This document shows positions 1 to 64,000 of a stretch of DNA of 64,000 nt, piece by piece. The notes beneath the pieces are model-generated. The model did no database searches. It was given only the letters and a program-made list of their open reading frames with translations, and was not told where the DNA came from. The first letter of the stretch is position 1; every line of letters begins with the position of its first letter. The position numbers were made by a program, and so were the translations under genes. Source of the stretch: Gelidibacter mesophilus DSM 14095 (GTDB taxonomy: Bacteria; Bacteroidota; Bacteroidia; Flavobacteriales; Flavobacteriaceae); NCBI RefSeq assembly GCF_000423005.1, contig NZ_AUHD01000008.1, positions 1-64,000 on the forward strand, in the 5' to 3' direction.

Positions 1-274
1 TGGTTGATGAAGCCATTTCAAAACAAATAAAAAATGCTTTGCGAACTCCAAATTTAACCTTGTGGAAAAGCGTATTGGCCGTGGTAGATTCAATATGTCC
101 GCAGATATTGCACTGTCTTGCAAAATCCTTGCGAACTTGGCAGGCAGTATGATTACATCTCAAGCATTTGTAGCCCATATTTGATTTAATTGAAGCTAAG
201 TATTTCTTGCAATCTTCATCGGTTTTGAACCGATCAGAGAACTCTAGAAGATTTTGACCTTTAAAAATATCCAT
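1..274 (-). CDS. IS1595-family transposase, N-terminal part (runs off window edge)
   Basis: An open frame of 91 codons starts at ATG 272-274 and continues past base 1. The product begins MDIFKGQNLLEF and has two CxxC pairs (YKCLRC and CNICGH) of a zinc ribbon followed by TANTLFHKVKFG. This arrangement is typical of the N-terminus of IS1595/ISXO2-like transposases, which carry a zinc ribbon ahead of the DDE nuclease domain. Only the ribbon part is visible, so whether the element is intact cannot be judged. Its upstream side ends about 35 bases from the next gene, so that gene's 3' end may have been shaped by the insertion. Confidence 0.8.
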   Translation of the reverse strand, partial: MDIFKGQNLLEFSDRFKTDEDCKKYLASIKSNMGYKCLRCNHTACQVRKDFARQCNICGHIESTTANTLFHKVKFGVRKAFFICFEMASST

Positions 275-309
275 AATATTATATGTTTACTGACAATAAA
301 GATATGTAT

Positions 310-600
310 TTAGATACTGACCTCTATTTTTGTTTTTTTTCTGAATAACAGAAAACTGCTAATTATAATAATACCTATTCCGATTATTAATATGCCATAT
401 TTCAATAATCCTATAAGAAAAAATGTAACAAATCCTTTGTAGCGAAGTGTATTCGATTTTTCAACTAGTTCAGGTATGATGTTAGAATTCTCTAATATGA
501 AGTAACAGAGCATACACAATGAACCTACTATATAAAGTCTTACAATTTTAGAATTTCTTTTATTCCGGTTTAATGTCATCGTCTGCTTTAAATTTTCCAT
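310..600 (-). CDS. Small predicted membrane protein, unknown function
   Basis: I do not recognise this family. From ATG 600 it encodes 96 residues with two hydrophobic segments, about residues 19-38 and 57-86, and a lysine-rich tail. The same frame is open up to 696, but the extra N-terminal residues look unlike a protein start. MENLK at 600 or MTLNR at 579 are the likelier starts. It lies directly downstream of the transposase start region. Existence is plausible from the membrane pattern; function is unknown. Confidence 0.4.
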   Translation of the reverse strand: MENLKQTMTLNRNKRNSKIVRLYIVGSLCMLCYFILENSNIIPELVEKSNTLRYKGFVTFFLIGLLKYGILIIGIGIIIISSFLLFRKKTKIEVSI

Positions 601-676
601 TAGAACCTGCATAGATGATAAAATACCCTTTGCCATTTTCGCTAATCGTAAATTTATACTCGTGATTTCTACGCAT
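560..676 (-). CDS. Possible 38-residue peptide overlapping the previous gene
   Basis: A short minus-strand frame starts at ATG 676 and stops at 560. It overlaps the membrane-protein frame out of phase. Its composition (NHEYKFTISENGKGYFIIYAG) looks protein-like, with alternating hydrophobic residues and a glycine turn, and resembles an antiparallel beta sheet. The stop lies just inside the possible start of the downstream membrane protein, which would suit translational coupling. It may equally be a remnant of a longer gene. Confidence 0.2.
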   Translation of the reverse strand: MRRNHEYKFTISENGKGYFIIYAGSNGKFKADDDIKPE

Positions 677-752
677 CGCTTATCCCTACATGTCATATCG
701 GTTTATCCCGAATTAATGCACATCCTTACTTAATTGCACTACAACGCTACCA

Positions 753-2448
753 TCACCAGCTTCCGCCACCGCCGCCGCCAAACCCTCCTCCTGAAGAACC
801 GCCACCTGACGATCCGCTACTTTTTGGAGAACTTACCATCGTCGTTTTAGCCGATGACATTGAATTGGCAAACGAATTAGAAAAGCTGTGCATGGTGAGC
901 GCTCTATTGGATGACGAACTATACCAATTAGGTGGCGGTACATGTAACGCATCAAATTTACTGGCCCATTTATCAAACAGCCCAAAAGCGAGTGCGTAGC
1001 CCATAGTCGTTTCAAAATAAGAAGGGTTTTCCGTAATGAGCATTTTCAGCTTATTGATTTCTGCAACTTTTATAAACTGTTTAAATCCTTTCAGTTCAGA
1101 AAAAGCGACATTCCCTTTCGGATTTTTTTTAATCATAAACTTAGTCATGTAGAATAAGAGCAGGTTTAAAATAATTACCGAAAACATGGCCACAAAACCC
1201 CAAACCGTCAACAGTACTGGCACCAAAATTATGGTCAGCAAAACCAATACGCCATAGGTAATATTTCTGACGCGTTTTGCCCCAGCTTCGTAATAAAGCT
1301 GCGCTTTCTGCTTTAGATTATTACGGGCGCTGCTCATCTTGGTATAAAATTTATCCTTTAAACTACTGATAAGAACTTCTGTTTTCTCCTGGAGTGATAG
1401 TACTTCCAAACAAGCCGTCAAAAATAATTTTTTCATAGCTGGTAGCCGCTTCTGACAACGGTTTTAAAGCTATCAATTTGGTATCAGCCGATGAAAACCA
1501 ACCTTTTTTTGGAATTTCTTCAATACGCAACAACCCTTTAGAGCCCCAGTATGGGATTAATGAAATCAAATCAGACACGTCATCGGAATCATTGATTAAA
1601 AATCCGGCCATGGCAGGATCCATTTTATCGGGTGGAAAATAACTGGTAATGCTAATGACCTCATCATCCTTTCCATACCTACGCCAAGTCATATAAAAGC
1701 CCCCAACGATCGCGATCAGAACAAACACCCAACCATAGTCGGTCCAAAAAGGCCAAAACGGTTTAATTTCAACAATGGAACTGGGCGGTAAATTGATTAA
1801 GATGGTCACACTCTCTCCCATATCTGAATCAAATCCAGGTCGGCTTTTACCTTCTACCAGACCATCGGCAACAAGAACATCAATCTGTTCACTTTCAGTA
1901 GTTGTGCCTTTAACTCCCGAATATAAAAAAACATCATTGGAATCAACGGCAATAGATTTTGAGAAGTGAATCTTAAATTCAATAGTTTTAAAGGTGGTCC
2001 GCCAATCGCTAGGCTTTAAATTCCAATAGAACTTTACTCCATCAGTTTCGTGTAAAAAAGCATTGTGGACTCGGTATCTAATTTCATAACGTTGCGGCCC
2101 TACGATAGTCTTGTCGGCGTCACCAATTTTTATTTGATAGGTCCTAGATAGCCTTTGTTCAAATCCAAAAGGTGTTTTAAAGTTATGATTAGGCACCTCA
2201 ACTTTACTAATTTTAATCTTTCTGACTTCCTGCTTGCCTTCTTCGGTGAATAGATCATAGGTGGTCTGAATGTCTCTGTAAATCCCGTGCTTTGGTAGTG
2301 TAAAGTTGAGATCATAGGTTTCAACAACATCAAAATAACCTGCCTCATGGAGGGTAATATCAACAGAATAATTGTCGACCGTAAAATCTTGGGCATAGCC
2401 AAAACTTACGCTCAGAAAAATAAGGAATAAGAGTGATAGCTGTTTCAT
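753..2448 (-). pseudogene. DUF2207-family membrane protein, split by a one-base frameshift
   Basis: Two minus-strand frames together make one DUF2207-type protein. The first (start ATG 2448, signal peptide MKQLSLLFLIFLSVSFGYAQ) has the extracellular beta-rich domain, one membrane helix and part of the cytoplasmic domain. It leaves frame at FDGLFGSTITPGE and stops at 1363. The second frame resumes with KTEVLISSLKDKF, has a pair of membrane helices and ends in the glycine/serine-rich tail common in this family. Adding one A to the four-base A run (plus-strand TTTT, 1382-1385) restores a continuous protein of roughly 560 residues. It may be a real mutation or a homopolymer sequencing error. It lies next to lemA, a frequent neighbour of this family. 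Confidence 0.8.
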
Positions 2449-2526
2449 TCGTACAGATCTAACCTGAAGAAAAGTGTGCATTTCTAAATTAGCAATTGGT
2501 ACAATGCTTAGAACTTTTGATAATGA

Positions 2527-3081
2527 CTAAAAACTCACTTTAACGTTCTCACGACTGGCCGCATCAGCTTCAAAGAAGTCGAAATGCTCATATCTCAGCA
2601 TTCCCGCAAATAAAGCACCCGGGAGACTTTCGCCATAGGTATTGTTTTCTCTCACTGTGCCATTGTAGTAACGACGACTTCGTTCAAGATTTTCTTCAAT
2701 TTCATTCAGTTTGTCCTGTAAGTTCAAAAAGTTAACATTGGCTTTCAAATCTGGATACGATTCACTCAGCGCAAAAATACTCCGAAGGGTTTGTTGTAAT
2801 TGATTTTCTGCCTTTATCTGTGCATTGATTTCACCAGGAGGCACTTGCATGGCGGCATTACGTGCCAATATGACCTTTTCCAAAGTCTCTTTTTCGTGTG
2901 TGGCATAGCCTTTAACGGTTTCTACCAGATTAGGAATCAAATCATAGCGCCTCTTAAGAGCCACATCAATATTGCCCCAGGCATCCTTTACTATATTTCG
3001 GTTTTTGGCAAAACGATTGAACACGGTTACCAACAAAATGACTAAAAGGACACTTATGCCCAAAACAACAAAAATAACCAT
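2527..3081 (-). CDS. lemA: LemA family protein
   Basis: A 184-residue protein with an N-terminal membrane helix (about residues 2-20), then NRFAKNRNIVKDAWGNIDVALKRR and RYDLIPNLVETVKGYATHEKETL, the signature region of LemA proteins. The rest is a predicted helical bundle with NNTYGESLPGALFAGMLRYEHFDFF near the end, also typical. LemA proteins are membrane-anchored helical proteins of unclear role, often coded beside DUF2207 proteins with Gly-rich tails, as here (78 bases from the DUF2207 start). The two probably form one operon. Confidence 0.93.
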   Translation of the reverse strand: MVIFVVLGISVLLVILLVTVFNRFAKNRNIVKDAWGNIDVALKRRYDLIPNLVETVKGYATHEKETLEKVILARNAAMQVPPGEINAQIKAENQLQQTLRSIFALSESYPDLKANVNFLNLQDKLNEIEENLERSRRYYNGTVRENNTYGESLPGALFAGMLRYEHFDFFEADAASRENVKVSF

Positions 3082-3437
3082 AAACAGTTGATTTTTAATA
3101 GAATCATCATCTAGAAACAGGTGATTCTTTAATTATTAGATACTAATATAGTGATTTCTACAGTATCTTTATCAAACGCTTAAGCAATCATTGACTATCC
3201 AAAAGACCTCAAATTTGGTTTTATTGAGATATACCCCGACCCTGGAAAAGGTGCGCTATACAGCAACTTATCAGTTTTTCTTTAATAACATTCTTTGGAT
3301 AGCATCCATTTTCAAGCTGCTAATTATGTTACAACTCAGGACCATTTTCTTAGCTCATATTGTAAAACGGCATTAAAAAGGAACGTTCTTTGGATAAAAT
3401 CCCTTGATAAGTATTTTATTTATACGGTTACAATTAG
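3082..3437. other. Intergenic, no gene recognised
   Basis: About 356 bases between the lemA start and the tRNA. A short plus-strand frame here has no recognisable features and I regard it as chance. I see no clear TAnnTTTG box for lemA. Confidence 0.5.
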
Positions 3438-3509
3438 TGACTCCATCAGGATTCGAACCTGAATCTAAAGTTTAGGAAACTTTTATTCTATCCCTTGAAC
3501 TATGGAGCC
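3438..3509 (-). tRNA. tRNA-Arg (anticodon CCU)
   Basis: On the minus strand a 72-nt cloverleaf folds. The acceptor GGCTCCA pairs with TGGAGTC (one G-U), with discriminator A. There is a D arm GTTC/GAAT, an anticodon stem AAAGT/ACTTT with loop TTCCTAA (anticodon CCT), and a T arm TCAGG-TTCGAAT-CCTGA. The CCA end is not encoded. The anticodon reads AGG arginine codons. Confidence 0.93.
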
Positions 3510-3621
3510 TTAACACTAAAAAACTTTGATTTCTCTTTCTAAATTGTCCGGATATCAAAGTAAACCGACCTAAAGGTAAATAATTTTACTTATTAGCGAT
3601 ATTTACCGTGCTTCAGGATAC

Positions 3622-4332
3622 CTAAATAAGCTTCATCTCGTTAGGCTCCAAAATACTATCCCCACGCAGTCTCAAGAAGATTTGCGCTACGGCGATGGTA
3701 TCTTTTTCGCAATACACAACGATGCGCTTTAAGTCATTTTCCTCGTAATACACGCGACATACTTCACTACCATCTATATCATCTTTTGGAGAAGGAATGC
3801 CGAGGACAGTAGTCAGTAATTTTAAAGAAGTATAATTTTTATAATCTCCAAATTTCCATAATTCCAAAGTATCCAAATGTGGCACTTCCCAAGGTTTTTT
3901 TCCGAAGAGATTCAGCTTATTAGGCAATTCGATTTTATGAATAATCATACGTCTTGCGATATAAGGAAAATCAAACTCCTTCCCATTGTGGGCGCACAAC
4001 AAATGTTTAGCCTGATTGAAATGGGATTCAATAAGGGCTTTAAAATCATTCAAAATTTTAATTTCATCGCCATAAAAAGACGTCACTCGAAATGTCCTTT
4101 TGGCCTCTTGCAATTTAAAGTAACCAACTGATATACACACAATTTTACCGAACTCCGCCCAAATTCCTGCACGTTCATAAAATTCTTCTGCTGGAATTTC
4201 CGCGCGTTGGTATTTAGACTTGAGTTCCCAAAGCTCTTGTTTTGTTTGATCCAAATCAGAGAAATGACGCGTTTCCGGGACCGTTTCAATGTCCAGAAAT
4301 AAAATGTCTTCAAGGTTGAGTTTACTGATCAT
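3622..4332 (-). CDS. Predicted 3'-5' exonuclease of the PolB-like family
   Basis: A 236-residue protein with an RNase H-like exonuclease fold. The Exo I motif is DIETVPE (about residues 14-20), the Exo II region is LCAHNGKEFDFPYIARR, and the Exo III-like CEKDTIAVAQIFLR lies near the C-terminus. This set matches the stand-alone exonucleases related to the proofreading domain of family B DNA polymerases. The metal-binding acidic residues (DIE, the D of EFD, and the D of CEKD) are present, so it should be active. A dispersed hairpin repeat sits immediately upstream of its start and supplies a GGA sequence 8 bases before the ATG. Confidence 0.85.
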   Translation of the reverse strand: MISKLNLEDILFLDIETVPETRHFSDLDQTKQELWELKSKYQRAEIPAEEFYERAGIWAEFGKIVCISVGYFKLQEAKRTFRVTSFYGDEIKILNDFKALIESHFNQAKHLLCAHNGKEFDFPYIARRMIIHKIELPNKLNLFGKKPWEVPHLDTLELWKFGDYKNYTSLKLLTTVLGIPSPKDDIDGSEVCRVYYEENDLKRIVVYCEKDTIAVAQIFLRLRGDSILEPNEMKLI

Positions 4333-4337
4333 TTTTT

Positions 4338-4361
4338 GTTTCCGCGAAGGTGGGAATCTTA
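4338..4361 (-). repeat. Dispersed start-codon palindrome, copy A
   Basis: On the minus strand, AAGATTCCCACC and TTCGCGGAAAC form an imperfect hairpin that ends 5 bases before the exonuclease ATG. It is a diverged member of the GAGATTCC...GGAAT family also present at 16469, 20604, 26129, 52558 and 53414. The right arm GGA is the only purine-rich sequence at Shine-Dalgarno distance. Confidence 0.6.
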
Positions 4362-4405
4362 TTAGTTAGTACTTGTTTTATATCGAAAATATAAGCTTTA
4401 CAATG

Positions 4406-5566
4406 CTAATTTTGCTTCATCATTTTGTACGCCTCATCAATATACGCATAGATATCGTCTGTAAAGGCTTCACCATTATAATCCACTTTTAAAGACTCAT
4501 GGCCCAAACGCACAATCATCATATTGTCCTCTGGTTGCACAATAACGTATTGTCCTAAATGACCACGCATCATATAAAAATCCTTTCCTTTGTAATCTTG
4601 AATCAGCCACCATCCGTAGCCATATTCTGGACTTTCTGGAAACCGAGGTGTTATTGACTTTGCCACAAAAGCAGAGTCAATAATTTGTTTGCCATTCCAT
4701 TTTCCATGATCTTTAAATAACTTGCCATAGCGGGCAAAATCCTTGGCATTACTGGCAATACAGCAATAAGCCTTTACCAAATCATTTGCTTCACTGTCCA
4801 CTTGCCACAGCGTTGAATTTTCTGAGCCCAAAGGTTTCCAAAAAGATTCCGATAAATAGTCATAGAGTTTTTTGCCAGTTGCTTTTTCAATCACCATAGC
4901 CAATAGCTGCGTATCGCCACTAGCATACTTGTATTTTTGTCCAGGCTCATCGTCCATTTTTAATCCGAGGATGACTTTGGCAAGATCATCATCAAAATAG
5001 GCACGTGTAGTAATGGATAAAGGCGAATAATAGGCTTCATCCCAATTGGTGCCAGAACTCATGGAAGATAAATCGCCAACGGTCATTCGTGCTGCCATTC
5101 CTTCACTAAATTCAGGGAAAAAATCACCAACCGGTTGATCCAAACTTTTGATATAGCCTTGTTCAATGGCTTTTTGCATCAATCCAGACACATAGCTTTT
5201 TGCCATAGAAAAAGAGTTGGATTTTGAGTTTTCACCAAACCCATCATAATAATTTTCAAACCAAATACTATCATTTTTGATGATGACATAGGCAATCGTG
5301 CCCAAATCTTTATTCATTTTTTGAAGAGCTTCGGTTTCTTTGGCAGAATTATAGTCCAAATGGTTAGGCCAAGGTTGCGCGGTACCGTTTGCGACTACTT
5401 CATTGTCGAATTCCTTATAGTCTTCTAGATACGCTGTTTTATGACCTTTGAGATAGATAGTTCTCACTGCCTTTAACAAATAATCGGTATCAGTAATGTA
5501 TAAAATGGCTATAGTAAGCACAAATAAAATGAGGATCCATTTAAGGAACTTTCTTAGGAATTTCAT
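4406..5566 (-). CDS. Serine hydrolase of the beta-lactamase/penicillin-binding class C fold
   Basis: A 386-residue protein starting MKFLRKFLKWILILFVLTI, a membrane anchor or signal. The active-site SxxK motif is SMAK (in NSFSMAKSYVSG), the second motif is YAS (YKYASGDTQ), and the late HLG (RGHLGQYV) stands in for the KTG triad, as is common in class C-like hydrolases. These enzymes act outside the cytoplasmic membrane as esterases, D-aminopeptidases or beta-lactamase relatives. The substrate cannot be told from the sequence. It stands alone, with 108 bases before the next gene downstream. Confidence 0.85.
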   Translation of the reverse strand: MKFLRKFLKWILILFVLTIAILYITDTDYLLKAVRTIYLKGHKTAYLEDYKEFDNEVVANGTAQPWPNHLDYNSAKETEALQKMNKDLGTIAYVIIKNDSIWFENYYDGFGENSKSNSFSMAKSYVSGLMQKAIEQGYIKSLDQPVGDFFPEFSEGMAARMTVGDLSSMSSGTNWDEAYYSPLSITTRAYFDDDLAKVILGLKMDDEPGQKYKYASGDTQLLAMVIEKATGKKLYDYLSESFWKPLGSENSTLWQVDSEANDLVKAYCCIASNAKDFARYGKLFKDHGKWNGKQIIDSAFVAKSITPRFPESPEYGYGWWLIQDYKGKDFYMMRGHLGQYVIVQPEDNMMIVRLGHESLKVDYNGEAFTDDIYAYIDEAYKMMKQN

Positions 5567-5674
5567 AAGTTGGTGTTTAGTGAAATAAATATAAGGAATT
5601 TAACTTTCAATTGAGATATAAGACCTCAGAGGTTTTATCCCATACTTATAGGAATTGAACCTTCTGTTAATTTT

Positions 5675-6148
5675 TTAAAACAAACTTTGTTGTTTATAGG
5701 GACTTTCGTGCTCCAACAACCATTGTTTACGATACAATCCTCCTGCATAACCTGTTAAGCTTCCATCACTCCCAATAACCCGATGACAGGGCACTACAAT
5801 CCATAGCGGATTTTTACCATTGGCATTGGCAACAGCCCGTATCGCTTTAACATCTCCCAATTGTTGGGACAATTCTAAATAGGACCTTGTTTTTCCGTGG
5901 GGTATGGTTTGAAGGGCTTCCCAAACTCTTTTTTGAAAGTCAGTTCCCTCCGGATTAAGACAAAGGTCGAACTGCGTGCGTTTACCCTCGAAATATTCGG
6001 TGAGTTGATGAACGCAATCTTCGAGCTCTATAGGAATGATATCCGTGATTTTTTCTTCAGAATTTAATACGGAAATGGAGGCTACACCTAAGTCATCACC
6101 ACTAATTTTAGTATATCCTAAAGGCGATTTGATGATGCAGGTTTCCAT
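5675..6148 (-). CDS. ogt: Methylated-DNA--protein-cysteine methyltransferase
   Basis: A 157-residue protein of normal Ogt/MGMT length. The active-site motif is PCHRV (in VVPCHRVIGSDGSLTGYAGG). The helix-turn-helix region FQKRVWEALQTIPHGKTRSY contains the arginine finger region used to flip the damaged base. It removes O6-methyl groups from guanine by transferring them irreversibly to its cysteine. Its ATG overlaps the stop of the upstream CNNM gene by one base (TAATG), so the two are probably translationally coupled. Confidence 0.95.
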   Translation of the reverse strand: METCIIKSPLGYTKISGDDLGVASISVLNSEEKITDIIPIELEDCVHQLTEYFEGKRTQFDLCLNPEGTDFQKRVWEALQTIPHGKTRSYLELSQQLGDVKAIRAVANANGKNPLWIVVPCHRVIGSDGSLTGYAGGLYRKQWLLEHESPYKQQSLF

Positions 6149-7296
6149 TACTGATCAGGTTTGGAGTCGCCATTGTTAGCTTTCAAATTATCTTCAACAT
6201 TTTTATGACCTGCCGATGGGCGTCTGGCATCGATTTCATTCTTATCTATTCCGAAGTGTTTTGCTCTTGCCTCCCAACTTTTCCGGGCCTGCTGTTGAAG
6301 ATCTGCTACATTGTCGCTCTCATCCATAATTTCAAGTCCAAGCAAGGTCTCTATCACATCCTCCATAGTGACCAAACCGGTAACCGTTCCGTATTCATCC
6401 ACCACTAAAGCCATGTGATTCTTACTCTCCACCAATTTATCAAATAAAATAGGAATAGGCAGATTTCGTTCAACAATGATAATATCTCTTCTGATATCCG
6501 CCAAAATTTTATTATCGTTATCAAGCGCCATTTCCTTATAGATGTCATCCTTGAGCACCAAACCTGTGATGTTATCTGAATTTTCGGCATAGATTGGAAT
6601 TCGCGAAACGCGAAGATCCATATTTTCCTCGAAAAATGATTTGACCGACTTCGTTTCATCTTCAGAGACCATCATGGTTCGAGGCGTCATAATATCTTTT
6701 GCTAAAATCTTTTTGAAGTTGATTAGGTTTTTGATGACTTTACTTTCAGATTCTTGAAACACGCCTTCCTCATGGGCAATCTCTGCCATGGCTAAAAAAC
6801 TATCTCTACTTACCGTGCTCACATGCGCATTTTTACCCCCAATCAATTTTGTGGTCAATTGCAAAAGCCAAAGAATACCTGTATATCTTAAAGGAAAGAT
6901 TAAAATATTAAGCGCTTTTGCCGTGAAATTTGCCAATTTCCTCCAATAGGTGGCCCCAATAGTTTTAGGAATAATTTCAGAAAGCACTAAGATAAGCAGC
7001 GTCATTAAGGCAGATACGATCATAATGGAATTACCGCCATTGCCGAACACTTTTTCAGCTTGGACCCCAACTAAAATTGCACCAACAGTATGCGCAATGG
7101 TGTTCACGGTTAAGATGGCAATCAGGGGTTGATCGACATCTTTTTTAAGAGCTTCCAAGGTAAGGGCATAACTTTTACCTTCTTTCTTCTTAATATTAAT
7201 AAACGTTGGCGTAATACTCAGTAAAACCGCTTCTAATATGGAACATAGAAAGGAAAAGAAAATTGAAATAAACGCATAAAGGATTAATAAGCTCAT
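6148..7296 (-). CDS. CNNM/CorC-type transporter-associated protein (DUF21 plus CBS pair)
   Basis: A 382-residue protein. The N-terminal half holds the DUF21 membrane domain with about four hydrophobic segments, including the SEIIPKTIGA motif typical of CNNM proteins. The following part has a CBS-domain pair with KDIMTPRTMM and VVDEYGTVTGLVTMEDVIE. The usual C-terminal CorC/HlyC domain seems absent or replaced by a short polar tail. The family is linked to magnesium or cobalt efflux. It is the first gene of a two-gene unit with ogt. Confidence 0.88.
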   Translation of the reverse strand: MSLLILYAFISIFFSFLCSILEAVLLSITPTFINIKKKEGKSYALTLEALKKDVDQPLIAILTVNTIAHTVGAILVGVQAEKVFGNGGNSIMIVSALMTLLILVLSEIIPKTIGATYWRKLANFTAKALNILIFPLRYTGILWLLQLTTKLIGGKNAHVSTVSRDSFLAMAEIAHEEGVFQESESKVIKNLINFKKILAKDIMTPRTMMVSEDETKSVKSFFEENMDLRVSRIPIYAENSDNITGLVLKDDIYKEMALDNDNKILADIRRDIIIVERNLPIPILFDKLVESKNHMALVVDEYGTVTGLVTMEDVIETLLGLEIMDESDNVADLQQQARKSWEARAKHFGIDKNEIDARRPSAGHKNVEDNLKANNGDSKPDQ

Positions 7297-7377
7297 TAAT
7301 TTTTAAGTTTAATGCTAATTTAAGCATATTATTAGGTACGTGTTTGTGTTTTTAATAAAACAATTAACTAGTATCCA

Positions 7378-7785
7378 TCAACTTTCTAAAATAATGCTGG
7401 TATTTGGTACTCCATATTGCGAAATTCGCTCAATAAAAGTAACCAGATCTTTATTGCTTTTAAAATATCCCAAAATGCACAAACGATCCTCTCCCGTAAT
7501 GCGATCGCACCGATGCACTTCTTCCTGATGGATAATTTGGTTATAGGCTGTTCTTAAAGTACTCGATTGATGGATCTTTAAATTAATATAAGCTTTAGTC
7601 GAAACTCCCAGTTATTCATGATTGAGTTGTAATGAATAGGCCAAAATAATTCCTTTTTTCTCTAATTGCTTCACGCGTTTTCCAACTGCCGGCGCTGAAA
7701 GCTCCACTTTCTTACCAATGGTGGCAAAAGATTCGCGAGCGTTTTTACGAAGCATTTTCAAAATTTCTTTATCAATATCATCCAT
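7378..7785 (-). pseudogene. Lrp/AsnC-family regulator with an in-frame stop
   Basis: The first part encodes the winged-helix domain (MDDIDKEILKMLRKNARESF, with the recognition region SAPAVGKRVKQLEKKGI) and halts at TAA 7612-7614 after LQLNHE. The same frame continues without a shift: LGVSTKAYINLKIHQSS, then GEDRLCILGYFKSNKDLVTFIERI, the ligand-binding (RAM) domain, ending at TGA 7378-7380. Homologues usually have a lysine where the stop is, so one AAA to TAA change explains it. The total of about 135 residues is near normal length. The start could also be 7794. It is either a true pseudogene, a suppressed stop or a base-call error. Confidence 0.82.
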
Positions 7786-7990
7786 TTGAATCATAAACAA
7801 AATTAGCATTATACATTTTAATCGGAATTAAATATACACAAATGAATTTGTTAGATCATAAATACAAGCCGTTTCTTATAATTTAAAAATGTCGCTAGCT
7901 CTCATTTTATTGACCATGAGAACGCAACATTCTTGAATTTAAACCAATTAATAATTTTCACTTCGACAAAGAGCGTTCGGAAATAAAACC

Positions 7991-8016
7991 AAAAAATCCC
8001 GCTGAAAAGCGGGATT
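7991..8016 (-). terminator. Rho-independent terminator of hemB
   Basis: The 9-base arms AATCCCGCT and AGCGGGATT enclose loop GAAA (7995-8016). On the minus strand the stem is followed by a run of T (plus-strand A 7991-7996). It lies about 50 bases past the hemB stop. Confidence 0.88.
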
Positions 8017-8068
8017 AGTAACATAATCAATTCTTAACGCGTTGCTTCGCAACCTTTAAAACTGAGAT

Positions 8069-9061
8069 TTACTCATTTAAAAGCTTTACGACATCCTTCG
8101 CAAAATAACTCGCAATCACATCAGCACCAGCGCGTTTTATAGCTGTAATTTGTTCCATCATAACGGCATCATGATTCAGCCAACCTTTTTCTGAGGCAGC
8201 TTTAAGCATGGCATATTCACCAGAAACTTGATAAACTGCCACTGGAACGTCTACCGCGTTTTTAATTTCGCGTACAATATCCAAATAGCATAATCCTGGT
8301 TTGATCATAACAATATCCGCACCTTCATCAATGTCCATTTCGGTTTCTCTTATAGCCTCAAAACGGTTGCCATAATCCATTTGATAAGTATTTTTGTCCT
8401 TTGGAATGTCTTGCATGTCCACCGGTGCAGAATCTAAGGCATCTCGAAACGGCCCATAAAAGGCAGAGGCATATTTGGCAGAATAACTCATAATACCGGT
8501 ATCCGTAAAACCTTCATCTTCCAGAGCTTCACGAATAGCCACAATACGACCATCCATCATATCACTAGGAGCCACAAAGTCGGCTCCTGCTTTAGCATGA
8601 GAAACACTCATTTCGGCTAACAGATCAACAGATTCATCATTTAAAATAATTCCATTATGGACAATGCCATCATGGCCAAAAGCGGAATAAGGATCAAAAG
8701 CCACATCAGTCATGACCAACATTCCTGGACATGCATTTTTAACCGTTTTGATAGCGCGTTGCATCAGACCGTTAGAATTGATAGCCTCTTTGCCTTTGTT
8801 ATCTTTTAAATTATCAGGAACTTTTACGAAAAGCAATACAGACTTTAAGCCCATACTCCAAAGTTCTTTAACTTCCTTTTCCAGCAAATCGAGACTTAGG
8901 CGATAATAATCTGGCATGGACGCAATTTCTTCCTTGATACTTTTTCCTTCCACCACAAAAAGTGGTACTAAAAAATCATTTGGGGAAATGATCGTTTCTC
9001 TTACTAAAGAACGAATAGCATTATTGGTTCTTAATCTTCTGTTTCTTCTTAATGGGTACAT
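8069..9061 (-). CDS. hemB: Porphobilinogen synthase (delta-aminolevulinate dehydratase)
   Basis: A 330-residue protein, the normal length. It condenses two 5-aminolevulinate molecules into porphobilinogen, the second committed step of haem synthesis. The Schiff-base lysines sit in SYSAKYASAFYGPFRDA and MIKPGLCYLDIV. The metal region reads TDVAFDPYSAFGHDG, the aspartate type, so it lacks the three zinc cysteines of the E. coli enzyme and is probably magnesium-dependent. It is separated from the other hem genes by the opposite-strand helicase, with its own terminator downstream. A TAnnTTTG-type box (minus strand, 9188-9195) lies about 130 bases upstream. Confidence 0.97.
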   Translation of the reverse strand: MYPLRRNRRLRTNNAIRSLVRETIISPNDFLVPLFVVEGKSIKEEIASMPDYYRLSLDLLEKEVKELWSMGLKSVLLFVKVPDNLKDNKGKEAINSNGLMQRAIKTVKNACPGMLVMTDVAFDPYSAFGHDGIVHNGIILNDESVDLLAEMSVSHAKAGADFVAPSDMMDGRIVAIREALEDEGFTDTGIMSYSAKYASAFYGPFRDALDSAPVDMQDIPKDKNTYQMDYGNRFEAIRETEMDIDEGADIVMIKPGLCYLDIVREIKNAVDVPVAVYQVSGEYAMLKAASEKGWLNHDAVMMEQITAIKRAGADVIASYFAKDVVKLLNE

Positions 9062-9216
9062 AATTCTATATTAAAAGTGAAAGTAAAAGTTGAGGACATC
9101 CTATTCTATTATTAATTATTTGTTCCTCTAAAATGAGGCGGAGAATGCTCCTTGCTTTAATCGTGAATTTCTTATTTTTAGCTTTTGCAAATTTAAAAAT
9201 TTAAACCCACTTAAAC

Positions 9217-11853
9217 TTGAATAACCGCTTCAGACATTTGAAATTTGTGTTCACTTGGAGAAATTATCAACAGATTCTTTTAGAAAATTTTGAACGTCAT
9301 CTTTCAGACCGTCATTTTCATGTGGTGGCACCACCGGGTTCTGGAAAAACGATTCTCGGTATTGAAATTATAAGGAAAATTGGCAAGAAAACACTGGTTC
9401 TTGCACCAACCTTAACCGTCAGAAACCAGTGGGAAAATAGACTTCAAGAATTTTTTACGGAGCAGCGAGATTTTAAGAACTTTTCATTTAACATCAAAGA
9501 GCCTTCTGACATCACCTTTGTCACCTATCAATCGCTACATGCCTTGCGTAAATCATTTAAAACTTTAGGGGAGTTTACCGCGTTTTTCGAAAAACATCAA
9601 ATTGAGGCTCTGGTTTTGGATGAAGCACATCATTTAAAAAATAGTTGGTGGCAAACGCTCATGGACTTGAAGAACGCCATCAATCCTTTTGTTGTGGCAC
9701 TTACAGCAACGCCTCCTTATGACAGTGATCGTACGGAAATTTCTAAATACTTTAATCTCTGTGGTCCAATTGATGATGAAATTGCGGTTCCAGACCTTGT
9801 AAAAGCGACTGATTTGTCTCCACATCAGGATTTTGTTTATTTGTCAGAGCCTGACGCTTTAGAAATCAATTTTATTGTGGCTTATCGACGTCGAATTGCT
9901 GATTTTGTGGATGCACTTTTAGTTGATGAAACGTTTAAAGCGTTTTTGATCCAACACCGATTTTATCGGCATACCTCGCAAAACTTAGAGGACTTATATG
10001 GGAATGTGGAGTACTTTTCGTCCATCCTGATTTTTCTTAATAAATGTGGGGTAATAATTCCAAAAGAAAAATTGAAAATTTTGGGTTTTGAAAAGAGTGA
10101 GGCCATTCAGTTTCCTGATTTGACTTTAGAGTGGATTCAGATTTTTCTGCAAAATATTCTTGTAGATGATCGCTTAATGATTGAAGATCAGGAGCCCTAT
10201 TTAAAATTATTGGAAAATGAGTTGAAACGGATGAATGGGTTTAACAACCGAAAGATCGATTTGATTGGTGAAACCTTGCTTTACAAATCCTTGACTAAAA
10301 GCCCCAGTAAGCTCAAAAGCATTGTGACTGTGGTGACCTCAGAATATGAACATCTCAATGGTGATTTAAGATGTGTGGTTCTTACCGATTATATCAGAAA
10401 GGAATTTTGTAGCACGCCAAACGATCAAATACAAACCATCAACAAAATTGGAGTGATTCCTATTTTTCAATATTTACGATGTCATTTTGCAGATAAACAG
10501 CATTTGGCGGTCCTTTCTGGTAGTATTGTGGTTGTTCATCAGTCTATAAAGACGTCGGTAGAACTCATTGCTGGTGCTGAAAATTTCTCCTTTTCTGAAT
10601 TTCCATCAGATCCCGAGTTTTTAATGGTTACTCCAAAAAGTGGTACGTCAAAATCTACAGTTGAGGTATTGACTCTGCTTTTTCACCAAGGCGACATCAA
10701 AATCTTGGTGGGTACAAAATCGCTATTGGGTGAAGGATGGGATGCACCATCTATAAATAGCTTGATTTTGGCCTCATTTGTAGGCTCATTTGTGTCGAGT
10801 AATCAAATGCGTGGTCGTGCTATTAGAAAAAATCCTTTAAATCCTCATAAAGTTGGGAATATCTGGCACCTCGCCTGTATTGATCCAACGGCGTCCAATG
10901 GCGGTAAAGATATAGAAACACTTCAACGCCGATTTCAAGCTTTTATGGGAGTCTCCAATAAAACTTTTCCTGTTATTGAAAATGGAATGGATCGGTTGGA
11001 ATTTCCAGAAGAAATCCGTTCAGAAGATGTTGAAACTTTAAATAAAATCACACTCCAAAACTCCAGGAATCGAAAAAATACCGCTAATAGTTGGGAGGTT
11101 GCTATTGATTCCGGCAGTCATCTGACAAGAGAAATCAAACTCATGGATTTGGATGAAATTCCATATAAACATCAGAAGCGTATCTATTATAAGGATATGG
11201 TGCTCTATTTTATATTAGAGTTGCTTCTGGGATTAGGTTTGTTTTTTATTGAATATTTCGTCAAGAGTATTCAAGTTATTTTGAGCAGAGGGGTGTATTA
11301 CTTTTTGAATTCTTTGATTATTGCTCTAATGTTCTCGTTTGGATACCGATTTTACAAGGCATTTCAACTTTATTCGCACCATGGCTTTTTATTTTTGAGA
11401 ATCAAAAAAATGGGAAATGCCATTTTGGACACGCTTTATGAATTGGGTCACATGACCTCTAAAAGACAGACTGTTTCAATTACTGCGGAGTTTTCTAATC
11501 AAGGACAGCTGATTTGTTGCCTAAATAATGCGTCAAGATTGGAAGATGCCTTGTTTACAGGTGCGTTGAGTCAATTGTTGGCGCCTATTGAAACACCTCG
11601 CTATTTGATCATAAGAACCAGCTTTTTTAAACACCGTTTGGATATCGAAAATTTTTATGCAGTTCCAGACCTGTTTGGTGATCATAAAAAAAGAGCTCTG
11701 ACCTTCCAAAAGCATTGGAATGATCATCTTGGTAGATCAAAATTGATTTACACAAGACATTTGGAAGGTAGAAAGCTCTTGCTAAAAGCCCGCCTATTTC
11801 ACATCACTAATAAATTTAGAGAAGTGAGTAAAGAAGTGATGGTATGGAAATAA
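9217..11853 (+). CDS. SF2 (DEAH-type) helicase with two C-terminal membrane helices
   Basis: An 878-residue protein. The Walker A motif is APPGSGKT (38-45), the Walker B motif DEAHH (135-139) and motif III TATPP (163-167). A Helicase-C-like region has LLGEGWDAPSINSLI and the arginine finger motif QMRGRAIRKNP (about residue 530). The order matches SF2 restriction-type or SSL2-like helicases. After about residue 655 come two strongly hydrophobic stretches (VLYFILELLLGLGLFFIEYF and a second near YYFLNSLIIALMFSFGY), then a soluble tail of about 150 residues, which is unusual for a helicase. The start is uncertain: TTG 9217 or GTG 9247. No partner nuclease or methylase is adjacent. Confidence 0.82.
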   Translation: MNNRFRHLKFVFTWRNYQQILLENFERHLSDRHFHVVAPPGSGKTILGIEIIRKIGKKTLVLAPTLTVRNQWENRLQEFFTEQRDFKNFSFNIKEPSDITFVTYQSLHALRKSFKTLGEFTAFFEKHQIEALVLDEAHHLKNSWWQTLMDLKNAINPFVVALTATPPYDSDRTEISKYFNLCGPIDDEIAVPDLVKATDLSPHQDFVYLSEPDALEINFIVAYRRRIADFVDALLVDETFKAFLIQHRFYRHTSQNLEDLYGNVEYFSSILIFLNKCGVIIPKEKLKILGFEKSEAIQFPDLTLEWIQIFLQNILVDDRLMIEDQEPYLKLLENELKRMNGFNNRKIDLIGETLLYKSLTKSPSKLKSIVTVVTSEYEHLNGDLRCVVLTDYIRKEFCSTPNDQIQTINKIGVIPIFQYLRCHFADKQHLAVLSGSIVVVHQSIKTSVELIAGAENFSFSEFPSDPEFLMVTPKSGTSKSTVEVLTLLFHQGDIKILVGTKSLLGEGWDAPSINSLILASFVGSFVSSNQMRGRAIRKNPLNPHKVGNIWHLACIDPTASNGGKDIETLQRRFQAFMGVSNKTFPVIENGMDRLEFPEEIRSEDVETLNKITLQNSRNRKNTANSWEVAIDSGSHLTREIKLMDLDEIPYKHQKRIYYKDMVLYFILELLLGLGLFFIEYFVKSIQVILSRGVYYFLNSLIIALMFSFGYRFYKAFQLYSHHGFLFLRIKKMGNAILDTLYELGHMTSKRQTVSITAEFSNQGQLICCLNNASRLEDALFTGALSQLLAPIETPRYLIIRTSFFKHRLDIENFYAVPDLFGDHKKRALTFQKHWNDHLGRSKLIYTRHLEGRKLLLKARLFHITNKFREVSKEVMVWK

Positions 11854-12106
11854 TTAAACCCCAAAAGTATCATTGAAATTGGACCTTAAATCTATAGGTT
11901 TAAGTTTTGAAGTGATGATGTCTTCGAGTGTTAGGATGAACTTTTAGGTCTTTGATGGAAAGACCTGTCAGGTCTGAACTTCAAATTTTTGTATGACTAT
12001 GCACAAAAATAAAATTCTCTAAATCTGAGAATAAATATTACCCTACCCGTCTCCAACAAAATTAACGAAGGACAGACAGTGTTCGATATTCCCGGTCAAT
12101 CTGTAC
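11854..12106. other. Intergenic with a 7+7-base palindrome
   Basis: This lies between the convergent helicase and DUF4421 genes. At 11961-11975, AGACCTG-T-CAGGTCT forms a perfect palindrome. It could serve as a weak transcription end signal or be a degraded copy of the ACCTTTC hairpin family. No coding signal is seen. Confidence 0.4.
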
Positions 12107-13084
12107 TTATTTTTGTTTTATTATTTTATTCTCAATAGTGTCAATTTCATTCACCCACTTTATGGGCGCTTTAAATCGATAGCCTAAAAACACTTCAAAA
12201 TACGGGATGTTGTCCTTGACATAGGTGGACCTATCGGAATCATGATTGATGATGGTATAATTATAATGGCTTCCCAAGTAAAAATTGGAAATATCATAAG
12301 CAATGGACGCCCTAAAATTAAGTTCCGTTGAAAGCGAGGTCAAGCTTTCTTCACTTGATGTGGTATGGTTGATACCTAATCCGGCTGAAGCTCCAGCAGA
12401 AATCAATAAATTATCCGCGGGTACAAAATTATAGTAATAAGCCGGAGCAACCGAGATGTCAAAAGAATTGTAAGTGCCTTCATCATCATCTGTTACAATT
12501 TTATGTTTAGTGTAATAGTACGATAAGTTTGGGATGAAGCTGCCCGCGTTTTTCAGTTGTTTCTCGTCCTGACTTACAATTGCTCTAAATGAAAAATTCT
12601 CATTAAAAATATAGGAGGTTCTACCGCCAATCTTAAAGGTTTTTGTATCTGACAAATAACTGCGTTCACCGTAACCGTCTAAGTAAAATCCCTTTTGGTT
12701 ATAGATATCCAAGGTCTGCATGAACTTTCCAAAATACGTCCGGAAATTAATATTGAATAATTTAGAACCTTCATTATCCCTGTTTTCAGCCAAAAAATTA
12801 GGAGCAAATCCGTACGAAATAGTCAGAAATTTGAACGAGACTGAAGCTCCAATATGATCTTGTTTATTGGGATTTAATTTGAAAACATCAGGCGAATTTC
12901 GATCTTTAAAAACAAAGGAATTTGAGGTGTTCACAAAATAGAGTCTTGCGGTAATATGGTTGGGAAAAGCCTGAATATAATCCGTTTGTTCGTCATATAT
13001 AACCGCATCGGCTCGTTCTTGCGAAAAAGACAATCCTATACATAAAAAGAAAAATACAGACGTGAAAATGCTTTTTAGAGCCAT
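12107..13084 (-). CDS. DUF4421-type outer-membrane beta-barrel protein
   Basis: A 325-residue protein with signal peptide MALKSIFTSVFFFLCIGLSFSQ. The mature part starts with a YIQAFPNHITARLYFVNTS-like segment typical of DUF4421. It has repeated alternating aromatic strands (GYGERSYLSD, SFDISVAPAYYYNF, NFYLGSHYNYTI) consistent with a barrel. Its function is not known. The start overlaps the 3' end of hemF by 10 bases, so it is translated from the same transcript as the last gene of the haem operon. Why an outer-membrane protein ends this operon is unclear. Confidence 0.72.
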   Translation of the reverse strand: MALKSIFTSVFFFLCIGLSFSQERADAVIYDEQTDYIQAFPNHITARLYFVNTSNSFVFKDRNSPDVFKLNPNKQDHIGASVSFKFLTISYGFAPNFLAENRDNEGSKLFNINFRTYFGKFMQTLDIYNQKGFYLDGYGERSYLSDTKTFKIGGRTSYIFNENFSFRAIVSQDEKQLKNAGSFIPNLSYYYTKHKIVTDDDEGTYNSFDISVAPAYYYNFVPADNLLISAGASAGLGINHTTSSEESLTSLSTELNFRASIAYDISNFYLGSHYNYTIINHDSDRSTYVKDNIPYFEVFLGYRFKAPIKWVNEIDTIENKIIKQK

Positions 13085-13977
13085 GATCTTGGTTGTTTTA
13101 ATACGGTTAGTAATTTATCTTCTTCACTGCCCTTTTCGGGGTGATGATCATAAACCCACTGCACATGTGGCGGTAAACTCATCAAAATACTTTCAATACG
13201 TCCATTAGTTTTCAATCCGAATAAAGTGCCTTTGTCATGAACCAAATTAAATTCCACGTAACGGCCACGACGGATTTCTTGCCAGTTACGCTGGGCCTCA
13301 GAATATGGTAACGCTTTACGTTTTTCAACAATGGGCACATAACACTCCAAAAAACTATTGCCAACCTCAGTTACAAAGTTGTACCAATCTTCCATAGTCA
13401 TGTCATCCGTGGCCTTGCAATAATCGAAAAACAATCCACCTAAACCGCGTGCTTCATTGCGGTGTGAGTTCCAAAAGTAGTCATCACATTTCTTTTTGTA
13501 CAACTCATAAAAATCGGGGTGATGTTTGTCGCACGCCGTTTTACAGATGTGATGAAAGTGGACGGCATCCTCTTCAAATAGATAATAAGGCGTCAAATCC
13601 TGTCCGCCACCAAACCACGAATCTACGATATTTTCCTCTTGGTCATACATCTCAAAATAGCGCCAATTGGCGTGTACGGTAGGCACCATCGGGTTTTTAG
13701 GATGGAGTACCAAACTCAAGCCACAGGCAAAGAAATTAGCATCCTTTACTCCAAAATATTGCTGCATGCTTTCGGGCAATTCACCATGAACTGCAGAAAT
13801 GTTGACTCCTCCTTTTTCAAAAACCTTTGCATTTTCTATGACTCTTGTTCGGCCACCACCACCTTCTGGTCGTTCCCAAAGATCTTCTTGAAATTTTGCT
13901 TCGCCATCTACTTCTTCAAGTTTTGAAGTAATAGTGTCTTGGAGGTGTAGGATGTAGTTGTAAAATTTATTTTTCAT
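13075..13977 (-). CDS. hemF: Oxygen-dependent coproporphyrinogen III oxidase
   Basis: About 300 residues from ATG 13977 (MKNKFYNYILHLQ). It converts coproporphyrinogen III to protoporphyrinogen IX with O2. Diagnostic segments are RPEGGGGRTRVIENAKVFEKGGVN, SLVLHPKNPMVPTVHANWRYFE, and WFGGGQDLTPYY, followed by HFH and the late RGRYVEFNLVHDKGTLFGLKTNGR. The open frame extends to 14019, but 13977 overlaps the GNAT stop by 11 bases and matches the family start. Use of HemF implies an aerobic lifestyle. No HemN is in the window. Confidence 0.97.
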   Translation of the reverse strand: MKNKFYNYILHLQDTITSKLEEVDGEAKFQEDLWERPEGGGGRTRVIENAKVFEKGGVNISAVHGELPESMQQYFGVKDANFFACGLSLVLHPKNPMVPTVHANWRYFEMYDQEENIVDSWFGGGQDLTPYYLFEEDAVHFHHICKTACDKHHPDFYELYKKKCDDYFWNSHRNEARGLGGLFFDYCKATDDMTMEDWYNFVTEVGNSFLECYVPIVEKRKALPYSEAQRNWQEIRRGRYVEFNLVHDKGTLFGLKTNGRIESILMSLPPHVQWVYDHHPEKGSEEDKLLTVLKQPRSWL

Positions 13978-14509
13978 ATATTGAAAATTCATAGAGTTCC
14001 ATATCAAGCGAGGCTTCATTTAAAGGGGTAAACTCGTTTTCTAAAGTTTCTTTCCACTTAAAACCAGATTGTAATGCCACGTTAACGCTTGCTGAATTGG
14101 TTTTATGGGAAATGATTTGCAAGGTTTCCAACCCCAAAGTTTCAATAGCATAGTTAGAAGCTGCTTTTATTGCCTTGCTCATCAATCCCTTCCCTTTAAA
14201 ACGATTGCCAATACAATAGGCAAACTCAGCTTGTTTATTTTCCCAATCTAAATTCTTTAAAATGATCAATCCAATAATATTTCGACTGTTCTTATCATTG
14301 ATCACAAAAACAAACTCCTCGCGTTTTTTTGCTGCTTCTATTTTGCGTTCAATATAATTTATTGAACTCTCAAGAGTTCTATTTTCCGATAATGTTATTG
14401 GGAGATACCTAATGAAACGCTCAGTATTGGACACAAGAAGTTTGTTCAGCTGCAAGGCATCTTTAGCTTGCAATTGGGTAATACTGATATGTTCCGAATT
14501 ATATATCAT
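13967..14509 (-). CDS. GNAT-family N-acetyltransferase (RimJ/RimL-like)
   Basis: A 180-residue protein. The acetyl-CoA loop is seen at YCIGNRFKGKGLMSKAIKAASNYAIETLGLETLQI. The C-terminal strand region with HKTNSASVNVALQSGFKWKETL is the usual asparagine/serine helix of RimJ/L-type enzymes acting on protein or small-molecule amines. It overlaps EI24 upstream and hemF downstream by 11 bases each, so it is a fixed member of the haem operon, though a role in haem synthesis is not evident. Confidence 0.85.
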   Translation of the reverse strand: MIYNSEHISITQLQAKDALQLNKLLVSNTERFIRYLPITLSENRTLESSINYIERKIEAAKKREEFVFVINDKNSRNIIGLIILKNLDWENKQAEFAYCIGNRFKGKGLMSKAIKAASNYAIETLGLETLQIISHKTNSASVNVALQSGFKWKETLENEFTPLNEASLDMELYEFSIYEK

Positions 14510-15260
14510 TTGATTTTAATCTGTTTTGTGTCTTAAGAATCTTTACCGTTTCTGTGGACGCAGCAGTTACTGATAAAGGTAACACAAGAATAATTCCTAT
14601 AAACGGAATTAATAAAAAAAGCATAAAAACAATGCCGTTTCCAATGGCCAAACCACGATGCTGTTTTACGAATTTTATACTTTCATCATATTTAAAATGG
14701 CGCTCTAAAGTATAATCCATATTACCGAAGCCCGCGTAATAGGCCTGCACCAAAAACAATACAACGGTAGAAACAATCCCGACCAAAGGAATAAAACCGA
14801 TGAGTATTATGGGAATGGTCAATAGCAATTCAAACAACAGATTCCTAACGTTGATACGTAAGCCTCTCCATAACTGATCAGTAAATGAAGTGTCCCGATG
14901 TTGGTGTCTTTCAACACCCAACAAATACGCTTCAATTTTTTCTGACACCGGACTCATAAATGGCGCTGAAAATGCCATAACAATATGTTTATACAGCATA
15001 AAACCTAATATCAGAATCAGAATCCCGCTTAATAGTTCACTAAGGTATCCAAAGGTCTCCCTTCCCCATTCCCAAATCCAAAGTTTGGAAATAAAATGAC
15101 CAAAATTATCGGAAAAGGCATAGGCCGATAAGATAATTGAACTGGCAACCAAAAAACTGATCAGCATGGGAATACCGAAATATTTCCAAAGTCCGAGTTT
15201 GGAAATTAATTTGAATGTTCCTGCGTAGGCTTTAATACCTTTGAAAATGTTGCGAATCAT
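14499..15260 (-). CDS. EI24/CysZ-like membrane protein
   Basis: About 253 residues from ATG 15260 (MIRNIFKGIKAYAGTF). The frame is open to 15329 but the extra N-terminus looks unlike a protein. It has four or more membrane helices, including PMLISFLVASSIILSAYAF and ILIGFIPLVGIVSTVVLFLVQAYYAGFGNMDYTLER. The latter is the family hallmark of EI24/CysZ proteins. CysZ takes up sulfate in some bacteria, while Bacteroidota members are uncharacterised. It follows hemE after about 165 bases and overlaps the GNAT gene. Confidence 0.8.
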   Translation of the reverse strand: MIRNIFKGIKAYAGTFKLISKLGLWKYFGIPMLISFLVASSIILSAYAFSDNFGHFISKLWIWEWGRETFGYLSELLSGILILILGFMLYKHIVMAFSAPFMSPVSEKIEAYLLGVERHQHRDTSFTDQLWRGLRINVRNLLFELLLTIPIILIGFIPLVGIVSTVVLFLVQAYYAGFGNMDYTLERHFKYDESIKFVKQHRGLAIGNGIVFMLFLLIPFIGIILVLPLSVTAASTETVKILKTQNRLKSNDI

Positions 15261-15324
15261 AGGCCTCTCGCTAATCATCTCTATAGAAGAGAAATTGTAT
15301 TGCGGTCTTTTTATTATTAAAACC

Positions 15325-15429
15325 CACAAGGCTTTTCTTCCTTCGGTGCACAGGTGAAAACCTTAAAGGTTGAGAGATTTAATCTTTTTATGTTGATTCC
15401 ACAACAGTTTCTTCCCTTCGGGAAGGTTA
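15325..15429 (-). repeat. Intercistronic CCGAAGG-type repeats in the haem operon
   Basis: Two related imperfect palindromes lie between hemE and EI24. One is at 15325-15372 (minus: AACCTTTAAGG ... ACCGAAGGAAG ... GCCTTGTGGG). The other, at 15399-15429, overlaps the hemE stop (CCTTCCCGAAGGGAAG). A third copy sits between hemCD and hemE at 16544-16588. Their shared core is CCGAAGG or CCGAAAG followed by GAAAAnCCTTGTG. They are probably mobile intergenic repeats or mRNA-processing hairpins. Confidence 0.5.
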
Positions 15430-16461
15430 GGATGGGATTTTTTCATACTCCTTCACCGCGTCTATAAATGCCTTGGCATTGTCTAAAGGAATATTGGGTA
15501 GAATGCCGTGACCTAAGTTGACGATGTAGTTATCTTTTCCGAATTCATCAATCATCTGCTTCACCATTTTTTTGATTTCTGCAGGTGGTGAGAACAATCT
15601 TGAAGGATCAAAATTACCTTGTAAGGTAATGTTTCCTCCCGTCAAATACCGCGCATTTCTTGGAGAACAGGTCCAATCTACCCCCAAAGCAGAGGCGTTT
15701 GATTTTGCCATATCACCTAATGCAAACCAACATCCTTTTCCAAAGGCAATAACAGGTGCATAATCTTTTAAAGCTTCAATAATCTGATTGATATATTGCC
15801 ATGAAAATTCGTTATAATCGGATGGTGCCAACATGCCACCCCAAGAATCAAAGATTTGAACCGCATCACAGCCTGCAGCAACCTTTGCTTGTAAATATGT
15901 GATGGTGGTATCTGTAATTTTTTGTAGTAATTGATGGGCTGCAAAAGGATTTGTAAAACAAAATTGTTTGGCTTTATCAAAATTCTTGCTGCCTTGACCT
16001 TGCACGCAATAACATAATATAGTCCATGGCGACCCCGCAAAACCAATTAATGGCACCTCATCATTTAACATCTCCTTAGTCATCTTAATAGCTTGCATAA
16101 CATAATCCAATTCCACATGCACATCAGGAACAATCACATTATCAACATCTTTTTGAGTGCGCACAGGATTTGGCAAATAGGGTCCAAAATCAGGTTTCAT
16201 TTCAACCTCAATATTCATGGCCTGTGGAATGACCAAAATATCACTAAATAAAATTGCAGCATCCATTCCGTAACGACGGATAGGTTGAACCGTAATTTCA
16301 CTGGCCAATTCTGGAGTTCTGCAACGGGTAAAGAAATCGTATTTTGCTTTTATTTCTTGAAATTCTGGCAAATAACGTCCAGCTTGACGCATCATCCAAA
16401 CCGGTGGACGCTCTACTGTTTCACCTTTTAATGCTTTTAAGTATAAATCGTTTTTTATCAT
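15427..16461 (-). CDS. hemE: Uroporphyrinogen decarboxylase
   Basis: 344 residues from ATG 16461 ([14 protein letters not shown]). It decarboxylates uroporphyrinogen III to coproporphyrinogen III. The N-terminal signature [15 protein letters not shown] and [16 protein letters not shown] are both present, as is the [13 protein letters not shown] segment. The frame opens three codons earlier, but 16461 is the family start. A dispersed palindrome just upstream places AGGA nine bases before this ATG. It is part of the hemA-hemCD-hemE operon. Confidence 0.97.
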
Positions 16462-16468
16462 ATACAAC

Positions 16469-16490
16469 ATTCCTGCAAATGCGGGAATCC
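16469..16490 (-). repeat. Dispersed start-codon palindrome, copy B (hemE)
   Basis: On the minus strand, GGGATTCCCGC and GCAGGAAT enclose loop ATTT, with one C/A mismatch in the stem. The right arm AGGA lies 9 bases from the hemE ATG (16461), a Shine-Dalgarno distance, so folding would hide the ribosome-binding site. Confidence 0.7.
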
Positions 16491-16543
16491 CTTTTTATAA
16501 ATTAGAATTTTATTTTAAATATTGGTCAACCCAATTATAAACT

Positions 16544-16588
16544 CACAAGGTTTTCCTCTTTCGGCGGAGAATTTGAAACCCTTGCAGC
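16544..16588 (-). repeat. Intercistronic CCGAAAG-type repeat between hemCD and hemE
   Basis: On the minus strand this reads CAAGGGTTTCA ... CTCCGCCGAAAGAGG ... AAACCTTGTG. It is related to the two copies downstream of hemE and sits in a 140-base gap between two operon genes. Confidence 0.5.
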
Positions 16589-16602
16589 TTATATCTCTAT
16601 TA

Positions 16603-18180
16603 TTAGGCATAATTCTCATTCACCAAATCAATCACACTTTCAACCAATGGCACTTTAGCAACGCGGACGTCTTGAAAATATTTTTTCGCCTCCCTAGCCG
16701 TAGTCTCTCCAATGCAATAGGCAACCTTATTTTCTGAGCTATTGTTTTTCAAATAACTAGCTACGGTAGAAGGACTGTAAAACATGATGCCCTCAACGTT
16801 TGCATCAATCTTTTCAGAATCTAAAATTGTTTTATAGGCTTCCACCTCATTCACCTTAATATGATTTTTCTCGAGGGTTTGGGAGAGTTCGTCCAATCTA
16901 ATATCACTACAAAAGTGTGTGACTTCAGTGCCATCAATGAAATCCACCAAATAAGCAGCAAGTGCACTGGCATAATTTTCAGAATGTGTCACTTTACCGA
17001 TTTTAGACTCAATCAACCTTTTCGTACGTCGGCCCACACAATAGATATTTTTAAACTGCAATTCTTCTTTCGGAACACTTGCAGTAATAGCTTCTACAGC
17101 ATTTTGACTCGTGATAATGACGTTTTCAATTGGCGTTTTTAAAAGAGGTTTGGAGATTCTGTTCAAGCTGATTTTTAGAAAATCCGTACTCTCAACGTTT
17201 AAATTTTTAAAGAGCTGACGTTGTGGTTCTGACAAATTCTTGGTAGAGAACACTTGAATTTTTCTATCGGCATCGTTGAGTTCATTCATGATCCGACTTC
17301 CGCCACGCTCGAGAATATAATCTGCGCCATATTGCGCTATATGATGATGGTTGCCCAGTTTTTCTGTGCGTGTCACCTCTATTTTCTTACTGCCATCCAA
17401 ACTCAAAAGCACACCATTAAAAACAACTTCTTCATTTTTAATATACGCCAAAGCACCAATTGGAGCAGAACATCCACCTTCTAACAAGTTCAAGAACTTC
17501 CGTTCAATAGTGGTACAAATTTCGGTCTCTTCGTGGTTGATTTCTTGGCAGATAGCAAGAACGTCTTCATCCTCCGCACGCGCCGTAATCATAATGGCGC
17601 CTTGTGCAGGTGCAGGAATCATCCAATCGAGATTGATCGCATCTTCTGGTCGCAAACCAATTCTTCCAATGCCAGCTGCTGCAAAAATAGCAGCATTCCA
17701 ATCTTCATTGTCCTCTAATTTTTGAAGGCGTGTATTGACGTTACCACGCAGCCCCACCACAGTGTGTGTTGGATACCGATTGAGCCATTGGGCCTTTCTT
17801 CTCAAGCTTCCCGTAGCAATAACGGCGTCTTTTTGGGATAAAAACTCTTCATTGTATTTAAAAACTAAGGTGTCTCTTACATTCCCTCGTTTTAAAACAG
17901 CAGCTTGAACGATGCCCTGAGGCAAAAGTGTAGGCACATCTTTAAGCGAATGTACGGCAATGTCAATCTCGTTATTGAGCATGGCCGAATCTAAAATCCG
18001 AGTAAAAACACCAACAATCCCCAATTCATAAATGGGTTTATCGAGGAGCATATCACCCGTTGATTTAATAGGAACCAAGGCGGTTTTATGGCCCAAATGC
18101 TCGAGTTGTTGTTGTACGGTTTTAGCTTGCCATAACGCTAATTCGCTATCGCGCGTACCAATTCTTATAAGTTTAGACAT
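16603..18180 (-). CDS. hemCD: Fused hydroxymethylbilane synthase / uroporphyrinogen III synthase
   Basis: A 525-residue two-domain protein. Residues 1-300 are HemC: IRIGTRDSELALWQA at the start, VHSLKDVPT (77-85), and GGCSAPIG with Cys237 as the dipyrromethane cofactor attachment site. Residues from about 307 to the end are HemD, the poorly conserved synthase, with VIITSQNAVEAI, YCVGRRTKRLIE, FYSPSTVASYL and AYCIGETTAREAKKY. The fusion would pass unstable hydroxymethylbilane directly to the cyclising enzyme. The start overlaps the hemA 3' end by 8 bases. Confidence 0.95.
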   Translation of the reverse strand: MSKLIRIGTRDSELALWQAKTVQQQLEHLGHKTALVPIKSTGDMLLDKPIYELGIVGVFTRILDSAMLNNEIDIAVHSLKDVPTLLPQGIVQAAVLKRGNVRDTLVFKYNEEFLSQKDAVIATGSLRRKAQWLNRYPTHTVVGLRGNVNTRLQKLEDNEDWNAAIFAAAGIGRIGLRPEDAINLDWMIPAPAQGAIMITARAEDEDVLAICQEINHEETEICTTIERKFLNLLEGGCSAPIGALAYIKNEEVVFNGVLLSLDGSKKIEVTRTEKLGNHHHIAQYGADYILERGGSRIMNELNDADRKIQVFSTKNLSEPQRQLFKNLNVESTDFLKISLNRISKPLLKTPIENVIITSQNAVEAITASVPKEELQFKNIYCVGRRTKRLIESKIGKVTHSENYASALAAYLVDFIDGTEVTHFCSDIRLDELSQTLEKNHIKVNEVEAYKTILDSEKIDANVEGIMFYSPSTVASYLKNNSSENKVAYCIGETTAREAKKYFQDVRVAKVPLVESVIDLVNENYA

Positions 18181-19432
18181 GTGTTGAAGATTCTAACTGA
18201 AACACTTTTTTGATCAGTTCAAGACTGTCATCGGTAGCCATATCATCATTTTTAAGATGGTATGCAAAGTGGTTGGTTATTTTTTGAATAATATTATTAC
18301 TGATCAGCTCTGCTTGTGCTTCGTTAAAATCAGGTTGTTTTTTGCGTTGCGTCTCCAATTCGGCATTTTTGAAGTCGAGCAACTTATGTTTTAAAGCGTT
18401 GATGGTTGGTGCAAACTTTCGAGTTGCCAGCCAATTATTGAAATCTAATTTCACCTCTTCGAGAATTTGCTCGGCCACGGGAATGAACGCTTTTCTACGC
18501 TCTAAAGTATCATCAGTCATTTGCGACAGATCATCGAGATGCACCAAAGTCACATTTTTCAATTCGGTGACATTGTGGTTTACATTTCGTGGAATTGACA
18601 AATCTAAAATCAACAATGGTTTTTCAGATTGGATGCAATGCTTGTCCACCGTTGGATTAAGTGCACCAGTTGCAACAATCAAAATATCAGAACCATTGAT
18701 TTCCTCTTGTAAATTGGCGTAGTCTTTTACCAACAGATTAAATTTACCACCAATCTCTTCAGCTTTGGTCTTCGTTCTGTTGATGAGCGTGATATGATCA
18801 TTTTTAGTATGTTTCACCAAGTTTTCACAAGTATTTCTACCAATTTTACCTGTACCAAAAAGCAGGATGTTTTTCTTAGGAACATCTTTAACCGTATTTA
18901 AAATATAATGCACTGAAGCAAAAGACACAGAAGTGGCACCAGAAGAAATTTCTGTTTCAGTTTTAATACGCTTGCTCGCTTGAATCACCGCATTAATTAA
19001 GCGCTCAGTAAAAGCGTTGAGCAGTCCAAATTTTTTGGATACTCTGGCCGTCTTTTTTAGTTGACTTATAATTTCAAAGTCGCCCAAAATCTGACTATCC
19101 AAACCAGAACCTACGCGAAACATATGTGCGATGGCCTCTTTGTTTTTATAAATATAGGCTACTTCCTGAAATTCCTCTACCGTTCCTTTTGTGTTTTCAC
19201 AAAGCAATTTGATAAGTTGATAAGGGTGTTCCGCAAAACCATAAAGTTCGGTTCGGTTGCAAGTTGAGGTTACAATTAAGCTCTCAATGCCTTCTATTTT
19301 TGCTTGATTAAGAAGTTTCTCTTTAGAGATTTCATCCAAACTAAAAAGCCCTCTGACATCGGCATCCGCTTTTTTATAGCTTAACCCAATGGCATAAAAA
19401 TATGTTCCTCTTGTCATGTGATAATGCTCCAT
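18173..19432 (-). CDS. hemA: Glutamyl-tRNA reductase
   Basis: About 419 residues from ATG 19432 (MEHYHMTRGTYFYAIGLSYKKADA). It reduces Glu-tRNA to glutamate-1-semialdehyde, the first step of C5-pathway haem synthesis. The catalytic cysteine is Cys58 in STCNRTELYGF. The NADPH fold is at NILLFGTGKIGRNTCENL, followed by the C-terminal dimerisation helices. The frame extends to 19459, but the chosen start fits the family and follows a promoter-like box by about 25 bases. hemL, needed next, is not in this window. It is the first gene of the haem operon. Confidence 0.97.
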   Translation of the reverse strand: MEHYHMTRGTYFYAIGLSYKKADADVRGLFSLDEISKEKLLNQAKIEGIESLIVTSTCNRTELYGFAEHPYQLIKLLCENTKGTVEEFQEVAYIYKNKEAIAHMFRVGSGLDSQILGDFEIISQLKKTARVSKKFGLLNAFTERLINAVIQASKRIKTETEISSGATSVSFASVHYILNTVKDVPKKNILLFGTGKIGRNTCENLVKHTKNDHITLINRTKTKAEEIGGKFNLLVKDYANLQEEINGSDILIVATGALNPTVDKHCIQSEKPLLILDLSIPRNVNHNVTELKNVTLVHLDDLSQMTDDTLERRKAFIPVAEQILEEVKLDFNNWLATRKFAPTINALKHKLLDFKNAELETQRKKQPDFNEAQAELISNNIIQKITNHFAYHLKNDDMATDDSLELIKKVFQLESSTHV

Positions 19433-19456
19433 ACCTGAATTGGAAAATTTCCGAAA

Positions 19457-19488
19457 CAAAAATAGAGAGGAGAATCGAATAAAAACAA
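19457..19488 (-). promoter_or_regulatory. Predicted hemA promoter
   Basis: On the minus strand a TATTTTTG box (19457-19464) fits the Bacteroidetes -7 consensus TAnnTTTG. A TTG lies 21 bases upstream (19486-19488), fitting the -33 element. The box is 25 bases upstream of the hemA ATG. Confidence 0.55.
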
Positions 19489-19541
19489 CGCTAGAGGAAC
19501 TATTAGTGTCGATTGTGGATTTTTGCAGGTATAATTTATAA

Positions 19542-19566
19542 AAGTATGATAAATATCATACTTTTG
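19542..19566 (+). promoter_or_regulatory. Perfect palindromic operator overlapping the araC promoter box
   Basis: Arms AAGTATGATA (19542-19551) and TATCATACTT (19554-19563) are exact reverse complements with a 2-base spacer. The right arm overlaps TACTTTTG (19559-19566), a TAnnTTTG -7 box for the downstream AraC-type gene. A symmetric site here suggests a dimeric regulator rather than the direct repeats usual for AraC proteins. Confidence 0.6.
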
Positions 19567-19602
19567 CAGGCCTATCAATGGTTTGAAAGGCTTTAGTTTA
19601 GA

Positions 19603-20526
19603 ATGAATCTAAATAAAGAAAAAAAAATTTTGAAGTTTATGGGTTTGGAAAATGTCGCTAAAGGTTCTTTTGAGGAAACACAAGTTGAGGATGGATTTTT
19701 TGTTTTGACCTGTCAAAATGAAAGCAATGATATGCAAATTGCCCAACGGGAAATAGACAGTAATTATATTCAATTTCATTTTTGTTTAAAGGGCTCTAGC
19801 AAGTTTGTGTTTAATGAAGGCCGCTATGCTTTGGATATTTTAGAAGAAAACTCCCTCCTACTCTATAATCCGCAACGGGATTTGCCCATTCATTTAGAAA
19901 TACAGCCCAATTCGTGGCTGGTTTCAATTTTAATATCCATTAAAAAATTTCATAGCCTATTCTCGCAAGAGGCAGACTATATTACTTTTTTGAGTGATGA
20001 CAATAAGGATAAAAAATATTATAAGGATGGTAAAATCTCTCCATCGTCGTCCATTGTATTGACCCAACTGATCCATTACAACTTAAATGCATCGATCAAA
20101 AATCTGTATTTCAAAGGGAAAGCATATGAACTCTTAAGTCTATATTTTAATAGAAATGAGGAAGCCAATATAGAGCAGTGCCCATTTCTTGTAGACGAAA
20201 CCAACGTTATCAAAATTCGAAAAGCAAAAGATATTATTATTTCCAGAATGGCAGAACCACCAACCTTACAAGAGCTGTCAGATGAAATTGGATTAAATCT
20301 AAAGAAACTCAAAGAAGGTTTCAAGCAGATTTATGGCGATACCGTCTATAGTTTTTTGTTTGAATATAAGATGGAAGTCGCCAGAAAAATCCTAGAATCC
20401 AACGACTATAATGTCAATGAAGTGGGCATGAAAGTGGGTTATAGTACATCGAGTCACTTTATAGCGGCATTCAAAAAGAAATATGGGACGACGCCTAAAA
20501 AATATTTAATGTCATTATCTTCGTAA
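19603..20526 (+). CDS. AraC-family transcriptional regulator beside the haem genes
   Basis: A 307-residue protein. The C-terminal about 100 residues form a double helix-turn-helix: PPTLQELSDEIGLNLKKLKEGFKQIYGDTVYSF, then VNEVGMKVGYSTSSHFIAAFKKKYGTTPKKYL. The N-terminal domain (about 1-190) is cupin-like and resembles PchR-type sensors, with FHFCLKGSSKFVFNEGRYAL. It is divergent from hemA and upstream of hemH, and a perfect palindrome lies in its own promoter. A role in haem or iron control is inferred from position only. The inducer is unknown. Confidence 0.88.
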   Translation: MNLNKEKKILKFMGLENVAKGSFEETQVEDGFFVLTCQNESNDMQIAQREIDSNYIQFHFCLKGSSKFVFNEGRYALDILEENSLLLYNPQRDLPIHLEIQPNSWLVSILISIKKFHSLFSQEADYITFLSDDNKDKKYYKDGKISPSSSIVLTQLIHYNLNASIKNLYFKGKAYELLSLYFNRNEEANIEQCPFLVDETNVIKIRKAKDIIISRMAEPPTLQELSDEIGLNLKKLKEGFKQIYGDTVYSFLFEYKMEVARKILESNDYNVNEVGMKVGYSTSSHFIAAFKKKYGTTPKKYLMSLSS

Positions 20527-20603
20527 ATTATTAGTTGATAGATGTTCATTTTGGAAAAATCCAAGACATAGACGTCTATATGAGTTGGAATATAAATTAA
20601 AAT

Positions 20604-20626
20604 GAGATTCCTGTTTTCGCAGGAAT
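20604..20626 (+). repeat. Dispersed start-codon palindrome, copy C (hemH)
   Basis: GAG plus the 7-base arms ATTCCTG and CAGGAAT around loop TTTTCG. The right arm AGGA (20621-20624) lies 7 bases before the hemH ATG at 20632. It is the cleanest copy of the family in this window. Confidence 0.8.
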
Positions 20627-20631
20627 ATACT

Positions 20632-21666
20632 ATGAAAAAAGGAGTTTTACTTGTTAATTTGGGTTCCCCAGACAGCCCAACCCCAGAAGATGTCAAGCCT
20701 TATTTAAGTGAATTTTTAATGGACGAACGGGTTATTGATGTACCGGTTTGGCTAAGAACCTTCATTGTAAAAGGCATTATTTTAAATACACGCCCTAAAG
20801 CATCTGCGGCGGCGTACAAAAAAATATGGTGGGATGAAGGATCACCGCTCATTGTTATTTCTGAGCGTCTTCAGAAAAAAATTCAAAAAAATACAGAACT
20901 CCCGGTTGCTTTAGCCATGCGCTATGGGAGCCTAACTATAAAAAAAGGACTTCAAGAGTTAGTGGATAAAGGTGTGGAGGAAGTTTTCTTGATGCCCTTG
21001 TACCCACAATTTGCAATGGCAACTACTGAGACCATCTTAGTATTGGCGGAAGACATTCGAAAAGAACATTTTCCAAACCTTAAAATATCCGATTTAAAAG
21101 CGTTTTACAATCGTAAGGATTATATTGACGTGCTTTCCAATTCCATCGAAAGACATTTAAAAGATCATCCGTATGATCAATTGTTGTTTTCTTATCATGG
21201 TGTTCCAGAACGACATATCCGCAAACGCGACATTACCAAGTCACATTGTAAAATTGATAAAAGCTGTTGTATAACGCCTTCTCCGGCGCACGAATTTTGC
21301 TACCGTCACCAATGTTTGGAGGTGACCCGCTTGGTGGCTGAAAAACTCAATTTGGAACCAGGAACCTATTCTTCGTCATTCCAGTCACGACTAGGGTTTG
21401 ATCCATGGTTACAGCCGCCTACCGATTTGACTATTGAACGTTTTGGAAAACAAGGCGTGAAAAAAATGGCCGTTGTAACCCCAGCATTCGTAAGTGATTG
21501 TTTAGAAACTTTAGAAGAAATTGCCATGGAAGGCCAAGAGATTTTCCATGAAATGGGCGGAAAAGAATTTACCACTGTGCCTTGCTTAAATGATGACGAC
21601 GAATTTGTAACACTCCTTTCCAATTGGATCAATGATTGGGCAGCCACTGAATCAGTACTGGCATAA
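20632..21666 (+). CDS. hemH: Ferrochelatase
   Basis: 344 residues from ATG 20632 (MKKGVLLVNLGSPDSPTPEDV). It inserts Fe2+ into the porphyrin ring. The start signature, LFSYHGVPERHIRKRD with the metal-binding histidine, and SSFQSRLGFDPWLQPPTD followed by TPAFVSDCLETLEEI with the C-terminal acidic site are all seen. A cysteine group (HCKIDKSCC, FCYRHQC) is typical of Bacteroidota members. The frame is open ten codons further upstream, but those codons are the repeat. The stop overlaps the MATE start by one base. Confidence 0.96.
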   Translation: MKKGVLLVNLGSPDSPTPEDVKPYLSEFLMDERVIDVPVWLRTFIVKGIILNTRPKASAAAYKKIWWDEGSPLIVISERLQKKIQKNTELPVALAMRYGSLTIKKGLQELVDKGVEEVFLMPLYPQFAMATTETILVLAEDIRKEHFPNLKISDLKAFYNRKDYIDVLSNSIERHLKDHPYDQLLFSYHGVPERHIRKRDITKSHCKIDKSCCITPSPAHEFCYRHQCLEVTRLVAEKLNLEPGTYSSSFQSRLGFDPWLQPPTDLTIERFGKQGVKKMAVVTPAFVSDCLETLEEIAMEGQEIFHEMGGKEFTTVPCLNDDDEFVTLLSNWINDWAATESVLA

Positions 21667-23018
21667 TGGCTAAAGATTCCTCACAAGATTTAGGCACCCA
21701 ACCTATCAGCAAGCTGTTAATAAAACAGGCTGTTCCCGCATCAATAGGGATTTTGGTGATGTCGCTCAACATCTTGGTGGATACTATTTTTGTTGGTAAT
21801 TGGATTGGCGCTACCGCCATTGCAGCAATTAATGTTGTTCTTCCGGTATCGTTTTTCATTGCGGCCTTGGGTATGGCCATAGGGATTGGCGGCTCTTCTA
21901 TAATTTCGAGAGCCCTCGGCGCCAACCATCATCAAAAGGCATTAAAAACTTTCGGTAACCAAATTACGCTGACCTTAATCCTGACTTTGTCAATGATCAC
22001 CGTGGGGTTGCTTTTTGCAGATGCCATTATCGATTCCTTTGGAGGGAAAGGTGCTATTTTTGAACCGGCAAAAATTTATTATCAAATTGTACTTTACGGA
22101 GTTCCTGTTTTGGCGCTATGTATGATGGCCAATACAGTCATCCGTGCGGAAGGCAAACCAAAATTTGCCATGTACGCCATGATGATCCCCTCCGTTTTCA
22201 ACTTGGTAATGGACTACATTTTTATCAATCTGCTAGATTACGGAATGGAAGGCGCTGCTTGGGCCACTACACTTTCTTACGTCATTTGTTTTGCATTTAT
22301 CCTCTGGTATTTCGCATCCAATAAATCAGAATTGAAAATCGATTTCTCGCATTTGGGACTTAATTTCCCAATCGTAAAAGAAATCAGTTCTTTAGGATTT
22401 GTCACCTTAGCGCGGCAAGCCGTGGTGAGTGTTACGTATCTATTTATGAACAATATTTTATTTGATTTGGGTGGTGAAACTTCAGTAACTTCGTATGCCA
22501 TTGCGGGCAGAATGTTGATGTTTGCTATGTTTCCGGTATTGGGGGTTACCCAAGGATTTTTACCCATTGCAGGATTTAACTATGGCGCTAAAAATTACCA
22601 TCGGGTCAGGGAGACCCTAAATACCGCCATCAAATATGCGGCCATCTTAGCATCTCTAGTGTTTATTGTTTTGATGATTTTTCCAGAGAATATTACAAAA
22701 ATGTTCACCACTGACGTTGATGTCGTAAGGCAAGCCCCAAGTGATATGCGTTGGGTTTTTGCGGCAACACCCATTATTGCATGGCAATTAATTGGAGCCG
22801 CCTATTTTCAGGCCATTGGAAAAGCGAGACCGGCCTTATTGCTGACCTTGTGCCGACAAGGTTTCTTTTTCATTCCACTCATCTTGATTTTACCAAAATT
22901 TTATGGCGAATTGGGGGTTTGGATCTCCTTCCCCATATCCGATGTGTTGGCCACCGTTGTCACTGCTTATTTTTTGAATCGAGAGATCAAGAAGAATTTA
23001 ATTCCTAAAGATGTTTAA
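21666..23018 (+). CDS. MATE-family multidrug/toxin exporter
   Basis: A 450-residue protein of twelve hydrophobic helices in two similar halves, beginning QPISKLLIKQAVPASIGILVM, with VLPVSFFIAALGMAIGIGG and MFPVLGVTQGFLPIAGFNYGA as the paired MATE segments. These carriers export cationic drugs or metabolites with Na+ or H+ coupling. The start codon overlaps the hemH stop (TAATG), so coupling to ferrochelatase is likely. Porphyrin or haem-precursor export is possible but unproven. Confidence 0.93.
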   Translation: MAKDSSQDLGTQPISKLLIKQAVPASIGILVMSLNILVDTIFVGNWIGATAIAAINVVLPVSFFIAALGMAIGIGGSSIISRALGANHHQKALKTFGNQITLTLILTLSMITVGLLFADAIIDSFGGKGAIFEPAKIYYQIVLYGVPVLALCMMANTVIRAEGKPKFAMYAMMIPSVFNLVMDYIFINLLDYGMEGAAWATTLSYVICFAFILWYFASNKSELKIDFSHLGLNFPIVKEISSLGFVTLARQAVVSVTYLFMNNILFDLGGETSVTSYAIAGRMLMFAMFPVLGVTQGFLPIAGFNYGAKNYHRVRETLNTAIKYAAILASLVFIVLMIFPENITKMFTTDVDVVRQAPSDMRWVFAATPIIAWQLIGAAYFQAIGKARPALLLTLCRQGFFFIPLILILPKFYGELGVWISFPISDVLATVVTAYFLNREIKKNLIPKDV

Positions 23019-23031
23019 TTATTTTTGAGCT

Positions 23032-23580
23032 ATGGAATACTACAACTATATAAAAGCCCTACACCTCATTTTTGTTATTACTTGGTTTGCCGGTCTGTTC
23101 TATATTCCGAGATTGTTTGTCTATCAAATCGAAGCCTTCCATAAACCATCCCCAGAGAAAGAAATTTTAGGAAAGCAACTTAAATTAATGGCCAATCGTC
23201 TTTGGTATATTATTACTTGGCCGTCAGCCATTTTAGCAACCGTATTTGCCATTTGGCTACTTATTCTGGCGCCGTCTTGGTTGCAGCAAGGTTGGATGCA
23301 CGTTAAGTTGGCGTTTGTTGTGCTCTTAATATGTTATCATTTAAAAACCCATCAGTATTATAAACAATTACAGCGCGACAACGTTAAAAAGACCTCCAAC
23401 TTTATGCGACTTTGGAATGAAGGCGCCACCTTTATCTTATTCTCTGTGGTGTTTTTGGTCATCTTAAAAAGCTCCATTAATTGGATTTTTGGAGTGGTAG
23501 GAATTGTGGTTTTAGGGGTGCTTTTGATGTTGGGATTCAAAATATATAAAAACATCAGAAGCAAGAATCCGGAATCATAA
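23032..23580 (+). CDS. hemJ: HemJ-type protoporphyrinogen IX oxidase (CopD-like)
   Basis: A 182-residue integral membrane protein with four or more helices. The first helix YIKALHLIFVITWFAGLFYI carries His11 and leads into PRLFVYQ, the HemJ hallmark. The WMHVKLAFV segment carries His90 and Lys92, matching residues reported as important in HemJ. It would oxidise protoporphyrinogen IX to protoporphyrin IX, filling the step between hemF and hemH. Generic pipelines often name it a CopD protein. It follows MATE after 13 bases, in the hemH transcript. Confidence 0.88.
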   Translation: MEYYNYIKALHLIFVITWFAGLFYIPRLFVYQIEAFHKPSPEKEILGKQLKLMANRLWYIITWPSAILATVFAIWLLILAPSWLQQGWMHVKLAFVVLLICYHLKTHQYYKQLQRDNVKKTSNFMRLWNEGATFILFSVVFLVILKSSINWIFGVVGIVVLGVLLMLGFKIYKNIRSKNPES

Positions 23581-23702
23581 AATTTCAAACCTCAAATTTC
23601 AACGATCATTTTATTCGAATTTAAAATTTTGTTTTTTGAGATTTTCGGCATAGTCGTTTTTGGTTTGATTATTGATACCTTTATCGCGCTACTCATATAT
23701 TG

Positions 23703-25154
23703 ATGAAAATAAGAAGACTTTCCTTACGCGTACGCATCTTTTTCGCCATGATCTTGTTGGTGCTTATCGCGTCCATCCTAATTGCGGCGGTAACTATTTA
23801 TCAATACAATGAAGAAGCACAAGACTATCATCGCGATCGCTTAGAACGGAAGGAAGACAATATCAAACGGCATATTGATTTTGTGATCCGGGAAACAACT
23901 TGGGAAGTCAAAACCGATAATGTCCGATTAATTTTTAAAGAGGAGATTTATAAGATTGCAGACATCCATCAATTGCAAGTTAACCTTTTTGATCTTGAGG
24001 GCGGATTAATAAAATCATCAAAATCGAGTATTGAAGGTGATACTTTATCCAGTTGTTTACACGCCGATATTTTAAATGCACTATCCAATACCTCTGAGCA
24101 CAGATATGTGGAAAAAACCACATTGAACAATCAAACTTTCCAATCTTCCTACACTTATATCACCGATAAGAAATTCAAACCTATTGCCATTTTAAATCTG
24201 CCGTATCTAGAAAATGATGAGTTTTTAAATAAGGAATTAATTGAGTTTTTGGAGCGTTTGGGATATGCGTATTTTGTGATGCTCATCTTGGCCATTGTCT
24301 TGGCATATTTTCTTTCAAAATACATTACAAAATCACTTAAGACCATAAGTGACAAAATCAATGCAACGCGTTTGGAAAAACAGAATAAACGGATTGAAAT
24401 AGATTCTTCCAGCGAAGAGATAGCTACTTTGGTCAATTCTTATAATAGTATGATTGACGAACTTCAGGAAAGTGCCGTTAAATTAGCTACTTCTGAACGT
24501 GAACAGGCCTGGCGCGAAATGGCCAAACAAGTAGCGCACGAAATTAAAAATCCGCTAACACCCATGCGGTTGAGCGTGCAAAGTTTTCAGCGCAAGTTTG
24601 ATCATGGCGATCCGGAAATCTATCATAAAGTGGACGAGTACAGCAAAACACTCATTCAGCAAATTGATACGATGAGCTCCATTGCTTCGGCCTTTTCCAA
24701 TTTTGCTAAAATGCCTGCCCAACAAAATGAAACTTTGAATGTGGTGGAAATTGTAAAATTGGCCCTGGATATTTTTAGTGAAGATTATATCGTTTTTGTA
24801 GCTGATGAAAAGGAAATCATCTCAAAATTAGACCGTACCCAACTAATCCGAGTGGTGACCAATTTGGTAAAGAACGCTACTCAGGCGATTGTCGAAGATA
24901 AAGATCCGAAAGTGGTGGTTAGCGTCATGTCTGAACAAGACATGGTTAAAATTGCCGTTTCCGACAATGGGAAAGGCGTTTCCCAAGAAAATATTTCGAG
25001 AATATTTGAACCAAAGTTTACTACAAAATCCAGCGGAATGGGCCTAGGTTTGGCGATGGTCAAAAATATTGTAGAAACTTATAACGGCACCATTACGTTT
25101 ACTTCCCAAAAAGGAAGAGGCACAATCTTTACGGTGACATTTCCCAAAGCATAA
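23703..25154 (+). CDS. Membrane sensor histidine kinase (NtrY-like)
   Basis: 483 residues from ATG 23703. Membrane helices lie at about 11-33 and about 180-205, enclosing a periplasmic sensor domain. Then come a HAMP-like segment (KYITKSLKTISDKINA), the phospho-acceptor box VAHEIKNPLTPMRL, and the ATPase domain with N box VVTNLVKNATQAI, G1 DNGKGV, F box FEPKFTTK and G2 GMGLGLAMVKNI. No response regulator is adjacent, so its partner is elsewhere. The signal is unknown. Confidence 0.93.
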   Translation: MKIRRLSLRVRIFFAMILLVLIASILIAAVTIYQYNEEAQDYHRDRLERKEDNIKRHIDFVIRETTWEVKTDNVRLIFKEEIYKIADIHQLQVNLFDLEGGLIKSSKSSIEGDTLSSCLHADILNALSNTSEHRYVEKTTLNNQTFQSSYTYITDKKFKPIAILNLPYLENDEFLNKELIEFLERLGYAYFVMLILAIVLAYFLSKYITKSLKTISDKINATRLEKQNKRIEIDSSSEEIATLVNSYNSMIDELQESAVKLATSEREQAWREMAKQVAHEIKNPLTPMRLSVQSFQRKFDHGDPEIYHKVDEYSKTLIQQIDTMSSIASAFSNFAKMPAQQNETLNVVEIVKLALDIFSEDYIVFVADEKEIISKLDRTQLIRVVTNLVKNATQAIVEDKDPKVVVSVMSEQDMVKIAVSDNGKGVSQENISRIFEPKFTTKSSGMGLGLAMVKNIVETYNGTITFTSQKGRGTIFTVTFPKA

Positions 25155-25246
25155 ACTTCCTGCTTCGCCCAATTGAAAGACTTTAAAAGGCAAAACCTTT
25201 AGGTTCAAGTTAGCATATCTCACAAAATATTGTTTAATTTTAAGGC

Positions 25247-25280
25247 TTTGGCGCTTTGAACAGAAATACAGATAGTTTTG
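25247..25280 (+). promoter_or_regulatory. Predicted promoter of the crotonase gene
   Basis: TTTG (25247-25250), 22 bases, then TAGTTTTG (25273-25280), fitting the Bacteroidetes -33/-7 pattern. The box is about 60 bases before the ATG at 25342. Confidence 0.5.
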
Positions 25281-25341
25281 TTTTGAAGTTGTCATAGAAA
25301 TTTATACGAAGTCAGATTCTCAACTTTTAAAAAACACAATA

Positions 25342-26124
25342 ATGTCTTACGAAAATATCTTATCAGAATCAAACAACGGTATCACCACAATAACCATTAA
25401 CCGACCTAAAAAATTAAATGCGTTAAACAAAGCGACCATTAATGAGCTTAATCAAGCCTTTAAAATCGCCGATAAAGATAAGCACACCAAAGTGATCATT
25501 ATTACCGGAAGTGGAGAAAAGGCCTTTGTTGCGGGTGCTGACATTAGTGAATTCGCACATTTTGATGTGGAGGATGGCGGAAAATTGGCTGCCAAAGGTC
25601 AGGAATTGCTGTTTGACTATGTTGAAAATCTTTCAACTCCAGTCATTGCTGCGGTCAACGGATTTGCCCTTGGTGGCGGACTTGAATTGGCCATGGCCTG
25701 TCATTTCAGGATTGCAAGCGACACTGCCAAAATGGGCTTGCCAGAAACGTCCTTGGGCGTTATTCCGGGCTATGGAGGAACGCAGCGCTTACCACAATTG
25801 GTCGGGAAAGGTCGCGCCATGGAAATGGTCATGACAGCTGGAATGATTGATGCCGAAACTGCAAAAGCCTATGGCTTGGTCAATCACGTCACTACACAAG
25901 ACGAACTGATGCCTTTATGCGAAAAGATTGCAAGCAAGATCATGCGTAATTCTCCAGTGGCCATTAAAGGCGCCATAAAAGCGATCAACGCCAATTATAA
26001 AGATGGTGTTGATGGTTATAAGGTAGAAATCAAACAATTTGGAAAATGCTTCGGTACCGAAGATTTCACCGAAGGAACAACGGCATTTTTGGAAAAACGT
26101 AAGGCGGAGTTTCCTGGGAAATAA
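25342..26124 (+). CDS. Enoyl-CoA hydratase/isomerase (crotonase superfamily)
   Basis: A 260-residue protein of typical length. The CoA-binding and oxyanion segments are AFVAGADISEF (about 60-72) and NGFALGGGLELAMACHFRIAS (about 107-128). The catalytic glutamates fall in LGGGLELA and LPETSLGVIPGYGGTQRL, as in short-chain enoyl-CoA hydratases. It hydrates 2-enoyl-CoA in beta-oxidation or a related pathway. It is a single gene with its own promoter. The precise substrate is not decidable. Confidence 0.93.
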   Translation: MSYENILSESNNGITTITINRPKKLNALNKATINELNQAFKIADKDKHTKVIIITGSGEKAFVAGADISEFAHFDVEDGGKLAAKGQELLFDYVENLSTPVIAAVNGFALGGGLELAMACHFRIASDTAKMGLPETSLGVIPGYGGTQRLPQLVGKGRAMEMVMTAGMIDAETAKAYGLVNHVTTQDELMPLCEKIASKIMRNSPVAIKGAIKAINANYKDGVDGYKVEIKQFGKCFGTEDFTEGTTAFLEKRKAEFPGK

Positions 26125-26128
26125 ACAA

Positions 26129-26151
26129 ATTCTTGCGCAGGCAGGAATCTC
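26129..26151 (-). repeat. Dispersed palindrome, copy F (not before a start codon)
   Basis: On the minus strand, GAGATTCCTGC ... GCGCAAGAAT lies 5 bases past the crotonase stop. It is the only copy found that is not placed at a translation start. It marks the boundary of the accessory region. Confidence 0.65.
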
Positions 26152-26269
26152 GATGGAACACGGATGACAAAGATTTAGCTGGTTTTCGCTGAATTGATTT
26201 ATGTACCTTAAATGATTAGTACTCTATCTGCACAATTCGAGTGTTAGAACATGTTCCACATAATAGGAG

Positions 26270-26302
26270 TTGTACGCAAGCTGAAAAGAAATCGTAACTT
26301 TG
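26270..26302 (+). promoter_or_regulatory. Predicted promoter of the ImmA-PIN operon
   Basis: TTG (26270-26272), 22 bases, then TAACTTTG (26295-26302), 22 bases before the TTG start. The -33 element lies within GTTGTACGC, whose inverse GCGTACAAC occurs after the PIN gene (28049-28057), so the promoter may travel with the cassette. Confidence 0.55.
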
Positions 26303-26324
26303 CATTAAACTTTTAGAAACAAAA

Positions 26325-27476
26325 TTGAAAGTAGAACATAACATATCACGAATTAGACATTTGCTAGAAATGTACAGAATGGACGTACAGGATTTCTTGC
26401 AAAGAATTAGTGCTGGACTTAAAAACCCAATCACTAAAGAAGATGTGTTTGGAAAAGAAATACAGATATCTTATTTAAAAAGAATTGACAAACTCTTTGA
26501 AAAGGGCCTTCATTATTACCTTGACCCAAAAGCACCTGAAAAATCTAAAGAAGCGAGTGTCTTTTTTAGGAAGCAAAATTTTCATAACGATGAGCTAAAT
26601 GTTGGAGCTATTAAAATTGTAAATCAATTTGAAGAATTAAAACTTTCTCTTTCTGCAATTGCAAAACTATCTGATTTAGATTTTAAAAGGAAAATTAAAA
26701 AATATTCAACTTCTGACAATCCTCGAGAAATTGCTTTAAAAGCTCGAAAAGTTTTATATCCAAAATTCGATAATAATAGACGTAATTTTTTAAAGTCATT
26801 AATTGGGTCATTTGCATCAAAAAACATAATGGTTTTCGAATTCATTGAGACTTGGAATAAAAAGGAAAAAGCGAATATTGATGGTTTCTATTTAAAGCCA
26901 AATATGATTGTGCTTAAAAGACATCAATCTTTCTCAAGGGAAATTTTCACACTTGCCCACGAACTAGGTCATTATTTACTAGATGAAGAGGAAATTGAAG
27001 AAATTAATTATGCTGTCTTTAATAAAAATTTATCTTCAATAGAGCGTTGGTGTAACGATTTTGCTTTTTTCTTTTTGGCAGGTAGTTATGCAGAATCAAT
27101 AGATTCTTTAGAAAAAGCCTCTTCAGATAATGATTATCATCACGAATTTATAGCGAAAGTTTCTTACCAAACTCATTTAAGTAAATTATCTCTTTTCACT
27201 AGACTTCTTTATCAGGGTAAAATATCAAAGTCAAACTATAATTTGGTGAAGGAAGAATTTGAGATTCTTTACAGACAACAACAAGAAGAAAAGGAACGGG
27301 AAATACAATTACAAAAAGAGCAAGGAATAAAACAAAGAGGTTCTGTTGCCAAACCAATTCCTTCACCTTTGTTTTTATCTACAATTCAAACAGCATATTA
27401 CGAAGGTGTATTGAACGAATATGAGGTTTGTAAAAAACTCAATATCAAACCCGAAAAACTAGAAAAATACATTTGA
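26325..27476 (+). CDS. ImmA/IrrE-like metallopeptidase with N-terminal helix-turn-helix-like region
   Basis: 383 residues from TTG 26325; the first in-frame ATG is at 26370. The zinc-protease motif is HELGH (212-216) in FTLAHELGHYLLDEEEIEEINY, typical of the ImmA/IrrE (COG2856) family. The N-terminal 60 residues are helical and may be a DNA-binding region. Its stop overlaps the start of a PIN-domain gene by one base. Proteins of this type act as antitoxin-regulators that are cleaved or cleave partners. Here it most likely pairs with the PIN protein. The base composition is more AT-rich than in the flanking genes. Confidence 0.85.
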   Translation: MKVEHNISRIRHLLEMYRMDVQDFLQRISAGLKNPITKEDVFGKEIQISYLKRIDKLFEKGLHYYLDPKAPEKSKEASVFFRKQNFHNDELNVGAIKIVNQFEELKLSLSAIAKLSDLDFKRKIKKYSTSDNPREIALKARKVLYPKFDNNRRNFLKSLIGSFASKNIMVFEFIETWNKKEKANIDGFYLKPNMIVLKRHQSFSREIFTLAHELGHYLLDEEEIEEINYAVFNKNLSSIERWCNDFAFFFLAGSYAESIDSLEKASSDNDYHHEFIAKVSYQTHLSKLSLFTRLLYQGKISKSNYNLVKEEFEILYRQQQEEKEREIQLQKEQGIKQRGSVAKPIPSPLFLSTIQTAYYEGVLNEYEVCKKLNIKPEKLEKYI

Positions 27477-28042
27477 TGAAAGTAATAATTGATACAAGTT
27501 CCTTACTGTCCTTGGTTCGTTATTACTTACCATTTGACCAGAATACAAAGTTATATAAATTCATAAAGTCTGAATTTGAAAATGGCAATTTAATTCTAAT
27601 AGATGCTGTCTATGAAGAATGTGAATATACAACTCAAGGGTTAGTTCTAAAATCTTTAGACTATTTGAACGAAAAAGATTTTAAGAAAACTTTTAAACTT
27701 CCTATAAAAACAAAAGATTTACTTCCACCTTCAACAAAGAAATTTTATAATCTTTTAAATGACAATTTCAGAACACCACTATCTAGAAGACTCAATGAAG
27801 CAGAATTCGAAGAACGTAAAAAGGAGTTTTTAGAAACAGCAGACGCAAGAATGATTATTCTTGCTCTTATTAAGAAAAATGAAAAAGAGGAAATTACAAT
27901 AGTTACGGAAGAATCTGAAAATGGGAATGACAGCAAAGCATTTAAAAAAATTCCTGCGATTTGTAAAATTCTTGATGTGAATGTAATGACCTTGCCTGAG
28001 TTATTAAAAGTTTATCAAGGCATAGACATTGAGTTTAAGTAA
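27476..28042 (+). CDS. PIN-like nuclease domain protein (DUF4411 type)
   Basis: 188 residues from ATG 27476. The N-terminus MKVIIDTSSLLSLVRYYLPFD has the first PIN aspartate (D6). Further acidic positions appear in VYEECEYT, in TADARMIILAL and in TEESENGNDSKAFKKIP, giving the four-residue pattern of PIN ribonucleases. Size and layout suggest DUF4411. It overlaps the ImmA/IrrE-like gene (TGATG), a common layout for a toxin following its antitoxin. RNA cleavage is inferred from the fold. Confidence 0.75.
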   Translation: MKVIIDTSSLLSLVRYYLPFDQNTKLYKFIKSEFENGNLILIDAVYEECEYTTQGLVLKSLDYLNEKDFKKTFKLPIKTKDLLPPSTKKFYNLLNDNFRTPLSRRLNEAEFEERKKEFLETADARMIILALIKKNEKEEITIVTEESENGNDSKAFKKIPAICKILDVNVMTLPELLKVYQGIDIEFK

Positions 28043-28047
28043 AGCCA

Positions 28048-28184
28048 GCGTACAACACCGTAATTTATTGCTAGTTCTCGCCTACTTACGAAAATCCTCG
28101 CAGATTTTCTATTTGGTTTGTATTTGCTAAATTAGGTGCTTAAAACACACAACAAACCATATACAAGCACGTTCTGTATAATTC
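28048..28184 (+). repeat. Intercassette repeat R1
   Basis: Starts with GCGTACAACACCG just after the PIN stop. It contains GCTAGTTCTCGCC (28070-28082), the hairpin AAAATC-CTCGCA-GATTTT (28091-28108) and the GGTTTG/CAAACC inverse pair, and ends near GCACGTTCTG. Related copies occur at 29212-29355 and, degraded, at 29790-29870. Confidence 0.65.
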
Positions 28185-28314
28185 TTCCCATTTCGGGAAA
28201 AATTAATCTCTTAAAGCTAACCTTTCAAGAAAATCAAAAAATAAGCTGAAAATCAAAAAATACTAAAAGTCGAATTTCAGAGCATTCGAAAAACCTTACT
28301 CAGAATTCGAAGAC

Positions 28315-28345
28315 TTGGATGTTTTACCAATTTTTGGTATATTTG
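28315..28345 (+). promoter_or_regulatory. parD promoter with palindromic operator
   Basis: TTG (28315-28317), 20 bases, then TATATTTG (28338-28345), 18 bases before the parD ATG. The sequence ACCAA-TTT-TTGGT (28326-28338) between the two elements is a short palindrome, suited to autorepression by ParD. Confidence 0.6.
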
Positions 28346-28362
28346 AGTAAAGTAGAAATAAA

Positions 28363-28614
28363 ATGAGCAAAAACACATCAATATCACTCGGAAATTATTT
28401 TGAAGAATTTGTTCAAAGTCGAATCAAAGAAGGTCGATTTAAAAATGTAAGCGAAGTTATACGGGCTGGATTAAGGCTTTTAGAAGAAGAAGAAACTAAG
28501 GTCATTGCACTGAGGAACGCAATTCAGGACGGCATTGATAGCGGTATCGCGCACGATTTTGATCCTAAAAAGCATCTTGAATCTCTAAAATCGAAAAAGA
28601 ACTTAAATGGCTAA
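28363..28614 (+). CDS. parD: Type II antitoxin, ParD family
   Basis: 83 residues, the usual length. The N-terminal strand KNTSISLGNYFEEFVQSRI and helix SEVIRAGLRLLEEEETK form a ribbon-helix-helix DNA-binding domain. The polar C-terminus would wrap the ParE toxin. It is preceded by a strong-looking promoter with an operator palindrome and overlaps the toxin gene by 8 bases. It is intact, although its toxin is frameshifted. Confidence 0.9.
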   Translation: MSKNTSISLGNYFEEFVQSRIKEGRFKNVSEVIRAGLRLLEEEETKVIALRNAIQDGIDSGIAHDFDPKKHLESLKSKKNLNG

Positions 28615-28904
28615 TTTTAAGCTTACAAACAAGGCCGTTGAGGATTTATCGAAAATTTGGGTATACGTTTGAAGTATGGTCAGAAAAGCAAGCGGATATT
28701 TATTATGAATCGCTAATTTCTGACTGTCAAAAAATTGCTGACAACCCAAGTTTAGGAAAAAACTATAACGGAATTACTCAAAATCTTCTTGGAATAAAAT
28801 CGAATAGACATATCATTTTCTATCGAACATTCAATGATAACTATGTCGAAATTACAAGAATTTTACACGAGAGAATGGATTTAAAAGAGAGAATAAACGT
28901 ATAA
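28607..28904 (+). pseudogene. parE: ParE-family toxin, frameshifted
   Basis: From ATG 28607 the frame reads MANFKLTNKAVEDLSKIW then hits TGA after three more codons. The next frame continues as YTFEVWSEKQADIYYE, then LGKNYNGITQNLLGIKSNRHIIFYR and ITRILHERMDLKERI, the normal ParE body. Homologues have one residue between IW and YT, so loss of two bases near 28661 explains the break. The remaining gene is full length. It is probably inactive, unless the bases were missed in sequencing. Confidence 0.85.
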
Positions 28905-28914
28905 AAAACTACAC

Positions 28915-29070
28915 ACAACAAAGAAGTGATTAAAAACATAGCTTGTTTTAGAATGTCTGAAAGGTAGTTGCTTATTTGGAATGCCCGCCAAATCTTTGAT
29001 TTGGCTCAGTGCCTATCCAAAAGTTATTGTAAATTTAAACGCTCCGTTCCATATACGTAACGTTGACAAT
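28915..29070 (+). repeat. Intercassette repeat R2 (diverged)
   Basis: Follows ParE with ACACAACAAAG, similar to the start of R1. It contains a perfect hairpin GCCAAATC-TTT-GATTTGGC (28987-29005) and ends near ATACGTAACGTTGACAATAA, comparable to the end of R1. Less similar in sequence than R3, but alike in position and layout. Confidence 0.45.
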
Positions 29071-29120
29071 AATCTGCATGTGATGCATACTTGATGTTTT
29101 TTTACACCAAATCATTAATT

Positions 29121-29183
29121 ATGTCTAGACAAAGTATATCATTTACAGATAATGGCAATAATAGGTCGACAAGATTTGCCTGA
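29121..29183 (+). pseudogene. Stub of a ParD-like antitoxin gene
   Basis: A 20-codon frame starting MSRQSISFTDNGNN. MSRQSIS(F/L)T is the characteristic first strand of one ParD/CopG antitoxin group. The rest of the gene is missing. It sits between repeats R2 and R3, where a cassette would be expected. Confidence 0.4.
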
Positions 29184-29211
29184 AAAATTGTAACCGGAAA
29201 TTATAAAAACT

Positions 29212-29355
29212 GTTGCCAAAAATGGCTATGTAATTGCTAGTTCTAGCATTCTACTAAAAATCCTCGCGGATTTCCAATAGTAAGTACCTGTTTGGAATTG
29301 TCCGTAACGAATCACGCCACCGCCCATACCAGAACGGTCGGCACCAATTCACACA
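29212..29355 (+). repeat. Intercassette repeat R3
   Basis: Contains TTGCTAGTTCTAGC (29234-29247) and a perfect hairpin AAATCC-TCGC-GGATTT (29258-29273), matching the R1 core TTGCTAGTTCTCGCC followed by AAAATCCTCGC. It ends just before the DUF2200 gene. Confidence 0.65.
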
Positions 29356-29367
29356 AATCTAATAAAA

Positions 29368-29745
29368 ATGAAGGTTACAGCTGAAAAAAACGAAAAAATT
29401 GCTAAAATGACATTTGCATCTGTTTATCCTCATTACATAAATAGGTTAGAGAAAAATGGGAGAACGAAAGAAGAATTCCATCAAGTGATAGAATGGTTAA
29501 CTGGCTTTGATGAGGAAAGAATACAGCAACTGATAGATGAAAAAGCGACTTTTGAAACATTCTTTCAAAAAGCAGAATTACATCCCAATGCTCATCTCAT
29601 TAAAGGCATGGTTTGTGGTTATCGTATTGAAGAAATACCAGATGAATTTGAATTGTATAGACAATGTCGATATTTAGATAAGTTGTATGATGAATTAGCA
29701 AAAGGACGTAAAATTGAAAAAATTCTGCGAGTAGAAAAGAAATAA
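29368..29745 (+). CDS. DUF2200 family protein
   Basis: A 125-residue cytoplasmic protein, all predicted helical. The segment EKIAKMTFASVYPHYINRLEKNGRT and the following HQVIEWLTGFDEERIQ are the DUF2200 hallmark, with ELHPNAHLIKGMVCGYRIEEI further on. The function is unknown. It appears intact. Its position between two intercassette repeats, in the same orientation as the neighbouring toxin-antitoxin genes, suggests it arrived as a cassette. Confidence 0.88.
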   Translation: MKVTAEKNEKIAKMTFASVYPHYINRLEKNGRTKEEFHQVIEWLTGFDEERIQQLIDEKATFETFFQKAELHPNAHLIKGMVCGYRIEEIPDEFELYRQCRYLDKLYDELAKGRKIEKILRVEKK

Positions 29746-29789
29746 AAACTGGCACTCTCACCATATAGAAATAATTGCAGTTTTTTGTC

Positions 29790-29870
29790 AAAACCAAGCT
29801 AGTTTCGCCATAACCATATCTGATTTTTCTACCGAAACTCCTCGCACTTTAACCCTTAAAACCAAGAAAA
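29790..29870 (+). repeat. Intercassette repeat R4 (degraded)
   Basis: Contains AGCTAGTTTCGCC (29797-29809) and AAACTCCTCGCA (29835-29846), the two core blocks of R1 and R3, but with the central hairpin eroded. Confidence 0.5.
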
Positions 29871-29900
29871 AAGCGAACTAAAATTGATAATTTAGTATCA

Positions 29901-30047
29901 TTGATAAAATTCAAATTGAATTTAGAAGCTCAAAAAATAGAATTTATTCAAGAATATTTAAAACTTTAAAGTGAGGAGACAATTCCCAGACTCGAGAAAA
30001 TGTTGACAAAGGAGAAAAATCTCTCTGACAAAAGCTACCCAAAATAA
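29901..30047 (+). pseudogene. Antitoxin-like remnant with an internal stop
   Basis: The frame reads LIKFKLNLEAQKIEFIQEYLKL, a stop (29967-29969), then SEETIPRLEKMLTKEKN and halts. The pattern resembles small helical antitoxins of Bacteroidota in which the stop position is usually glutamine. The C-terminal half is lost. Confidence 0.45.
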
Positions 30048-30112
30048 AACGGACGAAATAATCCCAAGTGACAGCATAATAGATCATCAATTACTTCCTT
30101 CTAGGTTACTTC

Positions 30113-30363
30113 TGACAAAATGGACATCCGCACGCGAGAGAAATATTAAGGAAATTTAAGAGACTTGTGGAGGTTTTAAGTTTAGATGATAAAATGACGG
30201 AATTCGCTTTGAGTGACGATAATTTCACTGATTTTGAAGATGGACTTCAATACTACTCAGCTTTGGAAAACCAAATAGATATCATAATAAAAGAAATAAA
30301 AAAGACTTTAAAAACTCAAATATTCCTGTTTTAACTGCAAAAGAATATTTAGCTCGAAAATAA
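30113..30363 (+). pseudogene. PIN-domain (VapC-like) toxin remnant
   Basis: A readable stretch encodes HPHAREILRKFKRLVEVL, then FALSDDNFTDFEDGLQYYSA and LENQIDIII. A one-base loss near 30286-30291 then shifts the frame to RNKKDFKNSNIPVLTAKEYL before TAA at 30361. The DFEDxLQYYSA segment with the following TRNxKDF is the C-terminal half of a PilT/VapC PIN domain. The N-terminal half with the first aspartate has decayed. Confidence 0.6.
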
Positions 30364-30473
30364 TCTCGGTCATCAATAGAGCTGTGTATTATTAACTGTT
30401 TGCTTTGAGTTTAATACGTCAATCAAACTCACTTTTCACTTACCTGAAATGTACCAACCTTAAATAACCCAAT

Positions 30474-30509
30474 AAAAAATGCGAACCACTTATTTAGTTC
30501 GCATTTTTT
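30474..30509. terminator. Bidirectional terminator
   Basis: Perfect 13-base arms AAAAAATGCGAAC and GTTCGCATTTTTT with a 10-base loop. A/T runs at both ends let it work on either strand. It lies between the plus-strand cassette region and the minus-strand S46 gene. Confidence 0.88.
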
Positions 30510-30611
30510 AATTTTATGTCTCCATCGTTAATCTGTCTTCGAACATCAGTCATCCGTCATCGGTCTCACCACTTCCTCTACAAGCGAAGATTTCTACCTT
30601 CTAATCTCGAC

Positions 30612-32768
30612 TTACGACTTCCCGCCAACAATCGTCAATTCATCCACAATATGCTTGGCATCTGAATATTTATCAATCAACCAAAGAACGTATCTGATAT
30701 CAACGTTAATTGTACGTTGTAGATTGCTATCAAAGATAACGTCTCCAGCCATGGCTTCAATATTTCCGTCAAAAGCCAACCCTATCAATTCGCCTTTTCC
30801 ATTGATTACTGGAGATCCTGAATTACCACCCGTAATATCATTGTCTGATAAAAAGTTTACGGAAAGCTCACCTTTTTCGTTAGCATAACGTCCATAATCT
30901 TTTTTCTCATAAGCCTCCAGCATGTGTTGTGGCAAATCAAATTCATCATCGTTTGGTTTGTATTTCGCAACCATACCTTTTAAAGTCGTGTAGTTGTTAA
31001 CTGCAGCGTCATTTCTATCATCCTCAGGCAAAGCTCTCACTTTTCCGTAGCTTAAACGCAAGGTTGAGTTAGCATCAGGATATTGAATATTACTTAACCC
31101 CGACTCACGTAATCCAGCCACCAATTTTCTAAAAGCCGCTTGAAAATCATTTTCCGGCTGCACTAAATTTTCAGGCTGTTCTCTGTATTTCGTCAACAAT
31201 TGACCAGATAGTTTATACAACTGATCATTCTCCAACTTTGAAGCCTCAGGATTTTCCAAATATGCCATCACCTTTTCCTTTGAGGTAAAGATGCTTTCAT
31301 CAAAAGTAGAGTCTACAAATGCCGTAAAGTCATTGTTGTTTTTTGCGCCAACTTCATTCACCATCTCTGGAAGTGGATAATTGGTTTTAGAGGCATATAA
31401 GTTCAATTGCTTTGCGAGAATTTCTTTTTCCAAAGGCATATAGAAGTCTTTAAACGAACTTTCAATAAACGATTCCAATCTTGGAAGCATGTTTTCACGC
31501 GCCGCTTCATTAGCATTTGTATATTGCTCTAAAGCACCACCCAATCGATAAGGTAGGGCCGCAAATTTACTGGCTCGCAAAATTCCGGTCAAATAATTAT
31601 CGTGTTGCGCTTTTTCATTGGTCAGTTTATAATACGCGTTGATATCAGAAATCACCGTTCCATATTTGGCTTTATTTTTCTTTTTGTTCGCCCATTTGTC
31701 AAAAGCATCCTCTACTTTAGTTTTGGTGGCTACGGTTTTATGATCGGTTAAAGCGTCAATCATCCCACCACGGTTTTTCCAGTAGTTGGCAATACTTGCA
31801 TAAGATGACGCGTACATTAAATTGATAGCTTCGTCATTATCCATGTATTTTTTCATGACGTCCATACTCAATTTAGAACCTTCCACCCACGCCGGATAAG
31901 CAAATTTCACGTTTTGCTCAACACCTTGTGCAGGCATCCAACGATTCGTTCTCCCTGGATAGCCTAAAATCATCGCAAAGTCATTTTCCTTTACGCCATC
32001 AATACTGACAGGAAGATGGTATTTTGATTTTAAAGGAACGTTTTCAGTGGAATATTCTGCTGGGTTACCATCAGCATCTGCATAAACTCTGAATAAAGAA
32101 AAATCCCCCGTATGTCTTGGCCATTCCCAATTATCAGTATCGCCACCGTATTTTCCAACACTTTCAGGAGGTGTTCCTACCAGACGGACATCTTTATAAT
32201 CTTCATAAACAAAATAGTAAAACTCATTGCCTTGATAGAATGACCGTACAGAAACGGTATACTTTCCACCGTCATTATTTTCCTGTTCAATTTTTGCAAT
32301 TTCTTTGTTAAGGGCAACTTCACGCTCTTTCTCAGACATGTCAGTATTTACTTGTGCCAACATACGCTTTGAAACGTCATCCATTCTTACAAAGAATCTG
32401 ACATATAAACTTTCTGGCTTTAACTCTGCATCGAGTGACTTTGCCCAATAGCCATCTTTGAGATGATTTCTATCAGCTGTTGATAATTCCGCAATGGCAT
32501 CATAGCCGCAATGATGGTTAGTCAACACCAATCCGCTATCAGAAACAATACTGGCGGTACAGCCCCCATTAAATTGTACAATGGCATCTTTTAAACTTCT
32601 ATTGTTGACGCTGTAAATTTCTTCAGCAGTCAGTTGAAGTCCCATTTTTTGCATATCTCTTTGGTTCAAACGCTCAATATGCATCAAGAACCACATGCCT
32701 TCATCTGCTTTTATCGCAGAAGAAAAAGTGAACATAAAAATAGTGAGGGAAAGCAATAATTTCTTCAT
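30612..32768 (-). CDS. S46-family dipeptidyl-peptidase (DPP7-like)
   Basis: A 718-residue protein with signal peptide MKKLLLSLTIFMFTFSSAIKA. The catalytic triad regions are TNHHCGYDA (His), DTDNWEWPRHTGDF (Asp) and GGNSGSPVING (Ser), the S46 arrangement. Eighteen residues after the catalytic serine the chain has glycine (LAFDGN). DPP7-type enzymes carry glycine there, while acidic-specific DPP11 carries arginine, so a preference for hydrophobic P1 residues is inferred. It is periplasmic and acts in peptide utilisation. A TATTTTTG box lies 24 bases upstream (32792-32799, minus). Confidence 0.95.
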   Translation of the reverse strand: MKKLLLSLTIFMFTFSSAIKADEGMWFLMHIERLNQRDMQKMGLQLTAEEIYSVNNRSLKDAIVQFNGGCTASIVSDSGLVLTNHHCGYDAIAELSTADRNHLKDGYWAKSLDAELKPESLYVRFFVRMDDVSKRMLAQVNTDMSEKEREVALNKEIAKIEQENNDGGKYTVSVRSFYQGNEFYYFVYEDYKDVRLVGTPPESVGKYGGDTDNWEWPRHTGDFSLFRVYADADGNPAEYSTENVPLKSKYHLPVSIDGVKENDFAMILGYPGRTNRWMPAQGVEQNVKFAYPAWVEGSKLSMDVMKKYMDNDEAINLMYASSYASIANYWKNRGGMIDALTDHKTVATKTKVEDAFDKWANKKKNKAKYGTVISDINAYYKLTNEKAQHDNYLTGILRASKFAALPYRLGGALEQYTNANEAARENMLPRLESFIESSFKDFYMPLEKEILAKQLNLYASKTNYPLPEMVNEVGAKNNNDFTAFVDSTFDESIFTSKEKVMAYLENPEASKLENDQLYKLSGQLLTKYREQPENLVQPENDFQAAFRKLVAGLRESGLSNIQYPDANSTLRLSYGKVRALPEDDRNDAAVNNYTTLKGMVAKYKPNDDEFDLPQHMLEAYEKKDYGRYANEKGELSVNFLSDNDITGGNSGSPVINGKGELIGLAFDGNIEAMAGDVIFDSNLQRTINVDIRYVLWLIDKYSDAKHIVDELTIVGGKS

Positions 32769-33002
32769 GTTTTTAAATTATATGTGAGCGCCAAAAATAT
32801 CGAATTTTTAGATGGTATAAAGAATCTCCAACTGTTAAAACCTTGTTATTTTTTAGCTTATCCATGAAGTTTGTAAAATCGTATTGACTTCATAATGAAT
32901 TGATAAGAACAGTTTCTACATTCTGTAGCCATCAAATGGAAAGGTTTAGTCTTAACTTTATGGTCCCATCCTAACAATAGGAATTAGCAAAACACTATCA
33001 CT

Positions 33003-34076
33003 ATGGACCCAAATCCTACCCTCAAAGGTCGTGGAGCACAAATTAACGTACCCAATCGTTTCTTTGAATTAAGCCATGAAATGCGTGATGATTTTCTCGA
33101 ATACTGCGCCAAGGAAGGTGAAGAGACCGATAAAAACAAAACGCTCTTTCTTGAAGTATTCCCTAAAACGATTGTCAATAAGGTTAAAAGTCCTGATGTA
33201 GGAATGGGTTACTCCATGAATATGTATCAAGGTTGTGAACATGGCTGCATTTATTGTTACGCACGCAACACGCATGAATTTTGGGGATACAGTGCAGGTT
33301 TGGATTTTGAGCGTCGGATTTTAGTAAAAAAAGATGCACCACTTCTTTTGGAAAAATTCATCAAAAGAAAAAACTGGCAAGCACATCCCATTGTAATGTC
33401 GGGCAATACGGATTGCTACCAACCCGCTGAAAAGCAATTTGAAATTACCAGAAATTGTTTGGAAGTATTTTTAAAATACAAACATCCGGTGGGCATTATT
33501 ACAAAAAACGCATTAATCTTACGTGATTTGGAGCTTCTAAAAGCCTTAGCGAAAGACAATTTAATTGCGGTCAACATCTCCATAACGTCACTTTCTGAAG
33601 AGACAAGACGTATTCTGGAACCCAGGACCGCGACCATTAAAAAACGATTGGAAACTGTAAAAATCTTATCAGAAAATGGTATTCCGGTAAATGTGATGAT
33701 GGCTCCCATTATTCCCTCCATTAACAGTCATGAGGTCTTGACGTTGGCTAAAAAAGTTTCAGAAATGGGCGCTTTGAGTATGGGCCACACCATTGTGAGA
33801 TTAAACGGCGCCATTGGTGAAATATTTTCAGATTGGATCCATAAAACGATGCCTGATCGGGCAGATAAGGTACTGCACCAAATAGAAAGTTGTCATGGCG
33901 GAAGTTTAAACGATTCCCGTTATGATATCCGAATGCGTGGCGAAGGAGAAATCGCAAAACAAATAAACGACATGGTCAAACTGGCAAAACTCAAATATTT
34001 TAAGGATACATCGATGCCAAAACTAAATACGTCGCTTCACGAACAGTTTAAGGATGGTCAGCTAAAGTTATTTTAA
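33003..34076 (+). CDS. PA0069-family radical SAM protein
   Basis: A 357-residue protein starting MDPNPTLKGRGAQINVPNRF, the family opening. The CxxxCxxC cluster motif is CEHGCIYC (in NMYQGCEHGCIYCYARNTHEF). ISITSLSEETRRILEPRTATIKKRLETVK and the APIIPSINSHEV segment follow, as in the PA0069/Rv2578c group related to spore photoproduct lyase-type proteins. The reaction is unknown. It stands alone. Confidence 0.9.
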   Translation: MDPNPTLKGRGAQINVPNRFFELSHEMRDDFLEYCAKEGEETDKNKTLFLEVFPKTIVNKVKSPDVGMGYSMNMYQGCEHGCIYCYARNTHEFWGYSAGLDFERRILVKKDAPLLLEKFIKRKNWQAHPIVMSGNTDCYQPAEKQFEITRNCLEVFLKYKHPVGIITKNALILRDLELLKALAKDNLIAVNISITSLSEETRRILEPRTATIKKRLETVKILSENGIPVNVMMAPIIPSINSHEVLTLAKKVSEMGALSMGHTIVRLNGAIGEIFSDWIHKTMPDRADKVLHQIESCHGGSLNDSRYDIRMRGEGEIAKQINDMVKLAKLKYFKDTSMPKLNTSLHEQFKDGQLKLF

Positions 34077-34114
34077 TCCTTATATTTGACATCGTATTTT
34101 CATGTCCACTTTTA

Positions 34115-35821
34115 ATGAGAAATCAACTTTTATTTTTTGTGTTTTTAATTGGTGCTTTTTCAATAAACGTTCAAGAACCAGACACTTTAGTAAATATATC
34201 TACCATTGAACTCAAGCAATTAATTGTGGATAACATGAGGTCAAATCCAAAAACCTCCGTTGATTATTGCAAGTATCTTTTAAAAAAATCTGAAAAGACC
34301 AACGATTACGAAACCCAAGGCACGGCTCTTAATTTAATGGGTGAGTCTAACCGCATACTGGGTAATTTAAATCTTGCTTTAGAGAATCAACTGTCGGCAG
34401 AAAGCCTTTTAGATAAAGTTGACAATCCAGAATTAAAAGTGAGCGTCTTCAATTCTTTAGGAAACATTCATTCTGATTTAGGAATCTATGACAAGGTCTT
34501 GCCCGCATATTTTGAAGCCATTCGTATTGCTGAAGCTCATAACTTCACATTAAAGTCGGTTAGCGTCAAACACAATTTGGCTTATTTTAAAGACCAGATA
34601 GGAAACTATAATGAAGCACTTACAATCCTTAAGGAGGGCAGAAAAGTTATTCTTGAAGATGAAAGTGACCTGAATAATGAGATTTTAGCCAAAAATGACA
34701 TGTTACATGCCATGGTGTTCACAAATTTGAAAGAACCAGATTCCGTTTTATTTTATACAGAACGCGCTATCGCGCAAGCAAAATTTCAAAATGATCAATT
34801 CTCTTTGGCCGGAATTTATCGGTTTATGGGCACTGCTTATGCTGAAAAAAATCAATACGAAAAGGCTTTTAAAAACTTATATAGAGCAGATTCATTGAGT
34901 CTTGAAATAGGTAATAAAATAACCCTGATGCAAACCCGGTTTTCATTAGCTTCTGTTTATTACAAGGTGAAAAACTATGATGAAGTGATTGCCATCCTGG
35001 AAAATTCGGTTGCTTTAACCGAACGCGACAGCCTCAACTATTCAAATAACGACGCTAATTATGAGTTATTGGCAAAGGCCTATAAGGAAAAAGGTGATTA
35101 CGAAAAAGCAAATTCTAATTTTGAAAAATACATACAAAAGCACAATTCAAAAAAAGATCTCAATCAAATCATTGATACCAATTTCAACCAAAAGAAAATT
35201 GAGGAGTTTCAAGCGGAACTGTTCCAACTGAAATCTGAAAAAGACGACCAACATAATAATTTTAAGTATTTGGGATTGGCGGCGACTTTAGTAATTTTCG
35301 GTTTACTCATCATCCAACTGAAATTCTATAGGAATAAGAAAAGAAATGAAGAAAAATTTAATGATCTCCAGCTGAGGTTGAACACTTTAAAAACAGAAGA
35401 AAAACAGCACGTCGTGGACACCAAAGACGAAGTGCTGGAAGACACGGTTACTTCAGATGTGAGCGACGATGTTACCCAGCAAATTCTTTCAGGTTTGAAA
35501 AAACTAGAGGCTCAAGAGTACTTTTTAAAGCAAGAGTGTAATGCTTATAATGTGTCCAAAAAAATTAAAACCAACACCTCTTATTTATCCAAAGTTGTCA
35601 ATTCGCATTATCAAAAAAATTTTAATACCTATATCAATGATCTGCGTATCAATTATGCTATTGTGAGATTGGAGAATGATTCACGGTTCAGATCCTTTTC
35701 AATCCAATCCATTTCCGAAGAATTGGGTTACAAAAGTGCCGACTCATTTACAAAATACTTCAAACAGAATACAGGATTAAATCCTTCCTTTTACATCAAA
35801 CAACTTAAGAGTTTAAAGTAA
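34115..35821 (+). CDS. TPR membrane protein with C-terminal AraC-type DNA-binding domain
   Basis: 568 residues. A secretory leader (MRNQLLFFVFLIGAFSINVQ) precedes about 340 residues of tetratricopeptide repeats (e.g. GTALNLMGESNRILGNLNLALE, GIYRFMGTAYAEKNQYEKAF). One membrane helix is at about 387-404, then a coiled linker, then an AraC-like double helix-turn-helix (SYLSKVVNSHYQKNFNTYIN; SIQSISEELGYKSADSFTKYF). The order fits Bacteroidota one-piece regulators that sense outside the membrane and bind DNA inside. The target is unknown. Confidence 0.88.
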   Translation: MRNQLLFFVFLIGAFSINVQEPDTLVNISTIELKQLIVDNMRSNPKTSVDYCKYLLKKSEKTNDYETQGTALNLMGESNRILGNLNLALENQLSAESLLDKVDNPELKVSVFNSLGNIHSDLGIYDKVLPAYFEAIRIAEAHNFTLKSVSVKHNLAYFKDQIGNYNEALTILKEGRKVILEDESDLNNEILAKNDMLHAMVFTNLKEPDSVLFYTERAIAQAKFQNDQFSLAGIYRFMGTAYAEKNQYEKAFKNLYRADSLSLEIGNKITLMQTRFSLASVYYKVKNYDEVIAILENSVALTERDSLNYSNNDANYELLAKAYKEKGDYEKANSNFEKYIQKHNSKKDLNQIIDTNFNQKKIEEFQAELFQLKSEKDDQHNNFKYLGLAATLVIFGLLIIQLKFYRNKKRNEEKFNDLQLRLNTLKTEEKQHVVDTKDEVLEDTVTSDVSDDVTQQILSGLKKLEAQEYFLKQECNAYNVSKKIKTNTSYLSKVVNSHYQKNFNTYINDLRINYAIVRLENDSRFRSFSIQSISEELGYKSADSFTKYFKQNTGLNPSFYIKQLKSLK

Positions 35822-35922
35822 ACCCTCCTGCTTTTACCCTAATTTTATAAATTTAGGGCTGAGTGATTTCATCTTCATGATTTTGCCCTATTTAGATTTA
35901 TAAATCTAATAATCAATAACTT

Positions 35923-35984
35923 AAACCCTTAAAAAGCTTCCCTATTTTTCTAAACGTCGGGAGGCTTGTCTTGTTTTAGGGTTT
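35923..35984 (+). promoter_or_regulatory. Nested hairpin after the TPR regulator
   Basis: Inner arms AAGCTTCCC (35934-35942) and GGGAGGCTT (35959-35967, one G-T pair) are enclosed by AAACCCT (35923-35929) and AGGGTTT (35978-35984). It could be a terminator of the TPR gene, since T-rich sequence follows, or a leader element of the small membrane protein gene downstream. Confidence 0.45.
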
Positions 35985-36036
35985 TATTTGCAAGAAATTT
36001 GATTTCAGAAATATGAATCATTTAAACCTAAGTATT

Positions 36037-36426
36037 ATGAAAGCAAAAAAACTCATCCTCATTTTTATCGTCTTTGGAGTGGTTGGATATGGTGTTGGCA
36101 AAACGGTCAAAACCTTTAAAAAAAACCATGACCTTACAGATCAGATTCAAACTGTTTTAGAAGACCATTGCCATTGTGAGACCATTGCAAAAACAACGTA
36201 TTCACACGGAATACAATATAATAAAGACGATGGTTTCACGTCATCAAAAGTGGCCTATGAACTTACTAATTGTGATTATTCCAATTTTGACGATGAAGTT
36301 ACACGTATTGATAAATTACTAAAAACCAAGGTAGATCGATTTGAAACTATTGATCATATGACTTTGGATTTTATATCTGAAAGTGGTCATCATAAAATAA
36401 CCATAGCTAACGGTAAAATTGAATAA
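36037..36426 (+). CDS. Small membrane-anchored protein, unknown function
   Basis: I do not recognise it. From ATG 36037 it has 129 residues (the frame also allows 36013). An N-terminal helix KKLILIFIVFGVVGYGVGK is followed by a soluble domain with three cysteines (DHCHCET, TNCDYSN). It precedes a 34-residue membrane peptide gene by two bases and a TraB/GumN gene, so the three may form one unit. Confidence 0.6.
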   Translation: MKAKKLILIFIVFGVVGYGVGKTVKTFKKNHDLTDQIQTVLEDHCHCETIAKTTYSHGIQYNKDDGFTSSKVAYELTNCDYSNFDDEVTRIDKLLKTKVDRFETIDHMTLDFISESGHHKITIANGKIE

Positions 36427-36428
36427 CT

Positions 36429-36533
36429 ATGAAAACAGATCAAAAAACAAATCAAAAAATCAGAACAATTAAATTTCTCTTGGGCATTGTTGCCGGAATA
36501 GCTATTTATCTCACCTTAGAATTATTTTTTTAA
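36429..36533 (+). CDS. 34-residue single-helix membrane peptide
   Basis: ATG 36429 to TAA 36531-36533. The N-terminus is polar and lysine-rich (MKTDQKTNQKIRTIKF), then one hydrophobic helix LLGIVAGIAIYLTLELFF. It begins two bases after the upstream gene's stop and ends 21 bases before the TraB/GumN start. Its position in a tight gene series and its clear membrane pattern support it being real. Confidence 0.5.
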   Translation: MKTDQKTNQKIRTIKFLLGIVAGIAIYLTLELFF

Positions 36534-36554
36534 CCTTAAACAACTTATACAATT

Positions 36555-37421
36555 ATGAATACACTCGTAAAAATTATCGTAAGCGCAACGCTGAGCATTC
36601 TTTCCTTTACCTTAAATGCTCAGGAAAACAGGAATTCAAATCTTTGGAAAATTGAGGGCGACAACATCAAGACTTCCTATCTTTTCGGAACCATGCACTT
36701 AATTCCGCAAAAAGATTTTCTATTGAAAGACAAAGTGAAAGCGGCTTTTGAAGCCTCTGAGCAAGTTGTTATGGAGTTGGATATGTCTGGTCCAGAATTC
36801 ATGAAAGATATCATGGCCCATTCTTATTTGGAGAAAGGCACAGAAATAAAGTCTTATATGGATGACAGTGAATACGAATTACTGGATAGCTACTTGAAGG
36901 AAAAAACGGGAACTGGCATGCAAATGTATAATACCGTAAAACCGTTTATGTTAATGTCTGTTATTTTAATGGCAACGGTAGACGGTCCTATTGCCAGTTT
37001 TGAAATGAGCTTGATGCAAATGGCAAAAGAAGCCGATAAAGAAATGCATGGTTTAGAAACATATGCCTCTCAAGTGGCTGTTTTTGATGCTATACCTTAT
37101 GAGAAACAAATAGATGATCTTGTCGAGATGATTAGCAAGCCTAAAGAAAATGCTGAATTGTTTAATAAAATGGTACAGCTTTATGTATCTGAAGACATTG
37201 AGGCGTTATATGGCTATATGGATGACTATATGAAAGGTGACATCAAGATGATGGAGAAATTTTTAGACGAAAGAAACAACAATTGGATTCCGGAGATTGC
37301 GAAATTCTCGAAAGCGCAAACTACATTTTATGGGGTTGGCGCAGGTCATCTTGGAGGAGATCAGGGGGTTGTCAATTTGTTGCGAGCAGCAGGGTACACG
37401 GTCACTCCGGTATTGGATTAA
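36555..37421 (+). CDS. TraB/GumN family protein
   Basis: A 288-residue protein with signal peptide MNTLVKIIVSATLSILSFTLNAQ. The family motifs are SYLFGTMHLIP (GTMH, near residue 45) and the late FYGVGAGHLGGDQGVVNLLRAAGYTV (GxGHLxG). A glutamate at VVMELDMS completes the likely active site shared with the TIKI protease-like fold. Secreted or periplasmic. The substrate is unknown. Confidence 0.92.
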   Translation: MNTLVKIIVSATLSILSFTLNAQENRNSNLWKIEGDNIKTSYLFGTMHLIPQKDFLLKDKVKAAFEASEQVVMELDMSGPEFMKDIMAHSYLEKGTEIKSYMDDSEYELLDSYLKEKTGTGMQMYNTVKPFMLMSVILMATVDGPIASFEMSLMQMAKEADKEMHGLETYASQVAVFDAIPYEKQIDDLVEMISKPKENAELFNKMVQLYVSEDIEALYGYMDDYMKGDIKMMEKFLDERNNNWIPEIAKFSKAQTTFYGVGAGHLGGDQGVVNLLRAAGYTVTPVLD

Positions 37422-37457
37422 GATGCCATAGAAGCTATTTCTTAATCAATTTTGTTC

Positions 37458-37490
37458 AGACCTTTCAGGCTTTAAAAACTTGAAAGGTCT
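37458..37490. terminator. Hairpin between convergent genes (ACCTTTC family)
   Basis: Perfect 10-base arms AGACCTTTCA (37458-37467) and TGAAAGGTCT (37481-37490), followed on the plus strand by TTACTTTATTT. It lies between TraB/GumN and the HD gene, which face each other. Similar hairpins occur at 52632-52662 and 53709-53726. Confidence 0.65.
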
Positions 37491-37494
37491 TACT

Positions 37495-38151
37495 TTATTT
37501 ACGACCATTCCATTCGTCATGAAATTGCTCAAGAAACTGCGTCATGAATGCATGTCGCTCTAAGGCAATTTCTCTCCCTGTTTTTGTATTCATTTTGTCC
37601 TTTAGCAACAATAGTTTTTCATAGAAATGATTGAGCGTTGGAGCGTTAGAAGCTTTATATGCTTCTTTGGACATGTTTAAAGTTGGAGGGACTTTAGGAT
37701 CGTAGAGTGCTCTGTTTTTAAAACCCCCGTAATTAAACGTCCGTGCAATCCCAATGGCGCCAAGCGCATCCAATCGGTCGGCGTCCTGGACGACATCCAG
37801 TTCTGGGGATTTGAATTTTTGAACTTCATTTCCGCCGCCAAAGGATATGTTTTGAATGATGTGGATAACGTGATCAATAACTTCCATATTGACCTTAATT
37901 GTTACTAAGAACTCACGGGCTATTTTTGGACCAATCGTTTCATCTCCGTTATGAAATTTGCTATCGGCAATATCATGGAGCAAGGCACCCAATTGAACTA
38001 CAAAAGTATCAACGTCTTCATTTTGAGCAATCAATAAAGCATTTTTATACACCCGTTCAATGTGAAACCAATCATGCCCACCTTCGGCATTTTTTAATTG
38101 GTGTTTTACGAAGGCTATTGTTTTATCTACTTGAACTTTTTTAATTTTCAT
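37495..38151 (-). CDS. HD-domain phosphohydrolase
   Basis: A 218-residue protein with the metal-binding pattern GGHDWFHIERVYKNA (first H and HD), LGALLHDIADSKF (the HD motif) and the later VQDADRLDALGAIGIAR aspartate. This fits the YedJ/YpgQ-like group of HD hydrolases, which act on nucleotides or similar phosphoesters. It stands alone. A partial copy of the nearby tandem repeat begins just upstream of its start. Confidence 0.9.
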   Translation of the reverse strand: MKIKKVQVDKTIAFVKHQLKNAEGGHDWFHIERVYKNALLIAQNEDVDTFVVQLGALLHDIADSKFHNGDETIGPKIAREFLVTIKVNMEVIDHVIHIIQNISFGGGNEVQKFKSPELDVVQDADRLDALGAIGIARTFNYGGFKNRALYDPKVPPTLNMSKEAYKASNAPTLNHFYEKLLLLKDKMNTKTGREIALERHAFMTQFLEQFHDEWNGRK

Positions 38152-38300
38152 ATAATAGAACGCTGATGACGCGGATTGTTTATGATTTACACCGATAAAA
38201 TTTTATGACTAAATAATCCTCAATTACTCAATATAATAAATAAAATCAACTGTATCCGAGTTATTTGGCTTAGGAACAGATGCAATAGTGTTTGAACAAA

Positions 38301-38687
38301 TCAATCTGTCGATTCGTTAGAAAATACTTTTCGTTTTATTTGAGGCTTTTTTCCAAAGTTGAGTAAGAGTCCAACTTCTATTTCTGTAGCTTTTAAATAA
38401 TTTATGAGTTGAAATTCGTGTTCTTCACATAAGGATTCAGCTGCTTTGATTTCAATGATGACAGCTTCAGAAACAATTAGGTCGGCATAATAATCTCCAA
38501 CTTGCTGTTGCTTATAATAGACCCTAATGCGTTTTTGCTTTTCAACAAAAAGTCCTAAATTTCTGAGTTCTAAAAACATGGCATTTTCATATACTTTTTC
38601 CAGAAATCCGTAACCTAATTGATTATATACATTGTAGAAACACTTGATAATAAGTTCTGTAGTTTCTGAATGTTTATAATTTTCCAA
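38301..38687 (-). CDS. GxxExxY protein
   Basis: A 128-residue protein with GYGFLEKVYENAM, the motif that names the family, then YYADLIVSEAVIIEIKAAESLCEEHEFQLINYLKAT, a PD-(D/E)xK-like core (D, E-x-K). A nuclease-like fold is inferred. It is bordered on both sides by copies of the AACGCTGATGACGC repeat, a pattern that suggests insertion as a unit. Confidence 0.9.
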   Translation of the reverse strand: MENYKHSETTELIIKCFYNVYNQLGYGFLEKVYENAMFLELRNLGLFVEKQKRIRVYYKQQQVGDYYADLIVSEAVIIEIKAAESLCEEHEFQLINYLKATEIEVGLLLNFGKKPQIKRKVFSNESTD

Positions 38688-38746
38688 AGTGCAATGGTTT
38701 TATCTATAAAGAAAGCATTAAAGTTATTGATTTCCAAAAGTAATAG

Positions 38747-39310
38747 AACGCTGATGACGCTGATGACGCTGATTTTTTATGATTTAAAATTGATAAATTA
38801 TAAAAACGAAGTTATTAGACCATATAAATCAGTGGAAATCTGCTATATCTGTGTCATCTGCGTGCTATACATAAATGCAACGCTGATGACGCTGAGTTTT
38901 TATGATCTAAAAATGTTAAACTATTAAAACGAAGTTATGATTTTTGTTTATGAGACCATATAAATCAATGGAAGTCTGCTGTATCTGTGTCATCTGCGTT
39001 CTATAATTAAATGGAACGCTGATGACGCTGATTTTTTTTGATTTAAAAATGATAAATTATTGAAACGAAGTTATGAGTTCTATTTATGAGACCATATAAT
39101 CAATGGAAATCTGCTATATCTGTGCCATCTGCGTTCTATAAATTAATGGAACGCTGATAACGCTGATTTTTTAGGATTTAAAAATGATAAACTATTGAAA
39201 CGAAGTTATGATTTTTGTTTATGAGACCATATAAATCAGTGAAAATCTGCTGTATCTGTGTCATCTGCGTTCTATAATTAAATGGAACGCTGATTTTTAT
39301 GAATATTAAG
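38747..39310. repeat. Tandem array of about 135-bp units
   Basis: Units begin with AACGCTGAT at 38747, 38879, 39015 and 39150 (steps 132, 136, 135), with a partial fifth at 39286. Each unit starts AACGCTGATGACGC and ends near TGTCATCTGCGTT, close reverse complements, so each unit could fold as one long hairpin. A further partial copy lies at about 38156-38180 on the other side of the GxxExxY gene. Confidence 0.92.
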
Positions 39311-39343
39311 AGATTATATATGTAAGTGAATTTCTGCTTTATG

Positions 39344-40333
39344 CTATTTCAGTCTCGCCGGCTCCACCCATTTAAATTGATAGGAGTTTTCTGGAATTTT
39401 CATTCGGTCTGCCAGACGTTTCATGCGGTCTGGAAGTTTCATGAGATAGTCTCTTGCTTTTTCAGCATCATCCGATAGGTTTTTAATATTTCCTATATCC
39501 CAACGGTTGATCAACTTCTCTAAAATATCGACATAATCTGCAGAGGTATATACCCCAATCCGTTGTGCCGTATTTGAGAATTCTTCAAACGCTGTTCCTA
39601 TCTGATCTCCAGATTCTCTTAGGAAATGTGCCGGCATGGTGATTTTTTGCTTCATCATGGTTTGAAAGGCCATCATCATTTGATTGGGATCTACTTCGAA
39701 AATACGTTCCACAAATTCAGAATACGCATGATGGTGACGCATCTCATCGCCAGCAATAATATTACACATTTTAAAGAGGGACTTATTGCCTTTTTCCTTG
39801 GCTATTTTAGCCACACGATTATGGGACACATACGTGGCCAATTCCTGAAAACTGGTATATATAAAGTTTTTATATGGATCTCTATCGGTACCAATATCAA
39901 ATCCGTCGGCAATTAAATGCTGTGTGGTCTTTTCAATTTCTTTCATGTTAACGCGCCCTGACAAGTATAAATATTTGTTCAGCACATCACCATGTCTGTT
40001 TTCTTCTGCAGTCCAGTGGCGCACCCATTTGCCCCAAGAATTTCGTCCTACCTGATCAACGCCTTCCACATCCATCAACCAAGACTCATAGGTAGGCAAA
40101 GCTTCTTCCGTAATCATATCGCCTACTAAAACCACCCAGAAATCATAGGGCAGTTCTTTTGATAATTCGCGTATTTCTCTAACCTCATCATAGAACTTGT
40201 CACTTTCTGAATTCGGTAAAAAATCAGTGGGTTGCCAAATTTTATCAATCGGAATTAGATATTTTTCTATGAGTGATTCGACGTCTTTTTCCAAGTGCTG
40301 CATCACTTCCAATCTCACATTCTTTAAAGACAT
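39344..40333 (-). CDS. Acyl-ACP desaturase (ferritin-like di-iron)
   Basis: A 329-residue protein of the stearoyl-ACP desaturase family. The di-iron ligands are in TAEENRHGDVLNKY (ExxH) and IIAGDEMRHHHAYSEF (DExxH), with FVxxxQELATYVSH between. It introduces a cis double bond into acyl-ACP using O2 and reduced ferredoxin, and so sets membrane fluidity. It starts 12 bases past the plsC stop, so the two form one lipid operon. Confidence 0.93.
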   Translation of the reverse strand: MSLKNVRLEVMQHLEKDVESLIEKYLIPIDKIWQPTDFLPNSESDKFYDEVREIRELSKELPYDFWVVLVGDMITEEALPTYESWLMDVEGVDQVGRNSWGKWVRHWTAEENRHGDVLNKYLYLSGRVNMKEIEKTTQHLIADGFDIGTDRDPYKNFIYTSFQELATYVSHNRVAKIAKEKGNKSLFKMCNIIAGDEMRHHHAYSEFVERIFEVDPNQMMMAFQTMMKQKITMPAHFLRESGDQIGTAFEEFSNTAQRIGVYTSADYVDILEKLINRWDIGNIKNLSDDAEKARDYLMKLPDRMKRLADRMKIPENSYQFKWVEPARLK

Positions 40334-40345
40334 ATTTTTTGGGTT

Positions 40346-41083
40346 TTAGGGATGAATATTTGAAGAAATCGTCCGCTCAACAGCTTTGATTAATTCTTCC
40401 TTATCTACAAAGGTAGCAATTTTGATAGGTTGATGTACCGTGAATTTCAAATGATTTCCAATTCCCATAGGAAATTTCCCGTAGCGTAACATTTTCCACG
40501 AATTGTTGATACTTATGGGAACAATGATGCCAGAAGGTACTTTTTTAATCATTATTTCCAATCCTTTGGTCTGAAATGGTTTTGGAACACCCGTTTTACT
40601 TCTTGTCCCTTCAGGAAAAATAACTGCGGCATGTTTACTTTTTTCAATATACTCACCAAATTTCATAATGGCAGGCAAGGCTTGCCTAGGATTTTTACGA
40701 TCAATCAGTACTGAGCCGCCATGGCGCAAGTTATACGACACACTCGGGATCCCTTTGCCCAATTCTTTTTTTGAAATAAATTTAGGATGATGCTTGCGCA
40801 TGTACCACATAATTGGAGAAATATCATACATACTTTGATGGTTGGCCACAATAATAAGTGGTGTATCCATGGGAATATCATAAGGATTATCAAACGTGAA
40901 ACGCGTTCCCAAAACATTGAGACAACGTATTAAAAAGAACTGAAGCCAATCTACCGTAATTTTAAGCGCTTGGTAACCAAACACATTATTGGCAACCCAT
41001 TGGATGGGATGGAATACGATGAGCGTGATTCCAAAACAGATCAAATAAAGCACAGTCAAAGGATAAGCCAATAGTTTTCTCAT
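40346..41083 (-). CDS. plsC: 1-acyl-sn-glycerol-3-phosphate acyltransferase
   Basis: A 245-residue protein with an N-terminal membrane helix (LAYPLTVLYLICFGITLIVF). The HX4D catalytic motif is NHQSMYD, followed by FISKKELGKGIP and the substrate motif FPEGTRSKTG, then GIIVPISI. It acylates lysophosphatidic acid at the inner membrane. It is upstream of the desaturase in the same operon. A TAATTTTG box lies five bases before the start (41088-41095), possibly giving a leaderless transcript. Confidence 0.93.
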   Translation of the reverse strand: MRKLLAYPLTVLYLICFGITLIVFHPIQWVANNVFGYQALKITVDWLQFFLIRCLNVLGTRFTFDNPYDIPMDTPLIIVANHQSMYDISPIMWYMRKHHPKFISKKELGKGIPSVSYNLRHGGSVLIDRKNPRQALPAIMKFGEYIEKSKHAAVIFPEGTRSKTGVPKPFQTKGLEIMIKKVPSGIIVPISINNSWKMLRYGKFPMGIGNHLKFTVHQPIKIATFVDKEELIKAVERTISSNIHP

Positions 41084-41403
41084 ACTGCAAAATTAATAAA
41101 AACTCTAACTAAAAACCTATTAATAAATGGCAATGCCTGATTGTTTTTACATTCCAAAAGAAACGCTAAATTTGCCACCTTGCAGTCTGGATATAATTAA
41201 GATTACGGATAAAATTTTTTTCAATTTACCGCATAATGCAATGCGCATGTTTGAAAATGAAGACTTTACAAATTCTCCAATCGCGCCAATATCTTTCTAT
41301 TGAAGAATAAGCCCTGCTTAAGGGCCCAAAAACCTGACTAACCTTTTCAATTTATAACCACAATACAGTATTTTCGCAAACATGACCCTAAAAAACTAAA
41401 TGT
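41084..41403. other. Intergenic between divergent plsC and acyltransferase 3
   Basis: Besides the plsC box, a small hairpin GCCCT-GCTTA-AGGGC lies at 41311-41325. No coding signal is seen. Confidence 0.4.
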
Positions 41404-42501
41404 ATGAACGATGATAGTGTAGCTTCTAGGCTTCTAAAAAGCAAACCCCATTTTGATATTCTCGATGGTTTAAGAGGTCTGGCTGCGATTGTAGTTGTTA
41501 TTTTTCACTTTATGGAAATCATTATTGCCGATTTTAGCGAAAACTTCATTTCGCATGGTTACTTGGCAGTGGACTTCTTCTTTTGTTTATCTGGATTTGT
41601 GGTGGCTTATGCTTATGACAACCGTATCGCTGGGATGGGATTAAAAACTTTCATTAAATTGAGACTCATTCGTTTGCAGCCCTTGGTTGTGATTGGCTCT
41701 GTTTTAGGTTTGCTTACTTTTTTACTTGACCCCTATACAGATTTGTATGCCATCTATGGTTTTAAAGAAACAGCGCTGATTTTTATTACCTCTACTTTTT
41801 TAATTCCCTATCCTGTAGTTTCTGAACGGTACTTCAATCTTTTCAATTTAAACGCACCAAGTTGGTCGTTATTTTGGGAATACGTAGCGAACTTAATTTA
41901 TGCTACAGTGTTGTTTAAAGTCACCAAAAAAGTGTTGCCTGTATTGGTAATATTGGCAGCGGCGGGTCTATTTTATGTTAGCTATAATTCTGGAGGTTTG
42001 CTTGGTGGATGGAGCGGAGACACCTTTTTTGACGGAATGGCTCGGATTTCTTTTTCGTTTTTAATGGGTATGCTAATTTTTCGTTCTAATTGGATCCTTA
42101 AGAATAAGCTGGGCCTCATAGGAATGAGTGTTTTACTGTTGCTGACCTTTTTTACTCCACATAATGACCAATGGAATTGGTTAGTCGATCCTATTTTAGT
42201 AACCTTCTATTTTCCATTAATTGTTTCATTAGGAGCAGGAGCGCATTTAGCCAGTAAACATCATAAAATCAATAAGATTTCTGGTGATATTTCCTATCCT
42301 CTTTATATGACCCATTATCCATTTATGTGGATCTTCGCCAGTTACGTTGTCGCGGAAGCGCCCAGCGTTACGGAATTGAGCTGGGTAATTCCTATTTCAA
42401 TAGTCTTGCTCATAGGGTTATCCTACTTGGTAGCGGTATTTTTGGACTTGCCGATCAGGAGTTATTTAACAGCCAAATTAAAAGCAAGAACTGGTCGATA
42501 A
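41404..42501 (+). CDS. Acyltransferase 3 family membrane protein (OafA/YrhL-like)
   Basis: A 365-residue protein with about ten membrane helices. The start FDILDGLRGLAAIVVVIFHFMEI carries the arginine and histidine of the family active site. SHGYLAVDFFFCLSGFVVAYAYDNR and LRLIRLQPL follow, and the late YPLYMTHYPFMWIF is typical. It O-acylates extracellular polysaccharides or lipids. The substrate is unknown. No polysaccharide genes are adjacent. Confidence 0.92.
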   Translation: MNDDSVASRLLKSKPHFDILDGLRGLAAIVVVIFHFMEIIIADFSENFISHGYLAVDFFFCLSGFVVAYAYDNRIAGMGLKTFIKLRLIRLQPLVVIGSVLGLLTFLLDPYTDLYAIYGFKETALIFITSTFLIPYPVVSERYFNLFNLNAPSWSLFWEYVANLIYATVLFKVTKKVLPVLVILAAAGLFYVSYNSGGLLGGWSGDTFFDGMARISFSFLMGMLIFRSNWILKNKLGLIGMSVLLLLTFFTPHNDQWNWLVDPILVTFYFPLIVSLGAGAHLASKHHKINKISGDISYPLYMTHYPFMWIFASYVVAEAPSVTELSWVIPISIVLLIGLSYLVAVFLDLPIRSYLTAKLKARTGR

Positions 42502-42577
42502 TATTAATAAAAACACCTACATATAGCAGAAGGTAATGCTCTTCATGATTATAAAATGAAAGACCAATAAAAAGCAA

Positions 42578-42603
42578 AAACCACGATAAATTTACCGTGG
42601 TTT
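42578..42603. terminator. Bidirectional terminator
   Basis: AAACCACG and CGTGGTTT arms around a TAAATTTA centre that extends the stem with one A/C mismatch. A-rich and T-rich flanks serve both the acyltransferase (plus) and the bacilliredoxin (minus). Confidence 0.75.
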
Positions 42604-42648
42604 AAAACTTTTCAATTTAAAAACTTAAAGCTACATGCTTTAAACTTT

Positions 42649-43059
42649 TTAGCAATGCTGATTATAGGCATCTACAAGGTTCTCTGCAATCAATTCTGCT
42701 GGTCTGCCTTCAATGTGATGACGCTCTAACATGTGGACCAATTCACCATCTTTAAACAAGGCCATGCATGGTGAACTTGGAGGAAACGGAACCATATGTT
42801 GTCTTGCCTGGTTCACGGCATCCTTGTCAACTCCCGCAAATACGGTTACAATATGGTCAGGACGTTTGGCATTTTGTAAACTTACTCTTGCTCCTGGACG
42901 TGCATTCGCTGCCGCACAACCACAAACTGAATTCACGACCAACAAGGTGGTGCCTTCTTTCGCTAAAGCCGCATCAACCTCTTGAGCGCTATGTAATTCT
43001 TCAAATCCAACTTTGGTCAAGTCTTCTCGCATTGGTTTTACTAATTCTGCTGGATACAT
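42649..43059 (-). CDS. Bacilliredoxin (BrxA/BrxB family)
   Basis: A 136-residue protein with a thioredoxin-like fold. The active site is CGC in VVNSVCGCAAANARPG, characteristic of YphP/YqiW proteins. The conserved start MYPAELVKPMREDLTKVGFEEL and GKD-like loop are present. It removes bacillithiol from mixed disulfides or acts as a disulfide isomerase. Bacillithiol is known from Bacteroidota. It is a single gene with its own terminator. Confidence 0.93.
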   Translation of the reverse strand: MYPAELVKPMREDLTKVGFEELHSAQEVDAALAKEGTTLLVVNSVCGCAAANARPGARVSLQNAKRPDHIVTVFAGVDKDAVNQARQHMVPFPPSSPCMALFKDGELVHMLERHHIEGRPAELIAENLVDAYNQHC

Positions 43060-43089
43060 ATATTTTAGTATTAAAGATTAATTATAAGT

Positions 43090-43102
43090 CCCGAACTTCG
43101 GG
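43090..43102. repeat. Short CCCGAA/TTCGGG palindrome
   Basis: CCCGAA-C-TTCGGG lies about 30 bases upstream of the bacilliredoxin start. It is a perfect 6-base arm palindrome, either an operator or a dispersed repeat core. Confidence 0.4.
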
Positions 43103-43199
43103 TCTGCAAAGATACAAAAAAATGAGGCTGATTATATAAGTTACCCACATGAGTTTAAATGCGTTCATTTCACGTTTCCGCAGAATTTTAAGAAACAAT

Positions 43200-43233
43200 T
43201 TTGAACTTAAAAAGACTAACTATAGTATCTTTG
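43200..43233 (+). promoter_or_regulatory. Predicted promoter of the TerB/DnaJ gene
   Basis: TTTG (43200-43203), 22 bases, then TATCTTTG (43226-43233), about 25 bases before the ATG at 43259. Confidence 0.6.
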
Positions 43234-43258
43234 AACTATTAAAATTTAAAATAAATAG

Positions 43259-44032
43259 ATGAGCGTTTCAAAATGGATAGGTGCAGGCATAGGGTGGTCA
43301 TTTGGTGGCCCGATAGGCGCCATTATTGGATTGGTATTAGGAACTATTGTAGATTCTGTTGCTAAGAGTGGTACACCACTTTTGGGCGATTGGCAAACCA
43401 AGCAAAAATACGAACCCACCTACAGAACTCAAACCCAGTCACGTCCACAAACACAACCCGGCGATTTTGAAGTGAGCCTTTTGATTTTGGCGTCGGTAGT
43501 CATCAAAGCTGACGGGCACCAAGACCAAAGAGAATTGGATTTTGTACGTCAACAGTTTGTAAATATGTACGGACAGGAACGTGCCAACACTGCTTTTAAA
43601 CTGTTCAAAGGCATCAATCAGCAAGAAATTCCGGTGCGTCAAGTTTGTATGCAGATCCAACAGATGATGGATCATGCGTCACGCCTTCAATTGCTGCATT
43701 TTCTTTTTGGGATTGCAAAAGCCGATGGAATGGTTATTGAAAGCGAAGTAAGTCAGATTTATACCATTTCTGGTTATTTGGGCATCAGCTCCCGCGATTT
43801 TGAAAGCATCAAAGCGATGTTTTATGATAGCAGTGACAATGCCTATAAGATTCTTGAAATTACAAAAGAAGCCACAACGGATGAAATTAAGGCCGCCTAC
43901 AGAAAAATGGCTAAAAAATACCATCCAGATCGCGTGATTCATTTAGGCCCAGAGCATCAAAAAGGTGCTGTGGAGAAATTCAGACAAGTCCAAGAGGCTT
44001 ATGAAAAGCTACAAAAGGAGCGCCGGTTCTAA
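43259..44032 (+). CDS. TerB-like and DnaJ-domain co-chaperone (DjlA-like)
   Basis: 257 residues. A glycine-rich hydrophobic N-terminus ([23 protein letters not shown]) may insert in the membrane. A TerB-like helical domain (about 70-185, [23 protein letters not shown] and [14 protein letters not shown]) and a C-terminal J domain ([34 protein letters not shown]) with the HPD motif follow. The same order is seen in DjlA. It would recruit and stimulate DnaK at the membrane. Confidence 0.9.
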
Positions 44033-44298
44033 ATTTTTAAGCCCAATCTATTTAATTGTTTTAAGGTCAGTGAGTTGTTTTAAAAGATGAAAATTCTCTT
44101 ACTTTAATACCTTTTACTAGACTTGATATTCTTCTCTTCTCATAAAAAATATTGAGATGATAATTAGGAACTTCTACTCTCTTGATTTTTTAATTCATCT
44201 CACCTGCAATCTCCAAAAATTTGTTAATTTAGTTCTTTTATAAACTGTCATTTTCTTGATGTTTCAATACATCTTCAAAATCTTTTAAATCCTATATT

Positions 44299-45309
44299 AT
44301 GCAATTAATTTTAAGACCTTATATATTAAAACTGAAGCACACCTTTACCATCTCTAGAGAGTCCCGTGATGAGCAACCTTCATTAATTGTGGAATTAAAG
44401 GAAGATGGACATTCTGGATTTGGTGAAGCCACGTCAAATCCTTATTATAATGTGACCATTAAAGGCATGATGAATGAGCTGAAACAATTGGAACCGCTGA
44501 TTGCTGATTCCTCTGGAATGGCTCCCGAAGAATTTTGGGAGAAAATGGCATCACAATTACCAAATAATAAATTTGCTTTGTGCGCCTTAGATTTGGCCTA
44601 TAACGATTTGTATGCAAGAATAGAAGGCAAGAAATTATATGAATTGTGGGATTATGATACCAGTCATAATCCGCTCACAGATTATACCATCGGAATCGAT
44701 AGTATCGAAAAGATGGTCTTTAAAATGAAGGAATTGGATTGGCCTATTTATAAGATAAAGCTTGGTTCAAAACATGACATTGCAATAGTTCAAGAACTCC
44801 GTAAGCATACCGATGCTATTTTTAGAGTAGACGCCAATTGTGGTTGGACTGCAGATGAGACCATCACCAATGCCAAAGCCTTAAAAGAATTAGGGGTTGA
44901 ATTTATTGAACAACCTTTACCTGCTGACGATTGGGAAGGTCATAAAAAAGTCTTCAATGAATCAGTATTGCCGATAATTGCCGATGAGAGCTGCCAAGTG
45001 GAAGCAGATGTCGAAAAATGCTACCAACATTTTCATGGTATAAACGTCAAATTGACCAAATGTGGCGGGGTCACTCCAGCACGGCGCATGTTGGTAAAGG
45101 CCCGACAATTGGAGATGAAAACCATGGTAGGCTGCATGACCGAATCCACCGTAGGTATTTCAGCAATTGCACATTTATTACCACTTCTGGATTATGTAGA
45201 TATGGATGGTCCACTGCTATTGGCAGAAGATATTGCCACAGGCATCCGTATAGAAAATGGTAAAATTCTCTATAGCGATCTTAATGGTACTGGTGTTACC
45301 TTGCTGTAA
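44299..45309 (+). CDS. Dipeptide epimerase (L-Ala-D/L-Glu epimerase type)
   Basis: A 336-residue enolase-superfamily protein. The capping domain has GFGEATSNPYYNVT. The barrel has the catalytic KxK as YKIKLGS, metal ligands at FRVDANCGW, IEQPLP and ADESCQ, and the second lysine in GINVKLTKCGGVTPARRM. This set matches the muconate-lactonising/dipeptide-epimerase group. A murein dipeptide substrate is suggested by the downstream PBP4-type gene. It starts a unit with the PLP enzyme two bases on. Confidence 0.9.
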   Translation: MQLILRPYILKLKHTFTISRESRDEQPSLIVELKEDGHSGFGEATSNPYYNVTIKGMMNELKQLEPLIADSSGMAPEEFWEKMASQLPNNKFALCALDLAYNDLYARIEGKKLYELWDYDTSHNPLTDYTIGIDSIEKMVFKMKELDWPIYKIKLGSKHDIAIVQELRKHTDAIFRVDANCGWTADETITNAKALKELGVEFIEQPLPADDWEGHKKVFNESVLPIIADESCQVEADVEKCYQHFHGINVKLTKCGGVTPARRMLVKARQLEMKTMVGCMTESTVGISAIAHLLPLLDYVDMDGPLLLAEDIATGIRIENGKILYSDLNGTGVTLL

Positions 45310-45311
45310 TA

Positions 45312-46361
45312 ATGAATGTTGACCAATTTCCGGACAGAACGATTTTAGTTGAGGGCAAACCCTTCCTTTATTTTGGAGGCACGTCCTACTTGGGAATGGC
45401 TACCCATCCTGAATTTCAAAATTTACTTTGTAAGAGCATCAAGGTATGGGGCACTGCCTATGGAAGTTCCAGAAATTCTAATATAAAATTAAATATTTAT
45501 CAAAAGGCTGAAGATTTACTCGCCAAAATTAGTGGGGCCGACGCAGCGCTCACCGTATCCTCCGGTACAATGGCGGGCAAATTAGTCATTGACTACTTGG
45601 CAAAAAGCCATCAGCACTTTTACCATTATCCGAAGACGCATCCTGCCGTAATGGAAAAATCAAGCCTTCCATTATTTATGGATGGCCAATTACATCCAAA
45701 GTTAACTGATAACGCGAAAGAGTCTGTGGTCATCACTGCAGATGCCATACTATCACTAGCCGTACAGCCCACCAACTTCGATTTTTTAGAAAAAATTTCC
45801 ACAAGCAAAACGATCACTTTGCTGGTTGACGAATCCCATAGTCTAGGCATTGTAGGCGCCAATGGCGAAGGCATTTTTAGCAGTGTCAGTCATCCTCGAA
45901 TTTCGCAAAAGCTAATGATCAGCTCACTAACAAAAGCATACGGATGCTCTGGAGGCATGATTGCAGGAAATCAACAACTTATTGAAACTATAAAAAATGA
46001 TGTTGTTTTTATATCCGCATCAGGGATGAATGCCATTTTTTTACAGACGTTTATTGAGGCGCAAGATGTGATACAGAACCAACTTCAAAAGTTAAGAGAT
46101 AATCTGCGGTATTTATTTAACGGGGTCGATTTCTCAAATCATTTTAATTACGACATGGACTATCCTGTGATATATTCGCATAGCACTGTTATTTTTGAGT
46201 ATTTGAAATCTAAGGGCATGATCATCACCAATTTTAAATATCCCAATTACGACACGATGATGAACCGTATTGTGATTACCGCAAACCATACAAAATCAGA
46301 TTTGGAGCAATTAAAGTCTGCCTTGATACAATTCCAAAATGAACCCCTTCACCAAGAATAA
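45312..46361 (+). CDS. AONS-like PLP-dependent acyltransferase/aminotransferase
   Basis: A 349-residue class I/II fold enzyme. The N-terminal YFGGTSYLGMATHPEF and GTAYGSSRNSN are characteristic of the alpha-oxoamine synthase group (8-amino-7-oxononanoate synthase, KBL). The aspartate-histidine pair is LLVDESHSLGIVG and the PLP lysine lies in ISSLTKAYGCSGG. It is about 40 residues shorter than BioF. The product is unclear. Pairing with the dipeptide epimerase suggests amino-acid metabolism rather than biotin. Confidence 0.85.
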   Translation: MNVDQFPDRTILVEGKPFLYFGGTSYLGMATHPEFQNLLCKSIKVWGTAYGSSRNSNIKLNIYQKAEDLLAKISGADAALTVSSGTMAGKLVIDYLAKSHQHFYHYPKTHPAVMEKSSLPLFMDGQLHPKLTDNAKESVVITADAILSLAVQPTNFDFLEKISTSKTITLLVDESHSLGIVGANGEGIFSSVSHPRISQKLMISSLTKAYGCSGGMIAGNQQLIETIKNDVVFISASGMNAIFLQTFIEAQDVIQNQLQKLRDNLRYLFNGVDFSNHFNYDMDYPVIYSHSTVIFEYLKSKGMIITNFKYPNYDTMMNRIVITANHTKSDLEQLKSALIQFQNEPLHQE

Positions 46362-46714
46362 AGAGGTTTTTAAACATAAGCCCTATGGCTACACTATCAA
46401 ATGTTAGATGAATAACCTGTTAGATTCTTGTCTAAATCTATAGAAGACTTCCCATCCATTCAGTAGAGATTTTACACTTATTCTAAACAGTATTAAACCA
46501 CTTTTAAGTTTTGCGCATTCTCTACTTGGCCAATATTTTGGGCGATGGTAACTAATTTTTTGCACAATTTACGTTTCTTAAATCACAACATACAATTTCG
46601 AAATCTCCAATATTCTGAATTTCGAACACTGCATATTCAAAACAATAATTTTGAGATTTCTTAATTTATAGGTTAACTTTAAATATCTTTAACTCAACTT
46701 CGTTTTATTTTGAT
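46362..46714. other. Intergenic before the PBP4-type gene
   Basis: 353 AT-rich bases with no open frame of note. TAACTTTA and ATCTTTAA near 46674-46690 are near-matches to a -7 box but lack the final G. Confidence 0.35.
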
Positions 46715-48016
46715 ATGAACATCACATTAAGTTATTTAAAAAATCAGTTCCGGTTAGGGCCGTTTAGCATTATTACATTGCTATCATTATTGTTATTGAA
46801 CTGTAAATCAGCTCAAGTGTCAAAACACTTAGAAAAATCAATGCACGCTTCCTTTAATGACCATCAATTCACGGGGTTAATGGTGTACAATCCGAGAACG
46901 AAAGACACGGTTTTTAATTATAATTCTGATCGTTATTTCACACCTGCCAGTAATACTAAAATCTTCACACTCTTTACAGCGCTCCAATATTTGCCCGAAA
47001 AAATTCCTGCATTTAAATATACGGTTGTTCAGGATACGTTAATCATTAGAGGTACGGGCGACCCGAGCTTTTTACATCCCTATTTTAAGGATAGTACCGC
47101 ACTGAATTTCATGAAGGATTTCAAAGCCATAAAATTGGTTACAGATAATTACGCAAACAAAAAATTTGGGCCTGGTTGGGCCTGGGAAGATTATGACACC
47201 TATTATAGTCCAGAACGGAGCGCCTTTCCAATGTACGGCAACGTTGTTTCGATTTCCAATACTGACGGATTGAGCACGTATCCAGAATTTCTAAAATCGC
47301 AAACCGACTACTCCTTATTTAGTAAACGTCGGGATTTTAATTCAAATAAATTTTACTACAATCTTAATAGAAAATCTTCTATCGAAGTGCCTTTTGTATT
47401 GGATACCGTGCTAGTCAAAGCGCTTTGGGATGATCTGCTTCCTAATAAGGTTGGGTTGATAGCAAATACCGCAGCTAAAACGGATCAGATATTATACAGT
47501 ATTCCGTCAGACAGTTTGTATAAACGTATGATGCATGTCAGTGATAATTTCTTAGCCGAGCAAATTTTGGTATTGGCTTCTTCCACAATTTCAGATATTC
47601 TCAATACCGATACGGTCAGAACATCCATTCTCGAGAATCAACTCAAAGATTTGAAACATCAACCAGAATGGGTAGATGGATCAGGATTGAGCCGCTATAA
47701 TCTTTTTACACCGTCTTCGTTTGTTCAGGTATTGGATAAACTTTATACTGAAATTCCAAGGGAGCGCTTGTTCAATTTCTTCGCGGTAGGCGGTGTTAGT
47801 GGTACTTTAAAGAATTGGTATGCCGGTGTAAATTCACCTTATATTTATGCTAAAACAGGTACCGTGAACAATGTACATACCTTAAGTGGCTATTTGCTGA
47901 CCAACTCTGGAGAGGTGCTCATATTTAGTTTTATGAACAACAATTACACCACCTCTACCGATAAAATCAAAGAGCAAATGCAAGTCATTCTCGAATATTT
48001 AAGAGATAATTACTAA
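46715..48016 (+). CDS. D-alanyl-D-alanine carboxypeptidase/endopeptidase (PBP4, S13)
   Basis: A 433-residue protein. A lipoprotein-like signal (SLLLLNCKS) gives an outer or inner membrane anchor. The active-site SxxK is SNTK (FTPASNTKIFT), the SxN motif is SDN (HVSDNFLAEQ) and the KTG motif is AKTGTVNN, all in family order. It cleaves D-Ala-D-Ala ends or cross-links of peptidoglycan. Slightly short for PBP4. It converges with the M14 gene, 9 bases apart. Confidence 0.93.
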   Translation: MNITLSYLKNQFRLGPFSIITLLSLLLLNCKSAQVSKHLEKSMHASFNDHQFTGLMVYNPRTKDTVFNYNSDRYFTPASNTKIFTLFTALQYLPEKIPAFKYTVVQDTLIIRGTGDPSFLHPYFKDSTALNFMKDFKAIKLVTDNYANKKFGPGWAWEDYDTYYSPERSAFPMYGNVVSISNTDGLSTYPEFLKSQTDYSLFSKRRDFNSNKFYYNLNRKSSIEVPFVLDTVLVKALWDDLLPNKVGLIANTAAKTDQILYSIPSDSLYKRMMHVSDNFLAEQILVLASSTISDILNTDTVRTSILENQLKDLKHQPEWVDGSGLSRYNLFTPSSFVQVLDKLYTEIPRERLFNFFAVGGVSGTLKNWYAGVNSPYIYAKTGTVNNVHTLSGYLLTNSGEVLIFSFMNNNYTTSTDKIKEQMQVILEYLRDNY

Positions 48017-48025
48017 ATAAATCTC

Positions 48026-49492
48026 TTATTTCCCGTAGAAAATGGCATTTCTAAAATTACTTTCTTTCGTTTTTAAGTTGATTAAAAAACCATTCACCAC
48101 GGCATAATCTACACTGCCATCTTTTTGAAGTACAAAGTTTGGAGTGTTGCCAATGTTCACAAAAAAGCCTGGAACTTTTTGATCTTTGTCCAAGATGTTA
48201 ATTGGCAAAGCCACATCCTTATCTTTTGGTGAAAATTGCGCCAAGCGCACATAGGTATATCCTGATTTTAAAAGTTCGTAGATGTCCATGGCTTCCAAAT
48301 CCTTTAGGGTTTGTATGGTCTTTGGATATACTTTTCCTTCAATCAATCTATAGCCGGTAGCATCAACGGTTTCGTACCCATAGAACGTAGAGAGATCACC
48401 TTTCTCAGCAATGGTGCCAACGTTATAAAATGTCTCATGGTTGGCATCTTGAACTTCTAAATGATTGATTCCAATATCCAAGACATAATCTTTTCCTAAA
48501 AGATTATGGGTGAAACGCTCTATTTTTAAATCAAATAATTTACGATCGTTTTGAGGGATCTTTTCATAATCCTCAATAGGAATGTTTTTATAATTACCAT
48601 TGGCTATCGTATAACACGCTGATAGAATGGATACATAGTTAAGTTTTCTGATCTCCTGTTTTTCAACATCATTTTTATAGCCACCAGATTCGATTAAAAT
48701 TGCGCTTGTCCCCCATTTTTGGATGTTATCACCAAACGCACGTGGTTCAAAATCGTCGTTATAACGGCCCACTTGTCCTGGGGCATATTTTTGAATGATA
48801 TTGTTCATGAAAACTATAACTTTCATAGCATTTCCACGCACATCATTAATTTCCTTTTCATAATTATAGGCAGGTGCCAAATACGAAACGGTTGCTGGTT
48901 TTGGTGTGCGTTCCGCATTGTAATAGGTGCTTTGATCGTGAAGATTAAATCCAAAATCAGCATTTAAGCTATCGCGGATGCGTTTTAGAACTTGACCTTC
49001 GGGGGATTGCAACATCAGTGCGTCTCTATTAATATCAATCCCTAAAGCATTTCTTCTAGTAAAAAGCTCAGCCCCATCAGGATTGAGCATCGGCATAAAA
49101 TGCAGCGTCAATTTGCTCAAAAGTTCTTTCTTTTCTGCTTTAAAATCGTCGCTGTTCAAAAAGTTGAAAATATCGAAAATAGCTTGGGTGGCCGTAGGCT
49201 CGTCACCGTGCATTTGCGACCATAGAAATACATTGATAGCTCCAGTACCCACACTTATCAAACTTATAGTTTTCCCTTTGATACTCTCCCCTACTTTTTG
49301 AACGGTATAGGCGGGATTACTTTTAAGTTTGATGATCAAAGGCTGAATATCTTCATGTTTGATGCGTCGGTTATCTAAACTCAGCTCTTTATAATTTGAA
49401 TAACTATCGTAGAGACTTGTGGTCATATCCTCAACTTGCGCTATTGCAGAGAGCGAAAATAAGGCAAGTACTAAAGTGAAAATAGATTTCAT
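48026..49492 (-). CDS. M14-family zinc carboxypeptidase
   Basis: A 488-residue secreted protein (signal MKSIFTLVLALFSLSAIAQ). The zinc ligands begin with HGDEPT (HxxE, in LWSQMHGDEPTATQAI), followed by MPMLNPDGAELFTRRNALGIDINRD and the third ligand in NLHDQSTYY. These match M14 carboxypeptidases. The C-terminal about 150 residues are an added domain of unknown role. It probably trims cell-wall or dietary peptides. Confidence 0.93.
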   Translation of the reverse strand: MKSIFTLVLALFSLSAIAQVEDMTTSLYDSYSNYKELSLDNRRIKHEDIQPLIIKLKSNPAYTVQKVGESIKGKTISLISVGTGAINVFLWSQMHGDEPTATQAIFDIFNFLNSDDFKAEKKELLSKLTLHFMPMLNPDGAELFTRRNALGIDINRDALMLQSPEGQVLKRIRDSLNADFGFNLHDQSTYYNAERTPKPATVSYLAPAYNYEKEINDVRGNAMKVIVFMNNIIQKYAPGQVGRYNDDFEPRAFGDNIQKWGTSAILIESGGYKNDVEKQEIRKLNYVSILSACYTIANGNYKNIPIEDYEKIPQNDRKLFDLKIERFTHNLLGKDYVLDIGINHLEVQDANHETFYNVGTIAEKGDLSTFYGYETVDATGYRLIEGKVYPKTIQTLKDLEAMDIYELLKSGYTYVRLAQFSPKDKDVALPINILDKDQKVPGFFVNIGNTPNFVLQKDGSVDYAVVNGFLINLKTKESNFRNAIFYGK

Positions 49493-49545
49493 TGATTGAG
49501 TTTTATGTGTTCAAATAAGATAATGCGTGTCCTTAAAAGTCATAA

Positions 49546-50208
49546 TTAATTATACTCTTTTGCAGGTGCTGGTTTCAAATTGAGATCTTTAGTGCCATTT
49601 TTGACAGCTTTCATAAAGTCTTCTCCTGGGTCTGTTTTTTTAGTTCGATACCCTTCATCTACTTCCAACCATAGCTCATGGCCCTCAAAATTAGTGTACT
49701 CATAATGGCCAATTAGATATTCAATCGGATATTTTTTACTCAAATATTTCACGAGCCAAATATTTGCTTTTATTTGCGCTTCCGTCAATGGCACTTCTTT
49801 GGTTCCTCCAACATTTTCAACACCAATCGCTACATGGTTTAATCCGATGACATGGCGTGCCATGGTTGTTTCTGGCATTAATCGGTAAATAGTCCCATCA
49901 GTATCCACTAAAAATTGAGAAGATACATTTAAAGCACTCGCCGTCGCAATTTCCGGTCTGGCGGGTAAGGTCGATTTTGCAAAAGCATTATAGGACTTTT
50001 CCAAGGTTGGAATGGCGGTCCAATGTAAAACAATCATTTTGGGAACAATGGTTGGATTGTCCTGTTCTAAACCATAACGAGTAGAAAGATATTCTTTGGT
50101 GAGTTGGATGCGCTCATTATCAAAGGTAATCGGTTTATCGACAATTCTCTTTGAAGATCCACACGCAAGAAATAAAGACAGACTGATACAAAGGAGAGTG
50201 TATTTCAT
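49546..50208 (-). CDS. N-acetylmuramoyl-L-alanine amidase (Amidase_2)
   Basis: About 220 residues from ATG 50208. A lipobox-like signal (MKYTLLCISLSLFLACGSS) suggests a lipoprotein. The zinc amidase core has MIVLHWTAI (first His), HVIGLNHVAIGVENVGG (second region) and HYEYTNFEGHELW with the late DPGEDF. It cleaves the MurNAc-L-Ala bond in murein. The frame opens eight codons earlier, but the lipoprotein signal fixes the start. Confidence 0.92.
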   Translation of the reverse strand: MKYTLLCISLSLFLACGSSKRIVDKPITFDNERIQLTKEYLSTRYGLEQDNPTIVPKMIVLHWTAIPTLEKSYNAFAKSTLPARPEIATASALNVSSQFLVDTDGTIYRLMPETTMARHVIGLNHVAIGVENVGGTKEVPLTEAQIKANIWLVKYLSKKYPIEYLIGHYEYTNFEGHELWLEVDEGYRTKKTDPGEDFMKAVKNGTKDLNLKPAPAKEYN

Positions 50209-50271
50209 TATTGGGAGTTTAGTGAATCTCAAAGTTAGCGAATTTTTTTATTTCAAAGCGCGTTGTAAAAG

Positions 50272-51432
50272 CTAACCCCGAAATAGGAAAAAATCTTCCT
50301 TCATATCCTCAATCTGTGCATCTTCATTCGTAATTATGTAGTCGATGGCCTTAGACGTGAATTCATCACCTTTATCCGTAAGTGCTACGATTTTATCATC
50401 AATGAGAATCATGTTGTTTTTAAGCGCCAAATCTAAAACAGTCTTACTTTTTACTTTTTGCCAATTGATATGTTCATTAAGATGGTTGACATGGCGTTCT
50501 TCCTTTTCATTGTGATTTTTGAGATGTAGTAAAAATGTAAGTAAAGAAACTTCAATACGTTGTTGTTTTTCACGGTACATCACGGCAATCAAACCTTTAT
50601 TAGGAGCAAATAAATACACAATTAAAAATACAACCCCCAACATCGTCGTTATAGAACCAGCAATTGAAGCATCGAGCCAATGGGCCACCCAATACCCTGA
50701 TACAGCAGCAAACACACCAAACACAATAGCCAGACCAAGCATTTTCTTCAAATCTGTGGTCAATAAATACGCACAGGCAGCAGGGGCAATCATCAAAGCC
50801 ACTACTAGAATGGCACCTACCGCATCAAAAGCGCCAACGGTGGTAATGGAAGCCATAGTCATTAATCCGTAATGAATAACAACGGGTGAAAAACCTAAAG
50901 ATGCGGATAATCCTGCATCAAAAGTACTCACCTTTAATTCTTTAAAAAAAGCAATTAATAGTCCGACGGTAATCGTTAAAATTGTTCCAATAATCCACAA
51001 TGATTTTGGTCCAATATTTATTCCTGCAACTATAAGTCGGTCAAAAGGAGCAAATGCCAATTCACCCAGCAAAACGGCATCCACATCTAAATGGACATCA
51101 TTTGCATTTTTGGCAATCATGATCACGCCAATACTGAACAGGGCCGGAAACACCAAGCCAATAGCCGTATCTTCTTTTACCAATCCCGTTTTTTGGATAC
51201 GTTCCACCAATATAACAGTAACCACACCGGTGAGCGCCGCCAGTAAAATAAGTAGCGGTGAATTTAGATCTTGGGTTATAAAAAACCCGATCACAAGCCC
51301 AGGCAAGATGGCATGACTGATGGCGTCGCTGATCATGGCCATTTTCCTCAATACCAAAAACGTTCCAGGAATGGCACAAGCAATGGCTACCAAACTGGCA
51401 ATGAGCTGTATTTCAAATTGTGCATTACTCAT
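50272..51432 (-). CDS. Metal ABC transporter permease with C-terminal winged helix
   Basis: 386 residues from ATG 51432 (MSNAQFEIQLIASLVAI). Residues 1-280 are a multi-helix ABC-3 type permease with RKMAMISDAISHAILPGLVIGFF, the Mn/Zn family signature. After KGLIAVMYREKQQRIEVSLLTFLLHL comes an about 100-residue DtxR/winged-helix-like tail (VLDLALKNNMILIDDKIVALTDKGDEF). It overlaps the upstream permease stop by 8 bases. It forms the membrane channel with the other permease. Confidence 0.93.
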   Translation of the reverse strand: MSNAQFEIQLIASLVAIACAIPGTFLVLRKMAMISDAISHAILPGLVIGFFITQDLNSPLLILLAALTGVVTVILVERIQKTGLVKEDTAIGLVFPALFSIGVIMIAKNANDVHLDVDAVLLGELAFAPFDRLIVAGINIGPKSLWIIGTILTITVGLLIAFFKELKVSTFDAGLSASLGFSPVVIHYGLMTMASITTVGAFDAVGAILVVALMIAPAACAYLLTTDLKKMLGLAIVFGVFAAVSGYWVAHWLDASIAGSITTMLGVVFLIVYLFAPNKGLIAVMYREKQQRIEVSLLTFLLHLKNHNEKEERHVNHLNEHINWQKVKSKTVLDLALKNNMILIDDKIVALTDKGDEFTSKAIDYIITNEDAQIEDMKEDFFLFRG

Positions 51433-52552
51433 GTTTCTTGAAGTTTTGGTTGTATAAATTGGCCGCGGTCTCAAAACCTTCTTCTGTTAAACTCCACATA
51501 GCACCATCCAATGTCACATAATTTTTATCCACCAACTTTTGAAGGGTCTTACGTGTAAAACCTTGAAAATTATTTAGGATTTTAATGGTATGTGGATGCG
51601 AAATATCTTCATGGGTCTCCGCAATATGATACATGAAGGAAAGTGTTTTTTGAAACTCCAAATCCCGTCTGTTTTTGATAAATCTGATTTGTCGAAACAA
51701 CAAACCTCTACTGGGCGAAAATATAAAAGAAAAGACCACGAACACAGAGGCCACAATTACAATCACTGGACCGGTAGAAAGATTGTCTTGACTGGCACTG
51801 ATGGCCGTTCCAAAAACTCCAGAAAACGCCCCAAAAATTGCCGCTAAAAAAACCATCGTACCCAAACTATTGGTCCATTGTCGTGCAGCAGCCGCTGGTG
51901 CCAATAACATTGCGCTCATCAGGACCACCCCAACGGTCTGTAACCCTAAAACAATGGCCAAAACGATAAATGTTGTTATCAATACATCAATAAATTTGGT
52001 GTTGAAACCCAATGTTTTGGTGTAGTCAGCATCAAACAGTAAAATCTTGAATTCTTTCCAAAATAACAACATCACTATCAAGCAAATACCAGTAACGATG
52101 GCCATTAACCAGACATCACTTTCAACCAAAGTTGCTGCTTGCCCAAACAAATATTTATCCAATCCTGCTTGATTGGCATTAGGTTGCTTCTGAATAAAGG
52201 TGAGCAACAACATTCCAAATCCGAAAAACAGGGAAAGAATAAGCCCTAAGGCGGTATCTGATTTTAAGTGTGTTTTGGTGATGATGCCTCTAATCCAAAA
52301 AGTACCCACAAGTCCGCTGACCAAAGCGCCAAGAAGTAAAGTGTTGCTGTCTTTTGCTCCAGTAATCAAAAATGCCAAGGCAATTCCTGGTAAGGCGGCG
52401 TGAGAAATCGCATCGCCAAGTAGGCTTTGTTTTCGCAGTACTGCAAAACTACCCAGCATGCCAGTTACTGCTCCCAAGATGGCAGTCCCCAAGGTGATGG
52501 TACGAAGCGTATAATCGCTGAAAACTAAAGAGAAGTATTCTTGTAAGTTCAT
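51425..52552 (-). CDS. Metal ABC transporter permease with C-terminal winged helix
   Basis: A 375-residue protein. The ABC-3 permease part has RKQSLLGDAISHAALPGIALAFL, followed by about eight helices. From about residue 290 a soluble tail includes TLSFMYHIAETHEDISHPHT and GFTRKTLQKLVDKNYVTLDGAMWSLTEEGFETA, a winged-helix pattern like that in the partner permease. Paired permeases with such tails recur in Bacteroidota Mn/Fe transporters. A dispersed palindrome lies immediately upstream. Confidence 0.93.
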   Translation of the reverse strand: MNLQEYFSLVFSDYTLRTITLGTAILGAVTGMLGSFAVLRKQSLLGDAISHAALPGIALAFLITGAKDSNTLLLGALVSGLVGTFWIRGIITKTHLKSDTALGLILSLFFGFGMLLLTFIQKQPNANQAGLDKYLFGQAATLVESDVWLMAIVTGICLIVMLLFWKEFKILLFDADYTKTLGFNTKFIDVLITTFIVLAIVLGLQTVGVVLMSAMLLAPAAAARQWTNSLGTMVFLAAIFGAFSGVFGTAISASQDNLSTGPVIVIVASVFVVFSFIFSPSRGLLFRQIRFIKNRRDLEFQKTLSFMYHIAETHEDISHPHTIKILNNFQGFTRKTLQKLVDKNYVTLDGAMWSLTEEGFETAANLYNQNFKKHE

Positions 52553-52557
52553 AACTC

Positions 52558-52580
52558 ATTCCTGCGCAGGCTGGAATCTC
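52558..52580 (-). repeat. Dispersed start-codon palindrome, copy D (permease)
   Basis: On the minus strand, GAGATTCCAGC and GCAGGAAT enclose CTGC with an A/A mismatch. AGGA lies 7 bases before the permease ATG (52552), the same geometry as the hemH copy. Confidence 0.75.
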
Positions 52581-52631
52581 AATTTATTTTTAATTTAAAA
52601 CCTCAACTGATTTCAATATTTATTTTTCTTA

Positions 52632-52662
52632 AACCTTTCAGGTTTTAAAAACTAGAAAGGTT
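52632..52662. repeat. ACCTTTC-family hairpin
   Basis: AACCTTTC and GAAAGGTT arms enclose AGGTTTTAAAAACTA. It sits between the ATPase and permease genes of the metal transporter. Confidence 0.55.
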
Positions 52663-52686
52663 CTATTAATGCCTAATTCCTCATGC

Positions 52687-53481
52687 TTATTTTTGCACAC
52701 TCACCTTATAATTAATCCCATAGGTCTTGGTCAAATTATCATCATTAAAAATATCTTTTACCGGGCCGGTAGCAATTTTCTTAACGTTCAAAAAAGTAAC
52801 CCAATCAAAATACTCAGGTACGGTCTGTAAATCATGGTGTACCACAACTACCGTTTTTCCAGCCTTGCGTAATTCCTTTAAAATATTGATAATGGCAATT
52901 TCAGTAGTGGCATCAACCCCTTGAAAAGGCTCATCCATAAAATAGATGGATGCATCCTGCACCAGTGCCCTTGCCAAAAATATACGTTGCTGTTGTCCGC
53001 CAGAAAGTTGACTGATCTGTCGATTTTTGAATGGAAGCATTCCTACTTTTTCCAAAGCTTCCAAAGCTGCTTTCTTTTCTTTAACTCCAGGGCGTTTTAT
53101 CCATCCTAGGCTACCATAAGTTCCCATCATCACTACATCCAATGCAACCGTAGGAAAATCCCAATCTACACTACCCTTTTGAGGCACATAAGCCACGAGC
53201 GAACGCTGTTTATGGTAAGGTTTTCCGTAAATACTGACACTGCCTGCAATAGGTTTAAGAATCCCTAAAATTGCTTTGATCAAGGTGGATTTTCCAGCGC
53301 CATTTGGGCCAACAATAGCCATTAGCACACCTTCAGGAATTTCAAGATCAATATCCCAAAGCACCGGTTTATAGTTGTAGGCGACGGTTAAATCATCAAC
53401 CTTTACTGCCAGGATTCCTGCGCCTGCCTCGTCGACTGACTGGGAGGCAGGAATCTCATTGCTGGGATTAGTGTTTATCAT
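52687..53481 (-). CDS. Metal ABC transporter ATP-binding protein
   Basis: 264 residues from ATG 53481 (53499 is also possible). Walker A is GPNGAGKST, the Q loop YVPQKG, the signature [15 protein letters not shown], Walker [12 protein letters not shown] and the switch VVVHHDL. It powers the two permeases downstream. The N-terminal about 20 residues (NEIPASQSV and DEAGAGILA) are an exact translation of a dispersed DNA palindrome, so the protein either carries a repeat-encoded insert or begins downstream of it at a non-ATG codon. Confidence 0.94.
53414..53457 (-). repeat. Dispersed palindrome, copy E, inside the ATPase reading frame
   Basis: On the minus strand, GAGATTCCTGCCTC ... GAGGCAGG and GCAGGAAT make a longer nested hairpin than the other copies (inner arms CTGCCTC/GAGGCAG). 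Its length keeps the reading frame open from the ATG at 53481 into the ATPase core. Confidence 0.8.
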
Positions 53482-53593
53482 AGTATCTCTTGAGTTCATT
53501 CAAATCTTGAATAATTTTAAATAACGTCACTTTCTAATTTATTTGCGGTACTACTTTCAATATCTATCAGACCTTAATCAATGAGCCGATAGT

Positions 53594-53668
53594 TTAGCCC
53601 TGATAGCAGCGGCATCCTTTTTTGATTTTTCTTTAAAAAAGATATAGCGGATAGCAGGAACAGCTTCA
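53594..53668 (+). ncRNA. Conserved structured element, possibly Flavo-1-like RNA
   Basis: TAGCCCTGAT ... AGCGGCATCC, a T-rich/A-rich hairpin (TTTTTT ... AAAAAAG), then ATAGCGGATAGCAGG and AGCT. CCTG and CAGG close an outer stem. I recall this layout (AGCCCTGAT, AGCGGCATCC, GATATAGCGG, GCAGG) as recurring in Flavobacteria intergenic regions, and it may be the Flavo-1 motif, but I cannot confirm the name from the sequence. It lies antisense between two genes of the metal-transport group. Confidence 0.5.
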
Positions 53669-53708
53669 AATAATCACTAACACAATGCTATTGGTTTTAT
53701 TGAGACCT

Positions 53709-53726
53709 ACAAGGTTTAAAAACCTT
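53709..53726. repeat. CAAGGTTT hairpin
   Basis: CAAGGTTT (53709-53716) and AAACCTTG (53719-53726) with a 2-base gap. It lies just downstream of the substrate-binding protein gene and may end its transcript. Confidence 0.5.
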
Positions 53727-53761
53727 GCAAGGAGCCCTGACTTCGACTACAACCTGCCCAC

Positions 53762-54673
53762 TTATTTTAATGCATCAACAATGGTATTCACATTATATTT
53801 AAACATCCCGATATATGTGCCTTCAACCGTTCCCGCATTTCCCAAAGCGTCTGAATATAAGGTACCGCCAATTTTTACGTGATGGTTTTTTGAGTTTACG
53901 GCCGCCTGAAGTGCTTCAATAGTACGTCTTGGAACCGAGCTTTCTACAAAAATGGCCTTTATTTTTTTATCTATAATAAAGTTAGACAAATTTTGAACAT
54001 CTTGTACACCTGCTTCGGTAGCAGTGGATAACCCTTGCAAACCAACCACTTCAAACCCGTAGGCTTGGCCAAAATAATTAAAGGCATCATGAGCAGTAAC
54101 CAAAATTCTTTTTTCTTTAGGCAACGTACTAATAATAGACTTCACTTCAGCATCTAAGGCTTTTAATTCCTCTAAATAGTTCTGGCCGTTTTCTTCATAA
54201 AGTGTTTTATTGTCTGGATCCACTTCTGAAAGTTTTTGAACCACAAAAGCTGTAATAAGTTCCCAATTGTGAACATCAAACCAAATATGAGGATCATAAT
54301 TGGAGGCAAAATACTCTGAGCCAATCAGTGTTTTTTTATCCAATGCATCAGAAACAGCAATAGTTCTAATATTTTGGCTTTCCATTTTTTCGAAAACATC
54401 TACCAATTTACCTTCCAGATGTAAACCTCCGTAAAAAATCAAATCGGCATTCGCCAATTTTGTAACATCACCTGCGCTGGCCTTATATAAGTGCGGATCT
54501 ACTCCACTGCCCATCAAACCTTGCACATTGAGCTTGTTTCCACCAATATGGTTCACCAGATCAGTAATTAAAGTTGTGGTAGTAACGATATTGAGTTTAC
54601 CGTTGCTTGTTGAAGAATCTTTACAGGCCGATAAAAAGATAAAAGTTAATAAAATGAAAACTATTTTTTTCAT
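53762..54673 (-). CDS. Manganese/iron-type ABC substrate-binding protein
   Basis: A 303-residue lipoprotein (MKKIVFILLTFIFLSACKDSS). The four metal ligands read as His in GVDPHLYKAS, His in YDPHIWFDVH, Glu in IFVESSVPR and Asp in YSDALGNAG. This HHED set is that of the PsaA/TroA/MntC group, and ZnuA-type His-rich loops are absent, so Mn2+ or Fe2+ is more likely than Zn2+. It delivers the ion to the ABC permeases coded downstream. Confidence 0.9.
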   Translation of the reverse strand: MKKIVFILLTFIFLSACKDSSTSNGKLNIVTTTTLITDLVNHIGGNKLNVQGLMGSGVDPHLYKASAGDVTKLANADLIFYGGLHLEGKLVDVFEKMESQNIRTIAVSDALDKKTLIGSEYFASNYDPHIWFDVHNWELITAFVVQKLSEVDPDNKTLYEENGQNYLEELKALDAEVKSIISTLPKEKRILVTAHDAFNYFGQAYGFEVVGLQGLSTATEAGVQDVQNLSNFIIDKKIKAIFVESSVPRRTIEALQAAVNSKNHHVKIGGTLYSDALGNAGTVEGTYIGMFKYNVNTIVDALK

Positions 54674-55303
54674 GAGTCTAAATATAAGTTACGAAATTAC
54701 TAAAAAAATGAAGATGTGGCGCTGATTATTAGCGATTTCTCATGATAAATCAAGATGACACCTAAAAGATAATTTTTGTTTAAATTTTTAAAAGCAGACA
54801 TTTGAATTTTACTATCCATTAGCAAAGGAAGGAAACTGAAGAATTCAATTTACTCTCTATAATTTCAGATCTGCCATATGAAAATTCATTGTTGTCTGAT
54901 AAAGAATCAAGACCGCTCCGCTTTTTGAATAACGAACAAAGACTTGATTGCAACTAATCGACAACCGCCTCGTGTTTACACTAAAATTGGTTAATAGCAA
55001 TAGGTTCTAAAAAGTCAGGTATCATTTTTGAGAACCCTGTGAAAACTTTTGTTATAAATTGGTTTTTTATCGAACACGAATAATTAAAATTCTATTGATA
55101 CTGAATTGTGAAGCACCTAAATGATTGGCAGGAAAATTTCCAAATTTATTTTAAAAGCTTCTGACGATAATTGCGTTTAACAATGCCTTTTCTTTGATTA
55201 AGATTAATTTTGGACGGATTCTATTTAAGTGAACAACAGGTCAGATTTTCTATGGCTATTAAAAAACCAAACCTGTTGCAGAATAAATACTCACTTAAAG
55301 TCA
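54674..55303. other. Long intergenic region, no gene recognised
   Basis: About 630 AT-rich bases between the binding-protein start and the porin stop. It contains a spaced inverted pair CAACAGGT (55234-55241) and ACCTGTTG (55271-55278) that may form part of the porin terminator. All six frames are broken by stops. It may hold a decayed element. Confidence 0.4.
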
Positions 55304-56554
55304 TTAGAAATAAGAACTGATCCCGAAAAACCAAGTTGCGGTTTGAACGCTTGGATTTTTTAAAATATCGGTTTGACATTGATAACGATAGTTGAGACGC
55401 AATACCGTTTGAGCGGTTGGACGAAAGCTGATTGCAGGAGTGATCGCAAACATATGGTCTCCTATTTCCCCACCTGTTTGGGTGAATTTCCCTTCATTGA
55501 AATCGACATAATCCAAACGCGCCGCAAAATTAAAGGTGGCATCCTCCCACTCTAAAATTTTTCGCTTGACAATAGGTTGCACAATATCCATAAACCAACC
55601 CCATTGCCTGTTTCCAAATTGTTGGGTATAAGTGTCTGGCACATCCACCCATACGTAAGCCGCTTCTCCCATTATAGCTGTACCCGTTAGGTTAATAACT
55701 GTATTGAAATCAAAAGCAACCACATCGACACGTCGCGCTTTGGTATCTAGTTCAAAACCGTCATCCTCAAGTTTGTTATATTGACCACCCATATACGAAA
55801 GACCTACTTCTCCAAGCTTTTTGTTACCTATGGCAAGCTTGGTTGTGACCAATGGTTGTCCGCTAAAATTTTCAGTAAAACGATTTGGATTTTCCTTAGA
55901 TTCGGGTAGCGAGGTACGATCACTCTCATTATCGATAATGGACGTATCAAACCCATTTGAGAGATAGGCCTCATATCCGAAAATCCAATTTCCTTTATAG
56001 GTTTTACCGTAAAATCCGAAACCTACATTTGAAAACGTACCAGGCAATAAATCTACGGCTTCATTGGGACGTTCTACAAATTCATATTTTGGGCCATCGT
56101 GGTTTTGATTGAAAGAACCAATTGGATTAACAATTATACCGGCTCTTAAGTTCACTAAAGGATCAAATGCAATGTCAATAGCCGCATACTCTATCGCGAT
56201 TTCCTTGCCGCCTTCTTCAAATTCAATTTCTGACAAAAATTTAATCCGTTTAGAGATAGATCCAGAAAGCAAGAGCGACATGCGCGGAGACTGAAAAGAC
56301 AAGCCATCAGTGATGCCATCCTCTACAGCGTATATCGAGTTAGCCTCAAAGTACCCTCCAATGGCCACACCGGTATTTCCAATCTGGAAAGAAGGCCGGT
56401 TGTAATTAGCATCCATACTTAGCATATGGCTGGTGGTGTCAGATACGGTTCTTTTGAATTTTAAATCCTGAGCTGAGAGTCCATAATTAATCAGTAAGAA
56501 CGCTGCTATAAAAAATGAAGTTTTAAGATAAGTGGATGGTAATATTTTCTGCAT
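55304..56554 (-). CDS. Porin-like outer-membrane protein
   Basis: A 416-residue protein with signal MQKILPSTYLKTSFFIAAFLL... ending in SAQ. The sequence is strand-rich, with PRMSLLLSGSISKRIKFLSEIEFEEG, LRAGIIVNPIGSFNQNHDGP and a C-terminal aromatic residue (SSYF). This resembles phosphate-selective porin O/P-type barrels. It overlaps the Rieske gene by 32 bases and belongs to the di-haem-Rieske-porin unit. The solute is unknown. Confidence 0.85.
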   Translation of the reverse strand: MQKILPSTYLKTSFFIAAFLLINYGLSAQDLKFKRTVSDTTSHMLSMDANYNRPSFQIGNTGVAIGGYFEANSIYAVEDGITDGLSFQSPRMSLLLSGSISKRIKFLSEIEFEEGGKEIAIEYAAIDIAFDPLVNLRAGIIVNPIGSFNQNHDGPKYEFVERPNEAVDLLPGTFSNVGFGFYGKTYKGNWIFGYEAYLSNGFDTSIIDNESDRTSLPESKENPNRFTENFSGQPLVTTKLAIGNKKLGEVGLSYMGGQYNKLEDDGFELDTKARRVDVVAFDFNTVINLTGTAIMGEAAYVWVDVPDTYTQQFGNRQWGWFMDIVQPIVKRKILEWEDATFNFAARLDYVDFNEGKFTQTGGEIGDHMFAITPAISFRPTAQTVLRLNYRYQCQTDILKNPSVQTATWFFGISSYF

Positions 56555-56963
56555 CAGTGGTGGTTGTAAAAGTTTTTAAATTTTCGTCTGCTGGTCCCGT
56601 CATCATAGTCCCGTCATTTGTGAATTCGCTGCCGTGGCAAGGACAACTGTATATGCCACCGCCTACATTCAGTTCGCAGCCTCTGTGCGTACAGCGCATC
56701 AAAGAAGCCACATAATTCTCCTTGTCGGTTCGATATAGGCATAAGGGAAATTTGTAGCGGCTGGATTGCACCATCACGAAATTCCGAAGTTTATCAGGTT
56801 TTTCCGGATGGATAACAAATTGAGATTTGGCAATCGAAATCATACCATTATTTTCATTTGCCACGGCATAGTGAATGCCACCACAAGAGTGTAAAAGGCT
56901 CGCAGCAAAGGGCAATCCTACAAGACCAAAACCACAGGTTTTAAGAAATTCTTTTCTTTCCAT
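56523..56963 (-). CDS. Rieske [2Fe-2S] protein
   Basis: A 146-residue protein. The cluster motifs are CTHRGC and CPCHGSEF (Cys-x-His and Cys-x2-His pairs in MRCTHRGCELNVGGGIYSCPCHG). The N-terminus MERKEFLKTCGFGLVGLPFAASLLHSCGG is a secretion or lipoprotein signal. It is too short for a bc1 subunit, so it is an exported electron-transfer protein, probably working with the upstream di-haem protein. Confidence 0.92.
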   Translation of the reverse strand: MERKEFLKTCGFGLVGLPFAASLLHSCGGIHYAVANENNGMISIAKSQFVIHPEKPDKLRNFVMVQSSRYKFPLCLYRTDKENYVASLMRCTHRGCELNVGGGIYSCPCHGSEFTNDGTMMTGPADENLKTFTTTTDAENITIHLS

Positions 56964-56966
56964 TGT

Positions 56967-58187
56967 TTAGAGTGAATTTAGAAACGCCAACAATTGTTCT
57001 TGCTCAAGAACAGAAAGATTGACATACTTATTTTTAGAGTTTTCAGCTTCTCCTCCATGAAGAATTATGGCTTCTTCAATGCTTCTGGCGCGACCATCAT
57101 GCATTAAAAACACCTCTCCGCCTTGCGAATCTTTGGACAATCCAAGCCCCCAAAGGGCTGGGGTACGAAATTCAGAAGTTAGGGCATAACTTTCCGTATA
57201 GCCATCATCAAGATCAGGCCCCATATCATGCAATAACAGATCAGTATATGGATGAAACTCTTTGTAGGAAAGCGTTTCTATAGGTGAATAGCTGGTTTTA
57301 AGGGTAGGGACGTGGCAAGCCGCACATTGTATCTGATTGAAAATGCCCTTTCCTGCGATGACTTTTGGGTCGTCTTGATTTCTTTGAATAGGCGCTTTTA
57401 AGGTCTTTAAGTAAAACACCACGTCTCCAATGGTCTTGTCGGACACTTCAGGATCATTTGGCAATCCATCATAAGGCTCATTGGGCTGATAAGCAGACAC
57501 GATACCCATATCCTGATTATAGGCATCAGCAGTTTGATGAAGCAAATCATAGGTGACTGCTTTTTTTCCAAATCGGAAGATATATTTATCTCCTTTTGGA
57601 ATGCTATTGGGCCTTAAAGTGACATACTCAGGAGGATAGTCGTATTGTGGTCGACCACTAATGCCATCACCATCAAGATCATCAGGATCTGCCATTGCTA
57701 AAATATCGGCATCACTTACAGCATCCAAATATCCCAAACCAGTAACAGCAGGAGCAATCAGCAAACTGTAAGGCGCACCTTTAGGAAGCACTTGCGGCGC
57801 ATATCCTGGAATGGCCTTATTCTGTAATTGATTTCGACCATCACCAAAATTCGCGTAGGGATTGTTTAAGCTATCACTTTTACCAAATCTGATAAAACCG
57901 TTAAAAGGATGCCCCTTCCCATCCCCTTCATGGCAAGATGCGCATCTGTTTCCAACAAAAACAGGTCCTAAGCCTTTGGCCGCGGTAAACACTTCATCCG
58001 TAAAGGCTAAATCGCCATTCAGGTGTTGAATTTGCTGTGCGCTCGTTAGTCCTTCAATGGGACCATCAAGAAGGTCGTGTTCTTCTGGCTCACGCGGAGC
58101 ATAGATATCGTTGAGACTTTCGCACGACAATAGGATCACAGAAAGTGTGGTGGTCATAAAAATATAAAGTAATATTTTGTTTTTCAT
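56967..58187 (-). CDS. Di-haem oxidoreductase (DUF1111-type)
   Basis: About 406 residues from ATG 58187, with a lipoprotein-like signal ending LLSCES. Two c-type haem sites are CASCHEGDGKGHP and CAACHVPTLKTS. The GPVFVGNRCASCHEGDG opening is typical of thiol-oxidoreductase/DUF1111 proteins. It is periplasmic or surface-bound. It heads a unit with the Rieske protein (3 bases on) and the porin, under the palindromic site shared with the DtxR-type gene. Confidence 0.9.
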   Translation of the reverse strand: MKNKILLYIFMTTTLSVILLSCESLNDIYAPREPEEHDLLDGPIEGLTSAQQIQHLNGDLAFTDEVFTAAKGLGPVFVGNRCASCHEGDGKGHPFNGFIRFGKSDSLNNPYANFGDGRNQLQNKAIPGYAPQVLPKGAPYSLLIAPAVTGLGYLDAVSDADILAMADPDDLDGDGISGRPQYDYPPEYVTLRPNSIPKGDKYIFRFGKKAVTYDLLHQTADAYNQDMGIVSAYQPNEPYDGLPNDPEVSDKTIGDVVFYLKTLKAPIQRNQDDPKVIAGKGIFNQIQCAACHVPTLKTSYSPIETLSYKEFHPYTDLLLHDMGPDLDDGYTESYALTSEFRTPALWGLGLSKDSQGGEVFLMHDGRARSIEEAIILHGGEAENSKNKYVNLSVLEQEQLLAFLNSL

Positions 58188-58225
58188 ATCAGCTAAAAAT
58201 ATATTGAAGTTTGTCAAATTAAATA

Positions 58226-58258
58226 TTTAGACAAAACTAAATAATCTTTTTGTCTAAA
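58226..58258. promoter_or_regulatory. Perfect inverted repeat between di-haem operon and DtxR gene
   Basis: TTTAGACAAAA (58226-58236) and TTTTGTCTAAA (58248-58258) are exact reverse complements 11 bases apart, and a further TTTGTC lies at 58210-58215. The left arm overlaps a TAGTTTTG box (58232-58239, minus) for the di-haem operon, and the right arm lies 7 bases before the TATATTTG box (58266-58273, plus) of the regulator. Autoregulation by the DtxR-type protein is the simplest reading. Confidence 0.65.
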
Positions 58259-58291
58259 AAAAATTTATATTTGTAGATAATAATATTTTGT

Positions 58292-58945
58292 ATGACTCTC
58301 GCTGAAGAAAATTACCTTAAAGCTATTTATCACTTGGAAAACCAATCGTCCAATGAGGTTTCAACCAACGCATTAGCTGAAGAAATGCAAACCAAAGCCT
58401 CTTCTGTTACAGACATGATAAAAAAATTGGCAGAGAAAAATATGGTTTCCTACATTCCATACCAAGGTGTGACGCTTTCAAAGAAAGGTCATGCGCACGC
58501 CGTCAAGGTGGTTCGTAAGCATCGTCTTTGGGAAGTCTTTCTATTGGAAAAGCTCAATTTTTCCTGGGATGAAGTGCATGATGTGGCCGAGCAATTAGAG
58601 CATATCAAATCAGAAAAGTTAACGGATAAGTTGGATGAGTTTTTGGATTTTCCAAAAGTCGATCCGCATGGCGATCCCATTCCGGATAAATACGGGAATT
58701 TTGAAACCATCGACAAAACAAGTCTTACAGATGCCCAAGAAGGTCTGGTTTACGTTTGTGTGGGTGTTCATGATAGTTCCAGCGATTTTTTGAAATACTT
58801 AGACGCCAATCACATCGGGCTTGGTACCACAATGAAAATTATCCATAAAGAACCTTTCGATAATTCTGTGAAAATAAAATTTGACGATGTTGAGTTGGTA
58901 GTTTCAGAAAATGTTGCCAAAAACTTGTTCTTAAAGACCGTTTAG
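58292..58945 (+). CDS. DtxR/MntR-family metal-dependent repressor
   Basis: A 217-residue protein. The N-terminal winged helix has TLAEENYLKAIYHLENQ and TKASSVTDMIKKLAEKNMVSY. The dimerisation helices with the metal sites follow (RKHRLWEVFLLEKLNFSWDEVHDVAEQLEHI, including the conserved Glu and His residues). A FeoA/SH3-like domain ends the chain (about 150-217). It should sense Mn2+ or Fe2+ and control the nearby transporter and the divergent di-haem unit. Confidence 0.93.
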   Translation: MTLAEENYLKAIYHLENQSSNEVSTNALAEEMQTKASSVTDMIKKLAEKNMVSYIPYQGVTLSKKGHAHAVKVVRKHRLWEVFLLEKLNFSWDEVHDVAEQLEHIKSEKLTDKLDEFLDFPKVDPHGDPIPDKYGNFETIDKTSLTDAQEGLVYVCVGVHDSSSDFLKYLDANHIGLGTTMKIIHKEPFDNSVKIKFDDVELVVSENVAKNLFLKTV

Positions 58946-59045
58946 CATCTATCATCTTCTCCCTGTTAAACTATCACAACTTCATTTTTCTTTGCTATAC
59001 TTTTAAATTCAGTAACTTGAGCCTTTTGAATTAAATTTTCTTTTT

Positions 59046-61070
59046 ATGATGCGCTTCTTAAGTCTTTTAGTAGGTCTTTTTAGTTTTCATTTTTTAGTGG
59101 GCCAAACGCAAAAGCTGCCCTTCCAACCGATGGATGTTTTTGCATTGGAGTGGGCAACTGATCCGCAAATTTCTCCAGACGGGACGCAGGTTATTTATAA
59201 AAGGAATGGCTTTGACATCATGAAAGACAATGCCCATGGTAATCTTTGGATTATCAATGCTGATGGCACATCTCACCGTAAATTGACGTCACGTGAAGTT
59301 GGCGAATCCCAAGCAAGTTGGTCACCAACCGGAGATCGTATTGTCTTTACCAGCACCACGGAGAAAGGATCGGAAATCTATATGTATTGGAATGCGACGG
59401 GTCAAATTGCGAAAATTTCACAATTGGAAAAATCGCCAAGCTCACTAACTTGGTCGCCTGATGGCAGATCCATTGCTTTTACGATGTTTATTTCAGAAAA
59501 ACCACCGGTTGTGGCGAAATTACCCGAAAAACCAAAGGGCGCCAAATGGGCGGAGCCTGCCCGAATTACGGACCGACTCAAACATGAGGCCGATGGCAGT
59601 GGTTATATAGAAACCGGATTTACCCATGTTTTTATAATCCCTGCGGAAGGTGGCACAGCCAGACAATTGACCAGTGACAATTATAACCACCGTGGCAATC
59701 TCTCGTTTTCTCCAAATGGGAAAGAGATTTATTTTTCCTCCAACCGATTTGAAGATTGGGAATATAGATTTAGAAATAGCGAAATATATAAAGTAAATGT
59801 GGACACCAAAATAATTACGGCCTTGACGACACAAGACGGACCGGACCACTCACCGCAAGTATCACCTGATGGAAAAATGATTGCCTATTTAGGATATGAA
59901 GACCGCATGCAGGATCACCAAAACACGCTATTACACTTAATGAATAGCGATGGCAGTAACAAACGAATTATTTCATCAAATTTAGACACCAGTGTTTCGG
60001 AAATTATTTGGGACTCGAGCGGGAAAGGCCTGTATTTCATATATGACGAAAAAGGAAATTCTAAAATAGGATATATCACCACATCGGGAAAAATTTCAAA
60101 ATTGGCTGATCATGTTGGTGGAACAACGATTGGAAGACCCTATGCCTCCGGATCTTATTCCGTGTCGGAAAATGGGACCTTGGTATATACACAATCTCGA
60201 CCGGAATATCCTGCGGAATTGGCTGTTATCCAAAATAAAAAGGAAGCGGCATTAATCACCAATTTGAACAACGATATCCTTAGTTATCGTGAATTGGGCA
60301 AAACGGAGGAGGTATGGTATACCTCAACTTGTGACGGCAGGGATATTCAAGGTTGGATCGTCAAGCCTCCATTTTATGATGCGTCTAAAAAATATCCGTT
60401 GGTGGTAGAAAACCATGGCGGACCGATTTTGAATTATGGCGACCGATTTACTGCCGAAATCCAGCTATTTGCTGCGGCAGGTTATGTGGTATTTTATCCA
60501 AATCCGAGAGGAAGCACAAGCTACGGTGAAGAATTTGGGAATTTATTAAAAAACAATTATCCAGGGCAGGATTATAATGACGTTATGGATGGCGTGGATT
60601 ATTTAGTTGAAAAAGGGATTGCAGATAACGACAAGTTATACGTAACAGGCGGCAGTGCCGGCGGCATTATGACAACTTGGATGATCGGAAAGAACCATCG
60701 CTTTAAAGCTGCTGCAGTGGTAAAACCCGTAGTCAATTGGATCAGTAAAACCTTAGTGGCGGATAATTATTATGGCTATGCACACTCCCGTTACGAAGGC
60801 CAACCTTGGGAGAATTTTGAAACCTATTGGAGGTTTTCGCCCATTTCATTGGTGGGCAATATAGAAACCCCAACCATGGTGATGGTAGGAATGAATGATT
60901 TAAGAACACCACCAAGTGAAGCAAAACAACTATACCACGCCTTGAAGTTAAGAAAAATAGAAACGGTTCTGGTAGAAATACCAGAAGCCTATCATAATAT
61001 TGCCCAAAGACCGAGCAATTTAATTAACAAGGTGGCGCATATTTTGGCTTGGTTTGAGAAGTATAAATAA
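59046..61070 (+). CDS. S9-family prolyl oligopeptidase-like peptidase
   Basis: A 674-residue secreted protein (signal MMRFLSLLVGLFSFHFLVGQ). The N-terminal about 400 residues are a beta propeller with repeated DPQISPDGTQVIYK, SWSPTGDRIVF and TWSPDGRSIAF units. The C-terminal alpha/beta hydrolase has the catalytic Ser in YVTGGSAGGIMTTW, Asp in MNDLRTPPSEAKQ and His in EAYHNIAQR. It is the acylaminoacyl-peptidase/DPP-like group. It cleaves short peptides in the periplasm. Confidence 0.94.
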   Translation: MMRFLSLLVGLFSFHFLVGQTQKLPFQPMDVFALEWATDPQISPDGTQVIYKRNGFDIMKDNAHGNLWIINADGTSHRKLTSREVGESQASWSPTGDRIVFTSTTEKGSEIYMYWNATGQIAKISQLEKSPSSLTWSPDGRSIAFTMFISEKPPVVAKLPEKPKGAKWAEPARITDRLKHEADGSGYIETGFTHVFIIPAEGGTARQLTSDNYNHRGNLSFSPNGKEIYFSSNRFEDWEYRFRNSEIYKVNVDTKIITALTTQDGPDHSPQVSPDGKMIAYLGYEDRMQDHQNTLLHLMNSDGSNKRIISSNLDTSVSEIIWDSSGKGLYFIYDEKGNSKIGYITTSGKISKLADHVGGTTIGRPYASGSYSVSENGTLVYTQSRPEYPAELAVIQNKKEAALITNLNNDILSYRELGKTEEVWYTSTCDGRDIQGWIVKPPFYDASKKYPLVVENHGGPILNYGDRFTAEIQLFAAAGYVVFYPNPRGSTSYGEEFGNLLKNNYPGQDYNDVMDGVDYLVEKGIADNDKLYVTGGSAGGIMTTWMIGKNHRFKAAAVVKPVVNWISKTLVADNYYGYAHSRYEGQPWENFETYWRFSPISLVGNIETPTMVMVGMNDLRTPPSEAKQLYHALKLRKIETVLVEIPEAYHNIAQRPSNLINKVAHILAWFEKYK

Positions 61071-61193
61071 GTATTGGAAACCCTTAAAAACTAAGATTCG
61101 ATCCAAAATTTTAAATTTTAATTGATTTTCATAAAAATTAGAAATCCAGCCTTCTTCAAATAGAAATTTAGATCATTATTAAAGAAATTGAAA

Positions 61194-61498
61194 TTATAGG
61201 ATATCTTTTTTCAAGCTATTTGGATCTTGCCTTGTATCAAATAAAGTAATGATTTCAATTTCGTCCAATGTAGGATTAACTTGATCAAAAAATGTGGTTT
61301 GTTTAGTAACAACACATTTATATATTCCGCCAAACTCTTCTGACTTAGGACAATTTTCTGGCTGAGTAGATATTTGATCAATTTTCTGCTTGAATTTGTT
61401 CAAAAACGTTTCCTTCACTTCATCGCCCCATTCTTCCAATAAATAATCATTCAGTTTATCAGTTTAGATTCGGCAAGCAAGGATAAGAAAAATTTCAC
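61194..61498 (-). pseudogene. RelE/ParE-family toxin with an N-terminal frameshift
   Basis: A GTG at 61498, overlapping the antitoxin stop by one base, begins KFFLSLLAESKL and reaches a stop. One base later in phase the frame runs LNDYLLEEWGDEVKETFLNKF, then QISTQPENCPKSEEFGGIYKCVVTKQ and IITLFDTRQDPNSLKKDI, a normal RelE/ParE body. A lost A in the run at 61455-61457 explains the shift. An alternative is a shortened active protein from 61439. Confidence 0.75.
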
Positions 61499-61689
61499 TA
61501 AGAATTTTTTTTAAGAACATCTTTGAATGAAGCCCTTTTTCCTTCTTTTAATTGATTGATTCCTTGTTTAATTTCTATTTTTTCTCTTTCAGTCAACTCA
61601 CTCCAAAAGTAAGATTTCTCATTGTTAATGAAATCTTTTATACTATTTATGAAATTTTGACTGTTGCTATTCAATATAATTTTAACAAG
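61498..61689 (-). CDS. Antitoxin-like protein of the RelE/ParE pair
   Basis: An open stretch up to 61689, with TTG 61674 as the best visible start and no ATG, so the N-terminus may be lost. It encodes SIKDFINNEKSYFWSELTEREKIEIKQ, then GINQLKEGKRASFKDVLKK. The W-x-E-L-T-x-x-E-K-x-x-I-x-x-G pattern is usual for small Bacteroidota antitoxins placed before ParE-type toxins. The stop overlaps the toxin GTG. Confidence 0.6.
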   Translation of the reverse strand, partial: LVKIILNSNSQNFINSIKDFINNEKSYFWSELTEREKIEIKQGINQLKEGKRASFKDVLKKNS

Positions 61690-61705
61690 TTATAAATGTT
61701 TAAAC

Positions 61706-61846
61706 CTAATGGCAACTATCACAATTATGGGCATCACCAAAAGCTTTTTTCTTTTTTGATTTTTTCCAAAAGAATTTCTTGACCAAGAAACTTAAGGCCA
61801 GCCCCAGGGCTAAAAAAGCTAATATATTTTGAATGGTGTCGTTCAT
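61706..61846 (-). CDS. FeoB-associated Cys-rich membrane protein
   Basis: 46 residues from ATG 61846. One membrane helix (NILAFLALGLALSFLVKKFFW), a lysine-rich stretch, and a C-terminal HNCDSCH motif with two cysteines and histidines. Small proteins of this form are regularly coded just after feoB and are thought to assist ferrous iron transfer. Here feoB ends 184 bases upstream on the same strand. Confidence 0.85.
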   Translation of the reverse strand: MNDTIQNILAFLALGLALSFLVKKFFWKKSKKKKAFGDAHNCDSCH

Positions 61847-62030
61847 TATTTTAGTATTCAGTCTTCAGTCGCGTTTAAAAGATTGTTTATTTCTACATAA
61901 AAGTGCTTTTAACAATGGTTAAGTACTTTTCAAAGTTCTAATTCTCGTCATCAGTCCTCGGTCAACCGCCCATTCTTCAATCTTAAATTCTCAATCTTCC
62001 TTCTTCCGTCTCCCGTCTCCCGTCATCCAT

Positions 62031-64000
62031 CTACTTCAAGAGCTGAAATGCAATCAATGCTACAATATACGCAAAAGCGCTCATGATTACAAGCTGCCAT
62101 ATGGGCCATTTCCATGAATTGGTTTCACGCTGCACAATGGCTAAAGTACTCATACACTGCATCGCAAAGGCATAAAATAGCAACAACGAAATACCTGAAG
62201 CAAAATTAAACAAGGGGCCTCCCAAAATAGGATTCACCTCTCCTGCCATTCTGTTTTTAATGGTTTCTTCATCATCACTGCCTACACTGTATATGGTGGC
62301 CAAGGTGCCAACAAACACCTCACGGGCAGCGAAAGAACTCACAAGTGCAATACCAATTTTCCAATCATAACCCAACGGTCTGATGGCAGGTTCAATAGCA
62401 TGACCTGTAATCCCCAAAAAGGAATGCTCTAATTTCTGTGAAGCCACGTGTTCGTGCAACTCTTCATCGCTAAGGTTTTGATCAGCATATTCCTTCTTGA
62501 CAATTTCTTCAGCGTTATTGAAACCATCACCAGGACCATACGAGGCTAAAAACCATAGGATAATGGAAATTGCCAATATGATTTTTCCTGCACCAAAAAC
62601 GAAAGCTTTGGTTTTTTCAATCACAGTTAAAACCACATTTTTGAGTAATGGTAACTTATAATTTGGCATTTCAACCACAAAGAAAGTCTTAGATTTGTAC
62701 TTAAGAATCTTATTCAAAATCATAGCCGATCCCAAAGCCGCACCAAATCCAATAAGATATAAAAGCATCAAGGTCATTGCTTGATAGCCCAAACCTAGAA
62801 AACGTCCGTCCGGAATGACCAAGGAAATGATAATCAAATACACAGGCAACCTTGCGGAACAGGTTGTAAATGGTGTGACCAAAATGGTAATTAAACGCTC
62901 TTTCCAACTTTCAATATTTCTCGTGGCCATAATTGCTGGAATGGCACAGGCAGTTCCAGAAATTAAAGGCACCACACTTTTTCCGCTTAATCCAAAACGC
63001 CGCATCCCGCGATCCATTAAAAAGACTACACGGCTCATATATCCACTTTCTTCAAGCACTGAAATAAACAGGAACAAGAAGGCAATTTGAGGTATAAAAA
63101 TGACTATTCCTCCCAATCCTGGAATGATTCCTTCAGACAACAAATTAGTAAAGGTTCCTGCAGGAAGCGCATTTTTGGTCCATTCGCTCAAAGATGCAAA
63201 TGTAGAATCGATAAAATCCATTGGCACGCTGGACCAATCATAAATGGCTTGAAAAATGGTCAATAAAATGAGAAAGAAAATCACATAACCCCAAATTTTA
63301 TGGGTCAAAATCCGATCTAACCTGATACGAAGATCTTTGGCAGTACTTAAATCGATAACTTGACCTTTTTTAAGCGTATCGTTTATAAATTGATAGCGCT
63401 TAATGGTTTCCTTTTGCTGAAGACGTTTTAAATCGGCCTTACTTTTGATCTTAAAACTGGCAACGCCTTCAATTTCATTTCTATCGACCTTTCCAAAATT
63501 AACATCTTGTGTAATAACGAGCCAAAGTTTATACAACAATTGATTAGGGAAAACGCTGGCCAAATTATCAAAATACTCCTTATCAATTTCAAAAGCATTC
63601 ATGCATGGTGTTGTGGATAATTCCCGATAATTGGTTATTAATTCCTTCAATTCATCAATCCCCGTATTTTTTCTGGTACTAACTAAGGCAATTTTGGTGT
63701 TCAGTTGTTTTTCTAAATGCGGAATATCTAAAGTAATACCCTTATAACTCATTCTATCCGCCATGTTGATGGCCAAAATGGTAGGGATTTCTAAATCTTT
63801 AATTTGGGTAAAGAGGAGTAAATTTCGCTTCAGATTTTCAACATCACTTACTACAACCGCAACATCTGGAAAATCCTTGTCGTTTTTGTTAAGTAGCAAT
63901 TCTATTACCACGTTTTCATCTAAAGATGAGGCGTTCAAACTGTAAGTACCCGGTAAATCAATGATATGCGCTTTTACGCCACGTTCCAATTTACAGATGC
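62031..64000 (-). CDS. feoB: Ferrous iron transporter FeoB (N-terminus outside window)
   Basis: At least 655 residues are visible. The G domain is seen from G3 (DLPGTYSLNA) with the G4 motif NMAD. G1 lies beyond base 64000. Two Gate regions follow (VVFLMDRGMRRFGLSGKSVVPLISGTACAIPAIMATRNI; TFTTCSARLPVYLII), with about eight helices. It imports Fe2+ through the inner membrane. The frame is open past the edge, so this is a partial record, not a truncated gene. Confidence 0.95.
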   Translation of the reverse strand, partial: ICKLERGVKAHIIDLPGTYSLNASSLDENVVIELLLNKNDKDFPDVAVVVSDVENLKRNLLLFTQIKDLEIPTILAINMADRMSYKGITLDIPHLEKQLNTKIALVSTRKNTGIDELKELITNYRELSTTPCMNAFEIDKEYFDNLASVFPNQLLYKLWLVITQDVNFGKVDRNEIEGVASFKIKSKADLKRLQQKETIKRYQFINDTLKKGQVIDLSTAKDLRIRLDRILTHKIWGYVIFFLILLTIFQAIYDWSSVPMDFIDSTFASLSEWTKNALPAGTFTNLLSEGIIPGLGGIVIFIPQIAFLFLFISVLEESGYMSRVVFLMDRGMRRFGLSGKSVVPLISGTACAIPAIMATRNIESWKERLITILVTPFTTCSARLPVYLIIISLVIPDGRFLGLGYQAMTLMLLYLIGFGAALGSAMILNKILKYKSKTFFVVEMPNYKLPLLKNVVLTVIEKTKAFVFGAGKIILAISIILWFLASYGPGDGFNNAEEIVKKEYADQNLSDEELHEHVASQKLEHSFLGITGHAIEPAIRPLGYDWKIGIALVSSFAAREVFVGTLATIYSVGSDDEETIKNRMAGEVNPILGGPLFNFASGISLLLFYAFAMQCMSTLAIVQRETNSWKWPIWQLVIMSAFAYIVALIAFQLLK

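Follow-up and report, generated by a model that had tools for sequence, protein, structure and literature searches.

The palindrome at positions 20604–20626 belongs to a genome-wide family of short hairpins in Gelidibacter mesophilus, many of which abut the edges of transcribed units with a fixed polarity. Copies are strongly biased toward gene starts and stops, the same end of the hairpin faces the gene at both, related species carry copies at the same places, and the corresponding sites are empty in others. Our preferred reading, which we hold with moderate confidence, is that this is a dispersed REP-type hairpin whose start-site copies have turned into 5′-UTR hairpins that most likely tune initiation or mRNA stability through their structure. 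The window analysed here is the whole 64,000-nucleotide stretch (C7:1–64000) of a genome of 4.43 Mb in 55 contigs.

The repeat is a 23-bp hairpin, GAGATTCCTG-N6-CAGGAAT, dispersed across the whole genome. It is composed of an 8-bp stem that opens with AT, a 4-nt loop and a GAG or AAG foot on one side, the other side being tagless. The first two pairs of the stem consensus, ATTCCTGC/GCAGGAAT, are A and T, as in the 8-bp stem of the CGTC-1 REPs discussed below. The listed copies also suit a 23-nt register with the 4-nt loop of that class, a few having longer loops, such as the copy at window position 53414. Genome-wide there are 23 perfect ATTCCTG-N3-14-CAGGAAT palindromes, versus 0 for the reversed control. 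With the GAG foot included and up to three mismatches allowed, the genome holds 65 and 63 matches on the two strands (reversed control, 2 and 3); these are strand matches, and a perfect palindrome scores on both strands. Among 121 Gelidibacter copies (50 from this genome and 71 from a second species, G150), the tail is CTC (foot GAG) in 86 and CTT (AAG) in 21. The nine Gelidibacter genomes examined all contain matches at up to two mismatches, with 7 to 122 strand matches each and 0–2 per strand for the controls. Within the window, the bare octamer GAGATTCC is not significantly enriched (4 seen, 1.62 expected; at least 4 in 7 of 100 shuffles).

The preliminary description listed six copies in the window. 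A related palindrome is present at all six places, but the copies are of unequal quality and only four contain the exact GAGATTCC. Four precede an ATG in the sense orientation, as that description had observed. The copy at 20604–20626 (+ strand) matches all 17 scored bases and ends 5 nt before the ATG at 20632 of hemH, encoding ferrochelatase (20632–21666, +; TIGR00109 and PF00762 above cut-off), whose protein is 93% identical to that of Gelidibacter gilvus and 92% to that of G. pelagius. The copy at 16469–16491 (−) has two mismatches and lies 7 nt before the ATG at 16461 of hemE, encoding uroporphyrinogen decarboxylase (15427–16461, −; TIGR01464 and PF01208 above cut-off). This ATG lines up across the genus, and the end of the copy, GGAATG, creates a further, in-frame upstream ATG. 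The copy at 52558–52580 (−; one mismatch) lies 5 nt before the ATG at 52552 of a metal ABC transporter permease gene (51425–52552, −; PF00950 above cut-off, NCBIfam models below theirs); a hairpin is also found at this start in G149, G151 and G152, and is absent in G155. The fourth, at 4338–4360 (−), lies 5 nt before the ATG at 4332 of a predicted 3′–5′ exonuclease gene (3622–4332, −; PF10108 and PF13482 above cut-off, no match in NCBIfam). Compared by hand, it differs at 6 of the 17 scored bases and retains 5 of 8 stem pairs; because it is so badly decayed it is uncounted in scans at up to five mismatches, and its predicted RNA fold is weak (−2.7 kcal/mol over 71 nt).

The two other window copies stand in different contexts. 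That at 26129–26151 (−; one mismatch) lies 4 nt past the stop codon of an opposite-strand gene of the enoyl-CoA hydratase family (25342–26124, +; PF00378 above cut-off). The copy at 53414–53457 (−), with its enlarged loop, is located within the reading frame of a metal ABC transporter ATP-binding protein (52687–53499, −; PF00005 above cut-off, best NCBIfam match below cut-off), 14 codons past the first ATG of the frame. There it is translated in frame near the N-terminus of the ATPase, as extra residues ahead of the conserved domain.

Placement was scored for the 50 own and 71 G150 copies with up to two mismatches and duplicates removed; the G150 contexts were 40 regions that cover all 43 perfect places and 22 of the 26 one-mismatch places among the matches listed. 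A copy was assigned to a start if its 3′ end was followed within 9 nt by an ATG that opens a frame of 60 codons or more, and to a stop if an opposite-strand frame of 80 codons or more had its stop within 9 nt of that end. Genes were represented by simple frames rather than annotation, tandem copies of one array were each counted singly, and a few likely chance matches were kept (e.g., C10:60241, within a frame). By these measures, 17 of the 50 own copies and 12 of the 71 G150 copies abut starts, while 10 of 50 and 20 of 71 abut opposite-strand stops. The mirror arrangement, in which the 5′ GAG end takes the place of the 3′ end, was seen for none of the 50 own copies and for one of the 71 from G150. 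Random expectations were obtained by placing a 23-mer, both ways round, at every position not covered by a frame of 100 codons or more; for starts and stops they are 2.44% and 2.37% for the own loci plus the window, 2.16% and 2.21% for the window alone, and 1.95% and 2.21% for the G150 loci. The enrichment before start codons over random positions, on which the preliminary description had staked its proposal, is therefore strong (17/50 versus 2.4%). About half of the copies (23/50 own, 39/71 G150) were assigned to neither a start nor a stop by the simple frames.

In a wider set of 268 contexts with up to five mismatches, comprising 79 start, 50 stop and 139 other copies, the spacing peaks at 4–7 nt at starts and at 3–4 nt at stops. 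The tagless 3′ end faces the gene and the foot faces AT-rich intergenic DNA; at stops, there is also a preference for a T just after the element. Although the gene runs one way at starts and the other way at stops, the near-palindrome turns the same end toward it. A fixed distance to a promoter was looked for with TAnnTTTG/C upstream of start copies, and matches were few (13 for 79 copies). The start-site genes, which we take, partly on Pfam matches, to include hemE, hemH, hisS, leuB, argH-like, trpB-like and trpD-like genes, and which also include ABC permeases and others, represent no single pathway. Amino-acid genes (trpD, trpB, leuB, argH-like, hisS) are seemingly frequent among them, and at one locus (L055, own C4:249000–258500) a cluster of several copies surrounds two genes that we take, partly on Pfam matches, for trpD and trpB.

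RNA genes are abutted as well. The tmRNA has a copy ending 3 nt before its 5′ end (L014), and a tRNA-Arg has one ending 4 nt before its own (L059). In G150, only 1 nt separates the end of a copy from the 3′ end of an opposite-strand tRNA-Thr (L220). Because stops, tmRNA and tRNA genes are abutted in addition to starts, the placement bias concerns the edges of transcribed units and not starts alone. The preliminary description had proposed a shared switch that lands at translation starts. Its observation that the repeat recurs a few nucleotides before ATG, same side first, is upheld far above chance, but the specificity for translation starts is not.

Several copies occupy unusual contexts. By eye, copies in L010 and L205 adjoin a terminator-like hairpin. 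In both species a copy lies within a SAM riboswitch aptamer (L064:2419–2441, own C5:295418, and L218 in G150; Rfam matches at 2363–2503 and 1277–1420, respectively), where it presumably lengthens a variable helix. At L273, L262 and L266 in G151 and G152, sites that match own C14:28879, C3:101966 and C2:65698, the repeat carries within its loop a second palindrome, which resembles TCCCGATAGYTATCGGGA. Tandem arrays with periods of ~206, 264 and 290 bp, carrying pieces of neighbouring sequence, were found in G150 contig C24 (L211, L213, L217) and at L361 and L363. A 63-aa GIY-YIG remnant (L069, own C7:140404–140589) has a perfect copy on one side and, on the other, a variant whose stem is re-paired (TACCTGC/GCAGGTA) and which lies 6 nt before an ATG. 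Elsewhere (L067, own C11:73903–74109), an 88-aa GIY-YIG frame is flanked by two copies of one stretch that resembles a partial tRNA gene, by eye as if inserted there. The GIY-YIG nuclease was considered as the mobiliser and dropped, with seven matches in the genome and one of the five scanned loci, the C7:140404 remnant, near a copy.

Comparison with relatives shows that the sites are filled in some genomes and empty in others. The hemE-site copy is present in seven of nine Gelidibacter genomes, with an apparent interrupted remnant in G152, and the hemH-site copy is at the same place in five of nine. The stop-site copy at window 26124/26129 is filled in four and empty in five. We surveyed 21 chosen own sites (13 start, 7 stop and the tmRNA) in four genomes, giving 82 rows. 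The orthologous site held a recognisable hairpin in 27 of the 52 rows for starts, 10 of the 26 for stops and 2 of the 4 for the tmRNA, compared to a shuffled-flank background of ~1%. Some start rows scored as absent hold another hairpin there, namely the trpD-like site in G151 and G155 and, in G151 and G152, nested repeats. Where both genomes of a pair carry the copy, identity of the element versus the left flank is 81% versus 47% at starts and 82% versus 41% at stops, with element identity inflated because presence in both genomes was required. The element fares no better relative to its flank at starts than at stops.

Start-site copies exist beyond the genus, and the strict placement rule is shown only within it. 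Across 149 genomes of the family, the repeat followed by an ATG 3–8 nt away gave 23 matches in 17 genomes, and the opposite orientation gave 15 in 14; outside Gelidibacter, the orientation difference before ATG is not clear (20 versus 14 matches). Twelve of the 20 sense matches outside our own genome open a frame of at least 100 codons, a check made on these sense matches and not on the opposite-orientation ones. For the argH-like gene, 30 loci were taken from among the matches in 60 genomes, and 18 were usable, with an ATG at the expected place. A hairpin of the same kind is located upstream in 5 of these 18 and absent in 13, including G013 of the same genus. The gap is 5 nt in our genome and in G029, 2 nt in the decayed copy of G036, and 16 nt in G034 and G044, where the hairpins bear a GACA tag.

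The hairpin was probably spread by a RAYT-like Y1 transposase, a plausible inference from the following gene content. The candidate mobiliser is a 186-aa Y1 protein (C14:34772–35110; L046:1471–2031) that scores above the cut-off of PF01797 and, at 47.7 bits, below the cut-off of 80 of the NCBIfam REP-transposase model. No repeat was found beside this gene in our genome. Its nearest relatives are in G150 (86%) and G013 (81%), with distant ones (45–53%) in G150, G151, G152 and G153. Two of the distant relatives, in G152 and G153, stand beside repeat arrays, the arrays L361 and L363 adjoining Y1 genes. Repeats are few in G154 and G155, neither of which has a Y1 match, but they also occur in G149, which lacks the Y1 lineage of our genome. 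Target-site duplication gave a weak pooled signal, with z values of 2.0–4.1 that fall within the pooled classes to at most 1.0 at starts, 2.2 at stops and 2.8 elsewhere. There is no excess of long matches, and mean matches lie slightly above shuffles (5.49 versus 5.28, s.d. 0.11; 111 groups). Cases that look like duplications by eye (window 26124, C5:42164 and the argH-like start) are anecdotal.

Stem substitutions in the 268 contexts provide modest evidence for some RNA-level maintenance at starts. Wobble and A.C positions were counted on the element strand over the inner seven pairs, once per site group, the grouping being a rough one by short downstream identity. The ratio of G.U to A.C is 17:5 at starts (p = 0.017), compared to 5:6 at stops and 29:29 for the other sites; the bias is small, and starts differ from the rest at Fisher p = 0.027. 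At starts, 28 of 79 copies, in 10 of 21 groups, have another base in place of the outermost T; the corresponding counts are 2 of 50 at stops and 15 of 139 elsewhere. At the trpD-like site, picked by eye as the best-looking, four of seven pairs changed on both sides over five genomes; at the hisS site, also tested, one pair did. Of the pairwise stem differences at start sites, 40 disrupt the pair, 29 leave it paired through G.U and 14 are compensated. For the hemH leader, RNA folding predicts a different preferred pairing.

These observations are brought together in the preferred reading as follows. Copies, probably spread by a RAYT-like Y1 transposase, would have entered or survived at unit edges through the insertion and survival rules of the element itself, rather than by individual regulatory recruitment. 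Those at starts would become part of the 5′ UTR and tend to stay paired as RNA, although the outermost pair, adjacent to the start, is often lost. In that position the hairpin would most likely tune initiation or mRNA stability through its structure, and would do so without supplying or hiding a Shine–Dalgarno (SD) sequence. This is supported by the genome-wide family, the edge bias relative to its mirror and to random placement, the copies at tmRNA and tRNA ends, the filled and empty sites, the CGTC-1-like form and the tag in other genera, the Y1 gene with its relatives beside arrays, the G.U bias and the trpD-like site. It is weakened by the roughly half of copies that are unplaced, the small size of the G.U bias, the choice of the trpD-like site by eye and the single changed pair at hisS, the 40 broken pairs, the like element-to-flank identities at starts and stops, the hemH fold, the Y1 score below cut-off, the lack of a repeat beside the Y1 gene and the repeats of G149.

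The same placement could also reflect pure insertion preference or survival bias, with an edge-targeting mobile hairpin of one polarity that is functionless and tolerated equally at starts and at stops. We regard this as a real, though lesser, possibility. Polarity is strict at starts and stops despite the opposite gene direction, a pattern that selection could scarcely impose on a near-palindrome; an insertion rule thus seems a likelier source of it than selection. Sites also differ among sister species, and the element is retained similarly at starts and stops. However, the G.U bias and outermost-pair loss at starts only, together with the compensated stem changes at one site (trpD-like), suggest some selection on the RNA, as in the preferred reading.

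The copies might instead be selected RNA-end hairpins, kept at transcript or gene ends to protect or end the RNA, as has been proposed for E. coli REPs. This is unlikely. Position at starts, stops, the tmRNA 5′ end and tRNA ends would fit, as would persistence at orthologous sites, and in E. coli, down-regulation of translation has been reported for REPs near stop codons and mRNA stabilisation for REPs (PMC12306157). A near-palindrome would, however, serve either way round, yet the polarity is strict; stop-site stems show no G.U bias (5:6), and many orthologous sites are empty.

The preliminary description had assigned the right arm of the hairpin the role of supplying the ribosome-binding site and masking it upon folding. 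Bacteroidia ribosomes are reported in general not to use SD pairing, their anti-SD being sequestered, and initiation is reported to depend on upstream adenines and low structure (PMC9976891, PMC6847099). Adding AGGA to a Flavobacterium johnsoniae reporter left its output virtually unchanged in all backgrounds, and F. johnsoniae ribosomes without bS21 respond to strong SD sequences (PMC9976891). Of the 46 frames in the window that start with ATG and reach 150 aa or more, one has GGAG, GAGG or AGGA at −18 to −4, that one being the repeat itself, and control stretches further upstream hold 2 and 2 such cores; the hemH and hemE copies are missing from this count because the first ATG of the frame caller precedes the true start. 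SD supply or masking was set aside because the literature and these counts speak against it, and what survives of the proposed translational role is some sign of RNA-level stem maintenance at starts (G.U bias; trpD-like site). A shared translational switch that both supplies the SD (AGGA/GGA) and hides it in the same stem is very improbable: the arm does lie at an SD-like distance (mostly 4–7 nt) and bS21-lacking ribosomes do respond to a strong SD, but the anti-SD is sequestered, added AGGA is virtually ineffective, SD cores are absent from the other starts of the window, and placement of this kind is also seen at stops and RNA genes.

Since ribosomes of this class generally ignore SD sequences, the effect of a helix ~5 nt upstream of AUG could be tested free of SD pairing, and the filled and empty sites of sister species are natural experiments. 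The REP literature consulted (PMC3733652, PMC12306157) discusses nearness to gene 3′ ends; a REP-like element placed head-first against starts, stops and RNA genes is a sharp, testable case of edge-reading insertion or selection. More speculatively, and with considerable doubt, fixed-polarity delivery to starts, stops and tRNA and tmRNA ends may imply edge-sensing insertion, for instance through single-stranded DNA linked to transcription, with the ready-made start helix ~5 nt upstream of AUG serving SD-blind ribosomes at the place that an SD helix would occupy in other bacteria.

A search of open-licence PMC literature yielded no description that we recognised of this repeat or of start-codon abutment by REPs. 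The nearest known elements are the CGTC-1 REPs (Di Nocera et al. 2013, PMC3733652), which include Neisseria dRS3 and Rickettsia RPE-6 and are reported also from Bacteroidetes. They are defined there by an 8-bp stem with first pairs A and T, a 4-nt loop, a CGTC, TGTC or CCTC tag, and a tail that is mostly CCA. The Gelidibacter repeat shares with them the AT-opening 8-bp stem, the 4-nt loop, stem and loop sub-types, intergenic dispersal and nearness to gene 3′ ends. In contrast, its foot is CTC and not the consensus CCA, and none of the 121 copies has a CGTC/TGTC-type tag; GAC directly after GGAAT, searched as GAC or GAC[AG] and not as CCTC, is absent from all 50 own and all 71 G150 copies. In other genera, GGAATGAC is present in 6 of 20 matches outside our genome. 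The Gelidibacter repeat also stands head-first against start codons, whereas varying distances to downstream ORFs are reported for CGTC-1 REPs (PMC3733652). It is best read, from its sequence, as an untagged CGTC-like REP variant, and was not filed as a member because of the tag (0/121) and the CTC tail.

The TAACTGA repeats of Beggiatoaceae are likewise short, abundant and intergenic, and a post-transcriptional role has been proposed for them, but they are direct heptamer repeats rather than hairpins and come from a different lineage (PMC4679880). The E. coli REP/BIME and RAYT system is similar to the Gelidibacter repeat in its small dispersed hairpins, its genomic Y1 transposase-like gene and its many copies near stop codons (PMC12306157). 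Unlike an E. coli RAYT, the Y1 gene of our genome has no adjacent repeat and scores below the REP-transposase cut-off, and unlike REP/BIME elements, the Gelidibacter repeat has a different sequence and tag and abuts start codons.
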